Position numbers and translations under genes: made by a program. This document shows, piece by piece, positions 1 to 64,000 of a DNA stretch of 64,000 bases (the stretch's first letter is position 1; each line of letters begins with the position of its first letter). Origin of the DNA: Mesorhizobium sp. M1E.F.Ca.ET.045.02.1.1 (GTDB lineage: Bacteria > Pseudomonadota > Alphaproteobacteria > Rhizobiales > Rhizobiaceae); assembly GCF_003952485.1 (NCBI RefSeq), contig NZ_CP034447.1, positions 4,230,501-4,294,500 on the forward strand. The letters are read 5' to 3'. The notes beneath the pieces were generated by a model. That model saw nothing but the letters and a program-made list of their open reading frames with translations, was not told the DNA's origin and ran no database searches.

Positions 1-254
1 CAGAGGTGCTCAACCTCATCGAGCGCGTGCGGGATCGCGGCCTAGGCGTCGTCATGATCAGCCACAACATGGAGGACGTGCGCGCCGTAGCCGACCGCAT
101 CGTGGTGCTGAGGCTCGGCCGCAACAACGGCATCTTCCTGCCCGGCGCATCCAACCAGGAACTGGTGACCGCAATAACCGGCGCCGACGACAATGCCGTG
201 TCGAGGCGCGGCAAGCGCACAGCCGAGGTGAAGGCTGAGGGAGAACGGCCATGA
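1..254 (+). CDS. Sugar ABC importer ATP-binding protein, C-terminal part (cut by window start)
   Basis: Only the last 84 or so residues are present; the gene begins before the window. The segment contains the H-loop region (VVMISHNMEDVRAVADRIVVLR), typical of ATPases of the ribose/xylose importer class, followed by a charged tail. The Walker and signature motifs lie upstream and cannot be seen. The stop overlaps the start of the permease at 251 by four bases (ATGA), so the two are translationally coupled. With the following dehydrogenases it probably energises uptake of a pentose or polyol. The family is clear; the substrate is inferred from context. Confidence 0.85.
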   Translation, partial: EVLNLIERVRDRGLGVVMISHNMEDVRAVADRIVVLRLGRNNGIFLPGASNQELVTAITGADDNAVSRRGKRTAEVKAEGERP

Positions 255-1504
255 CGACGGCTTCCGACCGCAACCCCGGCGCGCTGCTCGACCGCAGCGA
301 CGAGCGGCTGAAGGATCGCAGCGGCGCGAAGGGCGCCATCAAGGGCTTTCTCGACCGCGTCCGGTCCGGCGATCTCGGCTCGCTGCCCGTCGTCGTCGGG
401 CTGGTGCTGATCTGCACCATCTTCCAGACGCTCAACCCGGTATTTCTGTCGCCGAACAATCTCGTCAACCTTTTGTTCGACTGCTCGACGGTCGGCATTA
501 TCTCGCTCGGCATCGTTTGCGTTCTGATGGTCGGCGAGATCGACCTGTCCGTCGGCTCGGTCAGCGGCCTGTCCTCGGCGCTGCTCGGCGTGCTGTGGGT
601 CCAGTGGGGCTGGCCGGTAGGGCTTGCGATGCTGGCGGCGATGGCGGTCGGGTTCGTGACCGGCTGCGTCTATGCGTTCCTGCTCAACAGGCTCGGCATG
701 CCGAGCTTCGTGTCGACGCTGTCGGGCCTGCTCGCCTTCCTCGGGCTGCAGCTCTACATCCTCGGCCCGACCGGCTCGATCAATCTGCCCTACGACTCGC
801 CACTGGTGAATTTCGGCCAGCTCCTGGTGATGCCGCACTGGGTGTCGTACACGCTGGCCGTGGTGCCTGGCGTGCTCGCCCTGGTTCTCGGCTACCGCAA
901 GGCGCAGCGACGCCAGGCCGCCGGGCTGTCGTCGCGTTCCTTCGGCGGGCTTCTCCTCCAGGCCGTGGCGATCACCCTCGCGCTCGAACTGGTGGCCTAC
1001 TACCTCAACCTGTCGCGCGGCGTGCCCTGGATGTTCGCCCTGTTCGTTGGCCTGGTCGTGGCCATGAATTACGCGCTGAAGCGGACCCAGTGGGGCCGCT
1101 CGATGACTGCCGTGGGCGGCAACCGCGAGGCGGCGCGTCGCGCCGGCATCAATGTGCGCCTGATCTACACCAGCGCCTTCGCGCTCTGCGCCACGCTGGC
1201 GGCGACTGGTGGCCTGCTCTCGGCCGCTCGTCTGGCGACCGCCAGCCAGCAGGCCGGCACCGGCGACGTCAACCTCAACGCCATCGCGGCGGCCGTCATC
1301 GGCGGCACCAGCCTGTTCGGCGGCCGCGGCAGCGCCTATTCGGCGCTGCTCGGCATCATCGTCATCCAGTCCATCGCAAGCGGCCTGACGCTGCTCGATC
1401 TGTCATCCTCGCTCCGGTACATGATCACCGGCTGTGTGCTGGCGATCGCGGTCATCGTCGATTCTCTCGCCCGCCGCTCGCGTGTCTCACACGGCCGCGC
1501 CTGA
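251..1504 (+). CDS. Sugar/polyol ABC importer permease (XylH/RbsC type)
   Basis: A 417-residue inner-membrane permease of the BPD_transp_2 class. It has a hydrophilic N-terminus of about 45 residues, then multiple hydrophobic segments. The conserved cytoplasmic region with [11 protein letters not shown] (about residues 96-106) and the late [11 protein letters not shown] segment are both typical of ribose/xylose permeases. At 417 residues it is longer than RbsC (about 320) and closer to XylH (about 390). It overlaps the upstream ATPase gene by 4 nt and is followed after 22 nt by a ribitol-type dehydrogenase, which argues for a polyol or pentose substrate. The binding-protein gene must lie upstream of the window. 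Confidence 0.88.
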
Positions 1505-1526
1505 CGGCTCATTGAAGAGGATCGCA

Positions 1527-2255
1527 ATGTCTGAAAGTCTCTCCGGCAAGGTTGCCGCAATCACTGGTGCTGCCTCCGGCATTGGGCTGGAATGCGCCCG
1601 CGCCATGCTCGCCGTCGGCGCAAAGGTCGTGCTGGTCGACCGGGCCGAGGATCGGCTGAAGGAGCTTGTCGCCGAGCTCGGCGACAATGCTTGCGCCGTG
1701 GTCACCGACCTGCTCGACCCGGCGAGCGTCAACCGCATGATGCCGGAGATCCTGGAGAAGGCCGGCACTCTCGACATCTTTCATGCCAATGCCGGCGCCT
1801 ATGTCGGCGGCGAGGTGGCGTCCGGCGATCCCGACCAATGGGACAAGATGCTCAACCTCAACATCAACGCCGTCTTCCGCACCGTCCATGCCGTGCTGCC
1901 GCATATGATCGAGAAGAAGAGCGGCGACATCATCGTCACCAGTTCCGTCGCCGGCTTCGTCCCCGTTGTCTGGGAGCCGATCTACACCGCCTCGAAATTC
2001 GCCGTGCAGGCCTTCGTGCATACGGTACGCCGCCAGGTGCTGAAGCACGGCATCCGCGTCGGCGCGGTCGCGCCCGGCCCCGTGGTGACGGCGCTGCTGA
2101 GCGACTGGCCGAAGGCCAAGATGGAAGAGGCGCTGGCCGCCGGCAGCTTGATGGAGGCCAAGGAGGTGGCCGACGCCGTGCTCTTCATGCTGACGCGGCC
2201 GCGCAACGTCACCATTCGCGACCTCGTCATCCTGCCGCAGAGCGTGGACATCTGA
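1527..2255 (+). CDS. rbtD: Ribitol 2-dehydrogenase (short-chain dehydrogenase)
   Basis: A 242-residue classical SDR. The NAD-binding TGAASGIG motif is near residue 14, the NAG motif is in HANAGAY, and the catalytic Tyr-Lys pair is in [11 protein letters not shown]. Several stretches ([30 protein letters not shown], and the end [13 protein letters not shown]) match what I recall of Klebsiella ribitol dehydrogenase closely, well beyond generic SDR similarity. It would oxidise ribitol to D-ribulose with NAD+. The ATG at 1527 follows a GAAGAGG ribosome site; an upstream in-frame extension runs into the permease gene and is rejected. It lies 22 nt after the permease and 31 nt before a second SDR, in one operon. 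Confidence 0.82.
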
Positions 2256-2286
2256 ACCGCCCCTCCAACGCGATGGAGCCGCAATC

Positions 2287-3045
2287 ATGATCCTCGACCG
2301 CTTCCGACTGGAAGATAAGGTGGCGCTGGTGACCGGCGGCACACGCGGCATCGGCCTTGCCATCGCCAAGGCGCTCGGGGAAGCCGGCGCGCATGTCGTC
2401 GTTGCGGGCCGGACCATGAAGGACGACGCACGGCAGGAACTCGCGGGTCTTGCCTTCGATTTCCTCGCCGCGGAAATGCTGGACGAGAAGGCGCCGGACA
2501 GGCTGGTCGCCGATACGCTCGCCAAGGCTGGTCGGCTCGACATCCTGGTTAACAGTGCCGGCATTGCGGTGCATGGCGACAGCGGTGACTATCCTGAGGA
2601 CATCTGGCGCAGGACGATGGCGATCAATGTCGATGCCGTGTTCCGCTGCTGCCGGGCGGCGCTGGGGCCGATGCGGCGTCAGGGCGGCGGCGCGATCCTC
2701 AATGTCGGCTCGATCTCCGGCATAGTCTCCAACATTCCGCAGAACCAGGTCGCGTACAACAGCTCCAAGGCTGCGGTGCATATGATGACCAAGAGCCTCG
2801 CCAGCGAGGTCGCGGCCGAGAACATCCGCGTCAACGCCGTGGCGCCCGGCTATGTCGAGACGGACATGTCGCGCGGCGGCATCGAAAACCCCGAATGGTT
2901 CCCGATCTGGCGCGGCATGACGCCGATGGGTCGCGTCGGCCGGCCGGAGGAGGTTGCGGCGGCCGCACTTTTCCTGTGCTCTCCCGCCGCGAGCTATGTA
3001 ACCGGCGAGGTGCTGGTCATCGATGGCGGCTATACGACGCGCTGA
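2287..3045 (+). CDS. Short-chain dehydrogenase/reductase, probably a polyol dehydrogenase
   Basis: A 252-residue classical SDR with TGGTRGIG near residue 17, NSAG in the middle, a catalytic serine region (GSISGI) and YNSSKAAVH as the Tyr-x3-Lys site. The C-terminal [17 protein letters not shown] is the usual SDR ending. Cytosolic and NAD(P)-dependent by family. It sits between ribitol- and sorbitol-type dehydrogenase genes behind a sugar importer, so arabinitol or another sugar alcohol is a plausible substrate. Sequence alone does not separate this from gluconate 5-dehydrogenase or 3-oxoacyl-ACP reductase-like relatives. Confidence 0.82.
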
Positions 3046-3074
3046 TATAGTCTCGCCGAGGCAGGAGAACCGGT

Positions 3075-3845
3075 ATGAAACTCAAGGATAAGGTCGCCGT
3101 CGTCACCGGCGGCGCGCAAGGCATCGGGGCGGCCATCGTGCGCGGCTTCGCCGCCGAAGGCGCCCATGTCGTCATCGCCGATATGGCGATCGACAAGGCG
3201 GACGCGCTGGCGCGCGAGCTCGGCGGCAAAGCAACAGCCGTGCAGCTCGACGTGCGCGACCTCGCCTCGATCGAGGCGATGGTCGATAGCGTGACGAGGA
3301 CGCATGGCGGCATCGACATCCTGGTCAACAACGCCGCCGTCTTCGACATGGGGCCGCTGCTGGAGATTTCGGAAAGGAGCTTCGACCTGCAATTCTCGGT
3401 CAATGTGAAAGGCCTGTTGTTCACGCTGCAGGCAGTGGCCAAGCGCATGGTCGCGCAAGGGCGCCGCGGCAAGATCATCAATATGGCATCGCAGGCCGGA
3501 CGGCGCGGCGAGGCACTGGTCGCTGTCTACTGCGCGACCAAGGCCGCGGTGATCAACATCACGCAATCGGCCGGACTTGCGCTCATCAAGCACGGCATCA
3601 ACGTCAACGGCATCGCGCCGGGCGTGGTCGACACGCCGATGTGGGACCAGGTCGACGCGCTGTTCGCGCGCTACGAGAACCTGCCGATCGGCGAGAAGAA
3701 GCGGCAGGTCGGGCTGGCGGTGCCGGCAGGGCGCATGGGCGATCCGGACGATTATCGGGGCGCGGCCATTTTCCTGGCCTCGAGCGACGCCGATTATGTC
3801 GTCGCGCAAACCCTTAATGTGGACGGCGGCAACTGGATGAGCTGA
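3075..3845 (+). CDS. smoS: Sorbitol (L-iditol 2-) dehydrogenase, SDR type
   Basis: A 256-residue SDR with the TGGAQGIG nucleotide motif near residue 12, NNAAVFDMGPL, and a catalytic YCATKAAVI site. The segments INMASQAGRRGEALV and IAPGVVDTPMWDQVDALFA, and the C-terminal VAQTLNVDGGNWMS, are characteristic of the SmoS/PolS sorbitol dehydrogenases of Rhodobacter and rhizobia. It oxidises D-glucitol to D-fructose (and galactitol to tagatose in relatives) with NAD+. The start at 3075 is preceded by a good AGGAGA site. It is the last gene of the polyol operon, 29 nt after the preceding SDR. Confidence 0.85.
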   Translation: MKLKDKVAVVTGGAQGIGAAIVRGFAAEGAHVVIADMAIDKADALARELGGKATAVQLDVRDLASIEAMVDSVTRTHGGIDILVNNAAVFDMGPLLEISERSFDLQFSVNVKGLLFTLQAVAKRMVAQGRRGKIINMASQAGRRGEALVAVYCATKAAVINITQSAGLALIKHGINVNGIAPGVVDTPMWDQVDALFARYENLPIGEKKRQVGLAVPAGRMGDPDDYRGAAIFLASSDADYVVAQTLNVDGGNWMS

Positions 3846-4135
3846 AGCGGGGGTGAGGCTTCAGGCCGCGGCAGCCGTCGCCGTGCTCTCGGCGAAGGGG
3901 GCCTTCGGCAAGCAAGTCCTGGAGGTGGGCTACCGGCATTTCGGAAGCCGCCTTCGCCGAGGAATTGCCTGGACCGGCACGATGTTTCTCAGTGTAGAAT
4001 GGGAGTTCATGAGGGCAGCGGGTGTTGGCCGTCATAGCTGCGTTGGGGGGTAGCCGAGATGGATGCGGAAAAGTCGATCTGCAAACTGACCGAGGCGCCG
4101 ATCACCTGCACAACACCGCTTCAGGGGCTGTGAGG
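3846..4135. other. Intergenic region without a supported gene
   Basis: This 290-nt stretch separates the polyol operon from the MFS gene. Short open frames exist on both strands, but none has a convincing ribosome site or a recognisable product. No clear terminator with a T-run was seen. It presumably carries the promoter of the MFS gene at 4136. Confidence 0.5.
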
Positions 4136-5350
4136 ATGTCGGGCGAGGCGAGGCGCTGGTCGTTCCTCGCGCTGGCTTGCCTGGCCGTGGTTCTTTCGCT
4201 CACCACCTGGTTTTCGGCAACGGCGGTGATTCCCGAACTCGAGACGCGCTGGCAGCTTGGCGCCGCCGCAGCGGCCTGGCTGACCAACGGCGTGCAGGCG
4301 GGCTTCGTCATCGGAGCGCTGACCTCGTCGATCCTTGGGCTGCCGGACCGTTGGCGGCTCAATCGCATGATGGCGGGCGCGGCGGCGCTGGCAGGGGCGG
4401 CGAACCTGGTCCTGCTGATCGAGCCCGGCGCTGTCGTTGCGGTCCTCGCCCGGTTCGTCACCGGCATTGCGCTGGCGGGTGTCTATCCGCCGGCGATAAA
4501 GCTGATGGCGACCTGGTTTCGCAAGGAGCGCGGCCTGGCGCTCGGCCTGCTGATCGCGGCGCTGACGCTCGGCTCGGCGCTGCCGCATTTGGTGCGGGCC
4601 ATCGGCGCCGGGGTCGACTGGCGCGTCGTCGTGAGCGCCAGCTCGTTGTGCGCGTTCGTCTCCGCGGCAATCTTCGGACGCGCCCTGCATGAAGGCCCGT
4701 TTCCATTTGCGCGATCGGTCGTCGACCCACGCCAGGTCGGGGCGATTATCCGCGACCGCCCGGTCATGCTCGCCAATCTCGGCTATTTCGGCCACATGTG
4801 GGAGCTCTACGCCATGTGGGGCTGGTTCCTGGCTTATGCGGGAGCCGCGCTTGCTGCCGGCAACCCGATCTTTTCCGGAAATGTTTCGCTGCTCACCTTC
4901 GCGGTGATCGCAGTGGGCGCGCTCGGCGCCGCCGGCGGCGGCCTGCTGGCCGATCGTGTCGGCCGCTGCAACACAACGGCGCTGTCGATGGCGCTATCCG
5001 GCGCGTGCGCACTGCTGATCGGCGTCTTCTTCGACGGTCCGTCCTGGCTGTTCGTCGCCGTCGCCCTGGTCTGGGGCGTCTCGGTCGTTGCCGACTCCGC
5101 GCAATTCTCGGCCGCCGTGACGGAACTTGCCGAGCCGCATCTCGTCGGATCGGCGCTGGCCTTCCAGATGGGTATCGGCTTTGCCATCACCATCGCCGCC
5201 ATCTGGATGGTGCCGCTGTTCGGCGAGGCCATCGGCGGCTGGCGCTGGGCGTTCCTGTTGCTGGTGCCTGGTCCGGCCATCGGCGCCGCCGCAATGCTGG
5301 CGCTGCGGGCCGATCGGTCGGCGCTCAAGCTTGCCGGCGGCCGGCGGTAG
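4136..5350 (+). CDS. MFS transporter of unknown substrate
   Basis: A 404-residue hydrophobic protein with about twelve membrane segments and a central hydrophilic break near residue 200, as expected for a major facilitator. Each half has a short arginine/aspartate loop (ILGLPDRWRLNRMM in the first half, LLADRVGRCNT in the second), a degenerate form of the MFS loop motif. The ATG at 4136 (MSGEARRW) was chosen because it places the first membrane segment near residue 10; a longer in-frame start at 4022 would add an odd hydrophilic leader. It stands alone between two operons. Substrate unknown. Confidence 0.78.
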   Translation: MSGEARRWSFLALACLAVVLSLTTWFSATAVIPELETRWQLGAAAAAWLTNGVQAGFVIGALTSSILGLPDRWRLNRMMAGAAALAGAANLVLLIEPGAVVAVLARFVTGIALAGVYPPAIKLMATWFRKERGLALGLLIAALTLGSALPHLVRAIGAGVDWRVVVSASSLCAFVSAAIFGRALHEGPFPFARSVVDPRQVGAIIRDRPVMLANLGYFGHMWELYAMWGWFLAYAGAALAAGNPIFSGNVSLLTFAVIAVGALGAAGGGLLADRVGRCNTTALSMALSGACALLIGVFFDGPSWLFVAVALVWGVSVVADSAQFSAAVTELAEPHLVGSALAFQMGIGFAITIAAIWMVPLFGEAIGGWRWAFLLLVPGPAIGAAAMLALRADRSALKLAGGRR

Positions 5351-5504
5351 GTTCCGGCTGGCCGTCGAATCCTGGGCGTGGCCGGAAAGCTCCGTCCAGC
5401 CACGCGCTCACCCCCGCCGGGCGCTTTCTCCGGTTCCTGCCGATTGGGAGGAACGATCTCGCGGCTGACGCATTTTGGTTCCCATCAACAGTTTGAGGGA
5501 ATCC

Positions 5505-6563
5505 ATGCGCATTGCCCATGTCGCGCCGCTCTATGAGTCCGTCCCCCCGAGATTTTACGGCGGCACCGAGCGCATCGTCTCTTATCTCACCGAAGCGCTG
5601 GTGGAATTGGGGCACGATGTGACGCTGTTCGCCAGCGGCGACAGCGAGACCTCGGCGCGGTTGGTGCCCGGCCGCGACCAGGCGATCAGGCTCGACCCGC
5701 GGCCGAAGAAATCGGAGATCGCGGCCCATCTCGCGATGCTTGCTGACGTGCGCGAGCGGGCCGGCGAGTTCGACGTCATCCACTTCCATCTCAGCCATTT
5801 CGCGCATTTTCCGTTCTTCGAGCACATGGCGGGACGAACGGTGACGACGCCGCATGGCCGGCTCGACTATGTCGACCTGGCACCGGCCTACAGGCGCTTC
5901 CCACGCTTCCCGATGATCTCCATCTCGCACAGCCAGAAGCGGGGATTGCCCGACGCCAACTGGATTGCCACGATCCATCACGGGATCCCGGTCGATGCCT
6001 ATCAGCCCACATATGACCCGTCACCCGAAGAGCCGTATCTGGCCTTTCTCGGGCGCCTCTCGCGCGACAAACGGCCGGACCGCGCGATCGATATCGCGCG
6101 ACGTTCCGGGCTGAAGCTGAAGCTGGCGGCCAAGATCGGCGACGATGACCGCGCCTATTTTCACGACGAGATCGAGGCGCTCATCGACGGCGACCGCGTC
6201 GACTATGTCGGCGAGATCGCTGAGGACGAGAAGGCGGCATTTCTCGGCAACGCCGCCGGTCTCCTGTTTCCCATCGATTGGCCGGAGCCGTTCGGCCTGG
6301 CGCCGATCGAGGCCATGGCCTGCGGCACGCCGGTCATCGCCTGGAATTGCGGCGCCTTGCCGGAGATCATCGACCAGGGCGTGACCGGCTTTGCCGTGGA
6401 CACCGTCGATGAGGCTGTCGCTGCAATGCCGGCCCTTCTCGAGCTTGATCGGCGGCAGGTGAGGGCGGTCTTCGAAAAGCGGTTTTCGGTCACCAGGATG
6501 GCGCGCGACTATCTCGCCGCCTATATGCGCCTGATCGGCATCCGGGAGGCGAAGGCCTCCTGA
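5505..6563 (+). CDS. Glycosyltransferase family 4
   Basis: A 352-residue GT-B fold glycosyltransferase. The N-terminal donor/acceptor-domain start RIAHVAPLYESVPPRFYGGTE has the typical GT4 glycine-rich loop. The C-terminal half has the E-x7-E signature in PEPFGLAPIEAMACGTPVIA, followed by GALPEIIDQGVTGF. No signal peptide or membrane segment, so it is cytosolic. The start at 5505 follows GAGGGA by four bases; a frame start 30 nt further up lacks a site. It is 41 nt before a glycogen-debranching-type gene and close to otsBA, suggesting a glucan, glucoside or trehalose-related compatible-solute product. Donor and acceptor cannot be read from the sequence. Confidence 0.83.
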   Translation: MRIAHVAPLYESVPPRFYGGTERIVSYLTEALVELGHDVTLFASGDSETSARLVPGRDQAIRLDPRPKKSEIAAHLAMLADVRERAGEFDVIHFHLSHFAHFPFFEHMAGRTVTTPHGRLDYVDLAPAYRRFPRFPMISISHSQKRGLPDANWIATIHHGIPVDAYQPTYDPSPEEPYLAFLGRLSRDKRPDRAIDIARRSGLKLKLAAKIGDDDRAYFHDEIEALIDGDRVDYVGEIAEDEKAAFLGNAAGLLFPIDWPEPFGLAPIEAMACGTPVIAWNCGALPEIIDQGVTGFAVDTVDEAVAAMPALLELDRRQVRAVFEKRFSVTRMARDYLAAYMRLIGIREAKAS

Positions 6564-6604
6564 TCGGCATTGTCTTTCGGGCGGGACAAACGAAGAGGTG
6601 ACGA

Positions 6605-8767
6605 ATGACGCAGCTCGACGAGCGCAAGCTCGATCCCGCGGTAGCCCTTGCCTCGCTTGACGAAACGGCGCCGCGGGAGCCGCACCGGCTGTTCGCGCTC
6701 AAGCAGGGCGACTGTTTTGCCGTCACGGACGCCTATGGCGACATCAGAGGCGCCGGCGACGGTTTCTTTCGCGACGATACGCGCGTCCTTTCCGAGTTCC
6801 GCCTGACGGTCGGCGGCAGACAGATGTCGCTGCTCGGCGCCTCGCTCAGCCAGGACAATGTGCTGTTCACCAGCAACCTGACCAACCTGCCGATCCAGAG
6901 CGCCGCCGGCCGCGACATTCCGCAAGGCGCGATCCATATCGAGCGCGTCAGGCTGATCTGGCAGGACCGGCTGTTCGATCGCATCACGCTTTCCAACTAC
7001 AGCCGCGAGCACTCGACCATTGCCGTCTCGCTGCATTTCGCCGCCGACTTCCGGGACATGTTCGAGGTGCGCGGCTCGACGCGGCCGAAACGCGGAACGG
7101 TCCATGTCGCCAGGACCGAGAAGGCATCGGTGCTGCTCGGCTATGACGGTCTCGACGGGTTGCCGCGCCTGTCGGCGATTTCCTTCTCGCAGGCCCCCGA
7201 CCGGTTGAGCGACAATCGCGCCGACTTCCTGATCGCGGTCACCAAGCGCAGCAGCAAGGTGCTTTATGTCGAAGTCGGCCCGGAGATCGCGGATACACCC
7301 GGGCGCGACCGCTTCCGCGCCGCCGCGGCCCGCGCCCGTTTCGGCATGCGCTCCAAGCGCCGGCATGGTGCCACGGTGCACAGTTCGGGCCGCGTGTTCA
7401 ACGATTGGGTCGAGCGCGCGCGCGCCGATGTCGCGCTGCTCACCACCGAACTCTCGACCGGGCCCTATCCCTATGCCGGCATTCCGTGGTTCTCGACGGC
7501 CTTCGGCCGCGACGGCGTGATTTCGGGGCTGCAGATGCTGTGGCTCAATCCCGGCCTGGCGCGCGGTGTGCTGGCGTTTCTTGCCGAGCATCAGGCGACG
7601 GAGACGTCGCCCTTCATCGATTCCCAGCCAGGCAAGATCATGCATGAGACGCGCAAGGGCGAGATGGCGGCGCTGCGCGAACTCCCCTTCGGCCGCTATT
7701 ATGGCGGTGTCGACACGACCCCGCTCTACATTCATCTCGCCTGCGCCTATGCCGACCGCACCGGCGACATGGCCTTTGTCGACACACTTTGGCCGTCGCT
7801 CAAGGCGGCCGCCGAGTGGACGGAAGAGGCAAGCCGGGCGACGGGCTTCGTCACCTACCAGCGCGCGGCCGAGTCCGGTCTTGCCAACCAGGGCTGGAAA
7901 GACAGTATCGATTCCGTCTTCCATGCCGACGGACGGATTCCCAAGGGACCGATCGCCCTGGTCGAGGTGCAGGGCTATGTCTTTGCCGCCTATCGGGGCC
8001 TCGCCTCGCTCGCGCGCCGCCGCGGCGAGTTCGCCGATGCCGAGCATTGGGAAAACCGCGCCGAGGAAATGCGGTTGGCCGTCGAGCGCGATTTCTGGAT
8101 GGACGATCTCAACTTCTACGCCCTTGCCATCGATGGCGAGGGCGAACCCTGCAAGGTCCGCACCTCCAATGCCGGGCATCTGCTTTATGTCGGGTTGCCG
8201 GAGCTGGAGCGGGCAAAGATGGTCGCCGACCAGTTGCTGTCGGCCTCTTTCCATTCCGGCTGGGGGCTGAGGACGCTCGCGGACGATGCGATCTTCTTCA
8301 ACCCGATGTCCTACCACAACGGCTCGATCTGGCCGCACGACACCGCGCTTTGCGGCGTCGGCCTGGCGCGTTACGGCGAGCGCGACAGCGTGGTTCGGAT
8401 GATGAGCGGCACCTTCGAGTCGGCCGTGCATTTCAACATGCGGCTGCCGGAATTGTTCTGCGGCTTCACCCGGGCGCCGGGCGAGGCGCCGATCGCCTAT
8501 CCGGTCGCCTGCCTGCCGCAGGCCTGGTCGGCAGGCTCCACCTTCATGCTGATGCAGGCCTGCCTCGGCCTGGAAATCGATGGATGGGAAGGCGAACTGC
8601 ACGTCACGCGCCCAAGGCTGCCGATCGGCATCGATACGCTCACGCTGCGGCATCTCAGCGTCGGCGACAAATCCGTCGACCTCGCTTTCCAACGGGTCGG
8701 CGACCGCGTCGTCGCCTTCCTGTCCGACCGGCACGAGGGCATGGTGCCGCTTATCGTGCGAACCTAG
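6605..8767 (+). CDS. Glycogen-debranching-type amylo-alpha-1,6-glucosidase
   Basis: A 720-residue protein. The N-terminal domain (about residues 20-230) begins LFALKQGDCFAVTDAYGD and continues FRDDTRVLSEFRL, the hallmark of the bacterial GDE N-terminal domain. The C-terminal half is an (alpha/alpha)6-barrel with GIPWFSTAFGRDG, a stretch shared with amylo-alpha-1,6-glucosidases, then QGWKDSIDSVFH and SYHNGSIWPHDTAL. It probably hydrolyses alpha-1,6 or other alpha-glucosidic bonds in a storage glucan or glucoside in the cytosol. It lies between a GT4 gene and otsA, so a role in glucan/trehalose turnover under stress is plausible, but the true substrate is not determined. Confidence 0.82.
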   Translation: MTQLDERKLDPAVALASLDETAPREPHRLFALKQGDCFAVTDAYGDIRGAGDGFFRDDTRVLSEFRLTVGGRQMSLLGASLSQDNVLFTSNLTNLPIQSAAGRDIPQGAIHIERVRLIWQDRLFDRITLSNYSREHSTIAVSLHFAADFRDMFEVRGSTRPKRGTVHVARTEKASVLLGYDGLDGLPRLSAISFSQAPDRLSDNRADFLIAVTKRSSKVLYVEVGPEIADTPGRDRFRAAAARARFGMRSKRRHGATVHSSGRVFNDWVERARADVALLTTELSTGPYPYAGIPWFSTAFGRDGVISGLQMLWLNPGLARGVLAFLAEHQATETSPFIDSQPGKIMHETRKGEMAALRELPFGRYYGGVDTTPLYIHLACAYADRTGDMAFVDTLWPSLKAAAEWTEEASRATGFVTYQRAAESGLANQGWKDSIDSVFHADGRIPKGPIALVEVQGYVFAAYRGLASLARRRGEFADAEHWENRAEEMRLAVERDFWMDDLNFYALAIDGEGEPCKVRTSNAGHLLYVGLPELERAKMVADQLLSASFHSGWGLRTLADDAIFFNPMSYHNGSIWPHDTALCGVGLARYGERDSVVRMMSGTFESAVHFNMRLPELFCGFTRAPGEAPIAYPVACLPQAWSAGSTFMLMQACLGLEIDGWEGELHVTRPRLPIGIDTLTLRHLSVGDKSVDLAFQRVGDRVVAFLSDRHEGMVPLIVRT

Positions 8768-8917
8768 AACAAAGGCCGGCAAGGTTGCGTCCGGCAACCG
8801 AAAAATGTCGGAACCGATCGCGACTTTGTGCGTTGCGAACTGGTACCGGCCTATCCATCCGCAGCCGGCAAGAACGAAAAACAAAATAGCGGACAGCCGG
8901 AGGCAACCTGGCATTCA

Positions 8918-10705
8918 ATGACACAATACGGCGTCGACCTCTTGTGGGTCCTTATCCTTGTAAGTCTCGGACTTTCCGCTCTCGCGATCTTCGTTTCAGT
9001 ATCTAGGCACCGTCATCAGCATCCAAAGGGTGTGAACACGCCTGCCCCGGGTGACGATGTCGCCTCGGAAGCCGCGCGCAAGGTGTTGCGCGAATTCGAG
9101 AAGAACGGGCAGTCGGTCGACGCCGCCCTCGTCACCTGGTCGCCGGAGACGCTGCGCAAGATCCTCACCGAGGACCTGCCGGACGCACAGGTCATCGTCG
9201 TTTCCAACCGCGAACCCTACATCCACAATGAGGACAAGAACGGCGATGTCGAACTCGTCGTACCGGCGAGCGGACTGGTCTCGGCACTGGAGCCGATCAC
9301 GCGCGCCTGCGCCGGCACATGGATCGCCTATGGCGGCGGCAGCGCAGACCACGTCGTGGTCGACGCGAATGACCGGGTGCAGGTGCCGCCTGGCAATCCC
9401 TCCTACACGCTGCGCCGGGTCTGGCTGACCGAAGAGCAATATCAGGGCTACTATCTCGGCTTCGCCAATGAAGGGCTGTGGCCGCTCTGCCATGTCGCCT
9501 TCACCCGCCCGACCTTCCGCGATTCTGACTGGGAAGCCTATGAGGCTGTCAACCGCAAGTTCGCCGATACGGTGGTCGCCGAGGCCCGCAACGAGCGGCC
9601 GATCGTGCTGGTCCAGGATTATCACTTCGCGCTGCTGCCGCGCATGATCCGCGAGCGCTTGCCGGACGCGATCGTCATCACTTTCTGGCACATTCCGTGG
9701 CCGAATTCGGAAGTGTTCAGCATCTGCCCATGGCGCGAACGCATCCTCGACGGGCTGCTCGGCAGCTCGATCATTGGGTTCCATACCCAATTCCACGCCA
9801 ACAACTTCACCGAAAGCGTCGATCGTTTCATGGAGAGCCGGATCGAGCGCGCCGACGCCGCCATATCCTATGGCGGCCAAACGACGCTGGTGCATGCCTA
9901 TCCGATCTCTATCGAATGGCCCGTCGAGTTGTTGAAGGCCCTGCCTTCGGTCGAGGACTCGCGACAACACATCCGCGAGCGGTTCGGCATTCCGGCCGAT
10001 GCCAAGCTCTGCGTCGGCGTCGAGCGTCTCGACTACACCAAGGGCATCCTCGACCGCTTCCATGCGCTGGACGAGCTGTTCATCCGCCATCCGGAAACGA
10101 TCGGCAAGGTGGTGTTCCTGCAGATCGCCGCGCCCAGCCGCGGCTCGCTGCCGGCCTACAAGCAACTGCATGAGGAATGCCTGCGCTTGGCCGAGGAGCT
10201 CAACGAGCGCTATGGCAACGAGCATTACCACCCTGTGGTGCTGGTGGCCGAGCATCACTCGCAGAAGGGTGTCTACGAAATCTATCGGGCCGCCGACATC
10301 TGCCTCGTCACAAGCCTGCATGACGGAATGAACCTCGTCGCCAAGGAATTTGTCGCCTCCCGCGATGACGAGCAGGGCGTGCTCCTGCTCAGCACCTTCG
10401 CCGGCGCCTCGCGCGAGCTGCTGGAGGCGCTGATCGTCAATCCCTATGACGCGGCGATGATGAGCGAGACCATGCTGCAGGCACTCACCATGGGGCCGGA
10501 AGAGCAGCACGAGCGCATGCGGCGCATGCGCGAGATCGTCCGCGACAACAACGTCTATCGCTGGGCCGGCAGCATGCTGCTCGACGCGGCGCGGCTCAGG
10601 AAGCGCGACGAGCTCGACCGGGTCACGGCTTTATCCGACCGGTCGCTGAATGGCGACAATGTCGTCTCCATATTCGAACGCAAACAGGCAGTCGGATTCC
10701 GATGA
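8918..10705 (+). CDS. otsA: Trehalose-6-phosphate synthase with N-terminal membrane anchor
   Basis: A 595-residue GT20 enzyme that joins UDP-glucose (or ADP-glucose) and glucose-6-phosphate. Visible motifs are [60 protein letters not shown] and [15 protein letters not shown], covering the substrate-binding loops of OtsA. It is about 120 residues longer than E. coli OtsA. The extra N-terminus has one membrane-spanning segment (about residues 7-28) and a basic, histidine-rich linker, so the enzyme is probably tethered to the inner membrane. The start at 8918 follows GGAGGCAA; an upstream in-frame start at 8828 would bury the anchor behind 30 polar residues. It overlaps otsB by 4 nt. Confidence 0.9.
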
Positions 10706-11493
10706 ACTTACAGACAGATTTGACGCCACGACTCCCCGAAGGTCGATGGGCGCTTTTCCTCGACATTGACGGAACCTTGCTGGAACACGCGGCCCATCCG
10801 GACAGCGTGTCGGTCGGCGAGGGGCTGCGCCTCCTGCTGGAGACGATCGACCAGCGGCTGGACGGCGCGCTCGCCTTCATCACCGGCCGCTCGATCGCGG
10901 CCGTCGACGGCCTGTTCGACCCCTTGAAGCTGCGGATCGCCGGCCTCTATGGGCTGGAACACAGGCTGACGCCGGACGGGCAAATCGAGGCCGCCGACGA
11001 GCCGGAGGATATGGCGGCACTGGCCGACGAGATCGAGCTCGAGCTGGCAAGCAAGGCCGTCTATATCGAGCGCAAGGGCCCGGTGCTCGCTATTCACACA
11101 AGGGCGGCGCCGCATTTGCTGGCCCGCGCGACGGAACTGGTCGAGGCGGCGCTTGCCCGCCTGCCGGAAGGATACCGGGTCATCGCCGGCAATGCCGGCG
11201 TCGAGCTGATGCCGCTCGAAGCCGCCAAGGGGGCGGCGATCAGGCGCTTCATGCAGCTCGATCCGTTCAGCGGCCGGCGTCCGGTATTCCTCGGCGACGA
11301 CACGTCGGACGAGAACGGCTTTGAGACCGTCAATGCCGCGGGCGGGATCTCGATCCGCGTGAAGCCGCAGGGCGAGACCGCGGCACGCTTCGCCATCGCC
11401 GACGTCGCCAGCGCGATCGCCTGGCTCGAGGCGAATTTCGGCACAACCGATGAAGAAGAAATCATCCGCCGCAGTTCGGCATTGCCTACCTAG
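10702..11493 (+). CDS. otsB: Trehalose-6-phosphate phosphatase
   Basis: A 263-residue HAD-superfamily phosphatase. Motif I is LFLDIDGTLLEHAAHP (Asp nucleophile and acid/base near residues 19-21), motif II lies in AFITGRSIAAVDGLF, the conserved AGLYGLEHR follows, and motif IV is FLGDDTSDENGFE. It removes the phosphate from trehalose-6-phosphate made by OtsA, giving trehalose. The start overlaps the otsA stop (ATGA), indicating coupled translation. The length is normal for OtsB. A palindromic repeat follows directly after the stop. Confidence 0.93.
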   Translation: MNLQTDLTPRLPEGRWALFLDIDGTLLEHAAHPDSVSVGEGLRLLLETIDQRLDGALAFITGRSIAAVDGLFDPLKLRIAGLYGLEHRLTPDGQIEAADEPEDMAALADEIELELASKAVYIERKGPVLAIHTRAAPHLLARATELVEAALARLPEGYRVIAGNAGVELMPLEAAKGAAIRRFMQLDPFSGRRPVFLGDDTSDENGFETVNAAGGISIRVKPQGETAARFAIADVASAIAWLEANFGTTDEEEIIRRSSALPT

Positions 11494-11502
11494 AGCGGTT
11501 CA

Positions 11503-11588
11503 CCGTTTCACGGAAACGGCGACCCGCTGTACCCCTTGTTTTGACGCAATTCCAGACGGAAAACCGCTCACACTTTTCCTGGAATTGC
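11503..11588. repeat. Palindromic intergenic repeat downstream of otsB
   Basis: Two hairpins in tandem. The first has seven paired bases either side of a 3-nt loop (11503-11519). The second pairs GCAATTCCA at 11546 with TGGAATTGC ending at 11588, with inner GGAAAA/TTTTCC pairing. A related sequence occurs at 24340-24379, so this is a dispersed repeat family. It may also end otsB transcription or protect the convergent 3' ends. Confidence 0.7.
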
Positions 11589-11624
11589 TTTAGCCATACG
11601 GAGAATGTGTCGGCCGCCGGTCAT

Positions 11625-12656
11625 TCAGTTTCTGTCGACCGGCTTGGAGCGCATCCGGGAAACGGTCTCGCGCTCGGCGCGCTTGGAGCGCATCGGCGGC
11701 AGGCCGCGATCGACGAGGTCCATGTCCTCCAGCACCATGTCGCCCATGCGCTTGAAAGCGACGTCGAGCGCGCCGGCGCGGTGGGCCGAACGCAGGAAGC
11801 CGGGCAGGGCGCGGACCGGATGGTCCTTCGCCAACGGCTCCTCCGGGAAGACGTCGCTGGCGGCGACGATGTGGCCGCTCTTCACCGCCGCCATCAAGGC
11901 CGCAAAATCGACGACACCGGCGCGGCTGAGGAGGATGAAGGCGGCGCCCTTGCGCATCTTCGCGAAGGCATCGGCGCCGAGGAAACCCTGGTTCTCGCTG
12001 GTCACCGAGGCGACGACGAAGACGAAATCGCTTTCCGACAGCACCTTGTCGAGCGAGGCCGGTTCGACGCCGTGCTCGACAAGTACGGAAGGCGGCAGCC
12101 ATGGGTCATAGACCCTGGTGCGGGTGCGGAAGCCGGAAAGCAGGCGATTGAGCGCGCGGCCAAGATCGCCGAAGCCGATGATGCCCACATCGGCGCCCGA
12201 GAGCAGTCGGGCTTTCTGGTTGCCGTCGCCGCCCCACAGCTCCTTGCCTTGCCGGAAGGCGAGGTCGGCATCGACGATGTTGCGCGCCAGGTTGAGCGCC
12301 ATGGCAAGGCCGAGCTCCGCAACCGGTTCCGCAAACACCAGGCCGGTGGTGACGACGTGGATGCCGCGGGCGAACAGCGTCTCATAGGGCATGTTGTTGA
12401 TGAGGTTGGTCTCGACATTGAAGATGCAGCGCAGCGCCTTCAATTTCTCCAACGTGTCCGGCGCGATCGGCGGCTGGCCGACGATGTAGCGCGCTTCGGC
12501 CAGCACATTCGGAGGCAACTCAGCCACGCCTTCGGGCGTTGTCTCGACGATGCGATATTTTTTGCGAAACAGCGCCAGTTGCGGCGGCGTGAAAATCAGG
12601 TCGAGCGTGCGCGGTTCGGGCGCGCTGATCACCAGCGGCGAGGCTTTGTTGGACAT
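11625..12656 (-). CDS. D-isomer-specific 2-hydroxyacid dehydrogenase family protein
   Basis: A 343-residue NAD-dependent dehydrogenase. The catalytic/NAD domain has GADVGIIGFGDLGRALNRLL (Rossmann glycine motif, near residue 165), then FVFVVASVTSENQGFLGADAFAKM and AAFILLSRAGVVDFAALMAA with the conserved arginine, an acidic residue (PEEPLAKDHP), and a histidine region near the C-terminus (RSAHRAGA). It should interconvert a 2-keto acid and a D-2-hydroxy acid. The ATG at 12656 has a strong GGGAGGAAC site 6 nt upstream; a longer start at 12689 does not. It is divergent from the lacI-type regulator gene, with a palindromic operator between them, so probably controlled by it. Confidence 0.85.
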   Translation of the reverse strand: MSNKASPLVISAPEPRTLDLIFTPPQLALFRKKYRIVETTPEGVAELPPNVLAEARYIVGQPPIAPDTLEKLKALRCIFNVETNLINNMPYETLFARGIHVVTTGLVFAEPVAELGLAMALNLARNIVDADLAFRQGKELWGGDGNQKARLLSGADVGIIGFGDLGRALNRLLSGFRTRTRVYDPWLPPSVLVEHGVEPASLDKVLSESDFVFVVASVTSENQGFLGADAFAKMRKGAAFILLSRAGVVDFAALMAAVKSGHIVAASDVFPEEPLAKDHPVRALPGFLRSAHRAGALDVAFKRMGDMVLEDMDLVDRGLPPMRSKRAERETVSRMRSKPVDRN

Positions 12657-12737
12657 GATGTTCCTCCCGGCGCGACTGGATTGCGTCAATCACAACTGCG
12701 TTTTTTACTCCGGATGAAACGATTTACAACAGCGAAA

Positions 12738-12753
12738 AATCGATTTATCGATT
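12738..12753. promoter_or_regulatory. Candidate operator for the LacI-family regulator
   Basis: A perfect hyphenated palindrome, AATCGAT-TT-ATCGATT, lies in an A+T-rich patch between the divergent dehydrogenase and regulator genes. It has the size and symmetry of a LacI-family site. The core AAATCGATTT recurs at 13971-13980 at the start of the binding-protein gene. Binding by the adjacent regulator is inferred. Confidence 0.5.
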
Positions 12754-12799
12754 ACATTAGCAAGAGGGTTTGCGGCCAGCCGCCCGCGGGAGGAGATTA

Positions 12800-13873
12800 A
12801 TGGCGCAACAGGAAGCCCAGCAGCGGCGCCCGTCGATCCACGATGTGGCAAGCCATGCCGGCGTGTCCGCGGCGACCGTCTCCAAGGTGCTGGCCGGCGT
12901 CACGACGGTGAAGCCGGAAAACGCGCAGCGCGTCCTCGATGCCGTCGAACTGCTCGGCTACCGCGTCGACCCTTTAGCCTCCGACATGCGCCGGGCCAAG
13001 CGCCGCATCATCGGCGCCATCATGCCCGAGTTCGAAAGCGAGTTCTTCGGCCAGATGGTCACGGAACTCGAGGGCCTTGCCGAGCAGCGCGGCTACACAT
13101 TGGTGGCGGCGTCGAGCCGTGAATCCGAGGCGCGGGAGAAAGAGATCCTTGCCCGCATGCATGATTGGCGCGTCGCCGGCGTCGTGCTGGCGCCTGTGCG
13201 CAACGAGCATGGTCCCGCGGCCGCCTTCATGAAGGCGAACGGCATGACCGGGGTGCTGATCGACCGCGTGCTTGCCGACGATGCCTTCGACACGGTTTCG
13301 GCCGACAGTTCCGCGGCGAGCGCCGAAGTGGCGCGCGCGCTGGTCGGCAAGGGCCATCGCCATATCCTCGTGGTCGGCCTCGGCCAGCAGGCGGCGACTG
13401 TGCGTGCCCGTCTTGAGGGGTTCCGCAGCACCGCGCTGGAACTTGCGCCCGACATCCGCATCGACGTTGTGCTTTCCGAAAGCGAGGTCGAGCCTTTGCG
13501 GGCGCTGCTTCACGATTATTTCTCCAAGGGGGCTGACAGGGGCGAGCGGCCGACGGCGGTCTATTCGCTGTTCCTCAAGGGCACGCTGGTGGCGCTGTCG
13601 GAATTCCGGCGACGCGGCTGGCATTGCCCGAACGACATCTCGCTGGTCGGCTTCGACGATGCCGAATGGATGCAGGTGACCTGGCCGGCCATCGCCGCCG
13701 TGGTGCAGCCGGTGCGCGAGATCGCCGGCAACGCAATGGAAGTTTTGTTTCGCAGGATCGAAGGCGAGGGCGGCCCGCCGAGGGCGCGGCTCGAACCTTG
13801 CAAGGTGTTGATGCGGGAATCCGTTGGCTCGCCAGGCAGCGTCCCGCATTCCGGGGGAGGAGACCGACAATAG
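12800..13873 (+). CDS. LacI-family transcriptional regulator
   Basis: A 357-residue regulator. The N-terminal LacI helix-turn-helix is complete (SIHDVASHAGVSAATVSKVL, about residues 12-31, then the hinge region GYRVDPLASDMRR). A periplasmic-binding-protein-like sugar-sensing domain follows. The ATG at 12800 follows GGGAGGAG. It is divergent from the hydroxyacid dehydrogenase and is followed after 74 nt by a ribose-type ABC importer, so it probably senses that importer's sugar and represses both sides through the palindrome at 12738. Confidence 0.9.
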   Translation: MAQQEAQQRRPSIHDVASHAGVSAATVSKVLAGVTTVKPENAQRVLDAVELLGYRVDPLASDMRRAKRRIIGAIMPEFESEFFGQMVTELEGLAEQRGYTLVAASSRESEAREKEILARMHDWRVAGVVLAPVRNEHGPAAAFMKANGMTGVLIDRVLADDAFDTVSADSSAASAEVARALVGKGHRHILVVGLGQQAATVRARLEGFRSTALELAPDIRIDVVLSESEVEPLRALLHDYFSKGADRGERPTAVYSLFLKGTLVALSEFRRRGWHCPNDISLVGFDDAEWMQVTWPAIAAVVQPVREIAGNAMEVLFRRIEGEGGPPRARLEPCKVLMRESVGSPGSVPHSGGGDRQ

Positions 13874-13947
13874 CCCCCATTGTCGACAACGGAAGAAAAG
13901 CGCCGGCCCTGGCCCAGACACCCGGCGCAAACAAACGGAGGATTGGA

Positions 13948-14937
13948 ATGACATCGCTTATCCTGAAGATAAATCGATTTACTCTTGCATTGGGCGTCGC
14001 CTTGGTAATGTCAGCGGTCGGCGCCGCCAGGGCAGAAGACGGCGAATACGGCGTGCTGATGAAGACGCTGGCCAATCCGTTCTGGGGCGCGATGGCCCAG
14101 GGCGTCGCCGACGGCGCCAAGGAAGCCGGCGTGAAATACTTCCAGCAAGCGGCCGAAAGCGACCAGGCGGCCGAGCCGCAGCTCAACCTCTGCAACACGA
14201 TGCTGGAACGCAAGCCGGTGGCGATGATCACCGCGGCCATCAACTCGACCAACCTCCTGCCTTGCCTGAAGTCGGCGCAGGACGCCGGCATCAAGATCGT
14301 CGATCTCGACAACAATCTCGACCAGGCGGTTCTCGACAAGGAAGGCGTCAAGGTCACCTTCCATATCGGCTCCGACAATGTCGCGGCGGGCGCGCAGGGT
14401 GCTGAATATCTCGTCTCCAAGCTCGGCAAGGACGCCAAGGGTCCGGTGCTGGTGATCGAAGGTCTCTCCGGCAACATCACCGGCGAGAAGCGCGCCAAGG
14501 GCTTCGCCGACAAGCTGAAGGAACTGGCGCCAGGGCTGCAGATCGTCGCTTCGCTGCCGGGCGACTGGGATCGCGGCAAGGCGGCCTCGATCGCCACAGA
14601 CACGCTGACCGCGCATCCCGATCTCGTCGCCATCTTCTGCGCCAATGACGGCATGGCGCTGGGCGCCGTGGAATCGGTTTACGCTGCGGGCAAAGGCCAG
14701 CAGGTGACGATGATCGGCGTCGACGGCAATGTCGATGCGGTGAAGTCGATCAAGGAAGGCCGTCTCAACGCTTCCGTCGCGCAGCTTCCCTATCTCGTCG
14801 GCAAGCAGGCGGTCGAGAACGTCAAGAAGGCGCTGGCCGGCGAGAAGGTCGAGGAAAGCGTCGCGGTGCCCACCTTGGTGCTGACCAAGGACGTGCTCGA
14901 CGCGGGCAAGGAGCCGATGCTGCAATATGTGAAATGA
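13948..14937 (+). CDS. Sugar ABC importer periplasmic binding protein (RbsB type)
   Basis: A 329-residue binding protein with a Sec signal peptide (hydrophobic stretch through VALVMSAVGAARA, cleavage after about residue 28). The mature part has the repeated Rossmann-like halves of the RbsB class: LMKTLANPFWGAMAQGVADG, later FHIGSDNVAAGAQGAEYL, and the interdomain FCANDGMALGAVESV. The ATG at 13948 is preceded by ACGGAGGA. First gene of a transport operon with permease (15007), ATPase (15996) and a tagatose-epimerase-family gene (16777), so allulose, tagatose, allose or a related rare sugar is the likely ligand. Confidence 0.88.
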   Translation: MTSLILKINRFTLALGVALVMSAVGAARAEDGEYGVLMKTLANPFWGAMAQGVADGAKEAGVKYFQQAAESDQAAEPQLNLCNTMLERKPVAMITAAINSTNLLPCLKSAQDAGIKIVDLDNNLDQAVLDKEGVKVTFHIGSDNVAAGAQGAEYLVSKLGKDAKGPVLVIEGLSGNITGEKRAKGFADKLKELAPGLQIVASLPGDWDRGKAASIATDTLTAHPDLVAIFCANDGMALGAVESVYAAGKGQQVTMIGVDGNVDAVKSIKEGRLNASVAQLPYLVGKQAVENVKKALAGEKVEESVAVPTLVLTKDVLDAGKEPMLQYVK

Positions 14938-14943
14938 GGCAGT

Positions 14944-14981
14944 AGGCAGTAGGGGTGCCTAGTCCCTAATCCCCACTGCCT
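14944..14981. repeat. Stem-loop between binding-protein and permease genes
   Basis: AGGCAGTAGGGG (14944-14955) can pair with CCCCACTGCCT (14971-14981) with one bulge. Hairpins directly after a binding-protein gene often stabilise its message and lower expression of the downstream permease; that role is inferred here. Confidence 0.55.
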
Positions 14982-15006
14982 AACCCCTACCCGAAGGGTA
15001 AAAAAC

Positions 15007-15999
15007 ATGTCTTCCGAAACGGCGCAGCCCGGTTTCTGGGCTCGGGTGCAGCGCGCATCCGTCGAGAGGCTCCACATCAGGCTGGAGTCCCTGGTCGTGC
15101 TTCTGGCGCTGAGTGCGGCGATGGCGCTGCTGTCGCCCTTCTTCCTGTCGCTCAGCAATTTCCTCAACATCCTGCTCGCGACCTCGACGATCGGCGTGCT
15201 GGCGATTGCCGCCACCTTCGTCATCGGCTCGGGCGGGCTCGACCTTTCGCTCGGATCGGTCATGGGGCTCGCCGGCGTGGCCGGCGCCTTCGTTGCCGTC
15301 AATCTCGGCTGGCCGTCGGTGTTCGCCGTGATCGCCTGCATCCTTGCCGGCGCGATTGCCGGCTATATCAACGGGCAATTGGTGACTCGCGCCTTCGTGC
15401 CGGCCTTCATCGTCACGCTCGGCATGCTGGGCCTGGCGCGCGGGCTGGCGCTGGTCATCTCGCAGGGCAGGGCGATCTACGGCCTGCCGCCCGAGATCGT
15501 CTATATCGGGCAAGGACGGCCCTTGGGCATTCCGATGCCGGTCATCATCTTCGTGCTGACGGCGATCGTCGCGCATGCGGTGCTCGCCTATACGCGCTTC
15601 GGCCGCCACACGCTGGCGCTCGGCGACAGCGAGGGTGCCGCGCGCGCGGCCGGCATCCGCGTCGAGCAGCACCGGCGCATCATCTATACGCTGTCCGGCG
15701 CGCTCGCCGGCCTTGCCGGTCTGCTCTTCACCGCCCGCGTCAATGCCGGCGATCCGACCGCCGGCATCAATTACGAGCTTACGGCAATCACTGCTGCGAT
15801 CATCGGCGGCACCAACCTCTTCGGCGGCCGCGCCTCGATCCTTGGAACCATGATCGGCGCGCTGATCATGGGCGTGTTGCAGAACGGCCTGACGCTGCTA
15901 GCCGTGCAGTCCTATTACCAGCAGATGGCGATCGGCGCGGTGCTGATCCTCGCGGTCTTCATCGACCAGTACCAGGTGCGGAAGGAGTCGCGCGTATGA
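15007..15999 (+). CDS. Sugar ABC importer permease (RbsC type)
   Basis: A 330-residue inner-membrane protein with about eight to ten hydrophobic segments. The conserved motifs of the ribose-type permease family are present: GSGGLDLSLGSVMGLAG (about residues 77-93), RFGRHTLALGDSEGAARAAG and AAIIGGTNLFGGRAS. It lies 69 nt behind the binding-protein gene, with a hairpin between, and overlaps the ATPase gene by 4 nt. It forms the membrane channel of the rare-sugar importer inferred for this operon. Confidence 0.9.
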   Translation: MSSETAQPGFWARVQRASVERLHIRLESLVVLLALSAAMALLSPFFLSLSNFLNILLATSTIGVLAIAATFVIGSGGLDLSLGSVMGLAGVAGAFVAVNLGWPSVFAVIACILAGAIAGYINGQLVTRAFVPAFIVTLGMLGLARGLALVISQGRAIYGLPPEIVYIGQGRPLGIPMPVIIFVLTAIVAHAVLAYTRFGRHTLALGDSEGAARAAGIRVEQHRRIIYTLSGALAGLAGLLFTARVNAGDPTAGINYELTAITAAIIGGTNLFGGRASILGTMIGALIMGVLQNGLTLLAVQSYYQQMAIGAVLILAVFIDQYQVRKESRV

Positions 16000-16772
16000 C
16001 CCTGCTTTCGCTCCACGGCATCCGCAAAAGCTTCGGCGCGGTCGACGTGCTGCATGGCGTCGACCTGTCGGTCGCGGCCGGCGAAGTGGTCGGGCTGGTC
16101 GGCGACAATGGCGCCGGCAAGTCGACGCTGATGAAGACCATCACCGGCATCTACCGCGCCGACACCGGCTCGATCGAATTCGACGGCAAGGACATCCTTG
16201 CGCTCGATCCCGGCCAGCGGCGCCGCCTCGGCATCGAGATGATCTACCAGGATCTTTCGCTCGCTAAACAACAGGATGTGGCGTCGAACATCTTCCTTGG
16301 ACGCGAGCCGACGAAAAGGCTGCTCGGCCTGTTTCCCGGCTTCGTCGACAAGGCGGAGATGGACCGCCAGGCGGCGCGGATGATCGAGCGGTTGGGCGCA
16401 CATCTGCCGTCGATCAGCCGCTCCGTCGGCTCCTTCTCCGGCGGCCAGCAGCAGACGGTAGCGATCGCCCGCGCGCTGACCTTCAATCCGAAGCTCGTCA
16501 TCATGGACGAGCCGACGGCGGCGCTCGCCGTGCGCGAGGTGCAAAGCGTGCTCGATCTCATCCGGCGGCTGAAGTCGGAAGGCATCGCCGTCATCCTGAT
16601 CTCGCATCGGCTGAACGACGTGCTTTCGGTCACCGACCGCATCGTGGTGCTGCGCCACGGAAGGGCGGATGCCGATCTCGTCACCGCCAGGACCAACATG
16701 AACGAAGTCGTCAGCCGCATCGTCGGCGGCGGCGATATCGCCGCCGCCGCGGCGCATGAACAACGAGGCTGA
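15996..16772 (+). CDS. Sugar ABC importer ATP-binding protein (single-domain, FrcA type)
   Basis: A 258-residue ATPase with one nucleotide-binding domain, unlike the double-domain RbsA. Walker A is GDNGAGKSTLMK (near residue 38), the signature is SFSGGQQQTVAIARAL, Walker B is LVIMDEPTAALAV and the H-loop is ILISHRLNDV. Single-domain ATPases of this length serve rhizobial FrcBCA-like importers and probably act as a homodimer. The start overlaps the permease stop (ATGA), and the stop is 4 nt before the epimerase start. Confidence 0.92.
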   Translation: MTLLSLHGIRKSFGAVDVLHGVDLSVAAGEVVGLVGDNGAGKSTLMKTITGIYRADTGSIEFDGKDILALDPGQRRRLGIEMIYQDLSLAKQQDVASNIFLGREPTKRLLGLFPGFVDKAEMDRQAARMIERLGAHLPSISRSVGSFSGGQQQTVAIARALTFNPKLVIMDEPTAALAVREVQSVLDLIRRLKSEGIAVILISHRLNDVLSVTDRIVVLRHGRADADLVTARTNMNEVVSRIVGGGDIAAAAAHEQRG

Positions 16773-16776
16773 GCTT

Positions 16777-17631
16777 ATGAATACATTTGGACTGCACACT
16801 TTCGCCATCGCTCCGGTCTGGGATCTTGGCCGCATCGAGCCGCAGATGGACCGGCTAAAGGAGCTTGGCATCGGGCTGATGGAGATCCCGCTGCTGCGCC
16901 CCGAGGAGATCGACACCAAGCGCACGCGCGGCTTCGCCAACCATTATGGCGTCGAGCTCATCCCGTCGCTCGGCCTGCCGCGCGCGCTCGACGTGGTCGA
17001 ACGGCCGGATGAGGCGCTCGACTTCCTGCAGCCGGCCTTCAAGGTCTGCAACGAGGTGGGCAGTGAGGCGCTCGGCGGCGTCACCTACGGCACGATCGGC
17101 AAGACGACCGGCCGGGCGACGACGCAAAGGGAGATCGACGGCATATGCCGCTTCCTCGAACGGGCGGCGAAGTCGGCGAAGTCGCGCAGCCTGAAGCTCG
17201 GCATCGAGCCCTGCAACCGTTACGAGACGCATCTGATCAACCGCGGCATCGACGCGGCGCGGATCATCGAGCGGATCGGCGCCGACAACATCTTCATCCA
17301 TCTCGACACCTACCACATGCATATCGAGGAAGAGAGCTTTGCCGCCGGCTTCGAGGCGTCGGCGCCCTTCCTCGGCTATGTCCATGTGTCGGAGGCCAAT
17401 CGCGGCGTGCCGGGGCGGGGCATGCTCAACTGGGCGGCCTGCATGAAGGCGATCGCCGACATCGGCTATGAAGGCGCGATCACGCTCGAAAGCATGAACC
17501 ATGTCGATGTCGACATTGCCGGCGGGCTCGCGGTGTGGCGCCCGGTGGCGGAGGACCCGCGCGACGTCATCGAGGTCGGGCTGCCCTTCCTGCGAGAGGA
17601 GGCGAAGAAGGCCGGACTGACGCTGGGATAA
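16777..17631 (+). CDS. D-tagatose/D-allulose 3-epimerase family enzyme
   Basis: A 284-residue TIM-barrel epimerase. Residues E144, D177, H203 and E238 have exactly the spacing of the four metal ligands of Pseudomonas cichorii D-tagatose 3-epimerase (E152, D185, H211, E246), and E150 matches its second glutamate. The diagnostic stretch is LGIEPCNRYETHLIN, followed by HLDTYHMHIEEES. It should epimerise a ketohexose or ketopentose at C3. The ATG at 16777 was preferred over one at 16756 that lies inside the ATPase gene. Its position at the end of the importer operon suggests it converts the imported sugar into a common intermediate. Confidence 0.9.
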   Translation: MNTFGLHTFAIAPVWDLGRIEPQMDRLKELGIGLMEIPLLRPEEIDTKRTRGFANHYGVELIPSLGLPRALDVVERPDEALDFLQPAFKVCNEVGSEALGGVTYGTIGKTTGRATTQREIDGICRFLERAAKSAKSRSLKLGIEPCNRYETHLINRGIDAARIIERIGADNIFIHLDTYHMHIEEESFAAGFEASAPFLGYVHVSEANRGVPGRGMLNWAACMKAIADIGYEGAITLESMNHVDVDIAGGLAVWRPVAEDPRDVIEVGLPFLREEAKKAGLTLG

Positions 17632-17640
17632 GCGGGCCTT

Positions 17641-19302
17641 CTACTCGCTACGTTGGCGCGCCAGCCAGCGGCGGCGCGCCTCCTGCTGCTCGGCAAGCTC
17701 TGCCTCGTCCCAGTAGCCGATGAGCACACCCGAGCCGACGATCGGATCGAAATGCTCGATCTTGTCGTCGATCTCGGTCAGCCATTCGTCGGGAACGGTG
17801 ATGCGGTTGTTGGGAAGCGCCAGCCAGCGCATCAGCACTTTGCGCAGCCGCTCGATATCGGCGGCCGCCGACGGCTCGCTGCCAAGGTCGCGCAGCTCGC
17901 CGGGGTCAGTCCGGAGATCGAAGAGCATCGGCGGCACGCCTTCGCCATGGACGAGTTTGAAGCGGCCGTCGGTCACCATGTAGAGCTTGCAGTCCGACAC
18001 CGGCATGGCGAGCTTCAGCCGCGCCGCATCGCCGCTAAAGTCGTATTCGCTGATCGCAAAGTTGCGCAGGCTTTTCCGTTCGCCGGAAGTGAGCGGCAGC
18101 AGCGAGCGGCCTTCGAGGATATGCGGCTTGGCCTTGCCGCCGAGGTAGTCGAGGAAGGTCGGCGCGAGATCGATCATCTCGACCAGCGCGTCTGACGTGG
18201 TTCCGCGCGTGGCGTCGGCTTCCGTGCGCGGATCGTAGACGATCATCGGAACCTTCACCGCGACGTCGTGGAACAGGTATTTTTCGCCCAGCCAATGGTC
18301 GCCGAGATAGTCGCCATGGTCGGAGGTGAAGACGACAAGCGTGTTCCCGAACAGGCCGCGCTTCTCCATGAAGTCGAACAAATGGCCGAGCTGGTCGTCG
18401 ATCTGCTTGATCAGGCCCATGTAGCAGGGGATGACCGTCTCGCGGACCTCGTCGCGCGAGAGGTTCTTTGAGTAGCGCTCCTGCTGGAAGGCCTCGAAAA
18501 TCGGATTTGGCGAGATGCGCTCCGCCTCGCTGCGGACCGGCGGCTGGATATCCGCCTTGCCATACATATCGTGGTAAGGCGCCGGCACGATATAGGGCCA
18601 GTGCGGTTTGATGTAGGAGAGATGCGCGCACCAGGCCTCGCCCTTGGCTTCGGCCTCCTCGATGAAGCGCATGGCGCGGCGAGTCATGTAAGGCGTCTCG
18701 GAATGTTCCTCGGGAATGCGCGCCGGCTTGTCGGCGTGGACGAGGAGCCAGCCGTTGAAGTTCTCGCCGTTCTCGCCCTCGCCGGAATTCGCCCAATGCT
18801 CCCAGGGGTTTTCGGCGTTGAAGCCGTGCTCGCGCAGGTAGGTGTCGTAGGCCGGATCGGGGTCGTAGCTGGTCGAGGGGTGCAGGCCGTCGTCGCGCTC
18901 GAACGGCTCGAAGCCGCATTCCGCGACGCGCACGCCGATGATCGAATCCCGGGCGATGCCAAGCCGCTCCATGCCTTCCTCGTCGGCTGTCATATGCGTC
19001 TTGCCGATCAGCGCCGTGCGCACGCCGACCTCGCGCAGGTGATCGCCCAGCGTCGGCTCGCCGACCCTCAGTGGCACGCCGTTATGGGTCGAGCCATGCG
19101 AGCGGACATAGCGGCCGCTATAGGCGCTCATGCGCGAGGGACCGCACACCGTCGATTGCACATAGGCGTTGGTGAAGCGGACGCCGCGGCCGGCTAGCCG
19201 GTCGATGTTCGGCGTCTTCAGGCTCTTGTGTCCGGCGCAGCTCAGATAATCGAACCGCAGCTGGTCGCACATGATGAAAAGGACGTTGCGTTTTGAAGTC
19301 AT
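17641..19302 (-). CDS. Cysteine-type sulfatase / phosphonate monoester hydrolase family protein
   Basis: A 553-residue member of the alkaline-phosphatase superfamily. The N-terminus has the metal-ligand strand NVLFIMCDQLRFDY and the formylglycine consensus C-x-P-x-R as CGPSR (Cys53 to Arg57). Later metal and phosphate-site features are SYIKPHWPYIVPAPYHDMY and VVFTSDHGDYLGDHWLGEK. Overall layout and the ending resemble rhizobial phosphonate monoester hydrolase and aryl/choline sulfatases; sequence alone does not decide between them. Activity would need a formylglycine-generating enzyme, not in this window. No signal peptide. The ATG at 19302 was chosen because family homology starts there; an extension to 19500 is unlike the family. 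Convergent with the epimerase gene, 9 nt apart. Confidence 0.83.
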   Translation of the reverse strand: MTSKRNVLFIMCDQLRFDYLSCAGHKSLKTPNIDRLAGRGVRFTNAYVQSTVCGPSRMSAYSGRYVRSHGSTHNGVPLRVGEPTLGDHLREVGVRTALIGKTHMTADEEGMERLGIARDSIIGVRVAECGFEPFERDDGLHPSTSYDPDPAYDTYLREHGFNAENPWEHWANSGEGENGENFNGWLLVHADKPARIPEEHSETPYMTRRAMRFIEEAEAKGEAWCAHLSYIKPHWPYIVPAPYHDMYGKADIQPPVRSEAERISPNPIFEAFQQERYSKNLSRDEVRETVIPCYMGLIKQIDDQLGHLFDFMEKRGLFGNTLVVFTSDHGDYLGDHWLGEKYLFHDVAVKVPMIVYDPRTEADATRGTTSDALVEMIDLAPTFLDYLGGKAKPHILEGRSLLPLTSGERKSLRNFAISEYDFSGDAARLKLAMPVSDCKLYMVTDGRFKLVHGEGVPPMLFDLRTDPGELRDLGSEPSAAADIERLRKVLMRWLALPNNRITVPDEWLTEIDDKIEHFDPIVGSGVLIGYWDEAELAEQQEARRRWLARQRSE

Positions 19303-19625
19303 AGCTATCCGTCGGAGCGGCTTTCCTTGGTAACGCGGTGAGGATGCCATCATCGCCTCGAAGGCGTTATATCGTCGGCAGATCCGACCGGATAGGCCGC
19401 CAGAATCCTCGATCTGGTTCGATGAGAGAGCGTATCGCTGCCGGCACGCACGCACCGCAAAGGGAAACGATGCAAGTGCGCCGGATTTCGATCGAATCAT
19501 ATCCGGGAGGTTAATAATCGGCGACTGATTTTCATTTTACATTACCATTTCGGCATGAGAGACCGAGACGATGCGGCTGAAAAATCCCCGTTTAAAGCTG
19601 GGCGGCCGCGCGAGGGAGGAGAACT
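19303..19625. other. Divergent regulatory region between sulfatase and aromatic-type ABC operon
   Basis: This 323-nt gap has no supported gene. It should hold the promoters for both flanking genes. It contains a PcaQ-like box (19499-19514) and just before it an imperfect palindrome around CGATCG at 19488-19495. The region around 19510-19560 is distinctly A+T-richer than the surrounding DNA, as expected for a promoter. Confidence 0.6.
19499..19514. promoter_or_regulatory. PcaQ-like binding box upstream of the ABC importer
   Basis: The sequence ATATCC-GGGA-GGTTAA differs at one base from the PcaQ consensus ATAACC-N4-GGTTAA known from rhizobia. It lies about 110 nt before the binding-protein start. 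The other copy in this window is at the pcaQ-pcaD junction. Function is inferred from the match and from the known PcaQ control of a protocatechuate ABC importer in Sinorhizobium. Confidence 0.6.
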
Positions 19626-20798
19626 ATGAGGCGCATGCTGCTGGCCGCGGTTGCGGCGATCGCACTCGGCGGAACCGCCTTGGCGGATACGATCAAGGTC
19701 GGTGTGATCGGCCCGTTTTCCGGCCCGTTCGCCATTCAAGGCAAGAATTTCAAGGCCGGCATCGATGCCTGGACGGCGTTGAACGGCGCCAAGGTCGGCA
19801 ATGATGATGTCGAGATCGTCTATCGCGACCTTCCGGCGGCAAATCCCGCGCAGGCCAAATCACTTGCCCAGGATCTGGTCGTCAAGGAGCACGTCCAGTA
19901 TCTCGCAGGCTTCTATTTCACACCCGATGCCATGGCCGTCACGCCACTTCTTGAGCAGGCCAACGTGCCGATGGTGATCATGAATGCGGCTACCTCGGCG
20001 ATCGTGACCAAGAGTCCGCTCGTCGTGCGCACGTCCTTCACGCTCTGGCAGACGTCGGTGCCGATGGCGAAGGTGGCGGCCCAGCGCGGTATCAAGAAGG
20101 TCATTACCGCCGTCAGCGACTATGGGCCCGGCGTCGATGCCGAAACGGCTTTCGCGACCACCTTCAAGGCGGATGGCGGGCAAATCGTCGAGTCGATCCG
20201 CATGCCCCTGTCGACGACCGATTTCAGCCCGATCATGCAGCGGGTTAAGGATTCCGGCGCCGAGGCGGTCTTTGCCTTCCTGCCCTCCGGCCCGACCACG
20301 CTCGGCTTCCTGAAGTCGTATAACGAGAACGGCCTCAAGCAGGCCGGCATCCAGTTCCTGGCGCCTGGCGACCTGACGCAGGAATCCGATCTTCCGGCGC
20401 TGGGCGATACGGCTCTCGGCGTCACGACCACCTTCCACTACTCGATTGCGCACGACTCCGGCGAGAACAAGAAGTTCGTCGCGGCGGCGCGCACCGCGAT
20501 CGGCAATCCGGCGGAGTTGTCCTTCCCGTCGGTCAGCGCCTATGACGGCATGAGGGTCATCTACAAGATGATCGAGGCGACGGGCGGCAAGCAGGACGCC
20601 AAGAAGGCCGTCGATGCCGTCAAGGGAATGGCCTGGGAAAGTCCGCGAGGACCGGTATCGATCGACCCCGAAAGCCGCCATATCACGCAGAACATCTATC
20701 TGCGGGAGGTCGCCAAGGCCGAGGACGGCACCTATTACAACAAGGAGATCCAGACCTTCCCCAACATGACGGACCCGGGTCTCGCCGCCGCCAAATAG
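19626..20798 (+). CDS. ABC importer binding protein, branched-chain amino acid/aromatic type (PcaM-like)
   Basis: A 390-residue periplasmic protein with a signal peptide (AAVAAIALGGTALA, cleavage after about residue 20). The start of the mature part, IKVGVIGPFSGPFAIQGKNF, is typical of the Peripla_BP_6 (LivJ-like) family. GGAGGAG precedes the ATG. It heads a five-gene operon and has a PcaQ-like box upstream, and the pca genes follow within 4 kb. It therefore most resembles the protocatechuate-binding protein of the PcaQ-controlled rhizobial importer (pcaM of the pcaMNVWX set). The ligand is inferred from context; amino acids or other aromatic acids remain possible. Confidence 0.82.
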   Translation: MRRMLLAAVAAIALGGTALADTIKVGVIGPFSGPFAIQGKNFKAGIDAWTALNGAKVGNDDVEIVYRDLPAANPAQAKSLAQDLVVKEHVQYLAGFYFTPDAMAVTPLLEQANVPMVIMNAATSAIVTKSPLVVRTSFTLWQTSVPMAKVAAQRGIKKVITAVSDYGPGVDAETAFATTFKADGGQIVESIRMPLSTTDFSPIMQRVKDSGAEAVFAFLPSGPTTLGFLKSYNENGLKQAGIQFLAPGDLTQESDLPALGDTALGVTTTFHYSIAHDSGENKKFVAAARTAIGNPAELSFPSVSAYDGMRVIYKMIEATGGKQDAKKAVDAVKGMAWESPRGPVSIDPESRHITQNIYLREVAKAEDGTYYNKEIQTFPNMTDPGLAAAK

Positions 20799-20804
20799 CC
20801 TTGC

Positions 20805-20839
20805 GCAGGCAAGCCCTCAGCGTCCATGTTCTTGCCTGC
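20805..20839. repeat. Stem-loop between binding-protein and first permease genes
   Basis: GCAGGCAAG (20805-20813) pairs perfectly with CTTGCCTGC (20831-20839). A second small hairpin (GCAGGC-ggca-GCCTGC) follows at 20837-20852 and competes with it. It is placed where differential stability of a binding-protein message would be set; this role is inferred. Confidence 0.5.
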
Positions 20840-20874
20840 AGGCGGCAGCCTGCGGGCGGCCTCCGGAGTGAACC

Positions 20875-21735
20875 ATGCAAAGCGTGCTCAGCGTCGCGGT
20901 CGACGCCCTTGCCTACGGCATGGTGCTTTTCGTCATCTCGATCGGCCTGTCGCTGACCATGGGGCTGATGCGGGTGGTGAACCTGGCGCACGGAGCTTTC
21001 GCCATGGTGGGAGGCTATCTGGCCTCCTATGCCATGCGCGATCTCGGCCTCGGCTATGTCGTCGGGCTCGTGCTCGCGGTCGCAGGAACCGTGGTCATCG
21101 CGGCGCCGATCGAAAGGCTGCTCTACCGCCGCATCTACAATGCTCCGGAACTCATCCAGGTGCTGATGACGATCGGCATCACCTTCTGCGTCATCGGCAT
21201 CGCCAACTACACCTTCGGACCGACGCTCAAGACCATCCCACTGCCGGGGCTGCTGAGCGGGCCGGTCGATCTCGGCTTCCGTTCGATTGCTGCCCACAAA
21301 CTCTTTGCGATCCTGTGCGGCTTCGCCGTTGCCGCCGCCCTCTGGTACCTGGTCGAGCGGACCTCCTTTGGCGTGAAGCTGCGCGCTTCCGTGGATAACA
21401 CGCCGATGGCCGCCGCGCTGGGTGTCCGGACGAAATCCGTCTATGCAGCGAGCTTCGCGGTCTCGGCCGGGCTTGCCGCCTTCGGCGGTGTCGTGGGGGC
21501 CGAATTGCTGCCGATCGAGCCATATTACGCGCTGCGCTACATGGTGACCTTCCTGGTCGTGGTCGCGGTGGGCGGCGCCGGCTCGATCGGCGGAGCCTTG
21601 CTTGCCTGCCTCGTGCTCGGTGCGGTCGACACCGCGGGGCGGTACCTGATGCCGGACTATGGCGAGTTCTTCTTCTACCTGGCCGTCATCCTCATCGTTT
21701 GCGCCTTTCCGCGCGGCCTTCTCGGAAGGGCCTAA
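20875..21735 (+). CDS. ABC importer permease, LivH type
   Basis: A 286-residue inner-membrane permease with about eight hydrophobic segments. The family motif GLMRVVNLAHGAFAMVGGYL (about residues 29-48) and the late GGAGSIGGALLAC are clear LivH features. It lies 76 nt after the binding-protein gene and 3 nt before the second permease. With that protein it forms the membrane channel of the probable protocatechuate or aromatic-acid importer. Confidence 0.9.
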   Translation: MQSVLSVAVDALAYGMVLFVISIGLSLTMGLMRVVNLAHGAFAMVGGYLASYAMRDLGLGYVVGLVLAVAGTVVIAAPIERLLYRRIYNAPELIQVLMTIGITFCVIGIANYTFGPTLKTIPLPGLLSGPVDLGFRSIAAHKLFAILCGFAVAAALWYLVERTSFGVKLRASVDNTPMAAALGVRTKSVYAASFAVSAGLAAFGGVVGAELLPIEPYYALRYMVTFLVVVAVGGAGSIGGALLACLVLGAVDTAGRYLMPDYGEFFFYLAVILIVCAFPRGLLGRA

Positions 21736-21738
21736 GGC

Positions 21739-22740
21739 ATGAACGCCGACCACCTCACAGGCGCCGCCAGGCCAGTCGCCCGACCACGGTTCTCCGCCTC
21801 CGCCGACTGGATCGGCCTTGCGGCCGTGCTCGCGGCGGCAGGGGCAGGCTATCTTTTGTTCCCCGACAATCTGGCATTGCTCACACGCATCATCGGCATG
21901 ATCATGCTGGTGCTGTCGCTCGATCTCGTGACCGGTTTTTGCGGCGTGGCGACGCTTGGCCATGCAGCCCTATTCGGCGCGGGCGCCTATGCGGCCGGGA
22001 TCGCCGCTGCGCATTTCGGCATTTCAGACCCGGTCGCCATGATCGCGGCGGGCAGTGCCGGCGGGGCGCTCGCCGGCCTCTTGTCCGGCTTCGTCATCCT
22101 GCGCGGCCATGGGCTCGGGCAGCTCGTGCTGTCGATCGCCATCGTCAATCTGTTCCACGAAGCGGCCAACAAGGCCGCCGGCTGGACGGGCGGCAGCGAT
22201 GGCCTGACGGATATTGCGCCGACGCCACTCTTCGGCGTCTTCGCCTTCGATCTCTGGGGACACACGGCATATGCGCTGGGCGTAGCACTGCTGCTGATCG
22301 TGCTGTTTCTGCTGCAGCGGTTGGCCCGCTCGCCGTTCGGCATGCTCTGCCGCGGCATCCGGCAGGATCCGATCCGGGTCGCGGCAATGGGGGCGCCCGT
22401 CAGCAAGACGCTGCTCGCAATGTATGTCGTCTCGGGCCTGGTCGCGGGCGTTGGCGGGGGGCTCAACGCGATCTCCACCCAAGTGGTCGGGCTGGACAGC
22501 GTGAGCTTCACCCTGTCGGCTTCGGCGCTGGTGATGCTGGTGCTCGGCGGGACAGGCTCGCTCTATGGCGCGATTGTCGGAACGGTCGTCTTCATGCTGT
22601 TCGAGGACTTCGTCTCGGCCGCCAACCCATTCCACTGGCTGACGATCGTCGGTGCGCTGCTGGTCCTGGTCGTGCTGTTTGCGCCCAGGGGCATCTTCGG
22701 CACTTCTGTCCGGCTGCTTGAACGATCGAGGCGCCGATGA
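21739..22740 (+). CDS. ABC importer permease, LivM type
   Basis: A 333-residue inner-membrane permease with about nine hydrophobic segments. It carries LivM-type motifs: LDLVTGFCGVATLGHAALFG (about residues 60-79), the coupling-helix region FGMLCRGIRQDPIRVAAMG, and a late LGGTGSLYGAIVGTVVF. The stop overlaps the next ATPase start by four bases (ATGA). It pairs with the LivH-type protein at 20875. Confidence 0.9.
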   Translation: MNADHLTGAARPVARPRFSASADWIGLAAVLAAAGAGYLLFPDNLALLTRIIGMIMLVLSLDLVTGFCGVATLGHAALFGAGAYAAGIAAAHFGISDPVAMIAAGSAGGALAGLLSGFVILRGHGLGQLVLSIAIVNLFHEAANKAAGWTGGSDGLTDIAPTPLFGVFAFDLWGHTAYALGVALLLIVLFLLQRLARSPFGMLCRGIRQDPIRVAAMGAPVSKTLLAMYVVSGLVAGVGGGLNAISTQVVGLDSVSFTLSASALVMLVLGGTGSLYGAIVGTVVFMLFEDFVSAANPFHWLTIVGALLVLVVLFAPRGIFGTSVRLLERSRRR

Positions 22741-23501
22741 CGCCGGTGTTCGAGGTCGAGAGACTGACGCGTTCTTTCGGCGGGCTGGCGGTCACCCAGG
22801 CCGTGTCGCTGACGATGGCCCCCGGCGACCGCGTGGCGCTGATAGGGCCGAACGGAGCCGGCAAGACCACCTTCGTCAATCTCGTAACGGGCCATCTGAA
22901 GCCCGACTCCGGTGTTGTGCGGCTCGCGGGCGAAGAACTTGGCGGCATGAGCCCGATGCAACGTGTCCGGCGCGGCCTGGTGCGATCCTTTCAGGTCACC
23001 CGCCTCTTTCCCGAGATGACGCCTCGGGAACATCTGGCGCTCGCTATCCTGCAACGCCAGGGCCGGACCGGCCGCATGTTCGGGACGTTCTGGACAATGC
23101 CCGACGTGCTCACGGAGAGCGGGGCGCTCCTGGCCACGCTTGGCCTGGAGAGCGCCGCCGACCGCAAGGTGGCAGAGATCGCCTATGGGCAGCAGCGGCT
23201 GCTGGAGATCGCCTTCGCGCTGGCGCTGAGGCCCAAGGTGCTGTTGCTGGACGAGCCGGCGGCGGGCGTTCCGCAGAGCGAGACGCCGCGCATCGACGCC
23301 GCGCTTGCCGGGCTTCCCGCGGATCTGGCGGTGCTGATGATCGAGCACGACATGGACCTCGTGTTCCGATTTGCAAGACGGGTCATCGTGCTGGCAGCGG
23401 GCAGGATCATCTTCGACGGCACGCCCAGTGACGCAGCGAAGGATCGGCGCGTGCGGGAAGCTTATCTCGGGAGTTATGCCGATGACCGCGGCGCGGCTTG
23501 A
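22737..23501 (+). CDS. ABC importer ATP-binding protein, LivG type
   Basis: A 254-residue ATPase. Walker A is GPNGAGKTTFVN (near residue 37). The Q-loop region is VRRGLVRSFQVTRLFPEM. The signature helix has the LivG form IAYGQQRLLEIAFAL instead of LSGGQ. Walker B is VLLLDEPAAGVPQSE, and the H-loop is LMIEHDMDLVF. It overlaps both the preceding permease and the following ATPase gene, so the operon is tightly coupled. Confidence 0.92.
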   Translation: MTPVFEVERLTRSFGGLAVTQAVSLTMAPGDRVALIGPNGAGKTTFVNLVTGHLKPDSGVVRLAGEELGGMSPMQRVRRGLVRSFQVTRLFPEMTPREHLALAILQRQGRTGRMFGTFWTMPDVLTESGALLATLGLESAADRKVAEIAYGQQRLLEIAFALALRPKVLLLDEPAAGVPQSETPRIDAALAGLPADLAVLMIEHDMDLVFRFARRVIVLAAGRIIFDGTPSDAAKDRRVREAYLGSYADDRGAA

Positions 23502-24210
23502 GGTTTCGGGCTTAAGCGCAGGCTACGGCCAGACGCGAGTGCTCGAGGACGTATCGTTCGAGGCGGAAGCAGGTGCCCGGCTGGCCGTGCTCGGGCGAAA
23601 CGGTGTCGGCAAGTCGACGCTGCTCGCCACCATCGCCGGCCAGACGCGGCGGCACGCCGGAGCAATCAAGCTCGGCGATATCGACATTACCGGAATGGAC
23701 GGTGCGTCGCGCGCCTGGCAGGGTCTCGGCTACGTCCCGCAGGAGCGCTGCATCTTTCCGTCGCTGACCGTCGAGGAAAACCTTTTCGTCGGGTTGAAGG
23801 ATCGCGAACGATCGGCAGTGGACGAGGCCTACGCGATGTTTCCGAGGCTCAAGGAGCGTAGGCGCAACTACGGCAACCAGCTCTCGGGCGGCGAACAGCA
23901 GATGCTGACAACAGCGCGCACCATACTGGGCCGCCCGTCCATCCTGATGCTCGATGAGCCGCTGGAGGGACTGGCTCCGGTGATCTGCGACGAGCTGATG
24001 GCCGCGCTGACGCGCCTCGCCTCCGGCGGCGACATGACCATCCTGCTTGTCGAGCAAAGGATCCGCGCCGCTCTGGATTTCGCCGATCATGTGCTCATCC
24101 TCGAGCGCGGCCGGATCGCCTGGTCGGGAACGCCTGCCGCATTACGTGCCAGCCCGCAAACCGTCGAAGGTCTGCTCGGCGTGGCAGCGATACCGCATTC
24201 GGTCGCTTAA
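23482..24210 (+). CDS. ABC importer ATP-binding protein, LivF type
   Basis: A 242-residue ATPase with Walker A GRNGVGKSTLLATIAG, Q-loop LGYVPQERCIFPSLTVEENL, signature LSGGEQQMLTTARTI and Walker B ILMLDEPLEGLAP, all of the LivF form. Two ATGs (23476 and 23482) are possible; 23482 has better spacing from CTCGGGAG. The start lies 20 nt inside the preceding gene. Last gene of the five-gene importer. The stop codon TAA forms the first base of a palindromic repeat, which may end the transcript. Confidence 0.92.
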   Translation: MTAARLEVSGLSAGYGQTRVLEDVSFEAEAGARLAVLGRNGVGKSTLLATIAGQTRRHAGAIKLGDIDITGMDGASRAWQGLGYVPQERCIFPSLTVEENLFVGLKDRERSAVDEAYAMFPRLKERRRNYGNQLSGGEQQMLTTARTILGRPSILMLDEPLEGLAPVICDELMAALTRLASGGDMTILLVEQRIRAALDFADHVLILERGRIAWSGTPAALRASPQTVEGLLGVAAIPHSVA

Positions 24211-24257
24211 TGCATGTCGCCCAAAAGTGCGCAGCGGTTTTGGCGAACGACATGCAT
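24210..24257. repeat. Palindromic intergenic repeat, copy 1
   Basis: A 48-nt palindrome with 10-nt perfect outer arms, ATGCATGTCG and CGACATGCAT, and inner CCAAAA/TTTTGG pairing. A similar element lies at 29029-29073 between pcaB and pobA. Elements of this look are common between genes in mesorhizobia. It begins at the last base of the importer operon and may act as a terminator. Confidence 0.7.
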
Positions 24258-24339
24258 CTAAAGCGCGTCGCCTGAGTCCGGTTCAGCCCGACGCGCGTTG
24301 GAGCAGTCCAGCGAACTGCAGTAACGGTTTGTTTTCACA

Positions 24340-24379
24340 CAATTCCAGAGCGGAAATTGCCACGCCTTTCGTGGAATTG
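24340..24379. repeat. Palindromic repeat related to the one after otsB
   Basis: CAATTCCA at 24340 pairs with TGGAATTG at 24372. The arms and general layout match the hairpin at 11546-11588, so both belong to one dispersed repeat family. It ends about ten bases after nothing else recognisable, just before the pcaQ stop at 24388, and may terminate that gene. Confidence 0.6.
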
Positions 24380-24387
24380 CGGAAGCT

Positions 24388-25305
24388 TCAGGCGTGGTGC
24401 CGTGCCGCCTCGCGAATGGTCTGCAGGAGGACCGTGAAGGCAGGCGAGGGGGCGGTGTCGGTGCGCATGGTCAAGCCCACCGGCCCCTTGGTTTCCTCGG
24501 TGTCGACCGGGAGGACGACGAAGGCGCCGCTGGCGATCTCGTTGGCGACGACGCCGGCCGAGATGATCCACACTGCGTTGCTCTGGCGCATGAAGGAGCG
24601 GCCAAAGGAATCCGAAACGGTCTCGATCTCGGTGGCGGGCGCGGTCATGCCGTTGGTGATGAAGAGACGGTCGACGAAAGGCCGGATGACGGATTCCCGG
24701 GTCGGCATCAGCACGGGAAACTCGTCGAGACGCGCGAAAATGTCCGCTCCCGGCTCCGACAGGGGATGCCCTGCGCGCACCACGAACAGCACCTGCTCGG
24801 AGTAAAGATGCTCGAAGAAGAAGCCGGTCATTTTTTCCGGCGCCGCGAGGCGGCCGACGACGAGGTCGAGCGCGCCGGTGCGCAACTGCTCGAGCAGCAC
24901 CGCGTTCTCGCCGGTGACGATCTTGATCGCGGCGCTCGTGTTCTCTTGGAGGAAGAGATTCATCGCCAGCGGCATCACCCGCGCCGAGACGGTCGGCAGC
25001 GCGCCGATGCGGATCGGGTGGCGGTTGATCGCGCCGTCCTGCCTGACGGAATCGACGCCGCGCTTCAGCGCCGAGATCGCCGAGCCGGCATGGCTAAGGA
25101 ATATCTCGCCGAGCCTTGTGACGCGGATGCCGCGGCCGTCGCGCTCGACCACCGCGATGCCAAGGGCCTCTTCCAGCTCACGCAAGGTCTTGGTCACGGC
25201 CGGCGCGCTGACATGCAGGAAGTCGGCCGCGCGCGCCACGCTTCCCTGCCGCGCAACTTCGAGAAACGTCTGCAGATGGCGGAAGCGGATCCGGCTGTCA
25301 GCCAC
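24388..25305 (-). CDS. pcaQ: LysR-type regulator of protocatechuate genes
   Basis: A 305-residue LysR regulator. The N-terminal helix-turn-helix reads RFRHLQTFLEVARQGSVARA then FLHVSAPAVTKTLRELEEAL (residues about 7-45), which is the PcaQ form. The effector domain follows. It is divergent from pcaD with a PcaQ box between, the classical rhizobial arrangement, in which PcaQ activates pcaDCHGB in response to beta-carboxy-cis,cis-muconate or its lactone. The first codon is GTG; the GAGG ribosome site overlaps the PcaQ box, which could give negative autoregulation. Identification is by motif and context. Confidence 0.92.
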   Translation of the reverse strand: MADSRIRFRHLQTFLEVARQGSVARAADFLHVSAPAVTKTLRELEEALGIAVVERDGRGIRVTRLGEIFLSHAGSAISALKRGVDSVRQDGAINRHPIRIGALPTVSARVMPLAMNLFLQENTSAAIKIVTGENAVLLEQLRTGALDLVVGRLAAPEKMTGFFFEHLYSEQVLFVVRAGHPLSEPGADIFARLDEFPVLMPTRESVIRPFVDRLFITNGMTAPATEIETVSDSFGRSFMRQSNAVWIISAGVVANEIASGAFVVLPVDTEETKGPVGLTMRTDTAPSPAFTVLLQTIREAARHHA

Positions 25306-25311
25306 GGTTTG

Positions 25312-25327
25312 ATAACCTCAAAGTTAA
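25312..25327. promoter_or_regulatory. PcaQ binding box between pcaQ and pcaD
   Basis: ATAACC-TCAA-AGTTAA, one base away from the consensus ATAACC-N4-GGTTAA. It begins 7 nt upstream of the pcaQ start and about 70 nt before pcaD, the expected site for activation of pcaD and autoregulation of pcaQ. Confidence 0.78.
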
Positions 25328-25397
25328 TGAAACGCCGCAAAATATCATTTTACCGAACCAAATAGCTCGTGCAATGTGCGTTTGGAGGATCGAAATC

Positions 25398-26210
25398 GTG
25401 CCATTCGTCAGCATAGGCGGCGTGACGCTGCACCACCGCTATATCGAGGCGACGGGCATTTTGCGTCCGATCATCTTCATCAATTCGCTCGGCACCGACT
25501 TCCGGATCTGGGACGACATCGTGGCGCGGCTTGCCGGAGAAATGCCGATGCTCGTCTACGACAAGCGCGGCCAGGGGCTCTCCGATATCGGCGGCGGCGT
25601 GCGCTCGATTGACGACCACGCCGACGATCTGAGCGCGCTCATCGATCACTTCGGCTTCGGCAAGGTGGTGCTCTGCGGCCTGTCCGTCGGCGGCATGGTC
25701 GCGCAGGGGCTTTACGCGCGGCGGTCCGAGCTTGTCGAGGCGCTGATCCTCAGCGACACCGCGCACAAGATCGGCACCGCCGAAAGCTGGAATACCCGTA
25801 TTGCAACCATCGAGCGCGACGGCATCGAGGCGATCGCCGACGGCATAATGAAGGTGTGGTTCACGCCGGATTTCCACCAAGCGCGAGCGGCCGATCTCGC
25901 CGGCTGCCGCAACATGCTGACCAGGCAGGCTTTGCCCGGCTATATCGGCACCTGCATCGCGGTCCGTGATGCCGATTTCACCGACAGCGCGCGTCGAATA
26001 GCGGTGCCGACGCTCTGCATCGTCGGCGACCAGGACGGCTCGACGCCGCCCGATCTTGTCCGCGCGCTGGCCGATCTGATCCCCGGCGCGCGCTTCGAGG
26101 TGGTCCGCGGCGCCGGGCACATCCCCTGCATCGAGCAGCCCGACGCGCTTGCCGCCCTGATCCGCGACTTCGTCGCTTCGCTTCCCAAGGGAAAGCAACT
26201 CCATGGATGA
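25398..26210 (+). CDS. pcaD: 3-oxoadipate enol-lactonase
   Basis: A 270-residue alpha/beta hydrolase that opens beta-ketoadipate enol-lactone to beta-ketoadipate. The nucleophile elbow is CGLSVGGMVAQG, preceded by YDKRGQGLSD. The late acid and histidine lie in VGDQDGSTPPDLV and RGAGHIPCIEQPD. A GTG at 25398 was chosen because GGAGGA lies 8 nt upstream; an ATG at 25374 would add eight residues but has no site. First gene of pcaDCHGB, overlapping pcaC by 8 nt. Confidence 0.93.
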   Translation: MPFVSIGGVTLHHRYIEATGILRPIIFINSLGTDFRIWDDIVARLAGEMPMLVYDKRGQGLSDIGGGVRSIDDHADDLSALIDHFGFGKVVLCGLSVGGMVAQGLYARRSELVEALILSDTAHKIGTAESWNTRIATIERDGIEAIADGIMKVWFTPDFHQARAADLAGCRNMLTRQALPGYIGTCIAVRDADFTDSARRIAVPTLCIVGDQDGSTPPDLVRALADLIPGARFEVVRGAGHIPCIEQPDALAALIRDFVASLPKGKQLHG

Positions 26211-26604
26211 TGTCTCCAAGAAAGAGAACCGGTACCGGACCGGGCTTGAAGTCCGCCGCTCCGTGCTCGGCGATCCGCATGTCGACCGCGCCGAGGATGC
26301 CGCCACTGATTTCGACCGGCCGTTCCAGCAACTGATCACCGAGGCCGCCTGGGGAACGGTGTGGGCGCGCCCCGGCCTGTCGAAGCGCGAGCGCTCGATC
26401 GTGACGCTGGCGCTGCTCGCAGCACTCGGCCATGACGAGGAGGTGGCCATGCATGTGCGCGCCACCGCCAACACCGGCGCATCCCGCGACGACATCTGCG
26501 AAGCCTTCCTGCATGTCGCAATCTATGCCGGAGTGCCGGCCGCCAACCGCGCCTTCAAGATCGCCAAGGAGGTGTTCTCGCAGATGGACGATGCCCATGC
26601 CTGA
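26203..26604 (+). CDS. pcaC: 4-carboxymuconolactone decarboxylase
   Basis: A 133-residue single-domain CMD protein. Family features are [19 protein letters not shown] and [23 protein letters not shown]. It decarboxylates gamma-carboxymuconolactone to beta-ketoadipate enol-lactone, the step before PcaD. Length matches stand-alone PcaC rather than the PcaL fusion seen in actinomycetes. It overlaps pcaD by 8 nt and pcaH by 14 nt. Confidence 0.95.
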
Positions 26605-27349
26605 GGCCGGCTCCAACCGGACGCCGGAAACCGGCGCCTTCTTCCCGCGCGACCGCCAATGGCACCCGCCGGCGTTCACGCCGGGCTACAAGAGCTCGGT
26701 GCTGCGCTCGCCGCAGAAGGCCTTGGTCGCCTTCGACAACACGCTGTCGGAACTCACCGGCCCGGTCTTCGGCCATGCCATGCTCGGCGAGCTCGACAAC
26801 GACCTGATCCACAATTTCGCGAAACCCGGCGAGAGCGCCATCGGCGAGCGCATTATCGTTTACGGACGCGTGCTCGACGAGCGGGGCAAGGGCGTGCCCG
26901 GTGTGCTGCTCGAATTCTGGCAGGCCAATGCCGGCGGCCGCTACCGCCACAAGAAGGACGGCTATCTTGCGCCGCTCGATCCGAATTTCGGCGGCTGCGG
27001 CCGCGCCATCACCAGCGAGGACGGCGGCTATGGCTTTCGCACCGTCAGGCCCGGACCCTATCCCTGGCCGAACGGCCCGAACGACTGGCGCCCGGCGCAT
27101 ATCCACTTCTCGATGTTCGGCCACGGTTTCGCGCAGCGGCTGATCACGCAGATGTATTTCGAAGGCGATCCGCTGATCTGGCGCTGCCCGATCGTCGGCG
27201 GCATCTCCGACAAGCGAGCCGTGGACGCGTTGATTGCCGCGCTCGACATGCAGTCGACGATCCCGATGGACGCGCTTGCCTACAAGTTCGACATCGTGCT
27301 GCGCGGGCGGCGCTCGACGCTGTTCGAGAACAGGCTGGAGGGCAATTGA
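26591..27349 (+). CDS. pcaH: Protocatechuate 3,4-dioxygenase, beta subunit
   Basis: A 252-residue catalytic subunit of the non-haem Fe(III) intradiol dioxygenase. The two tyrosine iron ligands are expected at [11 protein letters not shown] and RPGPYPW, and the two histidines lie in [11 protein letters not shown]. It cleaves protocatechuate to beta-carboxy-cis,cis-muconate. Two ATGs (26591 and 26597) are in frame; the first is taken because GGAGGT lies upstream. The gene starts inside pcaC and its stop overlaps the pcaG start (TGATG), as expected for a 1:1 complex. Confidence 0.96.
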
Positions 27350-27963
27350 TGGCGCAGTCGCTCGACCGGCTGAAGGAGAGCCCTTCGCAGACCGCCGGGC
27401 CCTATGTGCATATCGGGCTGACGCCGAATTTCTGCGGCATCGGCGGCGTCTACGAAAATGACCTTGGCTCCACGATGGTCAACGACCAGACCAAGGGCGA
27501 GCGCATCGAATTGCGCATCCGCGTGCTCGATGGCACCGGCACGCCGCTCAAGGACGCGCTGATCGAGATCTGGCAGGCTGACGCCAAGGGGCTCTACAAT
27601 TCGCCCACCGAACTGCGCGGCGCGGCCGATCCCAATTTCCAGGGCTGGGGCCGGCAGCCAACCGACATGGAAACCGGCGTCTGCCTGTTCCAGACGATCA
27701 AGCCGGGCCGCGTGCCGTTCCGCGACGGCCGGCTGATGGCGCCGCACATCACACTGTGGATCGTGGCGCGCGGCATCAATATCGGCCTGCACACAAGGCT
27801 CTATTTCTCCGACGAGGAAAAGGCCAATGCCGAGGATCCGATCCTTGCCCGCATCGAGCATCGGGTTCGCGCGCCGACGCTGATCGCCGAGCGCCAGGGC
27901 GACACCTACGTCTTCGACATCCACCTGCAAGGCGAGAAGGAGACGGTCTTCTTCGACAGCTGA
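27349..27963 (+). CDS. pcaG: Protocatechuate 3,4-dioxygenase, alpha subunit
   Basis: A 204-residue subunit related to PcaH but without the HIH iron-ligand pair (PHITLWIVARG stands in its place). Characteristic stretches are SPSQTAGPYVHIGLTPNF near the start and DALIEIWQADAKGLY. It forms the alpha-beta protomer with PcaH and contributes substrate-binding residues. The start overlaps the pcaH stop in TGATG. Confidence 0.96.
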   Translation: MAQSLDRLKESPSQTAGPYVHIGLTPNFCGIGGVYENDLGSTMVNDQTKGERIELRIRVLDGTGTPLKDALIEIWQADAKGLYNSPTELRGAADPNFQGWGRQPTDMETGVCLFQTIKPGRVPFRDGRLMAPHITLWIVARGINIGLHTRLYFSDEEKANAEDPILARIEHRVRAPTLIAERQGDTYVFDIHLQGEKETVFFDS

Positions 27964-27974
27964 CCGTGACCGAC

Positions 27975-29027
27975 ATGACCGTTTCGCCTTTCGATCATCC
28001 GCTGCTTTCCGGCCTGCTCGGCGACGAAGAGGCGGCGAGGCATTTCTCCGTGGAAGCGGACATCGCCGCGATGCTTGGTTTCGAGCGCGCGCTGGCCGAG
28101 GCGGAAGCCGAATGCGGTGTGATCCCGCACGAGGCCGAGGCTGCGATCGTCAAAGCATTGGCTTCGTTCCGGCCGGACACTGCGAAGCTGCGCGCCGGCG
28201 TCACGAACGATGGCGTCGTGGTGCCGGAACTGGTGCGCCAGCTCCGGGCGGCGGTTGGCGAGCCGCATGGCGAATTCGTTCATCTCGGCGCGACCAGCCA
28301 GGACGTTATCGACACCTCGCTGATGCTGCGCCTGCGCCAGGCGGTCGAGCATATCGGCCTGCTGCTCAGCGAGAACATCGTGAGGCTCGCCGGACTCGAA
28401 GAGGAATTCGGAGGCAGGGCGCTGATGGCGGTGACGCGCATGCAGCCGGCAATCCCGATCACGGCGGCGGACCGGATCGTTTCGTGGCGGGCGCCGCTCG
28501 AGCGTCACCAGCATCGTCTCAAGGAACAGTCCGACCGGCTGCTTGTTGTGCAATTCGGTGGTGCGGCCGGGATACTCGATAAGCTCGGCGGCAAGGCGCC
28601 GGCCGTGCGCGCGGCGCTTGCCGCCAAACTCGGTCTTGCCGACGCGCCGCAATGGCATAGCCAGCGCGATGCGCTCGCCGAATTCGCCGGCTGGCTGTCG
28701 CTGGTCGCCGGCAGCCTCGGCAAGTTCGGCCAGGACATCGCGCTGATGGCGCAGGGCGAATCCGACATCAAGCTCGCCGGTGCTGGCGGCTCGTCGGCCA
28801 TGCCGCACAAGCAGAATCCGGTGAAGGCCGAGGCGCTGGTGGCGCTTGCCCGCTTCAGCGCCACGCAGCTTTCCGGCGTGCATCAGGCGCTGGTGCACGA
28901 GCAGGAACGCTCGGGCGCGGCCTGGACACTGGAATGGCTCATCCTGCCGCAGATGGTGGTGGCGACGGCAGCCGCGCTCAGGCTCGCCGCCGAGCTTGCC
29001 GGTCGGATCGAGAGCATCGGCCACTAA
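27975..29027 (+). CDS. pcaB: 3-carboxy-cis,cis-muconate cycloisomerase
   Basis: A 350-residue member of the fumarase/aspartase superfamily. The signature GGSSAMPHKQNPVKAE (about residue 273) is intact, with HLGATSQDVIDTSL earlier. It turns beta-carboxymuconate into gamma-carboxymuconolactone. The length is typical of alphaproteobacterial PcaB, shorter than the 450-residue pseudomonad form. The ATG at 27975 is preferred; a GTG at 27966 is possible. It is followed by a palindromic repeat and then pobA. Confidence 0.95.
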   Translation: MTVSPFDHPLLSGLLGDEEAARHFSVEADIAAMLGFERALAEAEAECGVIPHEAEAAIVKALASFRPDTAKLRAGVTNDGVVVPELVRQLRAAVGEPHGEFVHLGATSQDVIDTSLMLRLRQAVEHIGLLLSENIVRLAGLEEEFGGRALMAVTRMQPAIPITAADRIVSWRAPLERHQHRLKEQSDRLLVVQFGGAAGILDKLGGKAPAVRAALAAKLGLADAPQWHSQRDALAEFAGWLSLVAGSLGKFGQDIALMAQGESDIKLAGAGGSSAMPHKQNPVKAEALVALARFSATQLSGVHQALVHEQERSGAAWTLEWLILPQMVVATAAALRLAAELAGRIESIGH

Positions 29028-29028
29028 C

Positions 29029-29073
29029 GCATGTCGCCCAAAGTGCGCTGCGGTTTTGGGAGAATGACATGTG
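29029..29073. repeat. Palindromic intergenic repeat, copy 2
   Basis: A 45-nt element similar to the one at 24210-24257 (GCATGTCGCCCAAA, GTGCGC, CGGTTTTGGG, GACATGTGT). Its arms are less perfect than in copy 1. It fills nearly all the gap between pcaB and pobA and could attenuate transcription from pcaDCHGB into pobA. Confidence 0.65.
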
Positions 29074-29076
29074 TGA

Positions 29077-30258
<1,182 letters not shown>

Positions 30259-30271
30259 TCGGCGGAAGCCG

Positions 30272-31477
<1,206 letters not shown>

Positions 31478-32281
31478 CTATGCAGCTTTCCCTTTGGCGG
31501 TCCCTTGATGCGCCGCCTTGGTGCGGGCCTGGAGGTCGCGCAATGTCTTCAGCTCGAGTTCCGTCGGCTCCGGCGTCTCGTCAAGGGCCTCGGCAAACTT
31601 GACCGTCCAGCCACAAGTCGCCTGCACCTCTTCGCGGGTGACGCCGGGATGCAGCGACACGACGGTGAATTCCTTGGTAACAGGGTCCGGCTTCCAGACA
31701 GCGAGGTCGGTGATCAGAAGCGTCGGGCCGGCCGTGTCGATGCCGAGGCGCTGGCGATGATCGCCGCCGTCGCCATGGCCGAAGGAGGTGAAGAAGTCGA
31801 TCGTCTCGACCATGCTGCGCTTCGACTGCGCCATGGTGATGTAAACCTCTCTTGACGAGGTCGCGATCTCCGGCGCGCCGCCGCCGCCGGGCAGGCGGGT
31901 CTTGGGATGCGCGTAGTCGCCGATGACGGTGGTGTTGATGTTGCCGAACTTGTCGAGCTGGGCCGCACCCAGGAAGCCGATCGAGATGCGGCCACCCTGC
32001 AGCCAGTAGCGGAACATCTCCGGCACCGCGACCGTGGTGACCGCCGTCTCGCACAATTCGCCGTCGCCGATCGACAGCGGCAGAACGTCGGGCGCTGTGC
32101 CGATGGTGCCGCTTTCATAGATCAGCGTGATGTCCGGCGCATGCGTCAGCCGCGCGACGTTGCAGGCCGCCGATGGCGCGCCGATGCCGACGAAGCAGAC
32201 ATCGTCGTTTCTCAGCGCGCGGCTTGCGGCAATCGTCATCATCTCGTTCGGGGTGAAGCCCGGATTGTCGGCGTCGCTCAT
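31478..32281 (-). CDS. pcaJ: 3-oxoadipate CoA-transferase, subunit B
   Basis: A 267-residue CoA-transferase family I subunit. The catalytic glutamate is in LIYESGTIGTAPD, and GFLGAAQLDKFGNINTTVIG is the conserved core. Its size matches the GctB/CatJ form rather than the short classical PcaJ (about 215 residues). The ATG at 32281 follows TGAGGAAAG and overlaps the pcaI stop by 4 nt. With PcaI it moves CoA from succinyl-CoA to beta-ketoadipate. Confidence 0.9.
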   Translation of the reverse strand: MSDADNPGFTPNEMMTIAASRALRNDDVCFVGIGAPSAACNVARLTHAPDITLIYESGTIGTAPDVLPLSIGDGELCETAVTTVAVPEMFRYWLQGGRISIGFLGAAQLDKFGNINTTVIGDYAHPKTRLPGGGGAPEIATSSREVYITMAQSKRSMVETIDFFTSFGHGDGGDHRQRLGIDTAGPTLLITDLAVWKPDPVTKEFTVVSLHPGVTREEVQATCGWTVKFAEALDETPEPTELELKTLRDLQARTKAAHQGTAKGKAA

Positions 32282-33135
32282 GCGGCTTTCCTCAGATGCT
32301 CGACGCGGGCGGCGAAGTCGTCCGCCGTGCTCTCGATGACGTTCTTCTTGATCCAGGCCTGGAAGCGGTCGCGGTCGGCGGCGATTTCGTCCCATTCGAG
32401 ATAGGCGGCGTTGTCGCGTTCGTAATAGCCATGCGTGTAGGAGGGATGCGAGCCGCCAGGCACGACCGAGATCGCCGCGATCGTCCAACTCGGCAGCACG
32501 GTGAGGTTGGGGTGCAGGTCGTCGAAATTGTCGACCACTTCCTCGACCGTCACCACTGCGCGCTTTGCCGCCAGCACCGCCTCCTTCTGGATGCCGATGA
32601 TGCCCTCGACCAGCACGTTGCCCTTGCGGTCCGCCTTCTGCGCGTGGATGAAGGTGACGTCGGGCCGGATCGCCGGAACGGCGGCAAGCACCTCGCCGGT
32701 GAACGGGCAGGTGATGGATTTGATGTTCGGATTGACCGCGGCAAGACCCGCGCCGCGATAGCCGCGAAACACCGCGCAGGGCAGGCCGGCGGCACCCGCC
32801 TCGTAAGCGTTGGCCATGCCGGCATGGCTGTGCTCCTCGACCTCGATCGCGCGCGGAAAGCCGTTCTCGATGGCGTCGCGGGCGCGCCTGAGCAGGCCGA
32901 CGCCCGGATTGCCGAGATAGGAGAAGACGATCTTCTTGGCGATGCCCATGCCGATCATCTGGTCGTAGATCAGGTCGGGCGTCATGCGGATCAGGGTCAG
33001 GTCGCGAAAGCCCTGGCGGATCGCTTCATGCGCGGCGGCGGTCGGGATCAGATGGGTGAAGCCTTCGAAAGCGACCGCGTCGCCATCATGCAAATTCTCC
33101 GCAACGGCCTCTTTCAGCGGCAGGAACTTGACCAT
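32278..33135 (-). CDS. pcaI: 3-oxoadipate CoA-transferase, subunit A
   Basis: A 285-residue CoA-transferase family I subunit beginning MVKFLPLKEAVAENLHDGDA, followed by FEGFTHLIPTAAAHEAIRQG. It is the GctA/CatI-type A subunit, longer than classical PcaI (about 230). The ATG at 33135 was chosen over one at 33168, which lies on top of the operator. First gene of pcaIJF, divergent from pcaR, with a perfect palindrome between. Confidence 0.9.
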   Translation of the reverse strand: MVKFLPLKEAVAENLHDGDAVAFEGFTHLIPTAAAHEAIRQGFRDLTLIRMTPDLIYDQMIGMGIAKKIVFSYLGNPGVGLLRRARDAIENGFPRAIEVEEHSHAGMANAYEAGAAGLPCAVFRGYRGAGLAAVNPNIKSITCPFTGEVLAAVPAIRPDVTFIHAQKADRKGNVLVEGIIGIQKEAVLAAKRAVVTVEEVVDNFDDLHPNLTVLPSWTIAAISVVPGGSHPSYTHGYYERDNAAYLEWDEIAADRDRFQAWIKKNVIESTADDFAARVEHLRKAA

Positions 33136-33160
33136 CGTGGCGGCTCCGGAGATTGAAAAA

Positions 33161-33175
33161 GTTCGCATTGCGAAC
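33161..33175. promoter_or_regulatory. Probable PcaR operator (IclR-type palindrome)
   Basis: GTTCGCA-T-TGCGAAC is a perfect 7-1-7 palindrome, 26 nt upstream of pcaI and 69 nt upstream of pcaR. IclR-family regulators of aromatic catabolism bind sites of this GTTCGN-type form. It probably serves pcaIJF activation and pcaR autoregulation. Confidence 0.75.
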
Positions 33176-33243
33176 ATAAGTTCTATATGAGATATTTCTA
33201 ACTCGGCGCTTTGTGCAGAGTCAACGCCAGCCTGGGAACGCCC

Positions 33244-34014
33244 ATGGAAGACGAGCCAGTATCACGCGATCATGTCGGCTCGCTGGAACGCGGCTTGGCG
33301 GTGATGGAGATCCTCGCTCGCCATCCGCTTGGCATGACGCTGACGGAGATGGCCGAGGAGGCGAGCCTGACGCGCGCCGGCGCACGCCGTTTCCTGCTGA
33401 CGTTGGTAGCCACTGGCTATGCGACGCAATCGGGCCGGCTGTTCTCGCTGTCGCCGCGCCTGTTGACCGTTGCCCGAACATGGCTCGGCGGCGCTTCACT
33501 ATGGACCTTTGCCACGCCCATCATGCGTGAGGTGGCCGGGCAGTTCGACGAGGCCTGCAATGCGGCAGTGCTGTCGGGCGAGGACGTCGTCTATGTCGCG
33601 CGCATCCCCGGCCGCCGGATATTGAGCGTCGCGCTCGACATCGGCACGAGGCTGCCTGCCTACTGCACCTCGATGGGTCGCGCGCTGCTCTCCGGCCTGG
33701 CAGCGGACGAGTTGAAGGCTTTTCTCGGCGAAGCGACGATCGAGCGACGGACGCCGAAGACGATCACCAGCCGTGCCGCGCTGGGCAAGGCCATCGACAA
33801 GGCGAGGGTGGATGGCTTCGCCGTCGTCGACGAGGAATTGGAGCTCGGCCTGCGCTCGATCGCCGTGCCGGTCAACGACCGCGCCGGCCGTACCGTCGCC
33901 GCCATCAACGTCTCGACCCAGTCGGCGCGTTTCTCGGTCGAGGCGATGGAGCGCGAGATCCTTCCGGTGCTGCGGAAAGCCAAGCAGCGTGTGGAGGAGT
34001 TTTTCTTCGTTTGA
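33244..34014 (+). CDS. pcaR: IclR-family regulator of the beta-ketoadipate pathway
   Basis: A 256-residue IclR regulator. The N-terminal winged helix starts VGSLERGLAVMEILARHPLG and continues LTEMAEEASLTRAGARRFLL. The effector domain has VVYVARIPGRRILSVALDIG, LPAYCTSMGRALLSGL and VVDEELELGLRSIAVPV, typical of the PcaR/PcaU/PobR branch. Beta-ketoadipate is the usual effector of PcaR. It is divergent from pcaIJF across the palindrome. The ATG at 33244 is chosen; an upstream TTG would give a poor start. Confidence 0.92.
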   Translation: MEDEPVSRDHVGSLERGLAVMEILARHPLGMTLTEMAEEASLTRAGARRFLLTLVATGYATQSGRLFSLSPRLLTVARTWLGGASLWTFATPIMREVAGQFDEACNAAVLSGEDVVYVARIPGRRILSVALDIGTRLPAYCTSMGRALLSGLAADELKAFLGEATIERRTPKTITSRAALGKAIDKARVDGFAVVDEELELGLRSIAVPVNDRAGRTVAAINVSTQSARFSVEAMEREILPVLRKAKQRVEEFFFV

Positions 34015-34108
34015 AGGCGGCCAATACCGCTGGCTGGCACGTTTAAGTCTCCTCCAGCATGATATCTTCGGCTCCGGGTAGGTGCCTGGCTGCAAAGCCA
34101 CGACGCTG

Positions 34109-35335
34109 ATGCTGGAAGCAAACCGTCGAGAGACTGGACCGGTGGAACGGATACATCCGGCGATTTTTCTCTTTGCCGCCCGCGCCCTGCGGGATTTCGG
34201 CGACGGCTTCGTGGCCGTGCTGTTGCCCGTCTACCTGCTCGCCCTCGGATTCACTCCCCTGCAGGTCGGTGTCATCGCCACGGCATCGCTGCTTGGTTCC
34301 GCGCTGCTGACCATAGGTGTCGGGTTCCTCGGCGCCAGACACGATCATCGTCAACTCCTGCTGGCTGGCGCTGGTTTGATGATTGCCACTGGCGTGGCCT
34401 TTGCCGTTGTCCATGACTACGCGTTGCTTCTGGTCGTTGCGCTCGCCGGCACGATCAATCCCTCGGCCGGCAGTGTCAGTGTCTTCGTGCCGCTGGAGCA
34501 CGCCGTGCTGACGCGCGAGGTCACGGAGCGTGAGCGTACCAGGATGTTCGCACGCTACAGTCTCGTGGGCGCGTTCGCAGGCGCCGCAGGCGGACTCGCT
34601 GCAGGGATGCCTGACCTTCTGGCGCCGGTTGGCCTCGACCGACTTGCCGGCATCAAGGCCATGTTCGTCCTTTACGCGCTTCTCGGTCTGCTCGGCGGTT
34701 CGTTCTATGCGTGCATCCCGCGCCGCCCGGCGTTGGCTGCCGGCACAGCCGCCGCGCTCGGCCCCTCGCGCTACGTTGTCTTCAAGCTTGCGGCCCTGTT
34801 CAGCCTCGATGCCTTCGCGGGAGGCTTCGTCGTCCAATCGTTGCTCGCACTTTGGCTCTTCGAGCAATTCAACCTGTCGCTTTCGCAGGCAGGTGTTTTC
34901 TTCTTCTGGTCGGGCGTGCTGTCGGCGCTCTCGTTTCCTGTGGCCGCCCGGCTGTCGCGGCGCATCGGCCTGATCAACACGATGGTGTTCACGCACATTC
35001 CGTCCAGCATCGCTCTGATGTTCGCGGCGCTGGCGCCAACGCTCCCCTTGGCGCTTGTCTTTTTGTCGATCCGGGCCGCTCTGTCGCAGATGGATGTGCC
35101 AACCCGCTCGTCCTACGTCATGGCCGTTGTCACAGAGGGGGAGCGGGCAGCTGCCGCGAGCTTCACGTCGGTGCCGCGCAGCCTGGCCGCCTCGGCCAGC
35201 CCTGCCTTGGCCGGCGCTCTCTTCGCTGCATCGTTCCGGGCGTGGCCGCTGCTGATCTGCGGGGCGCTGAAGATCGCCTACGATTTGCTGTTGCTGGTGC
35301 AGTTCCGGGGGCTGAAGCCGCCGGAAGAACGCTGA
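34109..35335 (+). CDS. MFS transporter of unknown substrate
   Basis: A protein of about 408 residues with some eleven or twelve hydrophobic segments. The N-terminal half carries AARALRDFGDGFVAVLLPVYLLALGFTP-like features (split here only for length), then a loop GARHDHRQLLLAG in the position of the MFS loop motif. Start is uncertain: ATG 34109 is given, but a GTG at 34142 would place the first membrane segment nearer the N-terminus. It follows pcaR on the same strand, but nothing in the sequence ties it to aromatics; it could be an exporter. Confidence 0.75.
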   Translation: MLEANRRETGPVERIHPAIFLFAARALRDFGDGFVAVLLPVYLLALGFTPLQVGVIATASLLGSALLTIGVGFLGARHDHRQLLLAGAGLMIATGVAFAVVHDYALLLVVALAGTINPSAGSVSVFVPLEHAVLTREVTERERTRMFARYSLVGAFAGAAGGLAAGMPDLLAPVGLDRLAGIKAMFVLYALLGLLGGSFYACIPRRPALAAGTAAALGPSRYVVFKLAALFSLDAFAGGFVVQSLLALWLFEQFNLSLSQAGVFFFWSGVLSALSFPVAARLSRRIGLINTMVFTHIPSSIALMFAALAPTLPLALVFLSIRAALSQMDVPTRSSYVMAVVTEGERAAAASFTSVPRSLAASASPALAGALFAASFRAWPLLICGALKIAYDLLLLVQFRGLKPPEER

Positions 35336-35415
35336 GGCGTCTGCTGCGTTCCAGAATCGAAGACTGTCGTTGCCCTGCGGATTTTTCGTGATTGACGTCG
35401 CCCTTCAAACCCAAT

Positions 35416-35448
35416 ATTGAACAGGATTATACAGGTTCATTGAACAGG
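35416..35448. promoter_or_regulatory. Direct repeat upstream of the GntR gene, candidate operator
   Basis: ATTGAACAGG occurs twice, at 35416-35425 and 35439-35448, with a third ACAGG (35431) between them. The 23-nt spacing puts the copies about two helical turns apart, immediately before the GntR start at 35456. Autoregulatory binding by that GntR protein is inferred. Confidence 0.45.
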
Positions 35449-35455
35449 TATCGAT

Positions 35456-36181
35456 ATGGCCCGTCGCGCGATGCAACTCACCCCCGGCACGGGCAAGCCC
35501 GAGCAGATCGCGACGGTTCTGGAGCATGAGATCCGCTCCGGCGTGCTCGGCTTCGGCGACCGCCTGCAGAGCGAGAACGAGCTGGTCCAGCGCTTCTCCG
35601 TCAGCCGCAATACCGTCCGCAAAGGGCTGGAGGAGCTTTCCAGTCGCGGGCTCATCACCACCAAGGTCGGTATCGGTTCCTTCGTCACCTTCGACGGCAT
35701 GCCCGTCGATGACGCGATCGGCTGGTCGCGCGCGCTTGCCAATGCAGGCGCCAATGCCGAGACCCGGACGTTGAGGCTCGAGATCATCGAGGACGCCGAG
35801 CTCGCGGCAAGACTCGGTGTTAGGAACCCGTCCTTCATCGCCGTCGACCGTGTGCGCAGCAATGCCGATGACGGCCACGCCATTTCGATCGAGCGCAGCC
35901 GCTTGCCCTTGTCGCCGGAACTGGAAGACGTGCCGCTGCGCGGCCTTCGAGAAGGCTCGCTGCACCAGACGCTGCGTGGGGCAGGGCTGGTGCCCGATCA
36001 TGGCGAGGAATGGGTCGACATCGAGATGCTGAGCGCCGCCGACGCAGCCATTCTCGATTGCGCTCCAGGCACGCCCTTCCTGCGTACGCGCCGCCTGACG
36101 CGTGCCGCCGACGGGCGCGCCATCGAATTCGTCACCAGCCTGCTCAACCCGGCGCATTTCGCATTGCATCTGGAGTTCTGA
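35456..36181 (+). CDS. GntR-family (HutC/UTRA type) transcriptional regulator
   Basis: A 241-residue regulator. The N-terminal winged helix reads FGDRLQSENELVQRFSVSRN then TVRKGLEELSSRGLITTKVG, the GntR consensus (about residues 36-75). The C-terminal part is a UTRA ligand-binding domain (GTPFLRTRRLTRAADGRAIE). It is the first gene of a twelve-gene co-directional run, 2 nt before the ADP-ribosylglycohydrolase gene, so it is very likely the local regulator, sensing the pathway substrate or an intermediate. A direct repeat sits just upstream. Confidence 0.88.
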   Translation: MARRAMQLTPGTGKPEQIATVLEHEIRSGVLGFGDRLQSENELVQRFSVSRNTVRKGLEELSSRGLITTKVGIGSFVTFDGMPVDDAIGWSRALANAGANAETRTLRLEIIEDAELAARLGVRNPSFIAVDRVRSNADDGHAISIERSRLPLSPELEDVPLRGLREGSLHQTLRGAGLVPDHGEEWVDIEMLSAADAAILDCAPGTPFLRTRRLTRAADGRAIEFVTSLLNPAHFALHLEF

Positions 36182-36183
36182 GC

Positions 36184-37218
36184 ATGGTGGACGCAGCCGG
36201 GATGAAGGACCGGGCAATGGGTGCGCTGATCGGAGGAGCGCTTGGCGATGCGCTGGGCATGCCGACGCAGCTTCTGTCCCCGGCCCGCATCGCCGAGTTC
36301 TACGGCCATGTCGAGGATTTCGTCGCGCCCGTCGCCGACCATCCGGTGTCAAAGGGGCTGCCGGCCGGCGCCATTACCGACGACACCGAACAGGCACTGC
36401 TGCTCGGCCGCATCCTGGTCAGCTCCGGCGATCGCTTCGACCACGCGCGCTGGGTCAACGCGCTGCTCGACTGGGAGCGCGACGTGAAGGCGCGCGGCAG
36501 CTACGACCTGCTTGGACCTTCGACCAAACGCGCCATCGACGCGATCAACGAGGGCGTGCCGGCGGAAGAGGCCGGACGCAGCGGCGACACCAACGGTGCG
36601 GCGATGCGTATCGCGCCGGTCGGCATCATGATGCCGCTAGAGCCGCTCGACGCGCTGGTCGCCAAGGTGGCGGAAACCTGCCGGGCGACGCACAACACCT
36701 CGATCGCCATTGCCTCCGCCGCTGCCGTTGCGGCGGCTGTGAGCAGTGGCGTCGCCGGCGGCGACTGGCGCGCGGCTTCCGAGCGCGCCGTCGCGGCGGC
36801 AGGGTTGGGAGCGACGCTCGGCCATTGGGTCACCGGCGGCGATATTGCGGCCCGCATTGCCTGGGCGCAGGACCTCGTGCGCGGCAAGGTGGAGCGGGAT
36901 GCAATCAAGCTGATTGTCGACCTGATCGGCACGGGCGTCGCCAGCCAGGAATCGGTGCCGGCGGCATTCGCCGTACTGGAGGTTGCTGAAGGCGATGCTT
37001 GGCGGTCCGCCGTCATCAGCGCCAATCTCGGCGGCGACACCGACACGATCGGCGCCATTGCCGCCGGCATGGCCGGCGCCTGTGCCGGCCTGTCTCGCCT
37101 GCCGCAGGATCGCGTCGCAAGGCTGAAAGGCATCGACCTCGCGGAGGTCCGCGCTCTGGCCAACGATCTTGTTTCGGCGAGGGTCGCGCGCAGTTCCGGC
37201 AAGGAGGCTGCGGCATGA
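36184..37218 (+). CDS. ADP-ribosylglycohydrolase family protein
   Basis: A 344-residue DraG/ARH-fold protein. The metal-binding elements are present: MGALIGGALGDALGMPTQ near the start, ITDDTEQALLLGRIL (Asp-Asp-Thr), SGDTNGAAMRIAPVG and ANLGGDTDTIGAIAAGMAGA near the end. The family hydrolyses N-glycosidic bonds to ribose with a di-magnesium centre. Here it is not beside any ADP-ribosyltransferase, but between a GntR regulator and a PfkB kinase, ahead of an importer. A role as a catabolic N-glycosidase, freeing a sugar for phosphorylation, is more likely than protein de-ADP-ribosylation. Substrate unknown. Confidence 0.87.
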   Translation: MVDAAGMKDRAMGALIGGALGDALGMPTQLLSPARIAEFYGHVEDFVAPVADHPVSKGLPAGAITDDTEQALLLGRILVSSGDRFDHARWVNALLDWERDVKARGSYDLLGPSTKRAIDAINEGVPAEEAGRSGDTNGAAMRIAPVGIMMPLEPLDALVAKVAETCRATHNTSIAIASAAAVAAAVSSGVAGGDWRAASERAVAAAGLGATLGHWVTGGDIAARIAWAQDLVRGKVERDAIKLIVDLIGTGVASQESVPAAFAVLEVAEGDAWRSAVISANLGGDTDTIGAIAAGMAGACAGLSRLPQDRVARLKGIDLAEVRALANDLVSARVARSSGKEAAA

Positions 37219-38189
37219 GCCGGCGTCTCGTCCATATCGGCAGCGCCGTGGTGGACTATGTCTACCGCATCGATACCTTGCCGGCGCCCGGCACCGAAAA
37301 GACCGCGTCGAGCTACGCGCGTGTCCCCGGCGGCGGCTTCAACATGATGGTGGCGGCGAGCCGCACCGGCATGAAGGTTGTATTCGGCGGCCAGTTGGGA
37401 ACGGGACCTGATGGCGATTTCCTGCGCGCCGCTTTCGCCGCCGAAGGCATCGAGACGCTGACGCCGCCATCGCCGCTCATGGACAGCGGCAATTGCGTCG
37501 CCATGATCAGCGGCGACGCCGAGCGAACCTTCGTCTCTTGGCCAGGCGCAGAGAGCGTGCTCACACCGGACATGATGACGCCCGTCCAAGTCATTCCGGG
37601 CGATTGGGTTTTCACCTCCGGCTACACGCTGAGCTATCCCGGCAGCCGCGAAGCCCTCGCCGACTGGATCGAGGCGCTGCCGGCGGAAATTCCATTCGTC
37701 TTCGATCCGACACCGGTGATCGCGGAGATTCCGCGGCCGATCCTGGACAGGGTGCTCGCGCGCACGACATGGCTGAGCTGCAACACCGATGAGGCCGCCG
37801 AAATCGCCGGCGCCGGTGATGCACAGACCGTCGCCGTCCGGTTGCTCTCCGAGCACTGCCCGAAGGCCGAGGGCGTCGTCATTCGGGCCGGTGCGCATGG
37901 CTGCCTGGTGCGGATGGCCGACGGTGGCACGCGGGCGATCCCCGGCTTCGCGGTCCACGCCGTGGATACCAATGGCGCCGGCGATACGCATATCGGCGCC
38001 TTCGTCAGCGCATTGTCGCGTGGCCTGTCGCCTTGCGAAGCGGCCCGCTACGCCAATGCGGCAGCGGCCCTTTCCGTCACCCGCCATGGCGGGTCTTCGG
38101 CGCCGACGGACACAGAGATCCAGGGATTCCTGAGCCATCGCGATCAAGCAACGATCGCGCATGACTGGGAGGAAGCGACTGCAACTTAA
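37215..38189 (+). CDS. PfkB-family carbohydrate kinase
   Basis: A 324-residue ribokinase-like kinase. It starts with the family strand RRLVHIGSAVVDYVYRIDTL, has the glycine-rich GGGFNMMVAASRTG (residues about 40-53), and ends with DTNGAGDTHIGAFVSAL, containing the catalytic Asp of the GAGD anion hole. It phosphorylates a sugar or nucleoside with ATP. The start overlaps the ADP-ribosylglycohydrolase stop (ATGA), so these two are coupled: one would free a sugar such as ribose, the other trap it as a phosphate. The exact sugar is unknown. Confidence 0.88.
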   Translation: MSRRLVHIGSAVVDYVYRIDTLPAPGTEKTASSYARVPGGGFNMMVAASRTGMKVVFGGQLGTGPDGDFLRAAFAAEGIETLTPPSPLMDSGNCVAMISGDAERTFVSWPGAESVLTPDMMTPVQVIPGDWVFTSGYTLSYPGSREALADWIEALPAEIPFVFDPTPVIAEIPRPILDRVLARTTWLSCNTDEAAEIAGAGDAQTVAVRLLSEHCPKAEGVVIRAGAHGCLVRMADGGTRAIPGFAVHAVDTNGAGDTHIGAFVSALSRGLSPCEAARYANAAAALSVTRHGGSSAPTDTEIQGFLSHRDQATIAHDWEEATAT

Positions 38190-38229
38190 CAAGCCCATCA
38201 ACCGGGCCAACAATGAGAGGAAAACAAAC

Positions 38230-39294
38230 ATGCGCATGCCCAGACTGACCGCTTTTCTGGCGGCGACCGCCGTCTTCGTTTCAGCACTCACGCTCTCCGC
38301 CCAGGCTGCCGAAGAAGTGCATGTGCTCAACTGGAAGGGCTACGGCGCCGACGAGCCGTGGGCTGTCGCCAATTTCGAGAAGGCGACCGGCTTCAAGGTG
38401 GTCAACGACTTCTTCAATTCCGAGCAGGAGATGCTGACGAAGCTCAGGACCAATCCGGGCCTCTATGACGTCGTCATGATCAACGCCGCCTTCAACGATC
38501 AGGCGATGGCCGGCAAGCTGATCCAGCCGATCGACACGTCGAAGCTCTCCAACTATGCCGACATCGCCAAGGACAAGGCCGGCTCGCCGATGCTCAACCA
38601 TGACGGCAAGGCCTATGGCGTGCCGTGGGTCTGGGGCCTGACCGCTTTGGCCATCAACGAAAAGTCCTTCGACAAGCCGCCGACGAGCATCGCCGAGATG
38701 TGGGATCCAGCGCATAAGGGCCGCGTCATCATTCGCGACGACGCCGTCGAAGCCGTGCAGTTCGGGGCTATCGCCAGCGGCCAGAACATCAACGACATCA
38801 AGGATATGGAAGCGGTCAAGACGAAGCTCACCTCGCTGATGCCGCAGATCAAGACCTTCTGGAGCTCGGAGAACGATTGGAATCAGATGGTCGCCTCCAA
38901 CCAAATCGACATCGGCACCTATTGGAGCGGCTCGGCCGACCGCGCCAAGACGCATTTCAAGCTGCCGGTCTCGCTGGTCATCCCGCAGGAAGGCGCCGTC
39001 GCCTGGCTCGACGCCTTCTCAATTCCCGCCGGTTCCAAGAACGTTGCCGGCGCCGAGGCCTTCATCAACTACATGATCGATCCGAAATTCTATGTCGAAT
39101 GGGTCACCGAGGTCGGCGCGCCGGTTTCGGCCAACACCAAGGCCGTCGAGGCTCTGCCCGAGGATGCCTTCAACCGCAAGGTCATGGGAAGCCCCGAGGT
39201 CGCCAAGCGCATCCAGTTCCAGGCGCCGATCACCGACGAACAGCGCGAGAAATATCTGGGGCTCTGGCAGGAGCTTAAGGTCAACGTGAAGTAG
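38230..39294 (+). CDS. ABC importer binding protein, polyamine (PotD) type
   Basis: A 354-residue extracytoplasmic binding protein with a signal peptide (TAFLAATAVFVSALTLSAQA, cleavage after about residue 27). The mature start EEVHVLNWKGYGADEPW resembles PotD/PotF (LNWxxY). SBP_bac_8 features follow, including LYDVVMINAAFNDQAM and DAFSIPAGSKNVAGAEAF. The family binds amines, but also opines, phosphonates and other small cations, so the ligand is open. It starts 40 nt after the kinase and heads the importer genes. Confidence 0.85.
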   Translation: MRMPRLTAFLAATAVFVSALTLSAQAAEEVHVLNWKGYGADEPWAVANFEKATGFKVVNDFFNSEQEMLTKLRTNPGLYDVVMINAAFNDQAMAGKLIQPIDTSKLSNYADIAKDKAGSPMLNHDGKAYGVPWVWGLTALAINEKSFDKPPTSIAEMWDPAHKGRVIIRDDAVEAVQFGAIASGQNINDIKDMEAVKTKLTSLMPQIKTFWSSENDWNQMVASNQIDIGTYWSGSADRAKTHFKLPVSLVIPQEGAVAWLDAFSIPAGSKNVAGAEAFINYMIDPKFYVEWVTEVGAPVSANTKAVEALPEDAFNRKVMGSPEVAKRIQFQAPITDEQREKYLGLWQELKVNVK

Positions 39295-39322
39295 TTGGCG
39301 TCTTTCGGGGAGGAGAGGCATC

Positions 39323-40191
39323 ATGGCTGACCAGCTCGCGACCGGTTCGCGCCGCGGACTGAAGCCCGCCCTGCCGCTTCTTCTTCCTGCCTATCTCTGG
39401 CTGACGGTGGCGCTCTTCCTGCCGCTGTCGGCCATGATGTTCTTCTCCTTCATGACCGACCTGCCGCTGGCCGGGAAGGAATGGGCGTTCACGCTCGGCA
39501 ACTACGCGACCTTCTTCTCGCAAAGCCTCTACTCGACACTGCTGTTCGCCTCCTTGCGGCTCGGGCTCGAGGTGACGCTGTGGTGCGTCGTCATCGGCTA
39601 TCCGGCGGCCTATGTGCTGGCCAAGGTGCTGAAAGGGCGCAGCCGCGAGGCGATCTTCCTGCTCGTCATCCTGCCCTTCTGGTCGAACGGCCTGGTGCGC
39701 ATTTTCTCCTGGGCGATGGTGCTGCGCGAGGGCGGCATCCTCGACACAGCGCTCAACGCCGTGCTGCCGTTCAAGATCAACATCGACCTGATGTATTCCT
39801 ATCCAGCCGTCATCATCGGCCTGGTGCACTCCTATGTGCCCTATATGGTGTTGACCTGCTACCTGACGCTGCAGGCGATCGACGACTCGCTGATCGAGGC
39901 CGGGCGTTCGCTCGGCGCCTCGCGGCGGCAGGTGCTGTGGCGGGTGATCATCCCGCTGTCGATGCCTGGTTTGATCGCAGGCGCGGCGCTGATCTTCGTG
40001 CCGGTCGTCGGCTCCTTCATGGAGCCGCGCATCCTCGGCGGGCGCACCGGCACCTTCTACGGGACAATCATCGAGGACCAGTTCGTCGCCGTCTTCAACT
40101 GGCCGCTCGGCGCTGCGCTGTCCTTCATCCTGCTCGCGGTGGTGCTGATCACCTGGCGCTGGCGGCGCCGATCTTGCGGAGAGCCGGCTGA
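39323..40191 (+). CDS. ABC importer permease, PotB type, with a one-base frame disruption
   Basis: About 289 residues once corrected. The frame is open with normal PotB-type sequence (the EAA loop region is LIEAGRSLGASRRQVLWRV) up to codon 40151. There it slips: as written, the frame runs on to 40666 through an arginine-rich tail unlike any permease. Adding one C to the CC at 40152-40153 restores ...LITLALAAPILRRAG and a TGA at 40189-40191 that overlaps the next ATG, exactly as at the neighbouring junction. So this is either an inactivating deletion or a sequencing error. The other importer genes are intact. Confidence 0.82.
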
Positions 40192-40973
40192 TGGCGACGA
40201 CGCGCATGCTCGAATGGCTCGGGCGCTTCTACATCGTGCTGCTGCTCGCTTTCCTCTACCTGCCGATCATCATCATGGCGCTGATGTCATTCAACGCCTC
40301 GCCCTTCTACCAATTGCCCCTCGAATGGACGACGGACTGGTATGCCTCGCTCCAGCAGAACGACCAGCTGATCGCGGCGACCTGGAACAGCATCGAGATC
40401 GCGGTCATCACCACCATCATCTCGACGGTGCTGGGGTCGATGGCTTCGCTGGCGCTTTATCGCTACGAGTTCCGCGGCAAGAAATTCCTGCAGGCGCTGC
40501 TCTTTCCGCCGATCGCCATTCCCTGGCTGATCACCGGCACGGCGATGCTGATCTTCTTCTTCGGCATCGGCCGCGGGCTCATCGCCATCCTACTCGGCCA
40601 TGTCGCGCTGGCGCTGCCTTATGTGATCGTCGTCGTGTCGGCCCGGCTGCAGACCTTCGCGCCTGAGCTCGAGGAAGCGGCGCGCTCGCTCGGCGCCAAC
40701 CAGTGGCAGGTGACGAACCGCGTCACGCTGCCCTGGATCATGCCCGGCGTCATCGCCGGCGGGCTGTTCGCTTTCGCCGTTTCGTTCGACCAGTTCGTGG
40801 TCTCGTATTTCCTGTCGACACCCGGCCAGACGACGCTGCCGGTCGAAATCTATGCCGCGATCCGCAAAGGCTTCACGCCCGAGATCAATGCGGTCTCGAC
40901 GATCATCATTGTCGTGTCGATGGCGCTGATGCTGCTTACGGCGCGCTTCTTCAAGTTCGGCGGAGAGAAGTAA
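40191..40973 (+). CDS. ABC importer permease, PotC type
   Basis: A 260-residue inner-membrane permease with about six membrane segments. The EAA loop is LEEAARSLGANQWQVTNRVT (about residues 160-179). It begins ATTRMLEWLGRFYIVLLLAF and shows the typical PotC layout. The start overlaps the corrected stop of the first permease (TGATG) and its stop overlaps the ATPase start (TAATG). Partner of the PotB-type permease in one importer. Confidence 0.9.
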   Translation: MATTRMLEWLGRFYIVLLLAFLYLPIIIMALMSFNASPFYQLPLEWTTDWYASLQQNDQLIAATWNSIEIAVITTIISTVLGSMASLALYRYEFRGKKFLQALLFPPIAIPWLITGTAMLIFFFGIGRGLIAILLGHVALALPYVIVVVSARLQTFAPELEEAARSLGANQWQVTNRVTLPWIMPGVIAGGLFAFAVSFDQFVVSYFLSTPGQTTLPVEIYAAIRKGFTPEINAVSTIIIVVSMALMLLTARFFKFGGEK

Positions 40974-42040
40974 TGGCAGGCGTCCAGGTCGCGAACGTCT
41001 CCCGCAGTTTTGGCGCGCACAAGGCGCTGGACAATGTCTCGATCGACTTTCCGGACGGCGGCTTCTATGCGTTGCTCGGGCCTTCAGGCAGCGGCAAGAC
41101 CACGCTGCTGCGCCAGATCGCCGGCTTCGACTTTCCGGATGCCGGGCGCATTGCCATCGGCGGCGAAAGCGTCGAGCGCGTGCCGGTCGAGAAGCGGCGC
41201 ATCGGCATGGTGTTCCAGAACTACGCGCTGTTTCCCAACATGAGCGTCGCCGACAATGTCGCCTTCGGCCTGTCGGTGCGCGGTGAGCCCAAGGCGACGA
41301 TCGCCACTGAGGTGCAGCGCGCGCTCGACCTCGTCAAGCTCGGCAAGCTCGGCGGCCGCCGTCCGCACCAGCTTTCCGGCGGCCAGCGCCAGCGCGTGGC
41401 GTTGGCGCGGGCCATCGTCACCAAGCCGCGCGTGCTGTTGCTGGACGAGCCGCTCGGCGCGCTCGACAAGGCGCTGCGCGTCGACATGCAGATCGAGTTG
41501 AAGCGCATCCAGCGCGAGATCGGCATCACCACCATCTTCGTCACCCACGACCAGGAGGAGGCGCTGACGATGAGCGACCGCATCGGCATCCTGCGCGACG
41601 GCAGGCTGGTGCAGGAGGGGCCGCCGGAGGAGATCTACGACAGGCCGCAAAGCGAGTTCGCCGCGACCTTCCTCGGCGATGCCAACATCTTTCGCGGCGC
41701 CGCGACCCGCACCGGGATCCGGCTGCCGGACGGCACAGCTATCGCTGCTGCCTCGGGTCCTTCGCTGGCGGCCGGAGCCAAGGCAAGTTGTGCCGTGCGG
41801 CCGGAGCGCATCCAGATTTCGACTGGCGCAGCGAGGCTCGATATTGGCAATGCCAACACGCTCAAGGGGCGGGTTTCCAAACGTATCTTCGCCGGCAACA
41901 ACAGCACCTATTTCGTCGACCGCGATGGCCAGACGCTCAAGGTGATCGTTCAGAACACCGGAGCCGAGCGCCTCGCCGAAGGCGAGCCCATGATGCTCAG
42001 CTGGTCGCCGGAAAGCACCGTGCTGATCGCAGCGAGCTGA
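40973..42040 (+). CDS. ABC importer ATP-binding protein, PotA type
   Basis: A 355-residue ATPase with Walker A GPSGSGKTTLLRQIAGF, Q-loop GMVFQNYALFPNM, signature QLSGGQRQRVALARAI, Walker B VLLLDEPLGALDK and H-loop FVTHDQEEAL. A C-terminal TOBE-type domain occupies the last 110 residues, typical of PotA/UgpC-class ATPases. It starts inside the TAA of the preceding permease. It energises the polyamine-type importer of this operon. Confidence 0.93.
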   Translation: MAGVQVANVSRSFGAHKALDNVSIDFPDGGFYALLGPSGSGKTTLLRQIAGFDFPDAGRIAIGGESVERVPVEKRRIGMVFQNYALFPNMSVADNVAFGLSVRGEPKATIATEVQRALDLVKLGKLGGRRPHQLSGGQRQRVALARAIVTKPRVLLLDEPLGALDKALRVDMQIELKRIQREIGITTIFVTHDQEEALTMSDRIGILRDGRLVQEGPPEEIYDRPQSEFAATFLGDANIFRGAATRTGIRLPDGTAIAAASGPSLAAGAKASCAVRPERIQISTGAARLDIGNANTLKGRVSKRIFAGNNSTYFVDRDGQTLKVIVQNTGAERLAEGEPMMLSWSPESTVLIAAS

Positions 42041-42126
42041 CGAGTGGTGCTGATGGGAAATGATGGCGCCGGCCTTGGCTGACCACCAGACCATGGCGTT
42101 ATATCCAGTTCTCGACGGAGGAATGG

Positions 42127-43215
42127 ATGGCGAGCATGGGTTTCGAGCCGGACGTGAAGGTCCGAGTCAAGGACTACCGGATCGGCTGCGTCGGCGCCGG
42201 CATGATCATGGCCGAATGCCATCTCGCCGCCTACGCGCAAGCCGGCTTCCCGGTGGTGGCGATCGCCTCGCGCACAAAGGCGAATGCCGAGAAGGTCGCC
42301 GCCCGCTGGGGAATTTCGACCGTCCACGACACGCCGGAGCAATTGATCGGGGACAGCCGTGTCGAGATCGTCGACCTTGCCTTCCCGCCCGATCAGCAGC
42401 CAGCGCTGATCCGTCGCGCGTTGAAGCAGCCGCACGTCAAGGCGATCCTGGCGCAAAAACCGCTGGCGCTCTCGGTCGCGGAAGCGGTGAAGCTGCGCGA
42501 CGAAGCGGCGGCCGCCGGCAAGATCCTCTCGGTCAACCAGAACATGCGCTACGACCAGTCGATGCGTGTGCTGAAGCAGATCATCGACAGCGGCGCGCTG
42601 GGCGAGATCGTCTTCGCTGAGATCGACATGCATGCGATCCCGCACTGGCAGACGTTCCTGGCCGGCTATGACCGGCTGACGCTCGCCAATATGAGCGTGC
42701 ACCACCTCGACGTGCTGCGCTTCCTGTTCGGCGATCCGGATGAGATCACCACGCTGACGCGCAAGGACCCACGCACCAAGTTCCAGCATTCCGACGGCAT
42801 CACGGTGTCGACGCTCCGCTTTCCCTCCGGCGTATTTGCCGTCTCGCTGGAGGATGTCTGGTCCGGCCCGCGCCAGGAAGGCTACCAGGACGATCAGCAC
42901 ATCGCCTGGCGCGTCGACGGCACCAAGGGCGTCGCCAAGGGCACGATCGGCTGGCCGAAGGGCGTCGCCTCGACACTAACCTATGCCTCGACCGAGACGA
43001 CAGGCGGGGTATGGGTCACGCCAAGCTGGGACACGATGTGGTTCCCGCATGCCTTCATCGGCGTGATGGAACAGCTCCAATACGCGCTGAAGGCCGGCAC
43101 GCCGCCGGCGCTGTCTGTCGCCGACAACGTCAAGACGATGGCCTTGGTCGAGGCCGGCTACAGGTCGATAGCCGAGGGTCGCACCGTCAAGCTGTCCGAA
43201 ATCCGCATCGACTGA
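42127..43215 (+). CDS. Gfo/Idh/MocA-family NAD(P)-dependent oxidoreductase
   Basis: A 362-residue dehydrogenase. The Rossmann motif is IGCVGAGMIMAECHLAAY (about residues 18-35); the family E-K-P motif reads AQKPLALSVAEA, with Gln replacing Glu but the catalytic Lys kept; and the barrel domain has MSVHHLDVLRFLFGDP. The family oxidises cyclitols, sugars or their amino derivatives; MocA itself belongs to rhizopine breakdown. GGAGGA precedes the ATG. It is 86 nt after the importer and 51 nt before a TIM-barrel isomerase, so it probably acts on the imported compound or its product. Confidence 0.87.
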   Translation: MASMGFEPDVKVRVKDYRIGCVGAGMIMAECHLAAYAQAGFPVVAIASRTKANAEKVAARWGISTVHDTPEQLIGDSRVEIVDLAFPPDQQPALIRRALKQPHVKAILAQKPLALSVAEAVKLRDEAAAAGKILSVNQNMRYDQSMRVLKQIIDSGALGEIVFAEIDMHAIPHWQTFLAGYDRLTLANMSVHHLDVLRFLFGDPDEITTLTRKDPRTKFQHSDGITVSTLRFPSGVFAVSLEDVWSGPRQEGYQDDQHIAWRVDGTKGVAKGTIGWPKGVASTLTYASTETTGGVWVTPSWDTMWFPHAFIGVMEQLQYALKAGTPPALSVADNVKTMALVEAGYRSIAEGRTVKLSEIRID

Positions 43216-43266
43216 GGCAGCCGAAAGACACGACGACAGAATCGCTTACCGGGAGGACTTCACCTC

Positions 43267-44181
43267 ATGATGCAGGCAGGTATCTTCACAGGCTATTTCC
43301 CCTATGAGCTTGAGGAGGTCGCGAAGCGCATCCGCGCGCTGGGTTTCAACACGGTGCAGCTCGACTTGCATTTCAAGGATATCGACCTCGCGGCCGGGCA
43401 GATCACCAGGGACAAGGCAAGGAAGGTGCGCGACACGTTCCGCGACCACAATCTGCCGGTCTGCTGCGTGTCCGGCTACACCAACATCATCCATCCGGAC
43501 AAAGCCGAGCGCGAAAGACGGCTCGCCTATCTGAAGGAGATCATCCGCAACGCGCGTGAATTCGGCAGCGCTTACGTGATCTCGGAGACCGGCACCTACA
43601 ACACCGAGTCCGACTGGGTGCATGATCCGAGGAACAAGACCGAGGAAGGGTTCGAGGAGTGCCGCAAGGTGATCTCCGATCTTGCCCAGACAGCCTATGA
43701 CCATGGCGCGGTGTTTTTGCTCGAAACCTATGTCAACAATGTCGTCGGTTCGGTCGAGGAGACGGTCAGAATGTTCGCGCAGGTCGACCATCCCGGCCTC
43801 GGGCTATTGATGGACCCGACCAACTATTTCGAGGCGCACAATATCGACCGCATGGACCAGGTGCTGAACCAGGTGTTCGACACGCTGACCGACAAGATCA
43901 AAATCGCGCATGCCAAGGATGTGAAGCGCTCAGGGACCGACAAGACCGAGAAGCATGCCGACATCGGTGACGCGGACGCGCATGAGGGGCTGACGTTCCG
44001 GGGCGTCGGCGAGATCGAATTGCCGGCGCCGGGCCTCGGTGCCCTCAACTATGATCTCTATCTCAAGCGGCTCAGCGAAAAGCACCCGAACATCCCGGTC
44101 ATCATCGAGCATCTCTCAGAGGACGACGTGCCGCGCGCCAAAAAATTCCTCGACGGGAAATTCCGCGCCAACGGACTTTGA
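43267..44181 (+). CDS. Sugar isomerase/epimerase family protein (xylose-isomerase-like TIM barrel)
   Basis: A 304-residue AP_endonuc_2-type barrel. It begins MMQAGIFTGYFPYELEEVAK and has the metal-site strands FLLETYVNNVVGS, GLLMDPTNYFEAH, KIAHAKDVKRS and VIIEHLSEDDVPRA, in which Glu, Asp, His and Glu ligands can be proposed. Related proteins (IolE, IolI, MocC) act in inositol and rhizopine breakdown. Two ATGs open the frame after GGGAGGACTT. It lies between the MocA-type dehydrogenase and the MocD-like oxygenase, an order that recalls moc genes. The substrate is not determined. Confidence 0.83.
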   Translation: MMQAGIFTGYFPYELEEVAKRIRALGFNTVQLDLHFKDIDLAAGQITRDKARKVRDTFRDHNLPVCCVSGYTNIIHPDKAERERRLAYLKEIIRNAREFGSAYVISETGTYNTESDWVHDPRNKTEEGFEECRKVISDLAQTAYDHGAVFLLETYVNNVVGSVEETVRMFAQVDHPGLGLLMDPTNYFEAHNIDRMDQVLNQVFDTLTDKIKIAHAKDVKRSGTDKTEKHADIGDADAHEGLTFRGVGEIELPAPGLGALNYDLYLKRLSEKHPNIPVIIEHLSEDDVPRAKKFLDGKFRANGL

Positions 44182-44198
44182 CGCCCGGGGAGGTGATG

Positions 44199-45296
44199 AT
44201 GACCAGGACCGCCAGCGCGAAGCGCGACTACAGCCTTGTCGGCGAAAGCACTCGGCACGCGATCGAGACCGGACTCGCCTCGGCTGAGTGGTACCACACG
44301 GACGTGCCGCGCAAGGTGATGAAGGAGTTGATGCAGCGCTCCGACGGGCCGGCGATCCGCGACACCATCATCTGGATTGCCGCGATCCTGGGTTCGGCTG
44401 GCGGCATCGTCTGGTTCTGGGGCACGTGGTGGGTCGTGCCGTTCCTGTTCGTCTATGGCGTGCTCTACGGCTCGTCGAGCGACTCGCGCTGGCACGAATG
44501 CGGCCACGGCACCGCTTTCCGCACGCGCTGGATGAACGACGTCGTCTACCACATCGCCTCGTTCATGCTGATGCGCAATCCGGTGCAGTGGCGCTGGAGC
44601 CATGCCCGCCACCACACCGACACCATCATCGTCGGCCGCGACGCCGAGATCGCCGTGATGCGCCCGCCGGACCTCATCAAGGCGGCGCTGGCCTTCACCG
44701 GCATCCTCGACTTCCGCTATTCGCTGCCGACGCTCGTGCGCCAGGCCTTCGGCAAATTGTCGGATGACGAGAAGAGCTACATCCCGGAGATGGAGCAGCA
44801 TAAGGCGGTGGTAGCGGCGCGCTGGCATATGGTCGTGTATGCCGCGACGATCGCTGCCGCGATCGCGCTTAAATCATGGATACCGCTGGTGCTGATCGGC
44901 CTGCCACGGCTCTACGGCACCTGGCACATGGTGATGACCGGGCTTTTGCAGCATATCGGGCTGGCCGACAACGTCGTCGACCACCGGCTCAACTCGCGCA
45001 CCGTCCACATGAACCCGGTCAGCCGGTTCATCTACTGGAACATGAACTACCATGTCGAGCACCACATGTTCCCGATGGTGCCCTATCACGCGCTGCCGAA
45101 GCTCCACGAACTGATCAAGCACGACCTGCCGAAACCGAACCCGTCGATGTGGCACGCCTATCGCGAGGTCTGGCCGGTGCTGCTCAGGCAGCTCAAATAT
45201 GAGGATTACTACCTCAAGCGCGAATTGCCGCCTACGGCCAGGCCCTATCGCGGCGAGTTCCACGAGGTCGATATGGCGACGGCCGCCGCCAAATAG
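44199..45296 (+). CDS. Membrane di-iron oxygenase, fatty-acid desaturase family (MocD-like)
   Basis: A 365-residue integral-membrane protein with the three histidine boxes of the desaturase/alkane-hydroxylase family: HECGH (residues 99-103), HARHH (135-139) and HVEHH (about 293). Membrane segments lie at about 57-90 and 205-245. Such enzymes hydroxylate or desaturate their substrate with O2 and electrons from a ferredoxin; the ferredoxin gene follows 28 nt later. In rhizobia the same pair, mocD and mocE, belongs to rhizopine (methylated inosamine) breakdown. Start: ATG 44199, 5 nt after GGGGAGG. A true lipid desaturase is less likely in this context. Confidence 0.85.
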   Translation: MTRTASAKRDYSLVGESTRHAIETGLASAEWYHTDVPRKVMKELMQRSDGPAIRDTIIWIAAILGSAGGIVWFWGTWWVVPFLFVYGVLYGSSSDSRWHECGHGTAFRTRWMNDVVYHIASFMLMRNPVQWRWSHARHHTDTIIVGRDAEIAVMRPPDLIKAALAFTGILDFRYSLPTLVRQAFGKLSDDEKSYIPEMEQHKAVVAARWHMVVYAATIAAAIALKSWIPLVLIGLPRLYGTWHMVMTGLLQHIGLADNVVDHRLNSRTVHMNPVSRFIYWNMNYHVEHHMFPMVPYHALPKLHELIKHDLPKPNPSMWHAYREVWPVLLRQLKYEDYYLKRELPPTARPYRGEFHEVDMATAAAK

Positions 45297-45324
45297 GTGG
45301 CGCGTTGCAGCTCGGAGAAAGACG

Positions 45325-45639
45325 ATGGCGGTGTGGGTTGAAGCATGCGCGGTGGACGACGTGGATGAGGAGGACGTGATCCGCTTCGACCATGGCGGCC
45401 GCACCTTCGCGATCTACCGCTCGCCTGACGACGAGTTCTTCGCCACCGACGGCTTCTGCACGCATGAAAAGGCGCATCTGGCCGACGGGCTGGTGATGGA
45501 CGACATTATCGAGTGCCCCAAGCACAATGGCCGCTTCAACTACAAGACCGGCCAGGCCAAGGGCGCGCCGGTCTGCGTCAACCTCAGGACCTATCCGGTG
45601 AAGATCGAGGCCGACAAGGTGATGATCAATATCGATTGA
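45325..45639 (+). CDS. Rieske [2Fe-2S] ferredoxin, MocE type
   Basis: A 104-residue soluble Rieske protein. The cluster ligands are C45-x-H47 (GFCTHEKAHL) and C64-x2-H67 (ECPKHNGRF), followed by NYKTGQAKGAPV, the usual ending of small Rieske ferredoxins. CGGAGAAAG precedes the ATG. It should pass electrons to the membrane oxygenase just upstream. No ferredoxin reductase (MocF equivalent) is in the operon, so a housekeeping reductase must serve. Confidence 0.93.
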   Translation: MAVWVEACAVDDVDEEDVIRFDHGGRTFAIYRSPDDEFFATDGFCTHEKAHLADGLVMDDIIECPKHNGRFNYKTGQAKGAPVCVNLRTYPVKIEADKVMINID

Positions 45640-45671
45640 AAGCCGCCAGACAGAAAAGACAGGATATACCG

Positions 45672-46475
45672 ATGAGCCGAAAGAGACCGACCGTCGCCGA
45701 CCTGCGCGCCATGAAGGGCAAGCGGCAATTGACCATGCTGCGCGTGCTGACGCTCGACGAGGCCGAAGCCGCCGAGCGCGCCGGCATCGACATCGTCTCG
45801 GTGCCGCCCGAACTGGTGCTCAATCCACAGTACCGCGACGCCGCCCCCAGCCTCTTCACGATGCCGGGCGACAATTTCTACGAGATCGGCACGGCGGACG
45901 ATTTCCTGCGCTGGGCCTTCCGCCTCTACAAGGCAGGCGCCGACGCGGTCTATTGCAGCGCCGGCTACGCCACGATCAAGCGCATGGCCGACGACGCAAT
46001 CCCCGTCATCGGACATGTCGGCCTCATTCCTTCCCGCGCAACCTGGACCGGCGGCTTCAGGGCCGTCGGCAAGACCGCCGATACCGCCATGCAGGTGTTC
46101 GATGCGGTGAAGCAACTCGAGGCCGCCGGCGCGATCGGCGCCGAGATCGAAGTCGTGCCGGTCGAGGTGGCGAAGACGATCTCCGAGCGCACCTCGCTGA
46201 TCATGCTGTCGATGGGCGCCGGTACTGGCTGTGACGCGCAGTACCTGTTTGCAGAAGACATTCTCGGCACCAATCGCGGTCACATGCCTCGCCACTCGAA
46301 GGTCTACCGCAACTTCGCCGCCGAATACGATCGGCTGCAGCAGGAACGCATCGCGGCGTTTTCCGAATATGTAGCCGACGTCAACAGCGGCGCCTATCCG
46401 GAAGACAGGCATATCGTGCATATGGATCCCGGCGAGCTCACCCTTTTCATGAAGAAGATGGACGGAAAGGCTTGA
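45672..46475 (+). CDS. PanB-like (ketopantoate hydroxymethyltransferase family) protein with altered active site
   Basis: A 267-residue PanB-family barrel. The C-terminal half matches PanB well: IPVIGHVGLIPSRATWTGGF, AAGAIGAEIEVVPVEVAKTI (with the catalytic-type Glu) and SMGAGTGCDAQYLFAEDILG. The N-terminal half lacks the PanB metal ligands: the GDS aspartate is replaced within SVPPELV, the second aspartate (ADMPF in PanB) by TMPGD, and the KLEGG lysine by YCSAG. It is therefore unlikely to be the pantothenate enzyme. As the last gene of the operon it may handle a one-carbon unit or a keto acid. Function unknown. Confidence 0.8.
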   Translation: MSRKRPTVADLRAMKGKRQLTMLRVLTLDEAEAAERAGIDIVSVPPELVLNPQYRDAAPSLFTMPGDNFYEIGTADDFLRWAFRLYKAGADAVYCSAGYATIKRMADDAIPVIGHVGLIPSRATWTGGFRAVGKTADTAMQVFDAVKQLEAAGAIGAEIEVVPVEVAKTISERTSLIMLSMGAGTGCDAQYLFAEDILGTNRGHMPRHSKVYRNFAAEYDRLQQERIAAFSEYVADVNSGAYPEDRHIVHMDPGELTLFMKKMDGKA

Positions 46476-46500
46476 GCGGGCGGCGTTTGGCCTGCTGTCG

Positions 46501-47982
46501 CTAGGCTTGCCAACTCCCATCGGCGAGCGCGGCATGGAGCGCGTCGGCGTTAGGTCCGAGCGGCCGGTCTTCCTTGAGCGTCGGCACATGCGCGCGCACA
46601 GCCGCGTGGATCACGCCGGTGGCCGGCGCCAGTGTCAGCCCTTCGCGCAGGTCGACCGCCTGCGCCGCCGCCATCAGTTCGAGGGCGATCAGGCGCCGCC
46701 ACAGCGCGATCATCTCGGCGCATTTGGCGACGGCAAGCGGCGTTTGGGTGGCGTGGTCCTCCACGCCCTCGGATACGGGCAGGAAGTCGAGCATCACAGG
46801 ATTGGCCTTGTGGCGGATGCCGGCCAGGATCGCCGTCACCGTCTTCTGCAGCGGCACGAAGCCGGCGGAGGCGCCGCCGACCGGCGACAGATATTTCGGC
46901 AGGCCGTGGCGGGTCGAGCCGGTGAGCTGGATAAAGCGGGCAGCGGATGCCGCCGCGCATTGGGCGATCGCGAGGCCGAGCGTCTCGAATGCCAGCGCCA
47001 GCGATGCGGTGTGGAAATTGCCGGTCGACAAAACCTGAGCGTCATCAACGAGCACCAGCGGGTTGTCGGCGGCGGCATTGAGCTCGATCTCGACGGCGAG
47101 CCGCGCATGGTCGATCGCCTGGATCAGCGCGCCATGGATCGAGGGCATGCAGCGGATCGACAGCGGATCCTGAATGGTGGTCGGCACGGGTGCGTCCTCG
47201 CGGGCGAGCAGCTCGCGCAGCGCCTTTGCCGCGACCTGCTGGCAGGCGCCCGGCCGTGCCTGGTGCAGACGAGGATCGAGGATGGTGCGGTTGGCGCCCA
47301 ACGCCTCCATAGTCAGCGCGCCGGCCTGCTGCTGCTGTTCGAGCGCCGACAAAGCGTCGACGAGAGCCAGAGCGCCGACGCCGGTGGAGACCGCGGAAGC
47401 GTTGATCAGCGAGAGGCCGTCCTTCGGCGCCAGGCTGACCGGGACAAGGCGCGCCATCATCAATGCCTTGGCTGACGGCATGCGCCGGCTTTGGTAGTCG
47501 GCATCGCCTTCTCCGATCAGCGTATGGGCAATCGCCGTCATCAGCACCAGGTCGCCGGCGCCGATCGAGCCGAGCGAGGGCATCACCGGATGGACGCCTG
47601 CGTTGAGCAGGTCGACAAGCGCGGTGAAGACAGGCGGCGACAGGCCGGAGCCGCCGGCCGATAGCATGGCGACGCGGGCGAACATTGCCGCGCGCACCAG
47701 TTGGGCCGGCAATGCGGTCCCCACCGCTGCGGCGCGGCCGTCGAGAAGCTGGCGCTGGAACGCGCCGGCATCACCTTCGACTGTCGCGCCGAGATTGGCC
47801 CCCAAGCCGGTGTTCAGCCCGTAGATCTGCTGGCCGCCGGCGGCGGCCTCATCGAGCACCTTGCGCGCCTTGCCCAGTCTTTCGATGACCGCAGGCGTGA
47901 CCTCGACCTTTCCTGTATTGCGCGCAACGGCGGCCACATCCTCGATGCTGACGCCGGCGCCGGTGAGAACGAGCGGGGTCAT
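46501..47982 (-). CDS. Histidine/aromatic ammonia-lyase family protein lacking the MIO serine
   Basis: A 493-residue HAL-fold protein. IYGLNTGLGANLG (catalytic Tyr54), LSLINASAVSTGVGALALV, NPLVLVDDAQVLSTGNFH and EGVEDHATQTPLAVAKC all match the lyase family. The MIO cofactor normally forms from Ala-Ser-Gly in GS-x-GASGDL, but here the stretch reads GSIGAGDL (Ala142-Gly143), so the serine that becomes dehydroalanine is absent. The surrounding sequence is otherwise well conserved, with no frameshift. It may therefore not be a classical ammonia-lyase. It overlaps the upstream cyclodeaminase-like gene by 4 nt, forming a two-gene operon. Confidence 0.82.
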   Translation of the reverse strand: MTPLVLTGAGVSIEDVAAVARNTGKVEVTPAVIERLGKARKVLDEAAAGGQQIYGLNTGLGANLGATVEGDAGAFQRQLLDGRAAAVGTALPAQLVRAAMFARVAMLSAGGSGLSPPVFTALVDLLNAGVHPVMPSLGSIGAGDLVLMTAIAHTLIGEGDADYQSRRMPSAKALMMARLVPVSLAPKDGLSLINASAVSTGVGALALVDALSALEQQQQAGALTMEALGANRTILDPRLHQARPGACQQVAAKALRELLAREDAPVPTTIQDPLSIRCMPSIHGALIQAIDHARLAVEIELNAAADNPLVLVDDAQVLSTGNFHTASLALAFETLGLAIAQCAAASAARFIQLTGSTRHGLPKYLSPVGGASAGFVPLQKTVTAILAGIRHKANPVMLDFLPVSEGVEDHATQTPLAVAKCAEMIALWRRLIALELMAAAQAVDLREGLTLAPATGVIHAAVRAHVPTLKEDRPLGPNADALHAALADGSWQA

Positions 47983-48980
47983 GCGAAGCGCAGCCTCTGG
48001 CCGATGCCTTGTTCCGCGGCCTTGGACAGCATCGCCTTGCCGAGCGCGATATCGGAAAGCGAGAGGCCGCGATGCCAGAACAGGATCGTCTCGCCGTCGC
48101 TTTGGCGTCCGGCTTTCAGGCCGGCGGCGATCTGGCCGAGCTCGGCATGCAGCGTCGCCTCGCTCAGCCGCCCCGTCTCGACATGAGCGCGCAGCGAGCC
48201 GAACTTACCACCTTTGCACTGACCCCAGTCGTCGACGACGATCTTTTGCATGATCTCGGTGAGCGACAGCTCCACGGCACTCATAGTGCCGTAGGGCACG
48301 ACCAGCGCGCCGCGCTTGATCCATTCGGTCTTGAGCAATGGTTGCGGTTCCGGCAGCCGCGAGGCCTCGACGACGATGTCCGCGCCTTCGACGCAGCTCT
48401 TCCAGTCGGCCACGGCCATGACCGGCTTGCCGAGGTCGGCGGCCAGTTTCGCGGCGAAAGCGTCTCGGCTTTCCGGCCGGCGCGAATGGACGCGGATCTC
48501 GTCGAAGTCGAAGAGGTGGTCGAGCAGGCGCACGTTCCAGTAGGCGGTGCCGCGCGCGCCGATATGGCCGAGCACCTTTGATGACTTCTTCGCCAGGTGC
48601 CTGGCGCCGATGGCGGTGACGGCGCCGGTGCGCATGTCGGTGATGACGGTGGCGTCGAGGATGGCGCGCGGCGTGCCGGTGCGCGGATCGAAGAGGTTGA
48701 GGATGCCGAATTCGGACGGCAGGCCGTGCAGATAGTTGTCGACATAGTCACCGACGATCTTCACGCCGGCCGCGTCGAGCGGTGCCACATAGCCGCGAAG
48801 CACGTTGAAGTGGCCGTGGAAGGACGGATCCGGCTCGAGATGGACGCGCGGCTCGATCACCGTCTGGCCGTTGCCCTGGGCGACGAGCCCGGCTTCGACG
48901 GCGCCGATGATCTCGGCATCGCTCATGGCAAGAGCTTCGATGTCGAGAGCGTTGAGATAGTCGATATAGATGGGCTTCAT
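47979..48980 (-). CDS. Ornithine cyclodeaminase / mu-crystallin family protein
   Basis: A 333-residue NAD(P)-binding protein of the OCD/mu-crystallin family. Recognisable parts are GVKIVGDYVDNYLHGLPSEF, LDATVITDMRTGAVTAIGAR (the conserved substrate-side arginine region) and VLGHIGARGTAYWNVRLLDH, which replaces the usual GxGxQA nucleotide motif with GHIGARG. The family covers ornithine cyclodeaminase, alanine dehydrogenase and ketimine reductases, so the reaction is open. It is coupled to the MIO-less lyase homologue, implying joint action on an amino or imino acid. Confidence 0.83.
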   Translation of the reverse strand: MKPIYIDYLNALDIEALAMSDAEIIGAVEAGLVAQGNGQTVIEPRVHLEPDPSFHGHFNVLRGYVAPLDAAGVKIVGDYVDNYLHGLPSEFGILNLFDPRTGTPRAILDATVITDMRTGAVTAIGARHLAKKSSKVLGHIGARGTAYWNVRLLDHLFDFDEIRVHSRRPESRDAFAAKLAADLGKPVMAVADWKSCVEGADIVVEASRLPEPQPLLKTEWIKRGALVVPYGTMSAVELSLTEIMQKIVVDDWGQCKGGKFGSLRAHVETGRLSEATLHAELGQIAAGLKAGRQSDGETILFWHRGLSLSDIALGKAMLSKAAEQGIGQRLRFA

Positions 48981-49070
48981 GCATTTCCCTCGGCCGGCCC
49001 GCGCTCATCCATAACAGGCGGCGAGACGACACGAAAGTTTGTTGGATAAACTCTGGACTGGTTCAGCCTT

Positions 49071-50537
49071 ATGCTGTTCAACCAGCGCGTCATGACCAGC
49101 ATTCCCGACAACGAGGCATTGTCCCAGCCCGTGCCGACGGCGGCGCGCCAGGCACGGCGCGTGGCGCTGATCGTCGCCGTAGCCTTCTTCATGCAGTTGC
49201 TCGATTCGACGATCATCTCGACGTCGCTGCCGCAGATGGGCCAGTCCTTCGGCGTGCCGGCGGTGGCGATGAGCATCGGCATCACCGCCTATATGCTGGC
49301 GATGGCGGTGTTCGTGCCGCTGTCGGCCTGGCTCGCCGACCGTTTCGGCGCACGCAACGTCTTTCTCTGCGCCATCGCGTTGTTCGCGCTGGCCTCGATC
49401 GCCTGCGGTTTCTCTCAGAGCCTGACGCAGTTTGTCGCCGCCCGCATTGTCCAGGGCCTGGGCAGTGCGCTGATGACGCCGGTCGGTCGCATCCTGGTGC
49501 TGCGCAACGCCGCCAAATCGGAACTGCTCAACGCCACGGCGCTGATCACCTGGCCGGCTTTGTTCGCGCCGGTGGTCGGTCCGGTGCTCGGCGGCTTCAT
49601 CACCACCTACCTTTCCTGGCACTGGAACTTCTTCATCAACGTTCCGCTTGGGCTGGCCGGATTACTGCTGGTCGCCCGTTTCGTTCCGGGCGATCGCGAC
49701 GCCGAGACAAGACCGCTCGACTGGCCTGGCTTTTTCCTCACCTCGCTCGGCCTTGCGGTTATGCTCTATGGATTGGAGCGCCTCGCGCATCCCGAGAACG
49801 GCGTGCTGCCCACGGTGGGTATGATTGCCGCCGGCACTGCAATCGGCTGGCTGGCGGTGCGCCAACTCCTGCGGGCGCCGCATCCGCTGCTCGATCTTTC
49901 CGCCTTCAAGGTGCTGACCTTTGCCGTCTCGACGCTGTCGGCGGGCACGATCTTCCGTGTCGCGATCAACGCCACGCCCTTCCTTTTGCCGCTGCTGTTC
50001 CAAGTGGGTTTCGGGATGCGGCCGGTCGATGCGGGCTTGCTGATCCTCGCCTATTTCCTCGGCAATCTCGGCATGAAGGCGGTGACCACGCCGACGCTGA
50101 GGCGCTTCGGCTTCCGCCGCGTGCTGATCGTCAACGGACTGATCGCCTCGCTGGCGATCATGGCCTGCGGGGCGATCTCGCCGCAGACGCCGCTGGCGCT
50201 GGTGGTGGCACTGATGCTGATCGCCGGGCTTTCGCGCTCGATGCAGTTCACCGCGCTGAATACACTCGCCTTCGCCGATATCGGCGGGGCGCAGCGAAGC
50301 TCGGCCGCGACGCTTTCCAGCATGCTGCAGCAAGTATCGATGCTGTTCGGCGTGGCCGTGGCGGCCGCGCTCCTCAACCTGTCGCAAATTACCAGAGGCG
50401 AAGCGGCGCCCGACCTCGCAGACTTCAGAGTGGCTTTCCTCGCGATCGGCCTGATCGGACTCGTGGCATCGTTGCGTTTCATGGTCTTGCCGCCATCCGC
50501 CGGAGCGGAGGTCTCAGGCCATTTGGCGGCGAACTGA
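49071..50537 (+). CDS. MFS drug/metabolite exporter, DHA2 (EmrB/QacA) family
   Basis: A 488-residue membrane protein with about fourteen hydrophobic segments, fitting the 14-TM DHA2 class. The first segment contains AFFMQLLDSTIISTSLPQMG (motif D1-like). The loop LSAWLADRFGARNVFL is motif A, and GLGSALMTPVGRILVLRNA and PVVGPVLGGFITTYLSWHW are motif B and C regions. Start is ATG 49071 or 49092 (both in frame, no strong ribosome site). It is divergent from the cyclodeaminase-like gene across 90 nt. Substrate unknown. Confidence 0.87.
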   Translation: MLFNQRVMTSIPDNEALSQPVPTAARQARRVALIVAVAFFMQLLDSTIISTSLPQMGQSFGVPAVAMSIGITAYMLAMAVFVPLSAWLADRFGARNVFLCAIALFALASIACGFSQSLTQFVAARIVQGLGSALMTPVGRILVLRNAAKSELLNATALITWPALFAPVVGPVLGGFITTYLSWHWNFFINVPLGLAGLLLVARFVPGDRDAETRPLDWPGFFLTSLGLAVMLYGLERLAHPENGVLPTVGMIAAGTAIGWLAVRQLLRAPHPLLDLSAFKVLTFAVSTLSAGTIFRVAINATPFLLPLLFQVGFGMRPVDAGLLILAYFLGNLGMKAVTTPTLRRFGFRRVLIVNGLIASLAIMACGAISPQTPLALVVALMLIAGLSRSMQFTALNTLAFADIGGAQRSSAATLSSMLQQVSMLFGVAVAAALLNLSQITRGEAAPDLADFRVAFLAIGLIGLVASLRFMVLPPSAGAEVSGHLAAN

Positions 50538-50552
50538 CGAGGTCAGACTCCC

Positions 50553-51083
50553 GTGGACAAAATGACAAAATTCCCAATTTCGCTTTCCGGATACGAGATC
50601 GAAGGGCTGATCGGAATAGACGCACCTCGACTGGTGCCACTCTATCGGGCCTGCTCGGACTATGTCGTGCTGGAGCGCGGCCAGCCGCCCGATGCCGCCA
50701 GCGCGAACGAGGAATTCGAGAACTTCCCACCGGGCAGGACGGAAGCCGACAAGTTCGTATTCGGGCTGAAGGCAGCCGACGGCGAACTCGTGGGGTTGTT
50801 GGCCTGTGACCGCGACTATCCCCGGGCAGGGTGCTGGTGGATCGCGTTGCTCATGATCGACAAAGCCTTTCGCGGGAAAGGGTTGGCGCGAGCGCTTTGC
50901 GACGGCTTCTTCACATGGCTGAAGTCCCAGGCGGTCGAAAGAGTAGAACTCGGCGTGCTCGTCGAGAATGAGCCAGCACTTCGTTTTTGGCGACTACAGA
51001 ACTTCGAGCCAGAGCGGATGGCCGGGCCAATTGCCATCGGCACCAAACAGCACATGGTTCAAGTCTTGGGCCGCTCATTGTGA
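50553..51083 (+). CDS. GNAT-family N-acetyltransferase
   Basis: A 176-residue acetyltransferase. The acetyl-CoA pyrophosphate loop is ALLMIDKAFRGKGLARALCD (R-x-x-G-x-G/A type, about residues 102-121), followed by VERVELGVLVENEPALRFWR and a final beta-strand region. A GTG at 50553 is taken because GAGG lies 10 nt upstream; ATG 50562 is the alternative. It follows the MFS exporter by 15 nt and may share its transcript. Acceptor substrate unknown. Confidence 0.83.
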   Translation: MDKMTKFPISLSGYEIEGLIGIDAPRLVPLYRACSDYVVLERGQPPDAASANEEFENFPPGRTEADKFVFGLKAADGELVGLLACDRDYPRAGCWWIALLMIDKAFRGKGLARALCDGFFTWLKSQAVERVELGVLVENEPALRFWRLQNFEPERMAGPIAIGTKQHMVQVLGRSL

Positions 51084-51120
51084 ACCGACCGTCGTCCGCG
51101 AGGAATGGTCGACCTCGCGC

Positions 51121-52008
51121 TCACACCGGCCTATAGACCTTCTCTGCCGTGTTCCAGAATATATCCGCCTCAGCCTTCGAGCCATGCCTGGCCACCGCCG
51201 CGCGGTGCGCCTTGATCAGTTCGGCGTGGCTGGTCCACAGCTTCTCGATCGGGAAGTTCGAGCCGAACATCAGGCGATCGCTGCCGAGGATTTCGATCGC
51301 ATTGTGGATGATGTAGGCGATGAGTTCCGGGTCGTTGCGGTGCACGAAGGTGCCGAGCCCCGACAGCTTGGCGTAGAAATTGGGCGCTGCCGAAAGAGTG
51401 CGCAGGCCTACCTTCCATGCTTCAGTCGTTTCCGGCTCCATGCCGGTCAGCATGCCCGCATGGGTGAGGATGAAATTCGTCTGAGGGTTTTCGCTGACCA
51501 GCATCAGCCCGTCCTTCATTTGCGCCGGGAAGAGCTGCAGGTCGAAGGAGAGGCCATAGTCCTTCAGCCGCGCCACGTTTTTCCGCACCTTGGGATCGAT
51601 CACCTGGTCGGCTGACGAGGCGAAACGGAAGGCAGGCGTCTCATGCCAGTGAAGCTGCATGCGCACGCCGCGCAGCAGCCTGTATTTCATCAGCCGATCG
51701 ATCTGTGGCCGCACGTCATCCACCGTCATGTCGGCGTAACCGACGATGGCGTGCGGCCAGCCGGTTTCCTCGGCGGTCTTCTGCAGGAACGCCACCTCTT
51801 TCTCGAAATCCTCCTTGGCCCAGTTGGTCTGGACATAGACGGCCTTCTCGACGCTGGAGCCTTTCTGGTCGTCGAGGAATTCCGTGATCGGATAGTCGCG
51901 GCGGATCGGCTCGTAAGGGCCGAAGATGCGCGGCACCATCGGCCCGACCAGCCAGGGCTGATCCTGCTGGCGCCAGATGTGGAAATGCGCGTCGATGGCT
52001 TTCCGCAT
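51121..52008 (-). CDS. Amidohydrolase family protein (2-pyrone-4,6-dicarboxylate lactonase-like)
   Basis: A 295-residue metal-dependent hydrolase of the amidohydrolase_2 family. The HxH metal motif is AIDAHFHIW at the start; later barrel-strand residues include GVRMQLHWHETP, FILTHAGMLTG and RLMFGSNFPIEKLW. Relatives open lactones of aromatics or sugars, or decarboxylate aromatic acids. The start overlaps the VWA-gene stop by 3 nt, making it the last gene of the molybdenum-hydroxylase operon. It probably hydrolyses the hydroxylated product, but the compound is unknown. Confidence 0.83.
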   Translation of the reverse strand: MRKAIDAHFHIWRQQDQPWLVGPMVPRIFGPYEPIRRDYPITEFLDDQKGSSVEKAVYVQTNWAKEDFEKEVAFLQKTAEETGWPHAIVGYADMTVDDVRPQIDRLMKYRLLRGVRMQLHWHETPAFRFASSADQVIDPKVRKNVARLKDYGLSFDLQLFPAQMKDGLMLVSENPQTNFILTHAGMLTGMEPETTEAWKVGLRTLSAAPNFYAKLSGLGTFVHRNDPELIAYIIHNAIEILGSDRLMFGSNFPIEKLWTSHAELIKAHRAAVARHGSKAEADIFWNTAEKVYRPV

Positions 52009-53144
52009 CACGATACCCTTTTCCAGATGGCTTCGGCCGCCGGAGCGGGGCGGGCGAGCGACAGGATGAAATCGGAGAGACTCTTCAGAGACGAGCCGTC
52101 GACCAGATCGTCGAGCACCGGCAGGATGGCGCGGAGCGCTGCCGTCGCCGGCCTGAAGCGCGGATCGCCGGCGAGCGGCGTCGCCAGCGAGAGCCGGAAG
52201 GCGCGGGCACTGAGCCGGCGCATCGCGGTTTCGAGGTCGGAATGGTCGCCACGCTCCAATGCGTCGGACAGGATCACGATGCAGGCGCCGCGCGCGAAGG
52301 CGGAGAACCGCGGCACCGAAAGAAAAGCAAGCAATGTCTGGCCCATGCGGGTGCCGCCATCCCAGTCGTCGACGAGCGCCGCGGCGCGGGCCAGTGCCTG
52401 GTCGCGGTCGCGGATGCGCAGCACCGGCGTGATGCGGGTCAGCCGCGTGCCGAAGGTGAAGACTTCCGCGCGGTCCGCGCCTTGCACCGTAGTGTGCGCC
52501 AGCTTGAGATAATCGGCGGTGTGCAGCTTCATCGAGCCGGAGACATCGATGAGCAGGAGCAGTTTCCGCGGCACGATCTGGCGGCGGCGCAGCAGCGGCG
52601 CGGGGATGTCACCATCGGCGCTGACGATCTCGCTGAGCGAGCGCCTGAGATCGAGCGTGCCGCGCGAGCGGGTGCGCGCGGTGCGGAAGGAACGGCGCGC
52701 GGGCAGGGCGGAAGCGAGCCGGCGGTGGAAGGAGCTCAGGCCGTCGGCGTCATGCGGGAAATCGCGGCTGCTCAACTGCTCGAGCGCCGAGGACAGCTCG
52801 CCGCCTTTCTCGTTGCGGATGGTCTGGCTTTCTTCTTGACGTGTGCCGCGATCGTCCTTGATGCGGGTTTCGTCGTCCTTCTCGCCGTCGATCGGAGGCT
52901 TGGCGTCGCCATAGAAATAGGCGCGGAAATGCGCCTCGAATTCGACACGGCGATCGGGCGGGGGCGCGAGCGTCGCGAGTGCTGCTTCGCGGATATCGTT
53001 CATCGAGCGCGGGCCGAGCAGCGCCGCCGCCTGCATGAAGCTGGTCACCTGTTCGGGTGCGATGGCGAAGGCATGACGGCGCAGCATCCGGGCGAAGTCG
53101 AGGAACGCCGCTGCGGCGCGAGGCAAGCTTTCCCCACGCATCAT
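52008..53144 (-). CDS. VWA-domain protein, CoxE-like
   Basis: A 378-residue protein with an N-terminal helical part (FLDFARMLRRHAFAIAPEQV) and a C-terminal von Willebrand A domain containing the MIDAS motif LLLIDVSGSMKLH and EVFTFGTRLTRITPVL. CoxE-type proteins act with a MoxR ATPase in maturation of molybdenum hydroxylases. Two ATGs (53144, 53141) are possible; GAAGGA is very close to both. A 47-bp inverted repeat separates it from the moxR-like gene, and its stop overlaps the amidohydrolase start. Confidence 0.87.
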   Translation of the reverse strand: MMRGESLPRAAAAFLDFARMLRRHAFAIAPEQVTSFMQAAALLGPRSMNDIREAALATLAPPPDRRVEFEAHFRAYFYGDAKPPIDGEKDDETRIKDDRGTRQEESQTIRNEKGGELSSALEQLSSRDFPHDADGLSSFHRRLASALPARRSFRTARTRSRGTLDLRRSLSEIVSADGDIPAPLLRRRQIVPRKLLLLIDVSGSMKLHTADYLKLAHTTVQGADRAEVFTFGTRLTRITPVLRIRDRDQALARAAALVDDWDGGTRMGQTLLAFLSVPRFSAFARGACIVILSDALERGDHSDLETAMRRLSARAFRLSLATPLAGDPRFRPATAALRAILPVLDDLVDGSSLKSLSDFILSLARPAPAAEAIWKRVS

Positions 53145-53150
53145 TCCTTC

Positions 53151-53310
53151 GCGCCCCCCTCTGTCCTGCCGGACATCTCCCCCTCAAGGGGGGAGATTGG
53201 CAGCTTGGACGCTCCGCTCAATCCTGCAACGTTGAAGATTGGCGAAAGCCGGCGTGACGTCTGATCTCCCCCCTTGAGGGGGAGATGTCCGGCAGGACAG
53301 AGGGGGGCGC
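53151..53310. repeat. Large perfect inverted repeat (47-bp arms) within the operon
   Basis: Arms 53151-53197 and 53264-53310 are exact reverse complements over 47 bp, with a 66-nt loop. Each arm also holds its own palindrome (ATCTCCCCCTCAAGGGGGGA and its complement). It fills most of the gap between the moxR-like and VWA genes. It is a dispersed palindromic intergenic element by appearance. In RNA it would fold very strongly and could reduce expression of the two genes downstream. Confidence 0.9.
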
Positions 53311-53370
53311 TGTCCCGCCAGCGTCGCGCATTAGCCCTAGGGTATCGCGCTAGCGCGTTGCGATTGCTCA

Positions 53371-54252
53371 TCACGCCAGCGCCTCCTCGACGATCCTTCC
53401 GAGCTCCGGCGCGATCGCCGACATATCCTCCTCGTCCTTGATCAGCACCCCTATGGCGCGGCGGAAGGCTTCCGGCCATGGGCTGCCGCCCTTTTCGAGA
53501 ATGGTCGCGGCGTTGGCCCATTCGACGGCTTCGGCGATGCCCGGCGGCTTTGCCAGAGGGCGGGCGCGTATCTGCTGCACGGCATTCGCCACCGCGCGCG
53601 CGGTCGCCTCGGCGACGTGGCCCGAGCGCAGCATGATGATCTCGGCCTCGCGCGCGGCGTCGGGATAACCGATCCAGTGATAGACGCAGCGCCGGCGCAA
53701 CGCCTCGGCGAGCTCGCGGGTGCGGTTCGAGGTCAGGATGACGATCGGCTGGGTCGCAGCGCGGATCGTGCCGCGCTCCGGGATGCTGATCTGGAAATCG
53801 GAGAGGAATTCGAGCAGCAGCGCTTCGAACTCATGGTCGGAACGGTCGATCTCGTCGACCAGCAGCACACGCTGGTCCGGCGCGCGCAAGACTTGCAGCA
53901 GCGGCCGCGCGATCAGGAAGCGGTCGTCATAGATGTCGATCTCGTGCTCGCCGGCATGGCGGATGGCGAGCAACTGGCGCTGGTAGTTCCATTCGTAGAG
54001 CGCATGCGCGGCGTCGATGCCTTCATAGCATTGCAGACGCACCAGCTCGCGGCCGAGCAGTTCCGCAACCGCCTTCGCCGCTTCGGTCTTGCCGACGCCC
54101 GGCGCGCCTTCGAGCAGCAGCGGCTTGCCCAAGCGGATCGCCAGGAAGATCGCGGTTGCGAGGCCGTCGTCGGCCAGATAGCGTGAAGCGGCGAGGCGCG
54201 TGGCCACGGCCTCCGGCGAAGCCGCCACCTCAATTGCATCGGCGCGGGTCAT
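53371..54252 (-). CDS. MoxR-family AAA+ ATPase, CoxD-like
   Basis: A 293-residue AAA+ ATPase. Walker A is LLLEGAPGVGKTEAAKAVAE (about residues 50-69), Walker B is RVLLVDEIDRSDHEFEALLL, sensor I is PIVILTSNRTRELAEALRRR. CoxD-type chaperones work with the VWA partner to insert or activate the molybdenum-sulfur centre of hydroxylases. It lies 7 nt after the second molybdopterin-subunit gene and before the VWA gene, as in cox clusters. Confidence 0.92.
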   Translation of the reverse strand: MTRADAIEVAASPEAVATRLAASRYLADDGLATAIFLAIRLGKPLLLEGAPGVGKTEAAKAVAELLGRELVRLQCYEGIDAAHALYEWNYQRQLLAIRHAGEHEIDIYDDRFLIARPLLQVLRAPDQRVLLVDEIDRSDHEFEALLLEFLSDFQISIPERGTIRAATQPIVILTSNRTRELAEALRRRCVYHWIGYPDAAREAEIIMLRSGHVAEATARAVANAVQQIRARPLAKPPGIAEAVEWANAATILEKGGSPWPEAFRRAIGVLIKDEEDMSAIAPELGRIVEEALA

Positions 54253-54259
54253 CTTCCGC

Positions 54260-55264
54260 TCAGCCTGCGGCCTGCGCCTTCAGCGCGCGCAGGATGCGTT
54301 CGGGCGTGATCGGCAAGGTATCGACGCGAACCCCGACGGCGTCGAAGACGGCGTTGGCGACGGCCGGGATCTGCGGATTGGCGCACATCTCGCCCGGACC
54401 CTTGGCGCCGAACGGGCCGTCGGCGGAAGGGCGCTCCAGCACGATGATCTCGGTCTCGGCGAGATCGCCAGGTCCCGGCATCAGGTACTGGTTGAAGTCG
54501 GTGCCGCCATGGTCCCGGCTCGGATAATAGGGCTCGGTCGTCTCATAGAGCGCGTGGCTGATGCCCATCCAGGAGCCGCCGACAAGCTGCTGCTCGACCA
54601 TCTTCGGATTAAGCGCACGGCCGATCTCGAAGACGTTCTTCACGGTGAGCACCGTCACCTCGCCGGTCTCGTCGTCGACCTCGACCTCCGCCACCGTGCA
54701 GGCATGGGCGTAGCAGGTCGAGGGCTTCATCGCGCCGGTCTCCTTTTCCGGATAGGAGCGCGGGATCAAGAACATGCCGCGCCCGGAGATCGAGCGGCCG
54801 CGCTTGAAATGCGCGGAAAGCGCGACATCGAAGATCGAGATCGATCGCTGCGGCGCACCTTTCACCAGTATGTTGCCCTGGCCATCGGTCTCCAGGTCGG
54901 AGGCATTCACCTCCAGCTCCTCGGCCGCCACTTCCAGCATAACCTGTCGGGCTTCCCTGGCCGCCTGGATGACGGCGTTGCCGGCGCGGTGCGTGCCGCG
55001 CGAGGCGAAGGTGCCCATGCAGTGCGGGCCGGTGTCGGTGTCGGCGGTGTCGATGACGACGCGGTCGGTCGGCACGCCGATGGTCTCGGCGCAGATCTGC
55101 GCCATGATCTGCTTCATGCCCTGGCCGAGATCGACGCTGGAGAGCGTCACCATGAAATTGCCGGTCGGCGTCGAATGCACCAGCGCCTGGGTCGGGTCGC
55201 CGCCGAGATTCATGCCGGTCGGATAGTTGATCGCGGCGACGCCGCGTCCGCGCCGTATCGCCAT
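54260..55264 (-). CDS. Xanthine-dehydrogenase-family molybdopterin subunit, C-terminal half as separate gene
   Basis: A 334-residue protein corresponding to the second half of the large subunit. It begins AIRRGRGVAAINYPTGMNLG, then LSSVDLGQGMKQIMAQICAE (cofactor binding), and ends with DGPFGAKGPGEMCANPQIPA, which contains the glutamate that acts as general base in this family. Its own ATG at 55264 has an AAGGGAG site and follows the stop of the first half by one base, so the split looks stable rather than a simple frameshift. Both halves must associate to form one active site. Confidence 0.88.
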   Translation of the reverse strand: MAIRRGRGVAAINYPTGMNLGGDPTQALVHSTPTGNFMVTLSSVDLGQGMKQIMAQICAETIGVPTDRVVIDTADTDTGPHCMGTFASRGTHRAGNAVIQAAREARQVMLEVAAEELEVNASDLETDGQGNILVKGAPQRSISIFDVALSAHFKRGRSISGRGMFLIPRSYPEKETGAMKPSTCYAHACTVAEVEVDDETGEVTVLTVKNVFEIGRALNPKMVEQQLVGGSWMGISHALYETTEPYYPSRDHGGTDFNQYLMPGPGDLAETEIIVLERPSADGPFGAKGPGEMCANPQIPAVANAVFDAVGVRVDTLPITPERILRALKAQAAG

Positions 55265-55265
55265 C

Positions 55266-56633
55266 TCAAGCTCCCTTCCTGTAGGAGGACATCGCCATGA
55301 ACTTCTCCGCCACCGGCCAGTTGGCGGCGCGCGAGGCTTCCTGCATGCACTCGATCAGCGCCGCGCCCTCTGTCGGCTGGCGATGTGCCTTCATGTCGCC
55401 GTCGCGATAGGCGTTGATGAAGCGGAATTCGAGCGGGTCCATGCCGATCAGCCGCGCCAGCTTGTCCATCTGCACCTCCAGCGCGAAGTCGCCGATGGTG
55501 ACGCCGAAGCCGCGCATGGCTGAGGAAGGGGTGCGGTTGGTGTAGACGCAGTAGGTGTCGATCCAGACATTCGGGATCGTGTAGGGCCCGGGATAGTGCG
55601 CGGCGCCCTTCTGCGCGCCATAGGGCGAATGGCGCGAATAGGCGCCGGCATCGGTATAGCCGGTCACCTTGCGCGCGACGATGCGGCCGTCCTTCATCAC
55701 GCCGTCCTTGATGACGACCTTCTCGGCCGCGCGGGGCGAGGAGATCTGCATCTCTTCCTCGCGGCTGTAGATAAAACAGACCGGGCGTCCTGTTAGCTTG
55801 GCCCCGAGGATGGCGATCGGCTCGACGATGACGTCGACCTTGCCGCCGAAGCCGCCGCCGACGGTGCCGCCGACGAAGTGCAGCTTCGAGCCCGGCATCT
55901 GCAGGATGATCGAGGCGTTGTCGAGGGTGAAGAACATCGCCTGCGTGTTGGTGTAGCAGGTGAAGCGGTCATTGCCCTCGGGCGCCACAACGCAGCCGGT
56001 GGTCTCGGTCGGCGCGTGCTCGATCGGCGAGGACTGGTAGGTCTGCTCGAGGATGTGATCGGCCTCGGCAAAACCTGCCTCGACATCGCCGAAGCGCACC
56101 TTGCGGCACTCGCCGCTGTCATAGAGGTAATAGTTCTGGCCGTGATATTCGTTGACGATCGGCGCGCCGGGCTTCAGCGCTTCCTCCATGTCGAAGACGG
56201 CCGGCAGCACCTCGTAATCGACCTTGACCTTGGCGGCGGCTTCCTGCGCCGCGCGCTCGGTCTCGGCCAGCACCGCCACTACCGCTTCGCCCTTCCAGCG
56301 CACCTTGCCGTCGGCAAGCACGGTTTCGTCCTCGGGGCCGATCTGGATCAGGATCAGGATGGTGTAGACGTTGTGTGGCACGTCCTTGGCTGTCAGCACC
56401 CTCACCACGCCCGGATGCTTTTCCGCCTCCGACGTGTCGATCGAGCGGATGCGGGCATGGTGATGCGGGCTGCGCACCATCTTCAGATGCAGCATGCCGG
56501 GAAAATTGCGGTCGGAGAAATAGGCGGTCTTGCCGGTGACATGCCCTGGCGAGTCCAGTCGAGGACGCGGCTGGCCGATCTCGTTGAGGCCGTCCTTGCG
56601 GACATCGGCGAAATAATCCTTGCGCAGCTCCAT
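55266..56633 (-). CDS. Xanthine-dehydrogenase-family molybdopterin subunit, N-terminal half as separate gene
   Basis: A 455-residue protein matching the first half of XdhB/CoxL-type subunits. Visible features are GQPRPRLDSPGHVTGKTAYF at the start, the substrate-domain stretch HAPTETTGCVVAPEG, and the cofactor motif GGTVGGGFGGKVDV. The active-site loop reads SAMRGFG, the xanthine-dehydrogenase type (compare AFRGFG), and not AYxCSFR of true CO dehydrogenase. It stops at SSYRKGA, just before the motif taken up by the next gene. The ATG at 56633 is preceded by GAGGGGA. It lies 11 nt after the iron-sulfur subunit gene. Confidence 0.88.
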   Translation of the reverse strand: MELRKDYFADVRKDGLNEIGQPRPRLDSPGHVTGKTAYFSDRNFPGMLHLKMVRSPHHHARIRSIDTSEAEKHPGVVRVLTAKDVPHNVYTILILIQIGPEDETVLADGKVRWKGEAVVAVLAETERAAQEAAAKVKVDYEVLPAVFDMEEALKPGAPIVNEYHGQNYYLYDSGECRKVRFGDVEAGFAEADHILEQTYQSSPIEHAPTETTGCVVAPEGNDRFTCYTNTQAMFFTLDNASIILQMPGSKLHFVGGTVGGGFGGKVDVIVEPIAILGAKLTGRPVCFIYSREEEMQISSPRAAEKVVIKDGVMKDGRIVARKVTGYTDAGAYSRHSPYGAQKGAAHYPGPYTIPNVWIDTYCVYTNRTPSSAMRGFGVTIGDFALEVQMDKLARLIGMDPLEFRFINAYRDGDMKAHRQPTEGAALIECMQEASRAANWPVAEKFMAMSSYRKGA

Positions 56634-56644
56634 GTCTGGTCCCC

Positions 56645-57127
56645 TCAGGCGGCGTTCTGCGAGTTGGCGCGCGCGGCGGCGAGCACCGCCTGGATGATCG
56701 GCTCGTAGCCGGTGCAGCGGCAGATGTTGCCGGACAGCGCCTCGACGACGTCCTCGCGGCTGGGGTTCGGCGTGCGGTCGAGCAGCACCTTGGCGGCCAT
56801 GATCACACCCGGCGTGCAAAAGCCGCATTGGGTGGCGAAGGCATCGAGGAAGGCGCGCTGCAGCGGATGCAGGACACCAGCTTCGGCGAGACCGGCGGTG
56901 GTCCTGATGTCGGCGCCGTTGCAGGTCTCGGCCAGCGTCAGACAGGAGAGTTTCAGTTCGCCGTCGATGATGACCGAGCAGGCGCCGCAGGTGCCCTGGT
57001 GGCAGCCGCCCTTAGGCGAGGTATCGCCGATCTTGTCCCTGAGCGCGTGGAGCAGCGTCGTGCCGCTCTCGATGAATTCGGCTTTTTCGGAGCCGTTGAG
57101 CGTGAACTGAACCGGGACCTTTGCCAT
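56645..57127 (-). CDS. Molybdenum hydroxylase small subunit, two [2Fe-2S] clusters
   Basis: A 160-residue iron-sulfur subunit. The plant-type ferredoxin ligands are in GGCHQGTCGACSVIIDGE with a fourth cysteine in LSCLTL; the second cluster is in QCGFCTPGVIMA and NICRCTGYEPI. Both sets are complete. It carries electrons from the molybdenum site to the FAD subunit. GGGAGGAAG precedes the ATG. Gap of 58 nt from the FAD gene. Confidence 0.95.
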   Translation of the reverse strand: MAKVPVQFTLNGSEKAEFIESGTTLLHALRDKIGDTSPKGGCHQGTCGACSVIIDGELKLSCLTLAETCNGADIRTTAGLAEAGVLHPLQRAFLDAFATQCGFCTPGVIMAAKVLLDRTPNPSREDVVEALSGNICRCTGYEPIIQAVLAAARANSQNAA

Positions 57128-57185
57128 TCTTCCTCCCTGCGCGCCTGCCCGAATGACCGGACAGACGCGCGTCCCCCACGAATGT

Positions 57186-57980
57186 TTAACTCAGCAGCAG
57201 GCGCCCGAGATGGACCGGCAGCACCTCGGCTCGATACCAGGCGCTGGCGATCGGGTCGGTGATCGGTGCAATTCCTTCGCCAACAGCGGCAAGCGCCGGC
57301 GCGATCTCCTCGGACGTGAGCTTGCAGCCAAGCAACGCCTTCTCCGCGGTCTTGGCCCGCATCGGCCGATCAGCCATGCAGCCAAGCGCGATGCGGGCGG
57401 ACGTCACCGTGCCGTCGGCGGCGCGCTGCAGGAGTGCCGCGATGCTCAGCACCGAGATGCCTTTCGGCTTCACGCGCGAGACCTTGAGGAAGCGGAAGCT
57501 ATCCGCCTTGGGCAGGGAGAAGCCGACAGCCGTGACGATGGCGCGGCTGTCGTCGCGGCCGGCCAGAAAGGCTTCGATCGGCGTCTCGCCGGTCCCGGCA
57601 GTGACGGTTGCATCGAGCGCCAGCAGCGCCACGGCGAAATCGCCGTAAGGGGCAGGGGCGAACAGATTGCCGCCGACGGTCGCCATGTTGCGGATCGCCG
57701 GGCCGCCGACAGCGCGCGCGGCCGGTGCAACGGCGGCAAGATCGGGATGGCGGGCGATCGCGGCCATGGTGACCGAAGCGCCGAGCTGGACCCTGCCGCC
57801 GGAAACGGTGATCGCCGACAGAGAAGGCTCGGTGACGCGCACGAGGCTTGATACGGAAACATCGCCCTCATTGGCGCCGCGAACCACCAGCGTGCCGCCG
57901 CCGAGATAACGGGTGCCCGACGCTTGCAGGGCCGCATTGGCGTCTTTCACCGTCGAGAAGGTCTGCAGCGCAAGCGACAT
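57186..57980 (-). CDS. Molybdenum hydroxylase FAD-binding subunit (CoxM type)
   Basis: A 264-residue FAD-binding protein. The two family motifs are RYLGGGTLVVRGANEGD (about residues 28-44) and AVGGPAIRNMATVGGNLFAP (about residue 95 on), both slight variants of the usual AGGTxL and TIGGN motifs. It oxidises the small subunit and passes electrons to NAD+, quinone or another acceptor. The ATG at 57980 starts 14 nt after the SRPBCC gene. Part of the hydroxylase operon. Confidence 0.92.
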   Translation of the reverse strand: MSLALQTFSTVKDANAALQASGTRYLGGGTLVVRGANEGDVSVSSLVRVTEPSLSAITVSGGRVQLGASVTMAAIARHPDLAAVAPAARAVGGPAIRNMATVGGNLFAPAPYGDFAVALLALDATVTAGTGETPIEAFLAGRDDSRAIVTAVGFSLPKADSFRFLKVSRVKPKGISVLSIAALLQRAADGTVTSARIALGCMADRPMRAKTAEKALLGCKLTSEEIAPALAAVGEGIAPITDPIASAWYRAEVLPVHLGRLLLS

Positions 57981-57994
57981 GGCCGCTCCCCGAT

Positions 57995-58438
57995 TTAGCT
58001 GTTGCCGGCGAAATGGCTCTTCAGGGCATTGAAGCCGCCCTGGAAGACATTGGCGCCCATGCCTTCGGCCAGCTTGTCGGCTTCTTCGGGGGCTGCATCG
58101 AAGCTTGCGGTCCATTCGGCATAGGTGCGGTCGCCGTCTGTCACTCGCCGCAATTGCAGTGTGGCCTTGTGGTTGGTGATCGGCTGCGGCGTTTCGAGGA
58201 TGGCGTAGCTGACCAGGAAATTCTCGTCGGAAAAGTCGAGCAGTTTTTCGCGCAGCCGCGCGCCGCTGACCAATTGGAAGTTGCGCACGCAGCCGATCGT
58301 GGTGGCGTCCTTGCCGTCCTCGATATGGCTTTCCACCATGCGCGGGTGCCAACTCGGCAGGCCGTTGAAATCGCGGACGCGCGCCCAGACCTGTTCGACC
58401 GGCGCGTCGATGACGCTGGAAATGGTGACTTTCGCCAT
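57995..58438 (-). CDS. SRPBCC-family protein (CoxG/polyketide-cyclase-like)
   Basis: A 147-residue helix-grip protein. It begins AKVTISSVIDAPVEQVWARV, then RDFNGLPSWHPRMVESHIED, the usual start of the polyketide_cyc2 family; a hydrophobic cavity is expected. CoxG-like members occur with molybdenum hydroxylases, where they bind quinone or assist membrane attachment; others bind the substrate. The ATG at 58438 is chosen on family start. First structural gene of the operon. Confidence 0.85.
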   Translation of the reverse strand: MAKVTISSVIDAPVEQVWARVRDFNGLPSWHPRMVESHIEDGKDATTIGCVRNFQLVSGARLREKLLDFSDENFLVSYAILETPQPITNHKATLQLRRVTDGDRTYAEWTASFDAAPEEADKLAEGMGANVFQGGFNALKSHFAGNS

Positions 58439-58542
58439 ATGCTCGTTCCCTTGCGAAGATGGGAAGAAGGCTAGGGCGGTCGGCCGTATTGCGCTTATCA
58501 ACGCGTCTTGCGCGCCTATCAATCAGTCTGAAAAACGTCCTC

Positions 58543-59370
58543 TCAGGACATTGCCCGGGCCGCTTCGCGATAAAGCGTCGGCGGCACGCCGACATGATCG
58601 CGGAAGAAGCGCGAGAAATTGCCCTGGGTGGTGAAGCCGAGATTGCAAGCGACAGAGATCAGCGGCTCTTGCGACCATTGCAACTGGCGCACAGCTTCCT
58701 CCATGCGCAGCGTGTTCCAGTAGACGTTCGGCGTCAGGTTGGTCTGTTCCTTGAACAAAGCGAAGAAGTGCGGCCGTGACAGGCCGACGCTGCGCGCCAC
58801 GTCGTCGAAGGAGATGCGCTCGCAGACATTGGCCTTCATCAACTGGATCGCCTTGCGGACGCGGAAATCCAGCATCGTGTTGATGCGAGCGCGCGCCGCC
58901 GGCGGCGCCGAGGCATCGGCGGCGTCGAGCACGCTGTCGATGAAGCGTTCGATCTCGTAGTTGGCGACGTCGTCGATGCTCTCATTGTCGGTCAGATGAT
59001 CGAGCAGGTTCGCCGCCGCCTGGTGCAGCCACGGTTCCAGCGTGATTGCCGCTTGCGTAAACAGCGGCGCCGACGATGGGAGGTCGCGACGCCGGCGCGC
59101 CCAGTCGGGATCGATGTAGAAGGCGAGGAAAAGGCCGGGCCTGCCGTCGCGCGAAAGTGCGTGGCTGTGCGGCTGGAACGAGTTGATGCCGGCCGCGGTG
59201 CTCTGTCCGAGCCGCACCGTCTCGCGGCCGATCGTCATTTCCCCGGCCGTGCCTTCCAGCCAGATGATGAGATGCGCCTCGCAATGGGCATGGGTGACGA
59301 AGTCGTTGGCGACATTCAGGACAGAGACATGTCCGAACCGGCCCCAATAGAGCCTGATCGCGTCCGTCAT
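58543..59370 (-). CDS. AraC-family transcriptional regulator
   Basis: A 275-residue regulator. The C-terminal double helix-turn-helix is clear: ISFDDVARSVGLSRPHFFAL and the second helix region SVACNLGFTTQGNFSRFFRD, followed by VGVPPTLYRE. The N-terminal half is a cupin-like sensor domain (HAHCEAHLIIWLEG, INSFQPHSHAL). GGGAGGAAA precedes the ATG. It lies 104 nt upstream of the hydroxylase operon on the same strand and is its likely activator, sensing the substrate. Confidence 0.92.
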   Translation of the reverse strand: MTDAIRLYWGRFGHVSVLNVANDFVTHAHCEAHLIIWLEGTAGEMTIGRETVRLGQSTAAGINSFQPHSHALSRDGRPGLFLAFYIDPDWARRRRDLPSSAPLFTQAAITLEPWLHQAAANLLDHLTDNESIDDVANYEIERFIDSVLDAADASAPPAARARINTMLDFRVRKAIQLMKANVCERISFDDVARSVGLSRPHFFALFKEQTNLTPNVYWNTLRMEEAVRQLQWSQEPLISVACNLGFTTQGNFSRFFRDHVGVPPTLYREAARAMS

Positions 59371-59660
59371 GGGTCTATTTCCTCCCGCAGGCGACTGGCC
59401 TCCCTTCGCCTGCCCGGGGATTTTGCGACCGGCGTCCGGCTTGCGTCAAGGTGTGCCGGAACGACGGGAGCCTCGCATCGCCCGTCCGGGTGGATTTTCA
59501 GACTGAGCGATAGGGGGCGTCCCTTCTCCCCTTGTGGGAGAAGGTGTCGCTGAAGGCGACGGATGAGGGGTGCTCCAGGGAACGCCAGCGTCTCACTTCG
59601 CTGGAATACCCCTCATCCGTCTCGGCGCTATCGCGCCGATCCACCTTCTCCCACAAGGGG

Positions 59661-59685
59661 CTAGCGTGCGCACACATTTGCTTCG
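59661..59685. repeat. IS terminal inverted repeat, left
   Basis: Exact reverse complement of 61149-61173 over 25 bp, beginning with CTAG at the outer end. Confidence 0.95.
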
Positions 59686-59688
59686 GGC

Positions 59689-61046
59689 TCATTTTTGCGA
59701 GGCCAGAACGAAGCCGTGTGTGATGGCGTTGAAGCGTCTGAGGCCGTGGGTGAAGGTGATGGGCCCTGGCGGGCGTTCCTTTTCGTAGCCGTTCCAGCCT
59801 CCGAGCCTGGCGATACACCAGGCGGCCCAGGCGAGCGTGTGCGTGGGGTGCGGGTTCTTCTGCTTTTGGGTCTTGCCTTCAAGCTTGGCGATGAGCACTT
59901 CCAGGACGGTGATCTCGGTGGGATCGAAGAGGTGTGCGGCCTGGAAGCGCTGGCCCGGCGAACCACGCCCGTGTACGAGTTGCATGACCTTGGTGGCGAC
60001 GACCAGAGCGGTGGCGGCCAGACGTTCGAGTGCATCGCCGTCGGCGATGAGACTTTCCTCCAGATCGATGGCCTGCGACTTCACGGTCCGAAACAGCTGT
60101 TCGACGCTCCAACGCGAGCGATACAGGTCGACGATGCGGCAGGCATCGGCGAGCGTTTCGACGCTGTGGGTGGTCAACAGCCGCCAGATCACCGCGTCCT
60201 TGGCCGAAGGTGGATCGATCTCACGCACTTCCACCATGTTGAGCGTGAGTTCGCGCGGATCGCGGCTGTCGGCGCCAAGGCGGGGCTGGCGCAAGCTCAC
60301 CGCGGTGAAGCGAACGGCCAGTTCGACGGTGCGGGCCGGCCGGCCGGGTCGGGCCTGCAGTTCGAAGGCAATGCGGCCGGCTTCCGGCGTCTTGGCGATC
60401 GCGCCGAACAGGCGCTCGCCCCGCGTGCCCAAGGCCCGATCCCGTACAGCGCGGATGAGCACATGGGTGCGCTCGTCGGGCAGCCTTGCAAACACTTCGT
60501 AGATGTCGGCCTCGCGGTCGCCGATCACCGTCATCTGCGGCGCGTCGGTCAGCGCCTGGCATGCCGCCTTGGCGGTGCCGATCCACTTGTGGCTTTCCTT
60601 GGCTTCGATCGGCAGCGCCTGGTAGTCATCCGCCTTCTCTGCCTCGCGCCGCCAGATCGTGGCGCCTGCAAGGCCAAGGACCGAGCCGTCCACGGCATCC
60701 ACGGCCAACGCCGGATGCACGAACAGCCCGATATCGGTGCCATTGCCGACACGACCGAGGCCGCGCTTGCGCGAAGCCTTGGCTTCATAGTTGATCTCGC
60801 TGCTGTCCTCGATGATCAGCACGTGGCGGCCGGCGGCCAGTTCGGCGGTTCGCGCCGCCGCCGTGCGGATGATCTCTTGCGTGCTCACGTGGCGATTGCG
60901 AAACAGGCGTGTGAATGCGACCTTCTCGGCGCGCGTGTCGGCCAGCCGGCGCATGCCCGTGCTGACACGCGCAAACATGCGCTCCAGAACCATGCTCCCC
61001 TTTTTTGCAGGCGCAGGTCGCCGAAGTAGCCAAGCAACGAAGCCAT
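59689..61046 (-). CDS. IS4-family transposase, two frames joined by a -1 frameshift
   Basis: A Tn5/IS50-like DDE transposase. The IS4 signature Y-2-R-3-E-6-K is intact in YRSRWSVEQLFRTVKSQ; the other catalytic regions are VLIIEDSSEINYEAKAS and TVIGDREADIYEV. The true start is probably ATG 61046, which has a strong GGAGG 8 nt upstream and encodes MASLLGYFGDLRLQK. That frame must shift by -1 at the run of six A and four G (plus-strand 60997-61006) to enter the long frame (from MVLERMF, 60993), giving about 452 residues. This could be programmed slippage or a one-base loss. Without the shift only a 434-residue form lacking the N-terminus is made. Confidence 0.88.
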
Positions 61047-61148
61047 CGTCAAAACCTCCAGAATCAACAATGGCGGCTACAGAATCACATACAATTCAAC
61101 CGCTTCAAGCCATTTTCCGACGGCGCCTCTTCACGCTTGACCACAGCA

Positions 61149-61173
61149 CGAAGCAAATGTGTGCGCACGCTAG
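61149..61173. repeat. IS terminal inverted repeat, right
   Basis: Exact reverse complement of 59661-59685 over 25 bp; the outer end CTAG abuts the second copy of the 11-bp target duplication. Confidence 0.95.
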
Positions 61174-61202
61174 CCCACAAGGGGAGAAGGGAAGATTGCG
61201 CC

Positions 61203-62201
61203 TCAGTCGCTGCGCCGGAAGTTGCGGATGCGGTCGAACAGCACGGCGAGCAGGATGGCGCCGCCGATGAAGGTGCCTTGCCAGAAGGCGTTGATGCCGA
61301 GCAGGCCGAGGCTGTTGCGGATCACCTCGATCAGTGCGGCGCCGACGATGGCGCCGAAGGCGGTGCCGACGCCGCCGGCGAGGTTGGCGCCGCCGATGAC
61401 GGTGGCGGCGATGACCTGGAGCTCCATGCCGGTGCCGATATTGGTGGTGACGGCGCCGAGCCAGCCGGTCTCGATGATGCCGGCCAGACCCGCCGACAAA
61501 GCCGAGATCATGTAGACCGCGACCTTGATCTGGCGCACCGGAACACCGGTCAGCGTCGCCGCATGCTCATTGCCGCCGATGGCGAAGATGTGCCGGCCGA
61601 ACTTGGTCCAGCGCAGGATGAAACCGGTGATCAGAGCCAGGATGATCATGTAGAGCACCGGGTTGGCGATGCCGAACAGCCAGGCGCCGCCGCCCAGCGC
61701 CAGAAGCTTGTCGTGGTCCGGCCCGAACTGGAAGACAACGGTGTTGTTTGAGGCGACCATGGCGAGGCTGCGGGCGACCGAGAGCATGCCGAGCGTCACC
61801 ACGAAAGGCGGGAAGTCGAGATAGGCGATAAGCACGCCGTTGAAGGCGCCGATGGCGAGCGCGGTGACGATCGTGGCCAGGATGCCGACCTCGATCGAAT
61901 AGCCGGCATGCATGGTGACGGCCAGCACCATCGAGCACAGGCACAGCACCGAGCCGACCGAAAGGTCGATGCCGCCGGTGATGATGACGAAAGTCATGCC
62001 GAGCGCGACGATGGCGACGAAGGTGATGTTGCGGGTGATGTTGTAGAGGTTCTTCTGCGTGGCGAAGGCGTCGGTGGCAACGGACAGGAACAGACAGGCC
62101 AGAATGACCGCGATCACCACCCAGAAGGTCTGGCTGGACAGTATGCGCGACAGGAAGCTGTGCTGCTTCTGCGCGATCGTCTGGTCAAGGGTAACTGCCA
62201 T
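61203..62201 (-). CDS. Sugar ABC importer permease (RbsC type)
   Basis: A 332-residue inner-membrane permease with about nine hydrophobic segments. Family motifs are [20 protein letters not shown] (about residues 72-91), KFGRHIFAIGGNEHAATLTG and AATVIGGANLAGGVGTAFGA. The N-terminus has a 20-residue polar leader. It follows the ATPase gene by 61 nt on the minus strand. The IS ends 30 nt beyond its stop, so the gene itself is undamaged. Confidence 0.92.
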   Translation of the reverse strand: MAVTLDQTIAQKQHSFLSRILSSQTFWVVIAVILACLFLSVATDAFATQKNLYNITRNITFVAIVALGMTFVIITGGIDLSVGSVLCLCSMVLAVTMHAGYSIEVGILATIVTALAIGAFNGVLIAYLDFPPFVVTLGMLSVARSLAMVASNNTVVFQFGPDHDKLLALGGGAWLFGIANPVLYMIILALITGFILRWTKFGRHIFAIGGNEHAATLTGVPVRQIKVAVYMISALSAGLAGIIETGWLGAVTTNIGTGMELQVIAATVIGGANLAGGVGTAFGAIVGAALIEVIRNSLGLLGINAFWQGTFIGGAILLAVLFDRIRNFRRSD

Positions 62202-62262
62202 TATCGACCTTTCCTGCCGGTGATGGGCCGCGTCCGCGCGGCGAGTTCCGGGGTTGCGGCGC

Positions 62263-63006
62263 TCATGCGACCTGTTCGATGGCGCCGGTGATCAGCCCGG
62301 TGACTTCCTCGGGCGAGCTCGAGGCGATTTTCTTGTCGGCGACCTTCCTGCCGCGCCGCATGACGATGACGCGGTCGGCAACGTCGAAGACGTCGGGCAT
62401 GCGGTGGCTGATCAGCACGACGGCAATGCCCTGGTCGCGCAAGTGGCGGATCAGGTTCAGCACTTCGGCGACCTGCCTGACCGAGATCGCCGCCGTCGGC
62501 TCGTCCATCAGCACGATCTTGGCCTGCGACAGCATGGTGCGGGCGATCGCCACCGCCTGCCGCTGGCCGCCCGACATCTGCTTGACGAGGTCACGCGGGC
62601 GCGTCTCGGACTTCAGTTCGGCGAAGAGCTGGCCGGCGCGCTTGTACATCGCGGCATAATCGAGAATGCGCAACGGTCCGATGCCTCGGCGAAGCTCGCG
62701 GCCGAGATAGACATTGGCGGCGGCCGTCAGATTGTTGCAGAGCGCCAGATCCTGGTGGACGATCTCGATGCCGTGCTGGCGAGCCTCGGCCGGCTTGTGC
62801 AGGATCAGCTCCTTGCCGTCCATATGCATGGTGCCATGGCTCGGGCGGAAGTTGCCGGCGATCATCTTGACCAACGTCGACTTGCCGGCGCCGTTGTCTC
62901 CCATCAGACCGACGACCTGTCCGGCCTCCAGCGTGAACGAAACATCGTTCACCGCCTGGATGGCGCCGAAATGCTTCGAGATGTTGGCGAGTTCGAGAAC
63001 CGACAC
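62263..63006 (-). CDS. Sugar ABC importer ATP-binding protein (single-domain, FrcA type)
   Basis: A 247-residue ATPase with Walker A GDNGAGKSTLVKMIAG, signature QMSGGQRQAVAIARTM, Walker B IVLMDEPTAAISV and H-loop VLISHRMPDVFD. Single-domain like FrcA. A GTG at 63006 was chosen because GGGAGG lies about ten bases upstream and the family homology starts there (VLELANISKHFG); an in-frame ATG at 63042 has GGAGG too close. It is divergent from the binding-protein gene at 63466. Confidence 0.9.
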   Translation of the reverse strand: MSVLELANISKHFGAIQAVNDVSFTLEAGQVVGLMGDNGAGKSTLVKMIAGNFRPSHGTMHMDGKELILHKPAEARQHGIEIVHQDLALCNNLTAAANVYLGRELRRGIGPLRILDYAAMYKRAGQLFAELKSETRPRDLVKQMSGGQRQAVAIARTMLSQAKIVLMDEPTAAISVRQVAEVLNLIRHLRDQGIAVVLISHRMPDVFDVADRVIVMRRGRKVADKKIASSSPEEVTGLITGAIEQVA

Positions 63007-63465
63007 CAGCCTTAAGCCTCCCCATTTTCTTCCTGCGGCCATCCTCCGACATGACTGTCGACGCCGTATGGACCTAGCGCCTCCAACTCCTCCCGAGCGG
63101 GCGCGATCGGTGCATTTAGGCAAAAGCCCGCATGGGCGTCAATCAACTGTCGGATGATTAATTTCGAAACTCGTCGAAAAATCGGTTTTGTAGGACAAAT
63201 AGGAATTGACGTTGGCTGCGAGCCGTTATTAGCTAGCGTCGGAGGAAGAATTTGCCCTCGCAAATCGCTGTTCAATGGAAGCGGTCGGCAGGGATTCGGT
63301 CAGGATCCGGCAACGCCAGCGCTCATTCGAGCTGGAACGGATCGGCAAATGCTTATCGGCCCGGGTTAAGACACGAGCATTCGAGGCGACTGCCGTGTTC
63401 GTTGCATCCGGGTCGATCGGTGTGGCGGGCACGTCGTGTCCGTCTGGTTTCAAGGGAGGACTGAT
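63007..63465. other. Divergent control region between importer genes
   Basis: 459 nt without a supported gene. It should carry promoters for both the ATPase-permease pair and the binding protein. An A+T-rich part around 63155-63215 contains the palindrome at 63162-63179. Short frames toward the right have no ribosome site or recognisable product. Confidence 0.55.
63162..63179. promoter_or_regulatory. Palindrome, candidate operator for the divergent sugar importer
   Basis: TTTCGA-AACTCG-TCGAAA, a perfect 6-6-6 hyphenated palindrome in the A+T-rich part of the divergent region. No regulator gene is adjacent within the window, so the binding protein is unknown. Confidence 0.4.
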
Positions 63466-64000
63466 ATGAGGAAATCACTTTTGCTCGCCGCCGTCGCCGC
63501 CATGGCGTTGGGCGCCGGGCCGGCTTTGGCCAAGAAACAGCTCGTCATTGTCGTGAAGGGTCTCGACAACCCGTTTTTCGAAGCCATCCACCAGGGCTGC
63601 GAGAAATGGAACAAGGAAAACGCCAGCTCCGAATATGAATGCTTCTACACCGGCCCGGCATCGACCTCGGACGAGGCCGGCGAAGCCCAGATCGTGCAGG
63701 ATATGCTGAGCAAGCCGGACACGGTCGCAATGGCCATTTCGCCGTCCAACGCGCCGCTGATCGCGCAGACGATCAAGAGCGCCAATCCGTCGATCCCGAT
63801 CATGACGGTCGACGCCGACCTTGCCAAGGAAGATGCAGCGGTTCGCAAGACCTATCTCGGCACCGACAATTATCTGATGGGCAAGAAGATCGGCGAATAC
63901 ATCAAGAAGGCCAAGCCGAACGGCGGCACGATCTGCACCATCGAAGGCAATCCCGCGGCCGATAACATCCTGCGCCGCGCGCAGGGCATGCGCGACGCGC
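63466..64000 (+). CDS. Sugar ABC importer periplasmic binding protein (RbsB type), cut by window end
   Basis: The first 178 residues are present and the frame is open at the window end. The signal peptide is RKSLLLAAVAAMALGAGPALA, split here after residue 22 by prediction. The mature start QLVIVVKGLDNPFFEAIHQG is typical of the RbsB/FrcB family, and the later KTYLGTDNYLMGKKIGEYIK matches its second domain. GGGAGGA precedes the ATG. It is divergent from the ATPase and permease genes at 62263 and 61203, which would complete the importer. Sugar not identified. Confidence 0.9.
   Translation, partial: MRKSLLLAAVAAMALGAGPALAKKQLVIVVKGLDNPFFEAIHQGCEKWNKENASSEYECFYTGPASTSDEAGEAQIVQDMLSKPDTVAMAISPSNAPLIAQTIKSANPSIPIMTVDADLAKEDAAVRKTYLGTDNYLMGKKIGEYIKKAKPNGGTICTIEGNPAADNILRRAQGMRDA

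Follow-up and report, generated by a model that had tools for sequence, protein, structure and literature searches.

The 64,000-nucleotide stretch of DNA that was analyzed, hereafter the window, carries at positions 35456-46475 a row of twelve genes, all on the plus strand, with spacings in gene order of -4, -4, 40, 28, -1, -1, 86, 51, 14, 28 and 32 nt, the stop of permease 1 being placed at 40191, as in its relatives. The co-directional row reported in the preliminary description was confirmed in strand, coordinates and spacings, and its gene identities were right for all families, as judged by Pfam and NCBIfam profile matches and by motifs. Of the 80 Mesorhizobium loci fetched, 12 had the same gene order, indicating that the row is not a product of chance. 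At the sequence level the twelve genes look like two side-by-side sets and two transcription units: a front module (35456-42040) with a GntR regulator, an ADP-ribosylglycohydrolase (ARGH), a PfkB kinase and a Pot-type importer, and a core (42127-46475) with a MocA-like protein, a TIM barrel, MocD, MocE and a PanB-like protein.

Genes of the front module

The first gene (35456..36181) encodes a GntR/UTRA regulator (Pfam GntR and UTRA) that was 27% identical over 216 aa to E. coli YegW/GgaR, a likeness at family level only, and scored 24 bits with the MocR model NF052281 (cut-off 650). It is followed by a YegU-like N-glycoside hydrolase of the ARGH family (36178..37218; PF03747, ADP_ribosyl_GH, 208 bits), 33% identical to YegU over 331 aa and with both metal motifs, TDDTE and GGDTD, intact, and by a YegV-like sugar kinase of the PfkB/ribokinase family (37215..38189; PF00294, 149 bits), 31% identical to YegV over 306 aa, which carries a GAGD motif and had ribokinase as its best NCBIfam match (129 bits, cut-off 299.65). 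An identity of the hydrolase with DraG, the dinitrogenase reductase-activating glycohydrolase, was rejected (TIGR02662, 92.3 bits, cut-off 337.05). Among phage records, ARGH was seen in two from the human gut only.

The importer comprises a PotD-like periplasmic binding protein (38230..39294; SBP_bac_8), two ABC permeases (39323..40191 and 40191..40973; both BPD_transp_1) and, as the last gene of the module, a PotA-like ABC ATPase (40973..42040; ABC_tran and TOBE_2), which passed the potA subfamily model TIGR01187 (362.1 bits, cut-off 355.6). The polyamine transporter PotABCD was rejected as its identity, the binding protein reaching 164 bits with the PotD equivalog NF007048 (cut-off 582). Permease 1 had one base fewer near 40151 than all of the relatives compared (13/13), and its open frame therefore continues to 40666, inside permease 2; this frameshift does not appear in the preliminary description.

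The yegTUV-yegW genes of E. coli share with the front module the ARGH, the PfkB kinase, the GntR/UTRA regulator and an importer (33%, 31% and 27% identity for the first three). The window has a Pot-type ABC importer, whereas E. coli has the nucleoside:H+ symporter YegT, and the window regulator heads the gene row, whereas yegW is convergent. Other front-type loci had a nucleoside symporter as carrier (YegT, PF03825) or, in L154, a cytosine/purine permease (PF02133). The statement that the gene combination was not a known one is fair for the whole row, but not for the front quartet, which parallels yegTUVW.

The front module probably serves the uptake and splitting of nucleoside-like compounds. 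The importer would take up a nucleoside-like N-riboside, the ARGH-fold enzyme, judged by its family and intact metal motifs, would cut the N-glycosidic bond, and the kinase would phosphorylate the freed pentose. The GntR protein might repress the module, by analogy with GgaR, which is described as sensing ADP-glucose in E. coli (PMC10819704). Counted against N-riboside import was the Pot type of the binding protein, which would fit a cationic ligand better than a plain nucleoside.

Two modules and a conserved promoter-like block

The 86-nt gap before mocA contains, on the plus strand, an operator-like direct repeat, TGATGGGAAATGATGG (42051..42066), exact in 18 of 22 loci and with one mismatch in 4 of 22, and a promoter-like element of the core, CTTGGC-N19-TTATAT (42074..42104), matched in 20 of the 22 fused or rearranged loci and the sole match to this pattern on either strand of the window. 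The block made up of the repeat, CTTGGC and TTATAT preceded mocA in all 22 fused or rearranged loci regardless of the upstream gene, and was kept in three loci in which the core lies behind unrelated genes (L060, L071 and L078). Its operator-like part, which differs from the moc-box AAAGYGGYTCT published in PMC10107442, was found upstream of related operons in 16 of the 31 regions, compared with an expectation of 0.13 from shuffled sequence, and a genome-wide search yielded three exact and three one-mismatch sites, with none in the control. One exact site precedes the gene of a DeoR-type regulator that is accompanied by a sugar ABC importer.

These patterns point to a candidate promoter of the core at about 42051-42104. 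No terminator was found in the 86-nt gap and the site at 42074-42104 was not among the predictions of a sigma-70 scan, so transcription may read through from the front operon into the core. An internal promoter with a terminator, or halves not conserved together, had been named in advance as observations that would speak against a single unit, and this is largely what was obtained: the gap holds the conserved promoter-like block, though not the terminator, and each half was seen without the other.

In an order-wide sample of 249 genomes, ARGH was present in 12, six of them outside Mesorhizobium; none of these six had it linked to the core (0/6), and in three the two lay on different contigs. 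The front module is found by itself in Rhizobium, Paracoccus, Burkholderia and part of the Mesorhizobium genomes, and was alone within the 17-20 kb read in eight loci (L133, L134, L136, L146, L151, L152, L153 and L155), of which L151, L153 and L155 are stand-alone YegTUVW-type units and L152 is one without the regulator. The core occurred without ARGH in L143, L144 and L156-L160; in genomes other than that of the window it comes with a sugar importer of its own and with DUF4432 genes, and no ARGH lies alongside. In L145, a scar of mocA and mocD fragments lies behind the front module.

Among Mesorhizobium genomes with ARGH, the modules were neighbors in 70 of 88 and had the spacing of the window in 15, a proximity that could reflect a functional link or plain synteny. 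It lends something to the pathway first suggested for all twelve genes, in which an N-linked methylated sugar or cyclitol would be imported by the Pot-type system, demethylated by MocDE, cleaved at its glycosidic bond and phosphorylated, as do the tight spacing of the co-directional genes and the core of the fused clade, which has lost its flanking CUT1, CUT2 and DUF4432 genes and might rely on the Pot importer. Such a pathway is nevertheless very improbable given the many genomes with one half only, the six ARGH genomes outside Mesorhizobium with unlinked halves, and the block inside the row, which the core keeps behind unrelated genes. Neither the single pathway nor the single operon found support, and two transcription units look likelier; tight co-directional spacing can mask that two modules, each conserved by itself, have been fused secondarily. 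In six genomes with a spacing of 11.1-11.5 kb, an aconitase X gene more likely sits in between.

Core genes and the altered PanB-like active site

The core begins with a MocA-like Gfo/Idh dehydrogenase (42127..43215; GFO_IDH_MocA) and a xylose-isomerase-like TIM-barrel protein of the MocC/IolE/IolI class (43267..44181; PF01261, AP_endonuc_2), for which a PDB sequence search gave no match at E<=0.01. Next come a MocD-like membrane di-iron oxygenase with three His boxes (44196..45296; PF00487, FA_desaturase), whose nearest NCBIfam models, fatty-acid desaturase and carotene hydroxylase, both stayed far under cut-off, and a MocE-family Rieske ferredoxin with C-x-H and C-x-x-H motifs (45325..45639; TIGR02377, MocE_fam_FeS, 184.5 bits, cut-off 136.15).

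The mocDEF genes are assigned to rhizopine catabolism in PMC10107442. The window core has the MocA-like protein, the TIM barrel, MocD and MocE in common with mocA, mocC and mocDEF of Sinorhizobium and Rhizobium, and its relatives show inositol-type contexts, a further likeness. The window differs in lacking a MocR-type regulator and an adjacent mocF, with a PanB-like gene instead. MocB is a binding protein of the Peripla_BP type, unlike the Pot-type protein of the window. A rhizopine locus was ruled out by the regulator and the binding protein. The missing mocF reductase leaves a gap in the electron supply, which was counted against demethylation toward tetrahydrofolate (THF); a MocF reductase is encoded at a paralogous locus, at 1.68 Mb in the genome that contains the window.

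Oxidative demethylation or hydroxylation, as proposed earlier, is still the best reading of the MocD/MocE pair. The core probably demethylates plant sugars or cyclitols: the dehydrogenase and the TIM-barrel protein would act on the ring, and MocD with MocE would hydroxylate an O-methyl, possibly an N-methyl, group.

The last gene (45672..46475) encodes a PanB-like protein whose match to Pantoate_transf (PF02548, 141 bits) is limited to residues 76-244. In an alignment with the three other, full-scoring PanB genes of the genome and 14 PanB-like relatives, the aspartates of GDS and V-D-(L/M)-P, a pair which we take to be the metal-binding residues of ketopantoate hydroxymethyltransferase (KPHMT, the PanB enzyme), and the lysine of VKLEGG were not kept, whereas the Glu of the E-x-V-P region and the H-x-G-L-x-P motif were retained. 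A genuine PanB was ruled out by the TIGR00222 score (103 bits, cut-off 207.55), the altered site and the catabolic neighborhood. An AlphaFold model (14 close sequences) had a pLDDT of 41, too poor for use.

KPHMT catalyzes a reversible hydroxymethyl transfer. With the retained motifs, this reversibility would suit a C-C lyase (retro-aldolase) acting on a ring-opened or hydroxymethyl sugar acid formed by MocA, the TIM-barrel protein and MocDE, as would a PanB-like gene beside sugar-acid dehydratase-like and GH4-like genes in the small genome G161 (judged by eye); the purU and folD genes of related loci would then reflect C1 release only. We consider this doubtful: the PanB-like gene tracks the oxygenase across inositol-, betaine- and sugar-type loci rather than one sugar pathway, and cyclitols, to our knowledge, have no hydroxymethyl group to lose.

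Neighborhoods of the PanB-like gene and the fate of the C1 unit

All 80 fetched Mesorhizobium loci had mocD less than 3 kb upstream of the PanB-like gene, and 75 had mocE; across the order, 29 of 40 places had mocD no more than 5 kb away. Of the PanB-like copies in G161, one lies with mocE/mocD, two are beside PhyH-like genes (by eye), and a further copy has a PhyH gene 2.5 kb off. In the PanB-like subfamily L090-L096 no mocD or mocE was found in the 3-4 kb read, and no oxygenase was recognized in its four wider-read loci (L111-L114). Conversely, MocD is independent of the PanB-like protein, since it lacked it in 23 of 52 order-wide places; the gene is also missing from the fused locus L135 and, judged by positions, apparently from G386.

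The purU gene lay directly 3' of the PanB-like gene in 14 of the 80 Mesorhizobium loci and was not seen in 66. In L029 the two overlap by 4 nt (PurU equivalog, 323.7 bits, cut-off 285.95); pMHb of M. huakuii has the order mocD-mocE-ferredoxin reductase-PanB-like-purU-folD; L187 and L188 have PanB-like-purU with only a mocD fragment left; and in L193 and L194 one gene separates the PanB-like gene from folD and purU. Altogether purU and/or folD followed it in four distinct arrangements, some paralogous loci included; neither adjoins the PanB-like gene of the window. In L104 a mocE/PanB-like cluster includes IolC/J, IolD and IolB, and in L179 iolD/iolB lie beside mocDEF.

We propose these purU and folD genes as a signature of demethylation feeding THF. 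The PanB-like protein may be a catabolic branch of the KPHMT family that lost the ketoacid/metal site and takes the C1 unit that an oxygenase has produced (MocDE or, in some relatives with small genomes, PhyH) and moves it, as a hydroxymethyl group or formaldehyde, directly to THF, where FolD and PurU would turn it over; we advance this reading only tentatively. The places where MocD lacks a PanB-like partner, and the models nearest to it, would also suit a ring hydroxylase or desaturase that is no demethylase, with the PanB-like gene as a passenger, which we judge unlikely in view of the rhizopine link of mocDEF (as given in PMC10107442) and of the C1-folate genes adjoining the MocD/MocE/PanB-like set.

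The purU-mabO-folD operon of pAO1, described as surrounding a methylene-THF-forming demethylase (PMC3891541), likewise combines purU and folD with a demethylation step that passes its C1 unit to THF, but MABO is an oxidase acting alone, whereas here a MocDE-type oxygenase would work with a PanB-like protein, and purU/folD occur in relatives only. In methylguanidine demethylation, the 2-oxoglutarate dioxygenase MgdH hydroxylates the methyl group and a second enzyme, MgdL, a lyase annotated as hypothetical protein, releases the C1 unit (PMC12508155); the available part of that source mentions no folate genes. With this oxygenase-plus-lyase precedent, and with purU not seen at most core loci, the PanB-like protein might instead capture or detoxify formaldehyde, or speed hemiacetal or hemiaminal breakdown, free of folate, a rather doubtful option given the four arrangements with purU and/or folD. 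Among the leading matches of a literature search by title and abstract start, in which subscription journals were mostly missing, no MocD-MocE-PanB-like set, with or without PurU/FolD, was described.

Taken jointly, two neighboring, separately promoted modules, the front for N-riboside use and the core for demethylation with a PanB-like transfer of the C1 unit to THF, have in our estimate about an even chance of being correct. If the PanB-like protein has the role proposed for it, oxidative O- or N-demethylation of plant cyclitols, sugars and betaines would give methylene-THF and not free formaldehyde, legume symbionts would gain a formaldehyde-free use of methylated cyclitols, and it would become directly testable where the carbon taken off by MocDE-type oxygenases goes.

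Rhizobial plasmids often carry members of the PanB-like branch (275 matching records, 229 from Rhizobium or Sinorhizobium). Every named entry listed was called 3-methyl-2-oxobutanoate hydroxymethyltransferase, the vitamin B5 enzyme, including all eight annotated among the 40 plasmid entries listed, a name with which the sequence and the neighborhood of this branch disagree.

Gene row and its layouts in Mesorhizobium

All twelve genes between 35456 and 46475 of the window (positions 4,230,501-4,294,500 of a 7.35-Mb one-contig genome) share the plus strand and either overlap or stand no more than 86 nt apart, confirming that the co-directional row of the preliminary description is genuine, and its gene families were assigned here as before. 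The active-site motifs of the glycohydrolase, kinase, MocD and MocE were all intact. Near 40151, permease 1 (39323-40666) is a base short of 13/13 relatives compared, a frameshift that alters its last residues and continues the frame into permease 2; it may be a true mutation or an error in the sequence.

The row comprises a front module (35456-42040; GntR regulator, ADP-ribosylglycohydrolase or ARGH, PfkB kinase and Pot-type importer) and a core (42127-46475; mocA-like, TIM-barrel, mocD, mocE and PanB-like genes), the closest relatives of its PanB-like gene being from Mesorhizobium. Among the best 80 of 196 Mesorhizobium loci around this gene, 12 had the fused layout of the window (Pot ATPase directly before mocA), 43 had mocD separated from the TIM-barrel gene by CUT2 sugar-importer genes and DUF4432, 15 were scored as DUF4432 with CUT2 not detected, eight had other layouts and two were cut by contig ends. 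On the minus strand at 46501-48980, a pair named by eye as histidine/aromatic ammonia-lyase-like and ornithine-cyclodeaminase-like was present in 69 of these best 80 of 196 loci, and still adjoins the front module in the core-less loci L133 and L134.

In a sample of 109 Mesorhizobium genomes, ARGH was matched in 88 and the PanB-like protein in 99 (92 of them with at least 81% identity). Both genes lay on the same contig and strand, at most 40 kb apart, in 70 of the 88 ARGH-bearing genomes, at the window-like distance of 9.2-9.6 kb (n = 15) or at 10.2 kb (n = 1), 11.1-11.5 kb (n = 6) or 15-33 kb (n = 48). One further pair was 61 kb apart; the remaining 17 either had no close PanB-like gene (n = 6) or had it on another contig (n = 11, some near contig ends). 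Ten genomes had a close PanB-like gene but no ARGH match.

Separate modules and the promoter-like block

The front module stood alone in genomes G389, G390, G324 and G304 (within the ~20 kb read), fragments of mocA and mocD remained behind it as a scar in G360, and the core was present without it in G325 and G329. In G292, G357 and G394, mocA is preceded by a CUT1 importer (4-5 genes seen) and a divergently oriented LacI gene, and in G357 and G394 unrelated genes add a further ~6.6 and ~12 kb, respectively, between the halves. In some Mesorhizobium lineages an aconitase X gene lies between the halves (PF04412 confirmed for L141; L030, L034, L063 and L139 by eye).

Outside Mesorhizobium, the core of G480, G635, G512, G540 and G588 reads mocA-TIM-CUT2-DUF4432-mocD-(mocE)-panB, with no ARGH match in the first two and ARGH on another contig in the other three. 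ARGH was carried by 12/249 sampled genomes of the order, six of them outside the genus, where three had no PanB-like match and three had the core on a different contig. Plasmids of Rhizobium sp. TH2, Mesorhizobium sp. B1-1-8 and Burkholderia stagnalis carried stand-alone front modules, and Paracoccus albus had one lacking the regulator. The proposed single pathway across twelve genes is therefore unsupported, each module being found without the other, and joint conservation of the halves did not hold, as they are separable in Mesorhizobium and linked in 0/6 ARGH genomes outside it. In a tree of joined core proteins, all 13 fused and eight "other" tips formed one clade of 21 (support 1.0) nested among longer-layout loci, indicating that the fused layout is a derived arrangement in which two modules have become neighbours.

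Within the 86-nt gap upstream of mocA is the direct repeat TGATGGGAAATGATGG, followed by CTTGGC and TTATAT at promoter-like spacing; CTTGAC/CTATAT is a rhizobial promoter consensus. The repeat was exact in 18/22 fused or rearranged loci, with one mismatch in the other four, and is kept in L060, L071 and L078, where unrelated genes lie upstream. A match to the -35/-10 pattern is present in 20 of the 22 loci and at a single place in the window, both strands considered; a general sigma-70 scan did not list this site. A similar repeat is also present ahead of core operons in the longer layout and of several mocD operons; allowing two mismatches, it was found in 16/31 tested regions (two of which, L150 and L186, are identical) against 0.13 expected from shuffles, and was absent from 15. 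Judged by sequence, a separate promoter-like block lies ahead of the core. Of an internal promoter and terminator between the halves, the former is represented by this conserved promoter-like block, but a terminator search in the gap found none. Contig 1 of the window's genome has an exact operator-like copy at 979769, ahead of a sugar ABC importer and its neighbouring DeoR-type regulator; this may be a coincidence.

Proposed function of the front module

The front module is similar to yegTUVW of E. coli, with identities of 33% (YegU), 31% (YegV) and 27% (YegW). According to PMC10819704, yegTUV is repressed by GgaR (YegW), which responds to ADP-glucose, and the yegTUV enzymes are given as lacking proven function. 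In other carriers the importer's place is taken by the nucleoside symporter YegT (PF03825) or, in Caballeronia L154, by a cytosine/purine permease (PF02133). This likeness and these nucleoside- or nucleobase-type importers suggest a nucleoside-like N-riboside as substrate, which ARGH would cut before phosphorylation by PfkB. A Pot-type binding protein would, weakly, fit a positively charged ligand. Two short phage records derived from human faeces (MT837411.1 and MT836515.1) also contain ARGH homologues (39% and 32%).

PanB-like protein, oxygenases and folate genes

The PanB-like protein was found in 15/289 sampled genomes of the host's class (E<=1e-50) and 25/249 of its order. Sequence comparison revealed that it lacks the Asp residues and Lys marking true PanB, keeps one Glu and the H-x-G-L-x-P motif, all residues with recognised roles in PanB, and has invariant TW and PRH motifs of its own. 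In the order sample, 29/40 PanB-like places had a same-strand mocD no more than 5 kb away, and PanB-like accompanied 29/52 mocD places. Regarding the other 11 PanB-like places, G480 has mocE instead (L173), in G598 mocD and mocE are 3.6 kb away on the other strand (L169), and the G070 place is at a contig edge; among the places read, neither gene was found in G432 (L174) or one G308 copy (L203). In G161, which belongs to the same class and has a genome of 1.6 Mb, each of four PanB-like genes is near an oxygenase gene (L108-L110): mocE/mocD accompany one, two adjoin PhyH-like genes (by eye) and one has PhyH ~2.5 kb off. No oxygenase was recognised in a more distant subfamily (L111-L114). Inositol-type clusters joined mocE and PanB-like with IolC/J, IolD and IolB, all above cut-offs (L104), or mocDEF with iolD and iolB (L179).

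Directly after the PanB-like gene, purU was present in 14/80 core loci (best 80 of 196), overlapping its stop in L029, whose protein exceeds the PurU equivalog cut-off. M. huakuii pMHb carries mocD-mocE-ferredoxin reductase-PanB-like-purU-folD (as does L186, identical in sequence), L187 and L188 combine PanB-like and purU with a mocD fragment, and in the inositol-type clusters L193 and L194 folD and purU lie one gene after PanB-like. The pAO1 purU-mabO-folD operon, as described in PMC3891541, serves a demethylation that forms methylene-tetrahydrofolate; this precedent and the purU/folD neighbours suggest that the PanB-like protein would move a C1 unit onto tetrahydrofolate. Against this, no purU was seen in the window or in 66 of the best 80 of 196 core loci; L135, and apparently G386, lack PanB-like; and MocD is often present without PanB-like. 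The MocD-MocE-PanB-like-folate gene association is the part worth following. The window's genome has a second set on contig 1 (1,670,000-1,689,900; L101), in which a LacI-type gene is divergent from mocD-mocE-mocF-PanB-like, accompanied by a CUT2 importer, an IolG-like dehydrogenase and a similar operator-like repeat before mocD. Besides its two PanB-like genes, this contig carries three full-scoring PanB genes (96013, 3908569 and 5687035).
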